From a virus: a stretch of 20,544 nt of DNA. Below the pieces are notes generated by a model that did no database searches, was not told the DNA's origin, and worked only from the letters and a program-made list of their open reading frames with translations. Each line of letters begins with the position of its first letter. The first letter of the stretch is position 1. Location of the stretch: positions 1-20,544 of the IMG/VR virus record IMGVR_UViG_3300046002_002981; one strand, 5' to 3'. Position numbers and translations under genes: made by a program. Below are positions 1-20,544 of this stretch, in pieces.

Positions 1-965
1 GTGCAACGTTTTTTAGTTTCTTCATTATTATTAACTATTTCTAAATGAGGATCATCAAATGGATCTTTACCAGTGTGATATGTTCCTTTATAAAATGCTG
101 GATAACTTCCTCCCATAAATGGATCAGTTATTCCTGCATTATGTAATATAGTTGTTCTTTCAAGTTTCTCAATAGGATCAGAACTCCAAGCAAATTCCAT
201 ATCTGGAGTGTTTATTGTTTGTCCTCCTCTTTTCCATATATTCCATAGCACCCCCCACATATCAGCACACCAACTTTGAAATCCTTTATTCTCATCTTGA
301 AAGAACTCTTGATTGATATTTCTTAAGTGTGTACGAATAACTAAACAACTTGTCATTACATCACTCCAGAATTGTTCATCTATGTTCTTTAATAGATATT
401 GAGCTCCTCCTGAATGTAAGTTGTTAGCTTCTGCTATTTCTCTTGATATACCATTTAAAGATGTAATCTCTTGTAGTATGTCTCTTTCTTTATAAGCTTC
501 TAGCTTTTCAGGAAGGACATCTTTTATTTTACTATCAAAATATGAAGCATTGATATAACTGTTTGTATCTGATAGATAACTTATGTCATCATCTATATAC
601 TTATCAATATTGAACTCTTCTGTAAAAACTATATCACTATCGCAGTAGAATACAGCTTTATCCTTCATTTCAGGATGGTCTCTAAAATATCTCATTAGAA
701 CATAAGGCCTAATGATTGGTATATAGATGTTTAGAAGTTTACTCACTTTATCTACATCTTTATAGAAAACAAATTCTGTTTCTGGATATAGATCAATTAT
801 CTTTTCCCATCTAGTATTCTTTTCTCTAAAGTCAGGGATGTATATTAATACAGTGGCTTTATCTGAGTGTCCAAGTTTTTTTAAACTTTCAAGCCATAGA
901 TGTACCTGCCATGTGTAATAGGTGTCATCAGGCTGAGAGCAAAGAAATCTAAGTTCTTTCTTCAT
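1..965 (-). CDS. GT-A-like glycosyltransferase, C-terminus cut by window edge
   Basis: An open frame begins at ATG 965-963 and runs without a stop for 321 codons to the left edge, so the C-terminus lies outside the window. The segment FYCDSDIVF (residues 106-114) carries a DSD motif at 109-111 behind a hydrophobic strand. This is the usual metal/nucleotide-sugar binding DxD of GT-A glycosyltransferases. A later segment, NNLHSGGAQYLL (about 181-192), resembles the acceptor-side loop after which such enzymes continue with aromatic-rich helices (FQSWCADMW, about 229-237). No signal peptide or TM segment is visible, so it is probably cytoplasmic. It follows the small gene at 995-1132 by 29 bases, and AACCAACCAA stands just upstream of its start. 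The DxD fold class is fairly secure. Donor and acceptor are unknown, but phage GTs usually modify DNA, virion proteins or host glycans. Confidence 0.75.
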   Translation of the reverse strand, partial: MKKELRFLCSQPDDTYYTWQVHLWLESLKKLGHSDKATVLIYIPDFREKNTRWEKIIDLYPETEFVFYKDVDKVSKLLNIYIPIIRPYVLMRYFRDHPEMKDKAVFYCDSDIVFTEEFNIDKYIDDDISYLSDTNSYINASYFDSKIKDVLPEKLEAYKERDILQEITSLNGISREIAEANNLHSGGAQYLLKNIDEQFWSDVMTSCLVIRTHLRNINQEFFQDENKGFQSWCADMWGVLWNIWKRGGQTINTPDMEFAWSSDPIEKLERTTILHNAGITDPFMGGSYPAFYKGTYHTGKDPFDDPHLEIVNNNEETKKRC

Positions 966-994
966 ATATGTAGTTGGTTGGTTTTTTATTTGTA

Positions 995-1132
995 TTAAGG
1001 AGCTACTGTAGTAGTTGTAGTGGTAGTAGTAAGATTAGCTGTCACTTTAATAAGATATTCTAATTGCTTACTGATTTGCCACAACAAATTACTTTCTTGA
1101 CTCCAACCTATTTGCCTGTTTGGAATTTTCAT
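995..1132 (-). CDS. 45-residue mini-protein sharing the fibre N-terminal module, ending in poly-Thr
   Basis: ATG at 1132-1130 and TAA at 997-995 give 45 residues. Residues 1-19 (M-IPN-QIGWSQESNLLWQ) are almost identical to the start of the collagen-like fibre immediately upstream (1154-2131). After about 15 further residues the protein ends in eight threonines and VAP. It thus looks like a fibre anchor module joined directly to the Thr-rich hinge type seen in other proteins of this window, with no head domain. It could be a real small virion component that occupies the same attachment site. It could also be the remnant of a longer fibre that lost its distal part by recombination. The exact conservation of the module and the intact frame favour a functional product. 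Function unknown. Confidence 0.65.
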   Translation of the reverse strand: MKIPNRQIGWSQESNLLWQISKQLEYLIKVTANLTTTTTTTTVAP

Positions 1133-1153
1133 TTTATTTATATTTTATATTTA

Positions 1154-2131
1154 TTATCCTACTTGGTTTACTGTTACAATTAATCCAGGAATAGCAGGAA
1201 TATTTCCTGTAGCTAGAGCTGATGTCATCACTATTGCATTATCTGCATTACTATTTATTTCCCATTTAAGTTGTACATATTCATTAGCAGTGGTTGTTTT
1301 AAAAAAGAAGTTCCATGCTGGTACAACATACACAGAGTTGGAAGGAAAACCTATTTGTGAACCACTAATAGGTACAGTTGTACCATTTTGTGCTAACCAA
1401 ATATGTATATGTGTAGCAGTGTTACCACTATTTTTTACCATCTGTGCACTAAATGCTATGTTATATACACCAGGATTAGCTATTGTTATTTGAGAACCAG
1501 AAACTATAGATACTCCATTGTTCCATGGATCTGAATTATTAAGACCCATTGTAAGAACACTTCCTGCAACTCCTGTTTGATTTGTAGTGTCATAGAAAGA
1601 TCCTAAATAACCACTAGCAGCTCCATTCACTCCACTTGTTCCTGAGCTTCCTGATGTACCACTAGTTCCTGAACTACCAGAACTTCCACTAGTTCCATTA
1701 ACTCCTGAAGTACCACTAGTTCCTGAAGAACCATCTCCACCAGCTGCTCCATCTAAGTTAACAGTCCATAGAGAATATGTTCCACTTCCTGTAACTGTAA
1801 CAGGAGGACCAATTACCATTACACCAGTGTTAATGTCATAACTTACAACAGTGCAAGTTTGATGATTACCAACATTATATGTTATAATAATATCTTGAGC
1901 TGGTGTATAAGCCAATCCAGGTTCTACAACAATTGTTGTACTTACACCTAATGTAAATTCAGTAGTGGATGTAGTTCTAAATCTATCTCCATCATATCCA
2001 GATGTACCAGAAGTTCCACTAGTACCCATAATATTACATGTAACACATGTAAGCTCCTCTAATTGAGAAGCTACTTGCCACAGCAGATTGGATTCTTGAC
2101 TCCAGCCTATTTGTTTATTAGGTATACTCAT
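1154..2131 (-). CDS. Collagen-like fibre/adhesin with C1q-like C-terminal head
   Basis: A 325-residue protein from ATG 2131-2129. Modules in order: N-terminal anchor (1-32) shared with the 45-residue protein downstream; a short Gly-Thr-Ser run (36-45); a beta-module of about 85 residues (48-133) that recurs in two other fibres; a second Gly-X-Y collagen-like run (about 131-170); and a C-terminal beta-sandwich (about 175-325). The C-terminal segment has the pattern of C1q/TNF-like heads: GVYNIAFSAQ in the middle, a hydrophobic NEYVQLKWEI strand, and a final IPGLIVTVNQVG strand. Collagen stalk plus C1q-like trimeric head is a known adhesin layout, for example in C1q and the BclA-type spore filaments. 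The likely role is a trimeric receptor-binding or carbohydrate-binding appendage of the virion. The C1q assignment rests on pattern recognition, not on a profile search. Confidence 0.7.
   Translation of the reverse strand: MSIPNKQIGWSQESNLLWQVASQLEELTCVTCNIMGTSGTSGTSGYDGDRFRTTSTTEFTLGVSTTIVVEPGLAYTPAQDIIITYNVGNHQTCTVVSYDINTGVMVIGPPVTVTGSGTYSLWTVNLDGAAGGDGSSGTSGTSGVNGTSGSSGSSGTSGTSGSSGTSGVNGAASGYLGSFYDTTNQTGVAGSVLTMGLNNSDPWNNGVSIVSGSQITIANPGVYNIAFSAQMVKNSGNTATHIHIWLAQNGTTVPISGSQIGFPSNSVYVVPAWNFFFKTTTANEYVQLKWEINSNADNAIVMTSALATGNIPAIPGLIVTVNQVG
1622..1741 (-). repeat. Gly-Thr-Ser collagen-like repeat, fibre 1154-2131
   Basis: Nine-base in-frame units encode about 13 Gly-X-Y triplets (residues 131-170) with X mostly Thr/Ser and Y Ser, interrupted by two GVN triplets. 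A very short run of the same type lies at about 1994-2026. The units differ by synonymous codons, so the repeat is tighter in protein than in DNA. Confidence 0.85.
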
Positions 2132-2183
2132 TATACAAAAATATGATGTTTATTGTAACAATTAATGCTTTACAATAATTTAG

Positions 2184-2202
2184 TATAACTAAACTAGTTA
2201 TA
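2184..2202. repeat. Inverted repeat (8-bp stem, 3-base loop) between lysis cassette and fibre
   Basis: TATAACTA and TAGTTATA are perfect inverted copies separated by AAC. The site lies in the 89-base gap between the 43-residue gene (ends 2221) and the fibre gene (starts 2131). It could mark the end of the lysis transcript or be an operator. The stem is almost all A/T and no U-tract follows on the minus strand, so I do not call it a terminator. Confidence 0.35.
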
Positions 2203-2220
2203 AAATAATAATCAAATTAG

Positions 2221-2352
2221 TTATCTTCCTTGACCTCTATATTTAGAGCTAGGAGATGAATGTTTATTGGTAGTTTTAGAATGTTTTCCTATACGTCTTT
2301 TACCAAAAGTCACTTTACCTTTATCCTTTATTATATTTGCTTTCTTTGCCAT
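2221..2352 (-). CDS. Small basic protein, 43 residues, KYRGQGR C-terminus
   Basis: ATG 2352-2350 to TAA 2223-2221 encodes 43 residues rich in Lys/Arg (14 of 43), Ser, Thr and His. It ends in SSPSSKYRGQGR. From memory, very short basic proteins with a YRGQGR-like end occur in many Bacteroidota phages, but I know no assigned function. It follows the endolysin gene by 8 bases (ACCAACC lies in the spacer) and probably shares its transcript. The charge suggests nucleic-acid or ribosome contact, but nothing more can be read from it. Confidence 0.6.
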   Translation of the reverse strand: MAKKANIIKDKGKVTFGKRRIGKHSKTTNKHSSPSSKYRGQGR

Positions 2353-2360
2353 TGGTTGGT

Positions 2361-2825
2361 TTATTTATAAGGAATATATTTTGTATCACCATTCTTTTTA
2401 ATGGCTTTTAAGATTTGCTTACGCTGTTTACCATTAGCCTTATAACTAACATGTACCCATGAAGGATTAGTATCATCACCAAACTCCCAAATAAGCTGAT
2501 CAAAATTTAAATTATCTTTTATGTATTTAAAGATTTCACTATTCTTAATTGCTGTTCCATCCATGTCAATATCAAAAGCTTCACCTAAACAATGTTGACT
2601 AGTTAATGATGTACCAGGAACAAGTCTATTTAACTTCTCACTTCTATATCCTGAACTTATATGTATTGGAACTTTAAAATGTTCTCTAATTGGTTGAAAG
2701 ATATTAGTTGCTAGTATTTTTAAGCTTTCTAAATGTTTTTCTGTTGGCATATTATCTATACCACTTCTTTTAGCAGATTCACTTCTAGTCACTTCTGACA
2801 AATCTAAATTCTCTGATAGTTTCAT
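2361..2825 (-). CDS. Peptidase M15 (M15A/M15_3-type) endolysin
   Basis: A 154-residue zinc peptidase predicted to cleave peptidoglycan stem or cross-link peptides. The M15 signature SxHxxGxAxD is present as SQHCLGEAFD (residues 76-85), giving zinc ligands His78 and Asp85. The third ligand, His125, is in WVHVSY, and Glu114 in QLIWEF is the likely catalytic acid. ISSGYRSEKLN (56-66) is the conserved substrate-site strand. The length fits a single catalytic domain with no separate cell-wall binding domain. There is no signal peptide, so export would depend on a holin. The start ATG overlaps the stop of the preceding two-TM gene (ATGA, 2822-2825), implying translational coupling. This is the most secure member of the lysis cassette. 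Confidence 0.9.
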   Translation of the reverse strand: MKLSENLDLSEVTRSESAKRSGIDNMPTEKHLESLKILATNIFQPIREHFKVPIHISSGYRSEKLNRLVPGTSLTSQHCLGEAFDIDMDGTAIKNSEIFKYIKDNLNFDQLIWEFGDDTNPSWVHVSYKANGKQRKQILKAIKKNGDTKYIPYK

Positions 2826-3031
2826 TTCTTAAATATCTTTTCAGCTGAGGTTAATCCTAAACATCCAAAAGCCAATAAGGCTACTGATTCTACTAATATT
2901 GTTGATGGTGCAGTGTGTTCTTCACTAAACGAATTATGGTACATAGTAACGCATAAAGCTATTACACATAACAATCCACATAAACGCTTCATGCTTAGAC
3001 TTCCACTTTCATCACAAAAAAACTGTTTCAT
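2822..3031 (-). CDS. Two-TM small membrane protein, possible holin or antiholin
   Basis: Sixty-nine residues with two hydrophobic segments (about 15-31 and 43-61) joined by a polar, acidic loop (NSFSEEHTAP). There is a short N-terminal tail, FFCDESGSLSMKR, and a basic end (EKIFKK). Size and topology match class II holins or phage-holin partner proteins. The gene is fused by an ATGA overlap to the M15 endolysin, the classic position of a holin. Another holin-like protein is encoded upstream (4117-4455), so this one could be a second holin, an antiholin or a pinholin. The family was not identified; the assignment rests on topology and position. Confidence 0.6.
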   Translation of the reverse strand: MKQFFCDESGSLSMKRLCGLLCVIALCVTMYHNSFSEEHTAPSTILVESVALLAFGCLGLTSAEKIFKK

Positions 3032-3032
3032 A

Positions 3033-3467
3033 TTATTTAATTTTAAAGTCCTTATTAATACCTATAGAGTATGATGCAAATGTATCTCCAAAAGCACTCT
3101 GAGCACCATAACTTAAAACAAATGAATATTCTTTTTTTAATGGTATTGTATAATTGAAATCATATTCCATCGTAATATCTTTATGATAGTAAAAATATCC
3201 AATAGCTGCACTTACACTAAACCTTTCATAAATAGGAAAGGTGGCCATAGCTTCTTGATAAAAATCCTTTCTGTCAAATGTCCACCAACCACTATTAATT
3301 CCCACTGCTGTATTCCCAAAATACTTTCCCACTTCAATAGTTCCACCTAATAAGTTTTTAGTGTCCTGAAGCTTAGTATCAAACGCTACATTAGGAGCAG
3401 CCATTATATAATACTGAGCCTTTGATTCTAAAGCAATAAAAAATAATAAAATAAATATTAATCTCAT
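3033..3467 (-). CDS. Small secreted outer-membrane beta-barrel protein
   Basis: A 144-residue product with a clear signal peptide (MRLIFILLFFIALESKAQ, cleavage probably after AQ). The mature part is a series of alternating hydrophobic/polar strands separated by charged turns. It includes GGTIEVGKYFGNTAVGIN, SVSAAIGYFYYH, EYSFVLSYGAQSA and the final ASYSIGINKDFKIK. About eight strands fit a small barrel of the OmpA-transmembrane or Bacteroidota OMP type. Its start overlaps the preceding gene by ATGA (3464-3467), and it ends 1 base before the next. A phage-coded outer-membrane protein inside a lysis cassette could help breach the outer membrane, or could block superinfection. Neither can be decided from sequence. 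Confidence 0.6.
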   Translation of the reverse strand: MRLIFILLFFIALESKAQYYIMAAPNVAFDTKLQDTKNLLGGTIEVGKYFGNTAVGINSGWWTFDRKDFYQEAMATFPIYERFSVSAAIGYFYYHKDITMEYDFNYTIPLKKEYSFVLSYGAQSAFGDTFASYSIGINKDFKIK

Positions 3468-4120
3468 TTCTGTTTAACTGCCACTTTTCTTACTGCCACC
3501 TTTTTAACTGCCACTTTTCTTAGTGGTTTCTTTGGTAAAGCAGGTTTCTTAAACATATCATAAACAATAGAACCTAACAGAGTAATAGCAAGTGCAATTG
3601 CTCCTATTATAAAACTAGAAAACTTATCAAGAAGAGAAATCATTTCTTTGGTTTCTCTTGCTCCAATTTTAGTTTGTATATCTATTAATTCATTTACATA
3701 TTTTAATACAGGATAGATTTTTGCATCCATTTCTTTAGCTTCATCATCTGTAATAATTTCATCTAAAGTAATTTTTACAAAGAATTCATCTGCTATCTCA
3801 ATATACATTTCAGCTTTTTGGCTTATTTCTTTTTCTTCTGGAGTTTGATATGTATTTAAATAAGCAGCCCACATTGTATCTGTTATTTCTTTTTCTTTTT
3901 GAATAGAAATTAAATCAATCTTACCACCCTTTATTACTTTAATTTGATCTTGTATAGTTGATCCATAATAATCAAACTTCCTACTTAGGTAAGGTTGTGG
4001 AACTAATCTATCTTCATAAATACTTGTAGCACTTTGCTTTATAGTATGTTCTACATATTTACCAAATCCTGCAATAGCTAAAATTATAGCAGTTAATATA
4101 ATGAGTAATATATTTTTCAT
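3464..4120 (-). CDS. Two-TM protein with MCP-type four-helix-bundle (4HB_MCP) periplasmic domain
   Basis: Topology of 218 residues: TM1 (4-20), a long helical extracytoplasmic domain (about 21-166), TM2 (168-188), and a short basic cytoplasmic tail (189-218). The helical domain begins with YEDRLVP (35-41), the hallmark of the 4HB_MCP ligand-binding domain of chemoreceptors. It continues with the WAAYLNTYQTPEEKEI segment (84-99), which also fits that family's W..Y...TPEEK pattern. HAMP, methylation helices and signalling hairpin are all absent, so it cannot signal through CheA in the usual way. The tail carries three copies of R/K-K-V-A-V (201-215). It sits between the LydA-like holin and the barrel gene, with ATGA overlaps on both sides, so a part in timing or sensing for lysis is possible. 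Function is not established. Confidence 0.65.
   Translation of the reverse strand: MKNILLIILTAIILAIAGFGKYVEHTIKQSATSIYEDRLVPQPYLSRKFDYYGSTIQDQIKVIKGGKIDLISIQKEKEITDTMWAAYLNTYQTPEEKEISQKAEMYIEIADEFFVKITLDEIITDDEAKEMDAKIYPVLKYVNELIDIQTKIGARETKEMISLLDKFSSFIIGAIALAITLLGSIVYDMFKKPALPKKPLRKVAVKKVAVRKVAVKQK
3476..3520 (-). repeat. Three tandem 15-base units encoding R/K-K-V-A-V
   Basis: The 3' end of the four-helix-bundle gene contains three 15-base units that differ only at a few bases. They translate as RKVAV, KKVAV and RKVAV. They make a short basic, amphipathic tail predicted to lie on the cytoplasmic side of the inner membrane. Confidence 0.8.
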
Positions 4121-4455
4121 TTCCTTCTTCTTGTTGGTTTAGGTTGCTCTTTTTTTATAAAAGACATTGGGTCAGCAGCAAACTGTCCACTTAGTTTTAG
4201 CACTCCATTTATTATCTCAGGACTATTTAACCCAACCAGTCCATAGGTAATAGCTTTATACATTGAACTAATCTCAAATTGCTCCATCACAAACCATGCA
4301 ATCAAAGATGCTATCATTGCACTTATCATCTTTTTTGTTACATCTATTCCTGATTTATTCTCACTTGTTGTAACAAGTCGAGCAACCATTCCAGCTGCAC
4401 CAATGAGTAAAACTACCCACCCCCCCTCTAAAAAATTTTTTATAAAATTTTCCAA
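4117..4455 (-). CDS. Putative holin, LydA/holin superfamily III-like
   Basis: Residues 12-28 form a first TM segment (GWVVLLIGAAGMVARLV). It is followed by a Lys-containing cytoplasmic or short periplasmic loop, a second TM at 42-60 with the MEQFEI end, a third weak segment at 65-82 (ITYGLVGLNSPEII), and a strongly basic tail (KPTRRRK). This order resembles Phage_holin_3_3/LydA proteins, which make the inner-membrane lesions that release endolysin. The frame opens only at 4473, just after the upstream stop, and has no ATG before the first TM. The start is therefore most likely TTG at 4455-4453. The stop overlaps the next gene's ATG (ATGA). The 112-residue length is normal for the family. Confidence 0.6.
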   Translation of the reverse strand: MENFIKNFLEGGWVVLLIGAAGMVARLVTTSENKSGIDVTKKMISAMIASLIAWFVMEQFEISSMYKAITYGLVGLNSPEIINGVLKLSGQFAADPMSFIKKEQPKPTRRRK

Positions 4456-4473
4456 TGTTATCTTGCTTAAACT

Positions 4474-5019
4474 TTATAATTTCAATGAATACCCTACTGA
4501 ATATCCTGACATTCCATATCCAATATTAAATAAGCCTTTCTTACGTGTCTTTAAACTTATAATGAAGTTATGATTCACTTGTGTGTAATCTGTGCTTATA
4601 TCGCTTCTCAATCCTAAGTATAAAGCAGATTTAGATTTATTAGTAATGTTATTTGTAATTGTTATTGTTTTTTCTTGGACTTGGGCTTTAAATGATCTCC
4701 CAATGATTCTATTTTGACTGATGGTATCTTTGATAACAAAGAGGTTACTGTCTTGCTTGATGCTGTCTGTATACTCTTTAATTTGGTTATAATCTTTAAC
4801 AATATAGGCTGTATCATGTTTTTCTTTATAAATATTAGTGAAAATGGTATCTAAAACTTTAAAAGGTATGTTGTCTCCTTTAGTATATTTAGTTAAAGTT
4901 TTAGTAGTGACTATTGTATCTATTTTAGTTTTAGTGACAGTTGTTGTTTTTGGAATTCTAAATTCAAACAAAAACAAAGACAATAAAATTAAAATAAATA
5001 TTATTCCATTCTTAATCAT
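4474..5019 (-). CDS. Membrane-anchored periplasmic protein with C-terminal beta-strands, spanin-like candidate
   Basis: The 181 residues comprise an N-terminal TM anchor (4-20, uncleaved type), a long Thr/Asp/Lys-rich extended or coiled region (about 24-128), and a C-terminal block of amphipathic strands. That block runs from SALYLGLRSD through HNFIISLK and LFNIGYGM to GYSVGYSLKL, ending in Leu. The end resembles the last strands of an outer-membrane beta-barrel. A protein with an inner-membrane anchor, a periplasm-length middle and an outer-membrane-seeking end is the shape expected of a spanin, which joins inner and outer membranes in the last step of lysis. It lies second in the cassette, its start overlapping the 55-residue gene (ATGA, 5016-5019). 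No family was recognised, and the spanin role is inference. Confidence 0.5.
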   Translation of the reverse strand: MIKNGIIFILILLSLFLFEFRIPKTTTVTKTKIDTIVTTKTLTKYTKGDNIPFKVLDTIFTNIYKEKHDTAYIVKDYNQIKEYTDSIKQDSNLFVIKDTISQNRIIGRSFKAQVQEKTITITNNITNKSKSALYLGLRSDISTDYTQVNHNFIISLKTRKKGLFNIGYGMSGYSVGYSLKL

Positions 5020-5183
5020 TTTATTTTATTAGTTGCTTTAATGTAATACCTAATGGCAAAAAATCCACTTATTATAGCTACCAGAGAAGCTATTAAAGTT
5101 ACCATTGGTTGTATATCAGCAATACTTAGCATTGCACCTGATACACTTACGAGAGTCGCAAAATCAGCGTTAGTATTTGTCAT
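5016..5183 (-). CDS. 55-residue one-TM membrane protein, first gene of the lysis cassette
   Basis: ATG 5183-5181 to TGA 5018-5016. A polar N-terminus with a weakly hydrophobic stretch (about 11-22) precedes a strong TM helix, VTLIASLVAIISGFFAIRYY (28-47), and a basic end (KATNKIK). This is the size and layout of class III holins, antiholins or other small lysis regulators. It is the first gene behind the minus-strand promoter at 5241-5272, with a leader of about 50 bases. Its stop overlaps the start of the spanin-like gene. The specific role is unknown. Confidence 0.6.
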   Translation of the reverse strand: MTNTNADFATLVSVSGAMLSIADIQPMVTLIASLVAIISGFFAIRYYIKATNKIK

Positions 5184-5210
5184 CTTTTAATTTGGGGAAT
5201 TTAATTTTAT

Positions 5211-5231
5211 GTGTAGAAAGGCAATCTACAC
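5211..5231 (-). promoter_or_regulatory. Hairpin in the 5' leader of the lysis mRNA
   Basis: GTGTAGA and TCTACAC form a perfect 7-bp stem around a 7-base loop. If transcription starts about 7 bases after the predicted -7 box (near 5234), the hairpin is at the extreme 5' end of the lysis mRNA, 28 bases before the first ATG. It could protect the 5' end of the RNA, act as an operator on DNA, or bind a regulator. No U-tract follows. Confidence 0.4.
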
Positions 5232-5240
5232 TATGAGTAA

Positions 5241-5272
5241 CAAAGCTAAGTATTAGTTTTGAGAATTGCAAA
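5241..5272 (-). promoter_or_regulatory. Bacteroidota-type promoter for the lysis cassette
   Basis: On the minus strand TTTG (5272-5269) is followed after 20 bases by TAGCTTTG (5248-5241), matching TTTG-N19-21-TAnnTTTG of the Bacteroidota primary sigma factor. The next gene on this strand starts at 5183. The site overlaps the opposing promoter at 5257-5288, so both cannot hold polymerase at once. Confidence 0.6.
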
Positions 5273-5288
5273 TGTTTTTTTACATTTG
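5257..5288 (+). promoter_or_regulatory. Bacteroidota-type promoter for the glycosyltransferase gene
   Basis: TTTTG (5257-5261), then 19 bases, then TACATTTG (5281-5288), a full TAnnTTTG match. The predicted start of transcription is about 5294-5296, leaving a leader of only about 6-8 bases before ATG 5302. The same -7 octamer is used at 9206-9213. Confidence 0.65.
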
Positions 5289-5301
5289 ATGAATAAAACC
5301 A

Positions 5302-8300
5302 ATGATTATGCCTTACAGTTTTACATATTTCAAACCAGAAGTTAAAGAATGGTTTATTTCTAATGTGCCCATCTCATACAGAGTGTTAGATGTAGGCCCT
5401 GGAATAGGTACATACTCAGATATTTTACGTTCATCAGGATATAAATTAGATGCTATTGAAATCTTTGAGCCTTATATTGAGAAATACAATCTTAAAGAAA
5501 AATATGACAATGTTTATATTGGTGATATTACATTATTCAATATTGATGATTATGATTTTATTATACTTGGAGATGTATTAGAACATCTAAAGGTGGATGA
5601 TGCTGTAAACTTGATCAATTCAATTATTAATAGTGGTAAGGAATGTTTAGTAGCTGTACCATATAAAATGGAACAAGGAGAACATGAGGGTAATATATAC
5701 GAAACTCATCATCAACCAGATCTAACAATAGATGTGATGAAAGAGAGATATAGTAAATTAGAATGTATATATAACAATGAATATTATGGATATTATACGT
5801 ATATAAATATAAAATTTGAAAAAGCATATGTATTATATGCAAATGCATCTTATTTTGACACAGTGCTATCTTGTGTAAAATCTATAAAGACATTTAGTGA
5901 TGTTCCTGTTATAGTATATATGCTTAATTCTAAGCTAAAGATTGATGGAGCTCTTACAATAAATTGGGAATGTGACGTAGATATCATTCATAAACAGAAA
6001 TATATAGATAGAACGAATGATAAAGTGTACAAGCTGTTAATACAACGTCCACTTATTGTTAAAGATGCTCTAATGAACTATGCCAAATCTGTTGCTTATA
6101 TAGATGCAGATAGTGTAGCTACAAAATATGTAGACAATATATTTACAATGTTTGATAATAAATCTGTTCATCCATATTTTGTAGAAGGTATGTATGAATA
6201 TTTATTAATTAATGGTAGAGGAGGTGCAGCTAGTAGAAAAGATCTATCTACAACACTAGAACATCCAGCATGTGAGTTATTTAATGTTAACCAATATGTA
6301 AGACAGAAATATAGACAAACTGGTTATTTTGTATCTGGACAGAATTGTATAGAGTTTTTAGATGAGTGGTATAACATGTGCATTCATCCAGAAGTGTTAG
6401 CCCACCATACGCATTATGCTCCCTATCATGAAGAAACTATTGTTAATGTTTTATTGTGGAAGAAGAACATACATACAGGTCTTCCTTACATATATATGAA
6501 TGGATCATATGATACTATCAATGAAGTGTATGACACTATTGGGTTTAATGGTAAAGATAATACTGTTAGAGAATGGGTGAAGATTCCTAAGACTAAATCA
6601 AATTTATTATTCTTTCATGGAGAAAAAGATTCTGTAATAATGAATAAAATGATAGCTAAACTAAATAGTAAATTAAAAATATTGTTTTTAGCACCCCATT
6701 TATCTACAGGAGGAATGCCAGCATTCTTATTAAAAAGAATAGAGGCTTTGAAAAGCAATAATGATGTAGAAATATTTGTTGTAGAGTATCAATGCTATAG
6801 TATTGATTATGTTGTACAAAGAAATCAAATAATGAACATTGTTAATCCAAACTTTCGTACACTATGGGAGAATAAAATGGAACTGTTTGATGTTATAAAT
6901 GATTGGAAACCTGATGTTATTCATATAGATGAAATGTCTGAGAGATTAGATAGGGAAATGATCGTATCATTATACAATCATAACAGATCATATCGTATCA
7001 TTGAAACTTGTCATGATGTATCATTTAATCCAAATGATAAAATGTTTCATCCAGATGCATATGCTTTCTGTACACCTCATCACTTAAAGACATTTAATAA
7101 CACCATTTCTTATAAACAAGTGATTGAGTTTCCAATAGAGGATTTGAAGAATAAAAAATGTATATGGGATGAAGCTATGATGGATCTAGATTTTGATTTC
7201 TCAAAAGAACATGTTGTAAATGTTGGACTATGGACTTCAGGAAAGAATCAAAAAGAAGCTGTTGAACTAGCAAGACAAATGCCTGATGTACAGTTTCATT
7301 TTATAGGAAACATGGCTCCTAACTTTAGAGACTATTGGCATCCAATAATATTAGATCTTCCAGATAATTGTAAAATATGGGGAGAACGTGATGATGTTTA
7401 TAAATTCTTAATGGCCTCAGATGTATTTATGTTTAATAGCACTTGGGAATGTAATCCTTTAGTTATTAGAGAAGCTATTGGTCATGAGTGTAAAATATTA
7501 GCTAGAGATTTGCCACAATATTGTGGAATGTTTGATGGATACATTACACCAATAGGTGATAATTTAAAAGAACAATTAGAAGAAGCATTAGAACAGCCTG
7601 TTACATACACTATTCCTACTAATCAGTTTATTAATTTTAGAGACAATCACATTGCTTTATATAAACAAGTGGTTAGTAGTGCTACCCAGATGAGCAATGT
7701 AAGTATCAATCAACATTTTGTCAACAATCCATTTCTTGAAATAAAAGGAATTTCTGATAGTGTATTTAAAGTATGTTTTTATGATGAACATGATGTTCTA
7801 CAATACCATAACACTATAAAAGCTAATCATTGGGTGAAGCTCAATAGACAATGGTATACTAAATGGTCAACTAAAGTGTGGGAGAACGATGATGTGATAT
7901 ATAATAATGTATTAAGTCTAGAAAACAAAAGAGTTTATATTGCTTTTGATAGCTCTTCTCTTGGAGATACTATAGCCTGGATACCTTATTGTTTAGAGTT
8001 TAAGAATAAACATAATTGCGATGTTATTGTAAGTACATTCCATAACTATTTGTTTGAGAATGTATATCCAGAACTTGAGTTTATAAAGCCAGGAACACCT
8101 GTTAGTAACATCTATGCTCAATATAATTTAGGTTGGCATTATGATATTAATAAGGAACCAGCTTTACCAAATACTATAAAGCTCCAACAAGCTGCAACTA
8201 ATATATTAGGTCTTGATTTTGAGGAGATTAAACCTAGGATTGCATTCACTTCTGGTAACAAATTTGATAGTAAATATGTTACAATAGCAACTAACTCCAC

Positions 8301-8745
8301 AGCTGGGTGTAAGTTCTGGACCAAAGAAGGATGGCAAGAAGTGATTAATCATCTAGTTAAAGAAGGATATAAAGTGATTAATGTGTCTAAAGAAAAGAAT
8401 CCTTTTGATAACTGTACACAACTAGAAGACTATTCTATGAATAACACTATAAACACCATATATTATAGTCAGTTTTTCATAGGACTCAGCTCAGGCCTCA
8501 GCTGGTTAGCGTGGGCTCTTGGTAAACAAGTGGTGATGATTGCTAACTTCAGTGAAAAAGATCATGAGTTTAGTTGTATCAGGATAACAAATGATACATT
8601 GTGTCATGGATGTTGGAACAATCCTCATTATAAATTTGATCGTGGGGACTGGGACTGGTGCCCCAAACACAAAAATACCCCTAGACATTTTGAATGCCAT
8701 AGAGGTATATCTGCTAATGATGTAATTGTTAAACTTCCTCTGTAG
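5302..8745 (+). CDS. Four-domain methyltransferase/glycosyltransferase ending in a TibC/Aah-type O-heptosyltransferase
   Basis: A 1147-residue fusion. Domain 1 (about 1-165) is a class I SAM methyltransferase fold: motif I VLDVGPGIG (28-36), acidic IEIFEP after strand 2, and FIILGDVLEHL (87-96). Domain 2 (about 172-440) is a GT-A glycosyltransferase with metal motif DAD in SVAYIDADS (263-271). Domain 3 (about 457-790) is a GT-B/GT4-like unit with an STGGMPAFL nucleotide loop (468-476) and the ECNPLVIREA donor motif (716-725). Domain 4 (about 803-1147) follows the TibC/Aah autotransporter heptosyltransferase family along its length: a leading beta-domain, SLGDTIAW (886-893), GLSSGLSWLAWALGK (1061-1075), and Cys1101, 1104, 1120, 1132 spaced like the TibC iron finger. 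That family uses ADP-heptose to O-glycosylate Ser of adhesins. No signal peptide, so cytoplasmic. It is the sole plus-strand gene, with its own promoter. ATG 5308 is an alternative start. The substrate is unknown; virion fibres or host surface proteins are the main options. Confidence 0.85.
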   Translation: MIMPYSFTYFKPEVKEWFISNVPISYRVLDVGPGIGTYSDILRSSGYKLDAIEIFEPYIEKYNLKEKYDNVYIGDITLFNIDDYDFIILGDVLEHLKVDDAVNLINSIINSGKECLVAVPYKMEQGEHEGNIYETHHQPDLTIDVMKERYSKLECIYNNEYYGYYTYINIKFEKAYVLYANASYFDTVLSCVKSIKTFSDVPVIVYMLNSKLKIDGALTINWECDVDIIHKQKYIDRTNDKVYKLLIQRPLIVKDALMNYAKSVAYIDADSVATKYVDNIFTMFDNKSVHPYFVEGMYEYLLINGRGGAASRKDLSTTLEHPACELFNVNQYVRQKYRQTGYFVSGQNCIEFLDEWYNMCIHPEVLAHHTHYAPYHEETIVNVLLWKKNIHTGLPYIYMNGSYDTINEVYDTIGFNGKDNTVREWVKIPKTKSNLLFFHGEKDSVIMNKMIAKLNSKLKILFLAPHLSTGGMPAFLLKRIEALKSNNDVEIFVVEYQCYSIDYVVQRNQIMNIVNPNFRTLWENKMELFDVINDWKPDVIHIDEMSERLDREMIVSLYNHNRSYRIIETCHDVSFNPNDKMFHPDAYAFCTPHHLKTFNNTISYKQVIEFPIEDLKNKKCIWDEAMMDLDFDFSKEHVVNVGLWTSGKNQKEAVELARQMPDVQFHFIGNMAPNFRDYWHPIILDLPDNCKIWGERDDVYKFLMASDVFMFNSTWECNPLVIREAIGHECKILARDLPQYCGMFDGYITPIGDNLKEQLEEALEQPVTYTIPTNQFINFRDNHIALYKQVVSSATQMSNVSINQHFVNNPFLEIKGISDSVFKVCFYDEHDVLQYHNTIKANHWVKLNRQWYTKWSTKVWENDDVIYNNVLSLENKRVYIAFDSSSLGDTIAWIPYCLEFKNKHNCDVIVSTFHNYLFENVYPELEFIKPGTPVSNIYAQYNLGWHYDINKEPALPNTIKLQQAATNILGLDFEEIKPRIAFTSGNKFDSKYVTIATNSTAGCKFWTKEGWQEVINHLVKEGYKVINVSKEKNPFDNCTQLEDYSMNNTINTIYYSQFFIGLSSGLSWLAWALGKQVVMIANFSEKDHEFSCIRITNDTLCHGCWNNPHYKFDRGDWDWCPKHKNTPRHFECHRGISANDVIVKLPL

Positions 8746-9187
8746 GAGTGATGATATCAGATTCTATTAACTTAAGGAATACAACATAACGTCCTTCAGA
8801 ATTAATATCTTTGATGTCTTCTAATGTAATAACAGAATGTTCAATTTCTTTCTGTTCAGATAGTAATGTTTCATACTCTTGAGCAAACTGTACAAATTTA
8901 GGATTGATTATAGTTTTGGCTTCATCTAAGTGTTGTACAACAATAATGCCACCATTATCTGTTTCTTCACCATACTTCTTGATGAGTTCGTCACGTAATC
9001 CTTCTAATATCTTCTTATCTGCTGCAAATGAATTTACTAGTTTAGATAAATGATATTTAATTACTAGGTTAATTTTTTCTCCTAGTAAACCTTTAAGCAC
9101 AACTTCTCCAGTTTGCTGATTAGTTAAACCACTAATCTCTGATTCTAGAGCAATAACTTCTCCAAGTGTTAATTTAGTTTTCTTCAT
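8729..9187 (-). CDS. Uncharacterised 152-residue phage protein, helical
   Basis: I place the start at ATG 9187-9185 (MKKTKLTLGEV), because the longer frame could only begin at a TTG at 9208 that overlaps the promoter -7 box. The 152 residues are mostly charged helix with Leu/Ile heptads (about 10-75 and 90-120) and an acidic C-terminus. LRDELIKKYGEE (about 57-68) is a recognisable segment type in small phage structural or assembly proteins. I cannot name a family; a distant similarity to DUF1617-like proteins is possible but untested. The gene has its own promoter (9206-9235). It converges on the glycosyltransferase gene, the two coding ends overlapping by 17 bases (8729-8745). Confidence 0.6.
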   Translation of the reverse strand: MKKTKLTLGEVIALESEISGLTNQQTGEVVLKGLLGEKINLVIKYHLSKLVNSFAADKKILEGLRDELIKKYGEETDNGGIIVVQHLDEAKTIINPKFVQFAQEYETLLSEQKEIEHSVITLEDIKDINSEGRYVVFLKLIESDIITPTEEV

Positions 9188-9205
9188 TTTAAGTTGATTT
9201 ATTGA

Positions 9206-9235
9206 CAAATGTAATAATAATTTATTTAATTACAA
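9206..9235 (-). promoter_or_regulatory. Bacteroidota-type promoter for the 8729-9187 gene
   Basis: On the minus strand TTG (9235-9233), 19 bases, then TACATTTG (9213-9206). The -7 octamer is identical to that of the glycosyltransferase promoter. The start of transcription would fall about 12 bases before ATG 9187. The -33 box lies in the last codons of the gene at 9222-9572. Confidence 0.6.
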
Positions 9236-9572
9236 CATTTTCTGTTGTTGTAGATGTGGTAGTAGTAGGCTCTAACGTAGTTGTTGTACTTGTTGTAGGA
9301 GGAACGTAATCACCTGTAATAGTTAAATTAAGTTGTTCTGCTACCCAATCCCAAGCATATTCATCTATTGTCCATTCAGCATAAGCCTCACCTGACATAT
9401 TTAAATTGCCTTGCGATAGCTGATTAGCTATATTACCATCAACTGTGCTAAACAATCCCCACCAAAAGGTAGCTGAATTATTAAGAGTTACATTAATAGC
9501 ATAAGTATTTAATACTGATGCTTCTTGTACTGTTCCATTATCCCATATAGAAATGGGTGTTATTGTTTTCAT
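9222..9572 (-). CDS. Small tail-region protein with Thr-rich C-terminus, paralogue of the gene at 9623
   Basis: The 116 residues have an N-terminal ITPISIWDNGTVQEASV, a beta-rich middle (NNSATFWWGLFS, QGNLNMSGEAYAEW), and an Ala/Trp helix with a strand (YAWDWVAEQLNLTI). These match the order and spacing of the neighbour at 9623-9934, so the two are tandem duplicates. From residue 93 this copy carries a Thr/Ser/Pro tail (18 residues, two Thr blocks split by LEP) before ENVVIK; the neighbour has a Pro-rich insertion instead. Position after the S74 fibres suggests a small structural or fibre-associated protein. No family name can be given. The Thr tail resembles the poly-Thr hinges of the larger fibres here. 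Confidence 0.65.
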   Translation of the reverse strand: MKTITPISIWDNGTVQEASVLNTYAINVTLNNSATFWWGLFSTVDGNIANQLSQGNLNMSGEAYAEWTIDEYAWDWVAEQLNLTITGDYVPPTTSTTTTLEPTTTTSTTTENVVIK

Positions 9573-9622
9573 TTTTTGTTTATTAAATGTTTATTAAAAA
9601 AACTTATTTTATTTTTAATAAC

Positions 9623-9934
9623 TTAGTCTGGAATAATTGTAAGTTTCAACTCACCTGCTGCCCAATTGTATGCCCATTCATTGGCATCTGTAGCCGCATC
9701 CCAATCTAAATAATCCTGTCCTGAAATGCTCAATGACCCTGTAACCAATGTATTATACATAGGTGCTATTGGAGGAATTGGAGGGGTTGGTGGAGTTGGA
9801 ATAAGTTGATTTAATTGATAATTAAAATTTGCACTTGTAGATAAATTGTCGTATGAAGACGTTAATACAAATACTGTTGCTTCTTTTTCTTCGCCATTTT
9901 GCCAAGAAGAAATTGGTTCGATTGTTTTTGCCAT
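9623..9934 (-). CDS. Small tail-region protein with Pro-rich insertion, paralogue of the gene at 9222
   Basis: The 103 residues open with IEPISSWQNGEEKEATV, then a SANFNYQL strand, an insertion PTPPTPPIPPIAP (46-58), then GSLSISGQDYLDW and ANEWAYNWAAGELKLTI. Outside the insertion it aligns with the product of 9222-9572, showing the common core I.PIS.W.NG...EA.V...SA.F...L...G.L..SG..Y..W...W....L.LTI. It starts 7 bases after the large S74 fibre's stop and so is probably co-transcribed with it. Function unknown; a virion accessory protein is the likeliest option from context. Confidence 0.65.
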   Translation of the reverse strand: MAKTIEPISSWQNGEEKEATVFVLTSSYDNLSTSANFNYQLNQLIPTPPTPPIPPIAPMYNTLVTGSLSISGQDYLDWDAATDANEWAYNWAAGELKLTIIPD

Positions 9935-9941
9935 TTTATTT

Positions 9942-12770
9942 TTAATTAGATAAGTTATTTATTGATTGTTTTAATTCTTCTATTTGAACTTGTTGTTCTT
10001 TAATACCATTAATCAATACAGGTATTAATTCTAAATAAGTCATTGCTAACATATCTTTACCTTTCATAGTATGTACAGCTTCAGGTATAATACTTTGAAC
10101 TTCTTGGGCACTTAAACCTAAATGATTATCTGTATCACCATGTCTTATATCTCCTATTGGTAAATCATAGTTATATTTAATTGGGTTAATCTGTAATATT
10201 TCATTTAATCCGTATGTAACAGGTGTTATATTCTTTTTATATCGAATATCGGAAACACTACCAACAGTAGCATACAATCCATACATATACATAATAGCAC
10301 TTCCACCATTTCTATCTAATAATAAATTCCATCCACCATAATCAGCATATACGTTCCAACTATTAGACCCCATATATAATGTACAAGCGGTTGCAGTTTG
10401 TAATTGGGTTAAGAAGTTTCCATTCCCATAAAAATTAACAGCATTTAATACTGATGTACCATTTGCATCTAAATAATAACTTGCATCGTCTGAATCATAG
10501 AACCTACTAGCGTACATTGAACCTGCAACCGTAAGATTACCACTCATGTCAAGTTGTAATCTATTAGCTCCTGCTGACCATCCACCTATTCTAAATACGT
10601 TATCAGAATCCAATCCCATATTTACAGCATAATATCCTCCTCTATGGAAAGACATTATAGCACCACTTCCATTATTTGAATACGCTTGTAAAGGAGGTGA
10701 GTCTGATGATGTATTTCTATTTGATACAAAATAATTTGTTCCTGTCCAATTATAAGCACCACCTACTGCACTTGATATGCTATTAACATTACCTGCGGTA
10801 TAGCTACTAACATTACCACTATGTAATATTTGATACCATGTACTATTCCAAGAACTGTTTATACCATTTCTTAATGCTAAACCTGGCAACCCTGATGCGT
10901 TTACTCCACTCCAATTACAGAAAGCTAATTGATATGAAGAGTCTCCTGTACTTGCAGATGTACCATCCCAAGGAGCATATGTCATCACACCTGCATAGTT
11001 ACCTGTTGCTCCTGTTATAAATGTTGCTGATGCAAAATTATAACTTAAAGCCCTCGCTGTTGTATTTGGTAATGGAGCTGTATTAGGATTTCTTCCTCCA
11101 TCAGGAGAAGATACAAAAGTAGTATAAGTAGCAGTACCTGCATTACCACCAATATTTAATGAAGCTGCTGTTCCTGTTAGTCCTGTTCCTGCTCCGCTAA
11201 ATGTAGGAGCTGTTACTGTACCACTAAAACTTGAATTTCCATTTTGATAAAAAATAAATTGTGGTGAGGCAGTTGCCCCAAAATGAAACCCAATGTAATC
11301 AGTTCCGCCTTGATAATAACCTAATCCGTAAGGAGTTGCATTACCAAATGACCAAATTCTATTATATCCTGCTGAAAATGTTGAACTTACAAACCCACCA
11401 CTAGCACCACCTCCTGCAGCAATATATCCATTAGCTGTTATAACTCCTGTATTTGAAATTGAAGCAACATTTGTTCCTGCAAAATTTGTACCTCCTACAC
11501 TAGCGTATCTAAAAATCCAACCTCTCGTAACAGTATCCATTACAAAATATGTGGCATAATCACCTGCAGTAATTGCTCCATGAACACCCCACCCTGTACT
11601 TGTTGAATTTTTAAATCCAATATATGATGTAGTAGTATCACCTGCCCCCCATAAAGTTATACCTCCACCTGCACTTGCAGCATTGTTTGCCGTATTTACA
11701 TGTAAGCTATAACCTAAATTTGCTTCTGACCCGCTAAATATTGATGCATTTAAAGTACCTGTACTTGATTGAATAGTAATTGCAGCACAAGAGTATGCTA
11801 TAGTTCCTATACCATTTGTATAAGCAGATCCCCAAAGGACTTGATAAGCTGCTACATCAGTTCTATTAGGCAAGTAAGTGACAGAACCTGCATTACCTGT
11901 TGTTGTTGTAGCAGTAGTAGCTGTAGTAGCACTATCAGCTAGTCTAGCAGAGTCTACTCTAACACCATAAGTATTAGCTCCATTCCATCCCATTAATGTA
12001 GGTAATAATGCACTCCAAGCTATTTGTGAATTTGTATTATTTACTGAAGTTCCACTTGGAGAAGTACTATTTGATGCATCAAATATAACGTGAGAATTAC
12101 TATAGTTTTTCCATGCTAATAAACCTACAACATTACCTAACACTCCTGTACCAGACCAGTTTGATTGACCTGAAGAAAGTGCAGTTGCTGTAGCTGCATT
12201 TCCTGATGTACTATTTGTTATAGCTCCGACTGCATTTACATTAGCTGCTGTTAAGGAAAGTGTACCACCTAATGTAATAGTACCTGATGTTGTTATTGTA
12301 CCACCTGTAAGTGTAAGTCCACTCACTGTACCTGCCGTAGCTACTGATGTAACAGTACCTGTATTACTAGTTTTATTATTGAATGTTGTCCAATCTGCTG
12401 CACTTAAAGCACCTCTATTGGTAGCACTTGCAGTAGGCACGTTTAACGTAATTACAGGAGTTGTAGTGCTGTTTGCTACTGTACTTGATAAGTCAGTACC
12501 TGTTGTGCCTAAAGTAATAGCAGCAACACTTGTAACTGTTCCTACACCTGCTCCACCTACTAAAGCTAATGTACCTGTAGCACTTGGTAAAGTATAAGAG
12601 TAAGTACCGTTAGACAAAGTAGATCCAAAGGTAGCTACTCCTGTAAACTTACTTGTTGTACCCACCTCAAGTTTAAATGAACCACTAGGAGTTACACCTA
12701 CACCAATGTTTAATGATGCATCAGAAGTGATGGCAGGAGATAATCTTCCTAAATTATTTGGTAAGCCCAT
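9942..12770 (-). CDS. Tail fibre with C-terminal S74 self-cleaving chaperone
   Basis: A 942-residue beta-structured fibre. The N-terminal half has low-complexity Thr/Ser/Gly strands of the phage-fibre type: SYTLPSATGTLAL, GTVTSVATAGTVSGLTLTGG, and a GALSAADWTTFNNK motif. Middle repeats are seen in many fibres, including WYQILHSGNVSSYTAGN (about 655-671). The C-terminus from Ser840 is the intramolecular chaperone (peptidase S74) domain: SDIRYKKNI with the Ser-Asp cleavage pair, GLSAQEVQSIIPEAV, and a final coiled coil, IKEQQVQIEELKQSI. In the family this domain trimerises the fibre, then cuts itself off before Ser, so about 839 residues should remain on the virion. There is no collagen repeat. 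It starts 1 base after the previous fibre's stop. The role is host adsorption. Confidence 0.85.
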   Translation of the reverse strand: MGLPNNLGRLSPAITSDASLNIGVGVTPSGSFKLEVGTTSKFTGVATFGSTLSNGTYSYTLPSATGTLALVGGAGVGTVTSVAAITLGTTGTDLSSTVANSTTTPVITLNVPTASATNRGALSAADWTTFNNKTSNTGTVTSVATAGTVSGLTLTGGTITTSGTITLGGTLSLTAANVNAVGAITNSTSGNAATATALSSGQSNWSGTGVLGNVVGLLAWKNYSNSHVIFDASNSTSPSGTSVNNTNSQIAWSALLPTLMGWNGANTYGVRVDSARLADSATTATTATTTTGNAGSVTYLPNRTDVAAYQVLWGSAYTNGIGTIAYSCAAITIQSSTGTLNASIFSGSEANLGYSLHVNTANNAASAGGGITLWGAGDTTTSYIGFKNSTSTGWGVHGAITAGDYATYFVMDTVTRGWIFRYASVGGTNFAGTNVASISNTGVITANGYIAAGGGASGGFVSSTFSAGYNRIWSFGNATPYGLGYYQGGTDYIGFHFGATASPQFIFYQNGNSSFSGTVTAPTFSGAGTGLTGTAASLNIGGNAGTATYTTFVSSPDGGRNPNTAPLPNTTARALSYNFASATFITGATGNYAGVMTYAPWDGTSASTGDSSYQLAFCNWSGVNASGLPGLALRNGINSSWNSTWYQILHSGNVSSYTAGNVNSISSAVGGAYNWTGTNYFVSNRNTSSDSPPLQAYSNNGSGAIMSFHRGGYYAVNMGLDSDNVFRIGGWSAGANRLQLDMSGNLTVAGSMYASRFYDSDDASYYLDANGTSVLNAVNFYGNGNFLTQLQTATACTLYMGSNSWNVYADYGGWNLLLDRNGGSAIMYMYGLYATVGSVSDIRYKKNITPVTYGLNEILQINPIKYNYDLPIGDIRHGDTDNHLGLSAQEVQSIIPEAVHTMKGKDMLAMTYLELIPVLINGIKEQQVQIEELKQSINNLSN

Positions 12771-12771
12771 G

Positions 12772-15555
12772 TTATTTGATTAATGCTTTTAATTCTTCTA
12801 TTTGTGATTGTTGTTCTTGTATTGCTTTTACTAATACAGGTACTAAGTTTGAATAATTCATTGCGTAATATTCCTCTTCATTATCAATATCAGCTTGAAC
12901 AGATTCTGGTATTATTGGCAAAACATCTTGAGCTATAAAACCTAAGTTTACTATTTTACGTTCATCTATTTTAAAATTAAACTTTTTAGGTATCAATTGT
13001 AATACCTCATTTAATCCATAATTGCATATTTCAATATTTTCCTTTCTTCTTTCATCTGAATTTGTCCAAGTACCACCAGTTGTTTGATAACCTACTTTTG
13101 TATAAGAAGAACCCCCATAATAAAATGTTGCATACTGATATGAAGCGTCAATTTGAGTAACCCATGCTCTATTATTTGATTGGTCATAAATTTGGACAAA
13201 AGGTGCAGATTGAGCAGTGTTAGATGAACTACCTCCTTGTATATTTATGCCTGGAGCATTTGAATTTGTATTAATTTCAGTTTTGTATTGGTTTGATGTT
13301 CCAGCCGTCACACTACTAGAGAACGTAGCTTCTCCTGTGGATGCTAATTGAAAAATATTAGCAAATCCTCCGCTATATGCTGGTCCTGCAAAAAAAACTA
13401 AATTACCACTTGCTGTACCTCTATCTGATATCGCCCACCTAATGTTGCCTTCTGTATATCCATTACCATAACCCAAAAATATCTCTGACACTTCAGCAGT
13501 TGCTGAACTATTTATAAACAATTCACCTCTATTAGCTGTCCTAATTCCTAAACCTAATCTTGAATTTTGAACCGCTAACGCCCCACTAAACCTCCCCGTA
13601 CCATTAACATCTAGCTTGTAACCTGCGTCTGTTGTTGTTCCTATTAATACGTTACCACCTGATGTGATGGTCATAGCGGAAATATTTGTACCACCACCAT
13701 CCACAACTCTTAATTGCATAGCAGTAGCTAAACTGCTATTATATTGATTACCAAAATAAACTCCTGCGTTACCACCTGTTGAATTTAATCCATAAGTAAT
13801 TGAATTAGTATATGAAAAATTAGGAGATGTTCCAAAACTTCCTGCAGGTAAATAAAATCCTCCATTCGCAGTAACAGTTGAACTAAACGTAGCTGCTCCT
13901 GTGGATGTAACACTAAATTTAGATGAAGTTGTACCACCCCACCAAGTAAACAAAGGAGTACCTCCTGTATTATAATTAAAATCTATTGTACCACCCGCAT
14001 CACCTCCTATTTTTGCACCTAATAAAGTTAATAAGCCACCTCCATTAATTGTTAAACTACCTGTAAGCGTACCTCCTGTCAATGGTAAGTAACCACTCAA
14101 AGCAGATGTCAAAGCTAAAGTACCTGTAGCTGATGGTAGCGTATAGGTGTACGTTCCGTTTGATATTGTTGTACCATTTACAACTAAATTACCACCCAAC
14201 CAAGTTTGTGTAGTTGCAGCATTTCCTATCCATGTTTTATTACTATCGGTTGCTGAAGTGCCTACTGAATTATAACCTATGAATATATTATTTGAGCCTG
14301 TTGTATTAGCGTTTGTACCTAATGAACCAAATCCTGCCTGATAACCTAATGCAACATTTAATGAGCCTGTTGTATTAGAATATAATGCGTTTGTTCCTAA
14401 TGCAGTATTAAATGAAATTCCTCCACCACCACGACCAACAGTCATAGTAGTATTTACTGAAATATCTGAGCTGAATGTTTTTGCTCCTGCAAAAGTTTGC
14501 GTTCCTGTTGTGATTACACCTCCAAAACTTGCATCAGCAGGTTGTAGATTTAAAAGACTTCCAACAAGACTCGCTGCATTTGCGTTTGGTGTTATGCCTA
14601 TTGCAGTTAATGATATAGATAACCCTGAAGTACCAGAGGTACCTGTAGTACCAGAAGTTCCACTTGTACCTGTTGTACCACTTGTGCCTGTTGTACCACT
14701 TGTACCTGTTGTACCACTTGTACCTGTTGTACCACTGGTACCAGATGTACCAGAAGTTCCATCAATTCCTGTAGTACCACTTGTACCTGTGGTTCCACTT
14801 GTACCACTAGTTCCTGTTGTACCACTTGTACCTGTGGTTCCTGATGTTCCATCAATTCCTGATGTACCACTTGTTCCTGTAGTTCCACTGGTACCAGATG
14901 TACCTGTAGTGCCACTAGTTCCTGTTACACCTGTTACATATGCCACTACATCCACTATATCACCCAATAAACAAGGAGTGGCTAATGTTATACTTGTACC
15001 ATTGGTTGCTGTAAATTCTGAAGGAGCAAGTTTAGAACCATTATAATAAACATCTACTTGTCCTACATTATATGTTACAGTGAATACTGTTTGTCCTGCT
15101 GTTGCTGTAAATGTGGTTTCATTTCTTGCATTAGGATCAGGAGTGAGTCCACTAGTTCCACTAGTTCCACTTGTACCAGAAGTTCCTGCAGACCCACTTG
15201 TTCCAGATGTACCATCTATTCCACTTGTTCCACTAGTTCCTGTAGTACCAGATGTGCCTCCAGTTCCTGTTGTACCACTAGAACCTGCTGAACCACTAGA
15301 TCCACTTGTGCCAGAACTACCAATCACCCCTGGAACCCCTGATAAATTAATTGTCCAAGAACAACAAGTTCCTGTTCCTTCATAAGAAAGAGGTGTGAAA
15401 ACTAATGCTCCAGTACCAATATTGTAAGAAACTACTTGTCCAGATATATAATTACAATTAGAACAATACAGAGTGATAAAATCACCAGTGATATAAGACA
15501 ACCCTGAAGTTACAGTTATTGAAATATTACAATATGGGGAAGGTATGCAACTCAT
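12772..15555 (-). CDS. Chimeric collagen-like/YadA-head-like tail fibre with S74 chaperone
   Basis: A 927-residue modular fibre. Residues 8-75 are a divergent copy of the beta-module found in three other fibres, here with extra Cys (CSNC, TCCSW). Residues 79-136 are a collagen-like run. Residues 144-207 are a widespread phage tail domain (TATAGQTVFTVTYNVGQVDV ... NGTSITLATP). Residues 209-311 are a longer Gly-Thr-Ser/Thr run. Residues 384-445 contain TALGTNALYSNTTGSLNVALGYQAG and SNNIFIGYNS, the left-handed beta-roll type of YadA heads. Later come LIGTTTDAGYKLDVNGTGRFSG and the S74 domain, with the Ser833-Asp pair in SDERRKENI, LGFIAQDVLPIIPESV and a closing coiled coil. After trimerisation the last 95 residues should be released. 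Adsorption fibre; the strongest case in the window of a mosaic built from others. Confidence 0.85.
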   Translation of the reverse strand: MSCIPSPYCNISITVTSGLSYITGDFITLYCSNCNYISGQVVSYNIGTGALVFTPLSYEGTGTCCSWTINLSGVPGVIGSSGTSGSSGSAGSSGTTGTGGTSGTTGTSGTSGIDGTSGTSGSAGTSGTSGTSGTSGLTPDPNARNETTFTATAGQTVFTVTYNVGQVDVYYNGSKLAPSEFTATNGTSITLATPCLLGDIVDVVAYVTGVTGTSGTTGTSGTSGTTGTSGTSGIDGTSGTTGTSGTTGTSGTSGTTGTSGTTGIDGTSGTSGTSGTTGTSGTTGTSGTTGTSGTTGTSGTSGTTGTSGTSGLSISLTAIGITPNANAASLVGSLLNLQPADASFGGVITTGTQTFAGAKTFSSDISVNTTMTVGRGGGGISFNTALGTNALYSNTTGSLNVALGYQAGFGSLGTNANTTGSNNIFIGYNSVGTSATDSNKTWIGNAATTQTWLGGNLVVNGTTISNGTYTYTLPSATGTLALTSALSGYLPLTGGTLTGSLTINGGGLLTLLGAKIGGDAGGTIDFNYNTGGTPLFTWWGGTTSSKFSVTSTGAATFSSTVTANGGFYLPAGSFGTSPNFSYTNSITYGLNSTGGNAGVYFGNQYNSSLATAMQLRVVDGGGTNISAMTITSGGNVLIGTTTDAGYKLDVNGTGRFSGALAVQNSRLGLGIRTANRGELFINSSATAEVSEIFLGYGNGYTEGNIRWAISDRGTASGNLVFFAGPAYSGGFANIFQLASTGEATFSSSVTAGTSNQYKTEINTNSNAPGINIQGGSSSNTAQSAPFVQIYDQSNNRAWVTQIDASYQYATFYYGGSSYTKVGYQTTGGTWTNSDERRKENIEICNYGLNEVLQLIPKKFNFKIDERKIVNLGFIAQDVLPIIPESVQADIDNEEEYYAMNYSNLVPVLVKAIQEQQSQIEELKALIK
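14623..14931 (-). repeat. Gly-Thr-Ser/Thr repeat, second block of fibre 12772-15555
   Basis: About 34 consecutive Gly-X-Y triplets (residues 209-311), mostly GTS and GTT with three GID triplets. The DNA is a 9/18-base degenerate minisatellite with frequent synonymous changes. Confidence 0.9.
15148..15321 (-). repeat. Gly-Thr-Ser repeat, first block of fibre 12772-15555
   Basis: About 19 Gly-X-Y triplets (residues 79-136), with occasional GSA, GTG and GID triplets, between the Cys-rich beta-module and the tail domain at 144-207. Confidence 0.88.
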
Positions 15556-15602
15556 TTTATAATTTTATTTAAAAATAATTTTTTTATAGATCTATATCAG
15601 AT

Positions 15603-17363
15603 TTAGCAATCAAGCGTAGTGTCTGAACCAATCACTCCTGTTCCAGGATTTAAGTTATAAATATCTGGAGGGCCTGATGATCTAACCACATAATCATATC
15701 CTGTTACACTGATGGCAAGACCACTATCATAGTATATAGTATCACCAGTGGTTAACAATACACTACTAGAATAAACTGTTACAATTACAGCTGAACAAAT
15801 TGTTGCTGTAGAATTATCTAATCTTACTGAATAAGAATACACTCCTGGAGGAAGAGTTGTTGTTGTAGTAGTTGTTGTTGGAGGAATGGTAGTTGTTGTT
15901 GTAGTGGTTGTACACTCAGCTAAAGGAAATGAAATACAATCATTGGATGTTCCTTCATAAACAACACTTTCACCTGATGTACCACTTGTTCCACTAGTAC
16001 CAGTCGTTCCACTAGTTCCTGTGGTGCCACTTGTTCCAGAAGATCCTGTAGTTCCAGATGTTCCACTTGTTCCAGAAGATCCTGTGGTGCCAGAGGTACC
16101 TGATGTACCATCTATTCCAGAAGATCCACTTGTTCCTGTAGTGCCAGAGGTACCTGATGTACCTGATGTACCTGTAGTACCAGATGTTCCAGTGGTACCA
16201 GATGTACCATTTGTACCATCTCCACCAGAAGCACCATCAAGATTTACATACCATATAGGGAAACTTCCTGATCCAACAGTTCTTGTAGGAGCACCAAATA
16301 TTAATATTCCTGTTAAAGGATCATAAGATATCACTTCACATTCTTGGAAGTTATTAGCATCTCCTGCTATAATTATAGATTGTGCTACTGAGTAAGACAA
16401 ATCTAAATCCACTGTTAATGTTCCTGCGTTACCTAAAACAAAACTTGTTACAGAAGTGGTAGCATATCTATCTCCTTGTATTCCTGAGCTTCCTGATGTA
16501 CCAGATGTAGCAGACGATCCACTTGTTCCAGTGGTGCCTGATGTAGCAGATGTACCACTTGTACCTGATGTAGCAGAAGAACCACTAGAACCTGATGTTC
16601 CACTAGTACCAGAGGTAGCAGAGGTTCCAGAGGTGCCTGTTGTACCACTTGTTCCTGTAGTACCACTTGTTCCACTAGTTCCATCTATACCACTTGTACC
16701 AGAGGTTCCACTAGTACCTGTAGTGCCACTAGTTCCTGTTGTACCACTAGTTCCTGTGGTTCCACTTGTACCACTAGTACCACTAGTTCCACTTGTACCA
16801 CTAGTACCACTAGTACCACTAGTGCCTGTTGTTCCAGAAGTACCTGTAGTTCCACTAGTTCCACTACTACCACTAGTTCCTGTAGTTCCACTTGTTCCAC
16901 TTGTTCCTGTAGTTCCTGAAGTTCCTGTAGTACCAGAAGTTCCTGTTGTTCCTGAAGTTCCACTAGTTCCTGTTGTACCTGAAGTACCTGTTGTGCCACT
17001 TGTACCTGTTGTACCTGAAGTTCCTGTTGTACCACTTGTACCAGATGTACCTGATGTTCCACTTGTACCTGATGTGCCACTCGTTCCTGTAGTTCCACTA
17101 GTGCCACTAGTACCTGTGGTACCACTAGTACCTGTGGTTCCACTAGTACCTGTAGTTCCTGAACTACCAGACGTACCTGAAGTACCAGAAGTTCCACTAG
17201 TACCAACAGCAATATCTCCAATAGCAGCATCAATTTTTTGAAGTGCTAATTGAAGATCATCATTGGTATTAATTCCTGTATATATTAAATTAGCTCCTTC
17301 GTAATGTACACAAAGAGCATTTAATATTACAGGACAAGGAGTTGCTTGACAAAGAATACTCAT
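15603..17363 (-). CDS. Long collagen-like fibre with poly-Thr hinge and Cys-ended C-terminal domain
   Basis: 586 residues. N-terminal anchor (1-52: ILNALCVHYEGANL ... LQLALQKIDAAIG), homologous to the starts of the proteins at 17374 and 18885. Then about 81 Gly-Thr-Ser/Thr triplets (54-296), the longest run in the window, with four Gly-to-Ala breaks near its end. Next is the exchangeable beta-module (297-382), then about 28 more triplets (380-465). A short linker with Cys476 and Cys484 leads to two Thr octamers separated by IPP and followed by LPP (485-506). The last domain (507-586) ends in Asp-Cys and is a close copy of the end of 18068-18883. There is no S74 or known trimeriser. It is probably a long flexible fibre on the virion. 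Thr and Ser make up more than half of the protein, so heavy O-glycosylation would be possible. Confidence 0.75.
   Translation of the reverse strand: MSILCQATPCPVILNALCVHYEGANLIYTGINTNDDLQLALQKIDAAIGDIAVGTSGTSGTSGTSGSSGTTGTSGTTGTSGTTGTSGTSGTTGTSGTSGTSGTSGTSGTSGTTGTSGTTGTSGTTGTSGTTGTSGTSGTTGTSGTTGTSGTTGTSGTSGTTGTSGSSGTSGTTGTSGTTGTSGTSGTSGTSGTSGTSGTSGTTGTSGTTGTSGTTGTSGTSGTSGIDGTSGTSGTTGTSGTTGTSGTSATSGTSGTSGSSGSSATSGTSGTSATSGTTGTSGSSATSGTSGSSGIQGDRYATTSVTSFVLGNAGTLTVDLDLSYSVAQSIIIAGDANNFQECEVISYDPLTGILIFGAPTRTVGSGSFPIWYVNLDGASGGDGTNGTSGTTGTSGTTGTSGTSGTSGTTGTSGSSGIDGTSGTSGTTGSSGTSGTSGTTGSSGTSGTTGTSGTTGTSGTSGTSGESVVYEGTSNDCISFPLAECTTTTTTTTIPPTTTTTTTTLPPGVYSYSVRLDNSTATICSAVIVTVYSSSVLLTTGDTIYYDSGLAISVTGYDYVVRSSGPPDIYNLNPGTGVIGSDTTLDC
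15969..16226 (-). repeat. Gly-Thr-Ser repeat, second block of fibre 15603-17363
   Basis: About 28 Gly-X-Y triplets (residues 380-465) lie between the beta-module and the poly-Thr hinge. They include GSS, GTN and GID substitutions. Confidence 0.88.
16476..17204 (-). repeat. Longest Gly-Thr-Ser/Thr repeat in the window (about 81 triplets)
   Basis: Residues 54-296 of the 586-residue fibre. Most units are GTS or GTT, and some longer blocks (GTSGTTGTSGTT) recur. Four ATS triplets replace Gly by Ala between about 16500 and 16630. Codons vary synonymously (GGA/GGT, ACA/ACT/ACC, AGT/TCT/TCA). Confidence 0.92.
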
Positions 17364-17373
17364 ATTTTATATA

Positions 17374-18027
17374 TTATAAAATAGTATAGGTGAAGTTGAA
17401 ATAAAAGGTGGTGGGAGAAGTTATTGTATTTATACCTTTTAATATTGCTTGGTTATTAACCACATCTGCTTCAATATATCCAAAGTTTGTTATTCCTGGA
17501 AGTCCAAGATATGATATAGCAGTTCCACTAACATCTGTTAATGCTACAAGATTAGAAGATATTGGTAGAGCTACAATTAATTCAAAAACACCAAATGCTG
17601 TTATTGAAAGTTCTAATGATCCTTGAACACTCACTTGACCTTCTGTTCTCATATAATGAGAATTAAATCCTATTGCAGAATCTATATTTAATACACCCAC
17701 CACTACAGGAACGTATGTACCTGAACTTGTGTTAACAGGAGTGGACGCACCAAGTGCCACCCAATCATTAGCACCAGTTCCTATAGATTCAGCAAAATAT
17801 AATGTAGGAGCAGATGTATCTAGATACAACTGTCCTAAGTAAATAGCACTATTTACAGGAGGAACTGTTCCTGTAATAGGAACTAAATTATCATTAATCT
17901 TTATAATTGCTGTCTCAACAGAATCTAATGGAGTTATGTCTGTGTTGGTTAAATAATCTCCATTATATAAAACACACAATGCGTTTTCAAAGGTGGAGCA
18001 TGTTGGGCATATAGAAGCTGTACGCAT
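17374..18027 (-). CDS. Fibre-associated beta-protein sharing the N-terminal anchor module
   Basis: 217 residues. Residues 7-50 (ICPTC, ENALCVLYNGDYL, DSVETAIIKINDNL) are the anchor module shared with the long fibres at 15603 and 18885. No collagen repeat follows. Instead there is a linker with IYLGQLYLDTSAPTLYFAES (about 62-81), of the kind used in phage proteins next to fibres. The C-terminal beta-domain (about 100-217) contains RTEGQVSVQGSLELSI, a strand pattern common in phage tail proteins. It starts 40 bases after its upstream neighbour and ends 10 bases before the next gene. Likely a short fibre or receptor-binding decoration that docks at the same site as its longer relatives. Confidence 0.65.
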   Translation of the reverse strand: MRTASICPTCSTFENALCVLYNGDYLTNTDITPLDSVETAIIKINDNLVPITGTVPPVNSAIYLGQLYLDTSAPTLYFAESIGTGANDWVALGASTPVNTSSGTYVPVVVGVLNIDSAIGFNSHYMRTEGQVSVQGSLELSITAFGVFELIVALPISSNLVALTDVSGTAISYLGLPGITNFGYIEADVVNNQAILKGINTITSPTTFYFNFTYTIL

Positions 18028-18067
18028 AATATTTTATTTGAATTTATTTAATTTTTTAATAATATAA

Positions 18068-18883
18068 CTAGCAATCAATTCCTGTATCAGAAGTTAATTC
18101 TCCTGTTCCTGGGTTCATATAGTAAATATCTGGTGAACCTGATGCACGTACTACATAATCAAAGCCTGTCACTGGATTTGTAAGAGCAGTATCATAAAAT
18201 ATAAAGTCACCACTAGTTAACAATATACTGCTTGAGTAAACTGTATAACTAGGGTCTGTACATATAGTTCCTAAGTTATTACTAGGTCTTACTACATAAG
18301 TATAATATACTGGAGGAGGAGGAGTGGTAGTAGTTGTAGTTGTTGGAGGAACGATAGTGGTGGTGGTAGTTGTTGTCGAACCACAACATTGTGTACTAAG
18401 ATTAAATGATGAATTTGAAGCAAAAATTTTAGTTATTTCTAATGGAGAATCGTAATAATATAAATAAGGGTCAGGTGTAGGTATTGCAAATGAATACACA
18501 CAAATAACATCGTTATATATTCCAGAACTTGGGAATGTATATGTTGCTGTTACTGCACCTGCTCCAGCACAAGTAAAATAATCAGCATAAACAGTTAAGT
18601 TATATGATGCTCCAATATCTAAAGAAGATATTGTGAATCCATAGTATTCACAATTACAAGAAGCCGCAACTAAGTCTGATTTAACCACTAATTGATTACT
18701 AGCCTTTGCTGCATAAGGAGCATACCCAGTATCTATATTAACATAATATGCAGCTTCTGCTTTTGTTATTTGTTTTAAACCTGCAGGTATAGTATTTATT
18801 AAAGTAAATACAGAAGTGTTTACAGCATCCTGTAAATTATTAAGTGATACGCATTGATTAGATGCTATTCCTGCCCAACTCAT
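18068..18883 (-). CDS. Tail protein with poly-Thr hinge and duplicated Cys-ended C-terminal domain
   Basis: 271 residues. The start MSWAGIASNQCVSLNNLQDA (1-20), with QITKAEAAYYV after it, is, from memory, a common N-terminus of Bacteroidota phage tail proteins. The middle (75-168) is a Cys-containing beta-domain (CNC, FTCAG, VICVY, TQCCG). The hinge (170-191) has two Thr heptamers divided by IVPP and followed by four Pro. The last domain (192-271) is a near copy of residues 507-586 of the fibre at 15603: YVVRPSNN...TIC, TVYSSSILLTSGDFIFYD, GFDYVVRASGSPDIYYMNPG, final Asp-Cys. There is no collagen repeat. It starts 1 base before the stop of the upstream S74-like fibre. Probably a virion surface protein; its exact position in the tail is unknown. 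Confidence 0.7.
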   Translation of the reverse strand: MSWAGIASNQCVSLNNLQDAVNTSVFTLINTIPAGLKQITKAEAAYYVNIDTGYAPYAAKASNQLVVKSDLVAASCNCEYYGFTISSLDIGASYNLTVYADYFTCAGAGAVTATYTFPSSGIYNDVICVYSFAIPTPDPYLYYYDSPLEITKIFASNSSFNLSTQCCGSTTTTTTTIVPPTTTTTTTPPPPVYYTYVVRPSNNLGTICTDPSYTVYSSSILLTSGDFIFYDTALTNPVTGFDYVVRASGSPDIYYMNPGTGELTSDTGIDC

Positions 18884-18884
18884 A

Positions 18885-20544
18885 TTAGTTTAACTTAGCT
18901 TTTAATTCCCTTATCTCTTGCTGTAATTGAGCAATCAATATAGTGTGTACATCTAAATATTTAACTGAGGTTACATCCCTGTCTGTTAGTTCAGGCATTA
19001 ATGAATGTATCTGCTCTGCAGAATAACCATATCTTACATCTTTATTTTTATCTGTTTTACGTATATATTGTATAACATCTAAATTAAGATTAGTTGATGG
19101 ATTTGTTTTAAGTATATTTTTTCCTGCAACGCTTGAACTTTCAAAGAATGCTGAGGCAGTTACACTGCTACTAAATGAAGCAGATGTTCCTCCTAGAGCA
19201 CCAGTTAATGTTCCACCACTTAATGGTAAATATCCACTAAGAGCAGCTGATGTTATAAATCCTGCAGGATTTGAAGAATCATATGGAGTGTATCCAAGAG
19301 CACTTGTAACTTGTCCAGATGTAAGTGTTAAAGTTCCTCCTAACGTTAATGATCCAGATGTACTTACTGAACCTGAAAGTGTAATTCCACTAACAGTGCC
19401 TGTTCCAGATACAGATGTAACTGTACCAACATTCCAAGTTCTATCTGCAGAAAGTGTTTGAGCATTTCCATTTATTGTAAGAGTTCTTGATGTAGGTACA
19501 CCACCTAGTCCTGTTAATGTGTAATTAGGAACATTTAATACATTACTTAATAATGTAGCAGCTCCACTATTTCCAGTGGTAGTTAAACTTCCTAATAGCC
19601 CACTTGTACCTGATGTACCTGAAGTACCAACAGCTCCTGAAACTCCTGATGTACCACTTGTACCTGATGTACCAGTGGCTCCTGGTGTACCAGTGGCTCC
19701 ACTTGTACCTGATGTACCACTTGTTCCTGTATTACCATTAACTCCACTAGTTCCACTAGTTCCAGATGTTCCTCTTGTACCTGAAGTACCACTAGTGCCT
19801 GTGGTACCACTAGTACCTGTGGTTCCACTCGTACCTGTTGTACCAGAAGTTCCATTAATACCAGAGGTGCCATTAATACCAGATGTACCACTTGTTCCAT
19901 CTCCTCCAGAAGCACCTGCTAAGTTTACTATCCAAGCTGACTGTGTACCAGATCCCACTGTAGTAGAAGGAGCACCAAATTGTAAAGATCCAGTTCCAGG
20001 ATTGTAAGCAATAACACTAGATTCTTGATAATTACTTATATTATAAGCAATAATTATAGTTTGTGCAACACTATATGCTAATCCTAAATCAACTGTAATT
20101 GTTCCAGCATTTCCTAAAGTGAATGATGTAACTGATGTTGTATAATATTTATCTCCTGATTCACCTGAAGTACCTGTAGTTCCACTACTACCTGATGTAC
20201 CACTAGTACCTGTAGAGCCACTTGTACCACTAGTGCCACTTGTTCCTGTTGTACCAGAAGATCCACTAGAACCACTTGTACCACTTGTTCCACTACTACC
20301 TGATGTTCCTGTTGTACCACTTGTTCCACTACTTCCACTGGTTCCTGATGTACCATTAACTCCTGATGTACCATTGATTCCTGATGTACCATTGATTCCA
20401 GAAGTACCAGAAGTACCTGAAGTGCCAGACGTACCAGCAGTTCCATTATATGAATCAAATGTATTATTAATTTTTATTAAGGCTTCCTCAAGGGAATCCA
20501 TAGGATCAACATCTATATTAGATAAGTATTCTCCATTATATAAT
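18885..20544 (-). CDS. Collagen-like fibre with degenerate S74 C-terminus, 5' end beyond the window
   Basis: The frame is open to the right edge. The 14 codons before the first Met in the window (ATG 20501) encode LYNGEYLSNIDVDP, matching the anchor of the protein at 17374, so the true start lies outside. Counting from that Met: collagen-like run 20-116, exchangeable beta-module 116-201, second run 200-303, then phage-fibre strands GTVTSVSGTGTVSGITLSGS, LGYTPYDSSNPAGFIT and LSGYLPLSGGTLTGAL. The end resembles the S74 chaperone (RYGYSAEQIHSLMPEL, 490-505; coiled coil LIAQLQQEIRELKAKLN). However, the Ser-Asp-x-Arg cleavage motif is absent: KNILKTNPSTN stands there instead. It should trimerise but not self-cleave. 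The gene overlaps nothing and is 1 base from the next. Confidence 0.8.
   Translation of the reverse strand, partial: LYNGEYLSNIDVDPMDSLEEALIKINNTFDSYNGTAGTSGTSGTSGTSGINGTSGINGTSGVNGTSGTSGSSGTSGTTGTSGSSGTSGTSGSSGSSGTTGTSGTSGTSGSTGTSGTSGSSGTTGTSGESGDKYYTTSVTSFTLGNAGTITVDLGLAYSVAQTIIIAYNISNYQESSVIAYNPGTGSLQFGAPSTTVGSGTQSAWIVNLAGASGGDGTSGTSGINGTSGINGTSGTTGTSGTTGTSGTTGTSGTSGTRGTSGTSGTSGVNGNTGTSGTSGTSGATGTPGATGTSGTSGTSGVSGAVGTSGTSGTSGLLGSLTTTGNSGAATLLSNVLNVPNYTLTGLGGVPTSRTLTINGNAQTLSADRTWNVGTVTSVSGTGTVSGITLSGSVSTSGSLTLGGTLTLTSGQVTSALGYTPYDSSNPAGFITSAALSGYLPLSGGTLTGALGGTSASFSSSVTASAFFESSSVAGKNILKTNPSTNLNLDVIQYIRKTDKNKDVRYGYSAEQIHSLMPELTDRDVTSVKYLDVHTILIAQLQQEIRELKAKLN
19593..19904 (-). repeat. Gly-Thr-Ser repeat, second block of fibre 18885-20544
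   Basis: About 34 Gly-X-Y triplets (residues 200-303 from ATG 20501). They include GIN, GTR, GNT, GAT and the only Pro-containing triplet, GTP, so this block is more varied than the others. Confidence 0.88.
20154..20441 (-). repeat. Gly-Thr-Ser repeat, first block of fibre 18885-20544
   Basis: About 32 Gly-X-Y triplets (residues 20-116 from ATG 20501), including three GIN/GVN triplets near the start and several GSS units. Confidence 0.88.

Follow-up and report, generated by a model that had tools for sequence, protein, structure and literature searches.

The window analyzed in this study, a stretch of 20,544 nt, corresponds to positions 1–20,544 of IMG/VR record IMGVR_UViG_3300046002_002981, a fragment from an uncultured phage. 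Its central feature is an ORF with a stop-free translation encoding a multi-domain enzyme, which stands alone on the plus strand, while every clear neighbor in the window is located on the minus strand (Table 1). These neighbors comprise tail-fiber and lysis genes, the latter being represented by an M15 endolysin and a weak match to a holin adjoining the enzyme gene (2361–4455). Long ORFs of the VPLVPVVP type on the plus strand between 14510 and 17241 turned out to be antisense artefacts of GTS/GTT repeats and not genes. Family searches of the window revealed no autotransporter family among its gene products, and a search against PHROGs assigned the enzyme to no family. Full-length relatives with identities of 57–100% were present in other viral contigs.

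Table 1. Coordinates, strand, and supporting evidence for the features identified in the window.
Feature	Coordinates	Strand	Evidence
MT/GT-A/GT4/TibC-like enzyme, whole gene	5302..8745	+	ATG start, 1147 aa; ORF, profile, PDB, and model
Domain 1 (aa 1–165), class I SAM methyltransferase (MT)	5302..5796	+	PF13489, 29.8 bits vs. cut-off 27; 3cc8
Domain 2 (aa 166–455), GT-A glycosyltransferase	5797..6666	+	Invariant DxD (D268, D270), HGEK, model
Domain 3 (aa 456–795), GT4 glycosyltransferase, ECNPLVIREA at 716–725	6667..7686	+	PF13692 above cut-off; BshA/MshA/WaaG-type folds
Domain 4 (aa 796–1147), TibC-like: N-terminal beta-barrel (strands ~800–870) and GT-B core	7687..8745	+	TIGR04414, 4rap
Codon of D889, equivalent to TibC catalytic base D110	7966..7968	+	Alignment with TibC
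Codon of T1049, replacing TibC R286 (adenine contact)	8446..8448	+	Alignment with TibC
Iron-finger segment, C1101, C1104, C1120, C1132	8602..8697	+	Alignment with TibC
Tail-fiber protein, C-terminal S74 chaperone domain, without collagen run	9942..12770	-	Family searches, triplet count
Collagen-like GTS/GTT tail-fiber protein, S74 domain, 57 triplets, proposed acceptor	12772..15555	-	
Collagen-like GTS/GTT tail-fiber protein, 95 triplets, proposed acceptor	15603..17363	-	
Collagen-like GTS/GTT tail-fiber protein, 70 triplets, proposed acceptor	18885..20501	-	

Matches above cut-off to the Pfam families Methyltransf_23, Glyco_trans_1_4, and Glyco_transf_9 were obtained for the deduced protein, and Pfam, NCBIfam, and PDB searches placed the methyltransferase at residues 27–100, the GT4 domain at about 635–768, and a TibC/Aah-type domain at 821–1143. 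Profiles, PDB matches, alignment, and modelling bore out the order methyltransferase, GT-A, GT4, and TibC-like domain proposed earlier in a sequence-only reading of this locus, the motifs of which were also found at the residues claimed, namely VLDVGPGIG (28–36), D268/D270, ECNPLVIREA (716–725), SLGDTIAW (886–893), and GLSSGLSWLAWALGK (1061–1075), as well as Cys at 1101, 1104, 1120, and 1132. In the full-length model (pLDDT 87.9, pTM 0.50), the relative placement of the domains is unreliable. The methyltransferase domain, which is missing from some relatives, was 33–35% identical to proteins annotated as methyltransferase in the mycobacteriophages Phrappuccino, Settecandela, and prophiGD91-2. 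For the second domain, no Pfam match was obtained in the window protein; its assignment to the GT-A type is based on the invariant DxD, which was kept together with HGEK in an alignment of 26 members, and on a confident model (pLDDT 90, pTM 0.90). The best folds for this model were retaining GT-A enzymes of the GT6, GT8, and GT24 type at a TM of about 0.5, so that no single CAZy family was assigned, and one weak sequence match was to a Skp1 galactosyltransferase.

The C-terminal domain matched NCBIfam TIGR04414 with 258.1 bits (E 1.2e-76; curated cut-off 200), whereas LPS heptosyltransferase I (TIGR02193) yielded 23.5 bits, far below its curated cut-off of 185.3. Identification as an LPS heptosyltransferase was therefore rejected, and the better fit to generic GT9 LPS heptosyltransferases that would have spoken against a TibC-like unit was not seen. 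A GT-B core and the Glyco_transf_9 match are shared with the GT9 enzymes WaaC and RfaF, which are not known to have a barrel or an iron finger. In the PDB sequence search, the TibC crystal structure 4rap was matched at E 1.6e-49, and identity to TibC amounted to 34% over 297 aligned residues. In a fold search with the full-length model, the 21 top-ranking structures were TibC chains, at a TMt near 0.8 and with about 370 columns superposed at about 2.5 Å, and the model of domain 4, N-terminal barrel included, matched 4rap at a TMt of 0.82, so that profile and structure both upheld the TibC-like unit. Residues D110, T226, K230, and W305 of TibC correspond to D889, T1000, K1004, and W1068, and C339, C342, C358, and C370 to the four Cys residues noted from the sequence, which are thus predicted to form an iron finger; these residues and the four Cys were kept in 35 of 35 close phage sequences. 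At the position of TibC P300, the window enzyme carries S1063, as Aah likewise has a Ser. All 42 phage ORFs scanned matched TIGR04414 (E up to 0.001). Thus, the barrel fold, the four conserved residues, and the four-Cys finger are shared with the BAHT enzymes TibC and Aah (TIGR04414, PDB 4rap/4rb4), a family whose hallmarks are a dodecamer and the transfer of heptose from ADP-heptose onto Ser.

Two features that define TibC/Aah are changed in the window enzyme. In TibC, R286 contacts adenine N1 and is credited with the preference for ADP, its mutation abolishes or largely diminishes activity, and the beta-hairpin thumb, which has a hydrophobic tip, is needed for dodecamer formation and activity (PMC4358343). 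At the R286 position, close phage sequences carried Thr (34/35) or Ala (1/35), in contrast to Arg in 91 of 93 bacterial sequences. Similarly, the thumb region (TibC 250–286) spans 37 residues in TibC and 36–37 in 91 of 93 bacterial sequences, but 27 in 35 of 35 close phage sequences, i.e., it is shortened by ten. Among 19 more distant phage entries, including a few identical or nearly identical sequences, the R286 position was occupied by R, T, A, V, I, or L, and six of them (two being near-identical) kept Arg. Loss of R286 is therefore the rule in the clade of the window enzyme, not phage-wide, and was discarded as a mark of all phage enzymes. Based on the Thr and the short thumb, we regarded the window enzyme as sister to the BAHT enzymes, with putative heptosyltransferase activity; it also differs by its fusion to three further domains, its separate clade, and its partner, a collagen-like fiber in place of an autotransporter.

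The use of ADP-heptose, as written in the sequence-only reading, could consequently not be maintained, since the Arg responsible for ADP preference is Thr and the dodecamer thumb is missing; to start the glycan, the enzyme probably draws on a different nucleotide sugar, either in place of ADP-heptose or alongside it. A true ADP-heptose O-heptosyltransferase with a new acceptor, in which T1049 still permits ADP binding, would agree with a TIGR04414 score above the equivalog cut-off, the kept catalytic residues, the Aah-like S1063, and the Arg retained by some distant phage members. We regard it as rather unlikely, though worth keeping in mind, as the residue exchanged throughout the close relatives is vital in TibC (PMC4358343). 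A TIGR02199 heptose-activation gene was also absent from the window, which is a fragment, and this search was uninformative, as TIGR02199 also responded in 11 of 14 control genomes, mostly to general cytidylyltransferase-like proteins.

Searching with a profile of domain 4 revealed relatives in 143 viral stretches, 80 of which were kept, and in 351 stretches of bacterial genomes. In a tree of 83 sequences, the bacterial enzymes and TibC were found on one long branch (support 100, length 0.7). On the opposite side were L097, the only cellular sequence there, and every phage sequence but L432, whose own branch was long. The tree separates the window gene from bacterial TibC/Aah and groups it with relatives that are mostly viral. 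When the four domains of the window enzyme served as blastp queries, the modules always occurred in the order MT–GT-A–GT4–TibC, with shorter forms lacking the methyltransferase, the methyltransferase and GT-A, or everything but the TibC-like domain, while in L050, L084, L089, L090, and L092 the missing modules were encoded by adjacent separate ORFs. Pfam analysis of 42 ORFs detected GT4-type domains in 40, Methyltransf_23 in 12, FkbM in four, and a DXD sugar-binding domain (Gly_transf_sug) in four. This nested truncation would fit a biosynthetic order from TibC outwards, as it would N-terminal gene truncation alone; fixed order, truncations, and split modules lend support to the suggestion that one polypeptide builds and caps a glycan. 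The arrangement is not unique but carried by many IMG/VR contigs, and UniProt contains a viral relative of 985 aa, A0A7S9XE01 (Virus NIOZ-UU157), which is shorter than the window protein and shares 56% identity with it across about 990 aligned columns. In addition, A0A6J5SVC1 from an uncultured Caudovirales phage is named 'Glycosyltransferase Aah/TibC'. From these two entries, the TibC domain in phages and most of the domain order had already been seen; both entries are known by database name only, and our search found no functional report on either.

The window contains 222 collagen-like triplets in long runs in three minus-strand fiber genes, with Thr at position X in 176 and Ser or Thr at position Y in 145 and 51, respectively. 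To our knowledge, such GTS collagen-like repeats are frequent in aquatic phage fibers and have had no explanation. Runs of (G[TS][TS])x6 or longer were present in the fetched flanks of 36 of 52 distinct enzyme loci, and in 23 of the 24 having at least 9.9 kb downstream, compared to none of 71 random viral loci (Fisher 7e-19), a control picked by an arbitrary 15-mer and not matched for habitat or host. For the reverse test, 42 viral contigs of at least 25 kb were picked solely by the DNA pattern GTSGTSGTSGTS. Of these, 15 encoded the enzyme domain (one, L337, was already in the domain-4 profile set), in comparison to 0 of 43 random contigs (Fisher 5e-6) and 1 of 39 Gly-Pro collagen contigs (Fisher 1.5e-4). 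All three p-values overstate the case, as phage loci share ancestry and are not independent, and the controls were not matched for habitat. The remaining 27 GTS contigs without a detected enzyme are fragments or reflect real absence. In contigs for which the coordinates of enzyme and repeat were both listed, the two were mostly no more than about 12 kb apart. Altogether, enzyme and collagen-like (Gly-Thr-Ser/Thr)n fiber genes predict each other in a strong reciprocal link. The autotransporter acceptor assumed by analogy thus gives way, in a window without autotransporter, to the collagen-like Gly-Thr-Ser tail fibers as the likely acceptor.

Among distant members, repeats were located a few kb from the enzyme in a 735-kb phage (LR756501) and in Microcystis phage Mel-JY01, a T4-like phage cultured on Microcystis elabens. 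In the latter (L175, PP395634.1; 836–2176 and 4750–8430), GTSG repeats adjoin a protein that is annotated solely as FkbM methyltransferase, yet revealed a TibC-like C-terminal domain; a prolyl 4-hydroxylase (at 147 kb) and a cytidylyltransferase-like protein are also annotated in this record. The cellular sequence L097, from an Arenicellales MAG, groups with the viral clade and encodes the TibC-like domain alone. Its gene starts 90 bases after a GTSGTT-repeat ORF with a lipoprotein-like signal, and this arrangement (L097:3593–5175) looks like a two-gene bacterial substrate/enzyme pair. No second cellular genome of this kind was found among 369 genomes of its class, and the GTS repeat was absent at 77 other bacterial loci. 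In Lentisphaeria genomes (L164 and L172), classical TibC/Aah-type genes were located near collagen-like GEKGDxGEQG repeats, another repeat type.

Genes next to the enzymes included an FkbM methyltransferase (L061), a sulfotransferase (L036), and a Skp1-type GlcNAc transferase (PF11397; L061), which would suit a glycan-decorating region. The PF11397 match in L061 (3290–4534) was strong, with homologs in L065, L069, and L094, and its product is possibly another protein-glycosylation enzyme of these phages. Homologs of the sulfotransferase near the TibC-like enzyme in L036 (12712–13530) were detected in about 11 loci, hinting at sulfated glycans.

Taken together, the homology to TibC and the reciprocal link to GTS repeats led us to consider it likely that the phage encodes a multi-domain O-glycosylation enzyme decorating its own collagen-like tail fibers, with donor sugar and acceptor both inferred. 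TibC glycosylates Ser, not Thr, in repetitive adhesin passengers (PMC4358343). By analogy, the TibC-like domain would transfer the first sugar onto Ser, perhaps Thr, of the GTS repeats, the GT4 and GT-A domains would elongate the glycan, and the methyltransferase would cap it. As a guess at the benefit, the fiber may be stiffened, protease-resistant, or masked, or adhesion to the host altered. Counting against this reading, the enzyme gene lies on the strand opposite to the fiber genes, so that the two are not co-transcribed.

Phage glycosyltransferases can act instead on the host envelope or on phage DNA, and superinfection exclusion is the usual role given to those in host-recognition clusters. 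Remodelling of host surface glycans (LPS O-chain or capsule) to this end would account for the resemblance of the GT4 and GT-A domains to envelope-glycan enzymes, and glycosyltransferases beside the tail fibers of pelagimyophages have been interpreted in this way (PMC7029224). In our case this appears improbable, because domain 4 belongs with the protein glycosyltransferase TibC and not with the LPS heptosyltransferases, the reciprocal link is specific to Ser/Thr-rich repeats and does not extend to Gly-Pro collagen, and the partner of the L097 enzyme is a GTS lipoprotein-like ORF. Modification of phage DNA bases by the glycosyltransferase/methyltransferase fusion, though DNA-acting phage glycosyltransferases are well known (PMC12619734), is highly improbable given that TibC acts on protein, the enzyme gene lies beside fiber genes, and the GTS-repeat link exists.

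Beyond glycosylation of the phage's own fibers by the window enzyme, we tentatively propose, with the chances somewhat against so broad a claim, that the TibC fold has a viral branch of wide occurrence. Its members would have shed the thumb, and mostly also the Arg that reads ADP, would have switched to another donor sugar, and would start the dense decoration of collagen-like Gly-Thr-Ser tail fibers with O-glycans, often as part of an assembly-line fusion ('glyco-collagen' on virions). Our literature search, which covered mainly open-access papers, brought up no description of a TibC-like enzyme in phages, a glycosylated collagen-like phage fiber, or the GTS link. The principle of phage-encoded glycosylation of virion proteins is shared with mycobacteriophages (Freeman et al. 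2023, as cited in PMC12619734), though the targets there are reported to be the capsid and tail-tube C-termini.

Phage tail fibers determine host range. If this enzyme family is dedicated to GTS fibers, many phage virions would be glycoproteins, glycosyltransferases beside phage fibers could no longer be taken as host-surface modifiers by default, and the TibC fold would not be confined to autotransporters. The cultured Microcystis phage Mel-JY01 makes the idea of fiber glycosylation directly testable.
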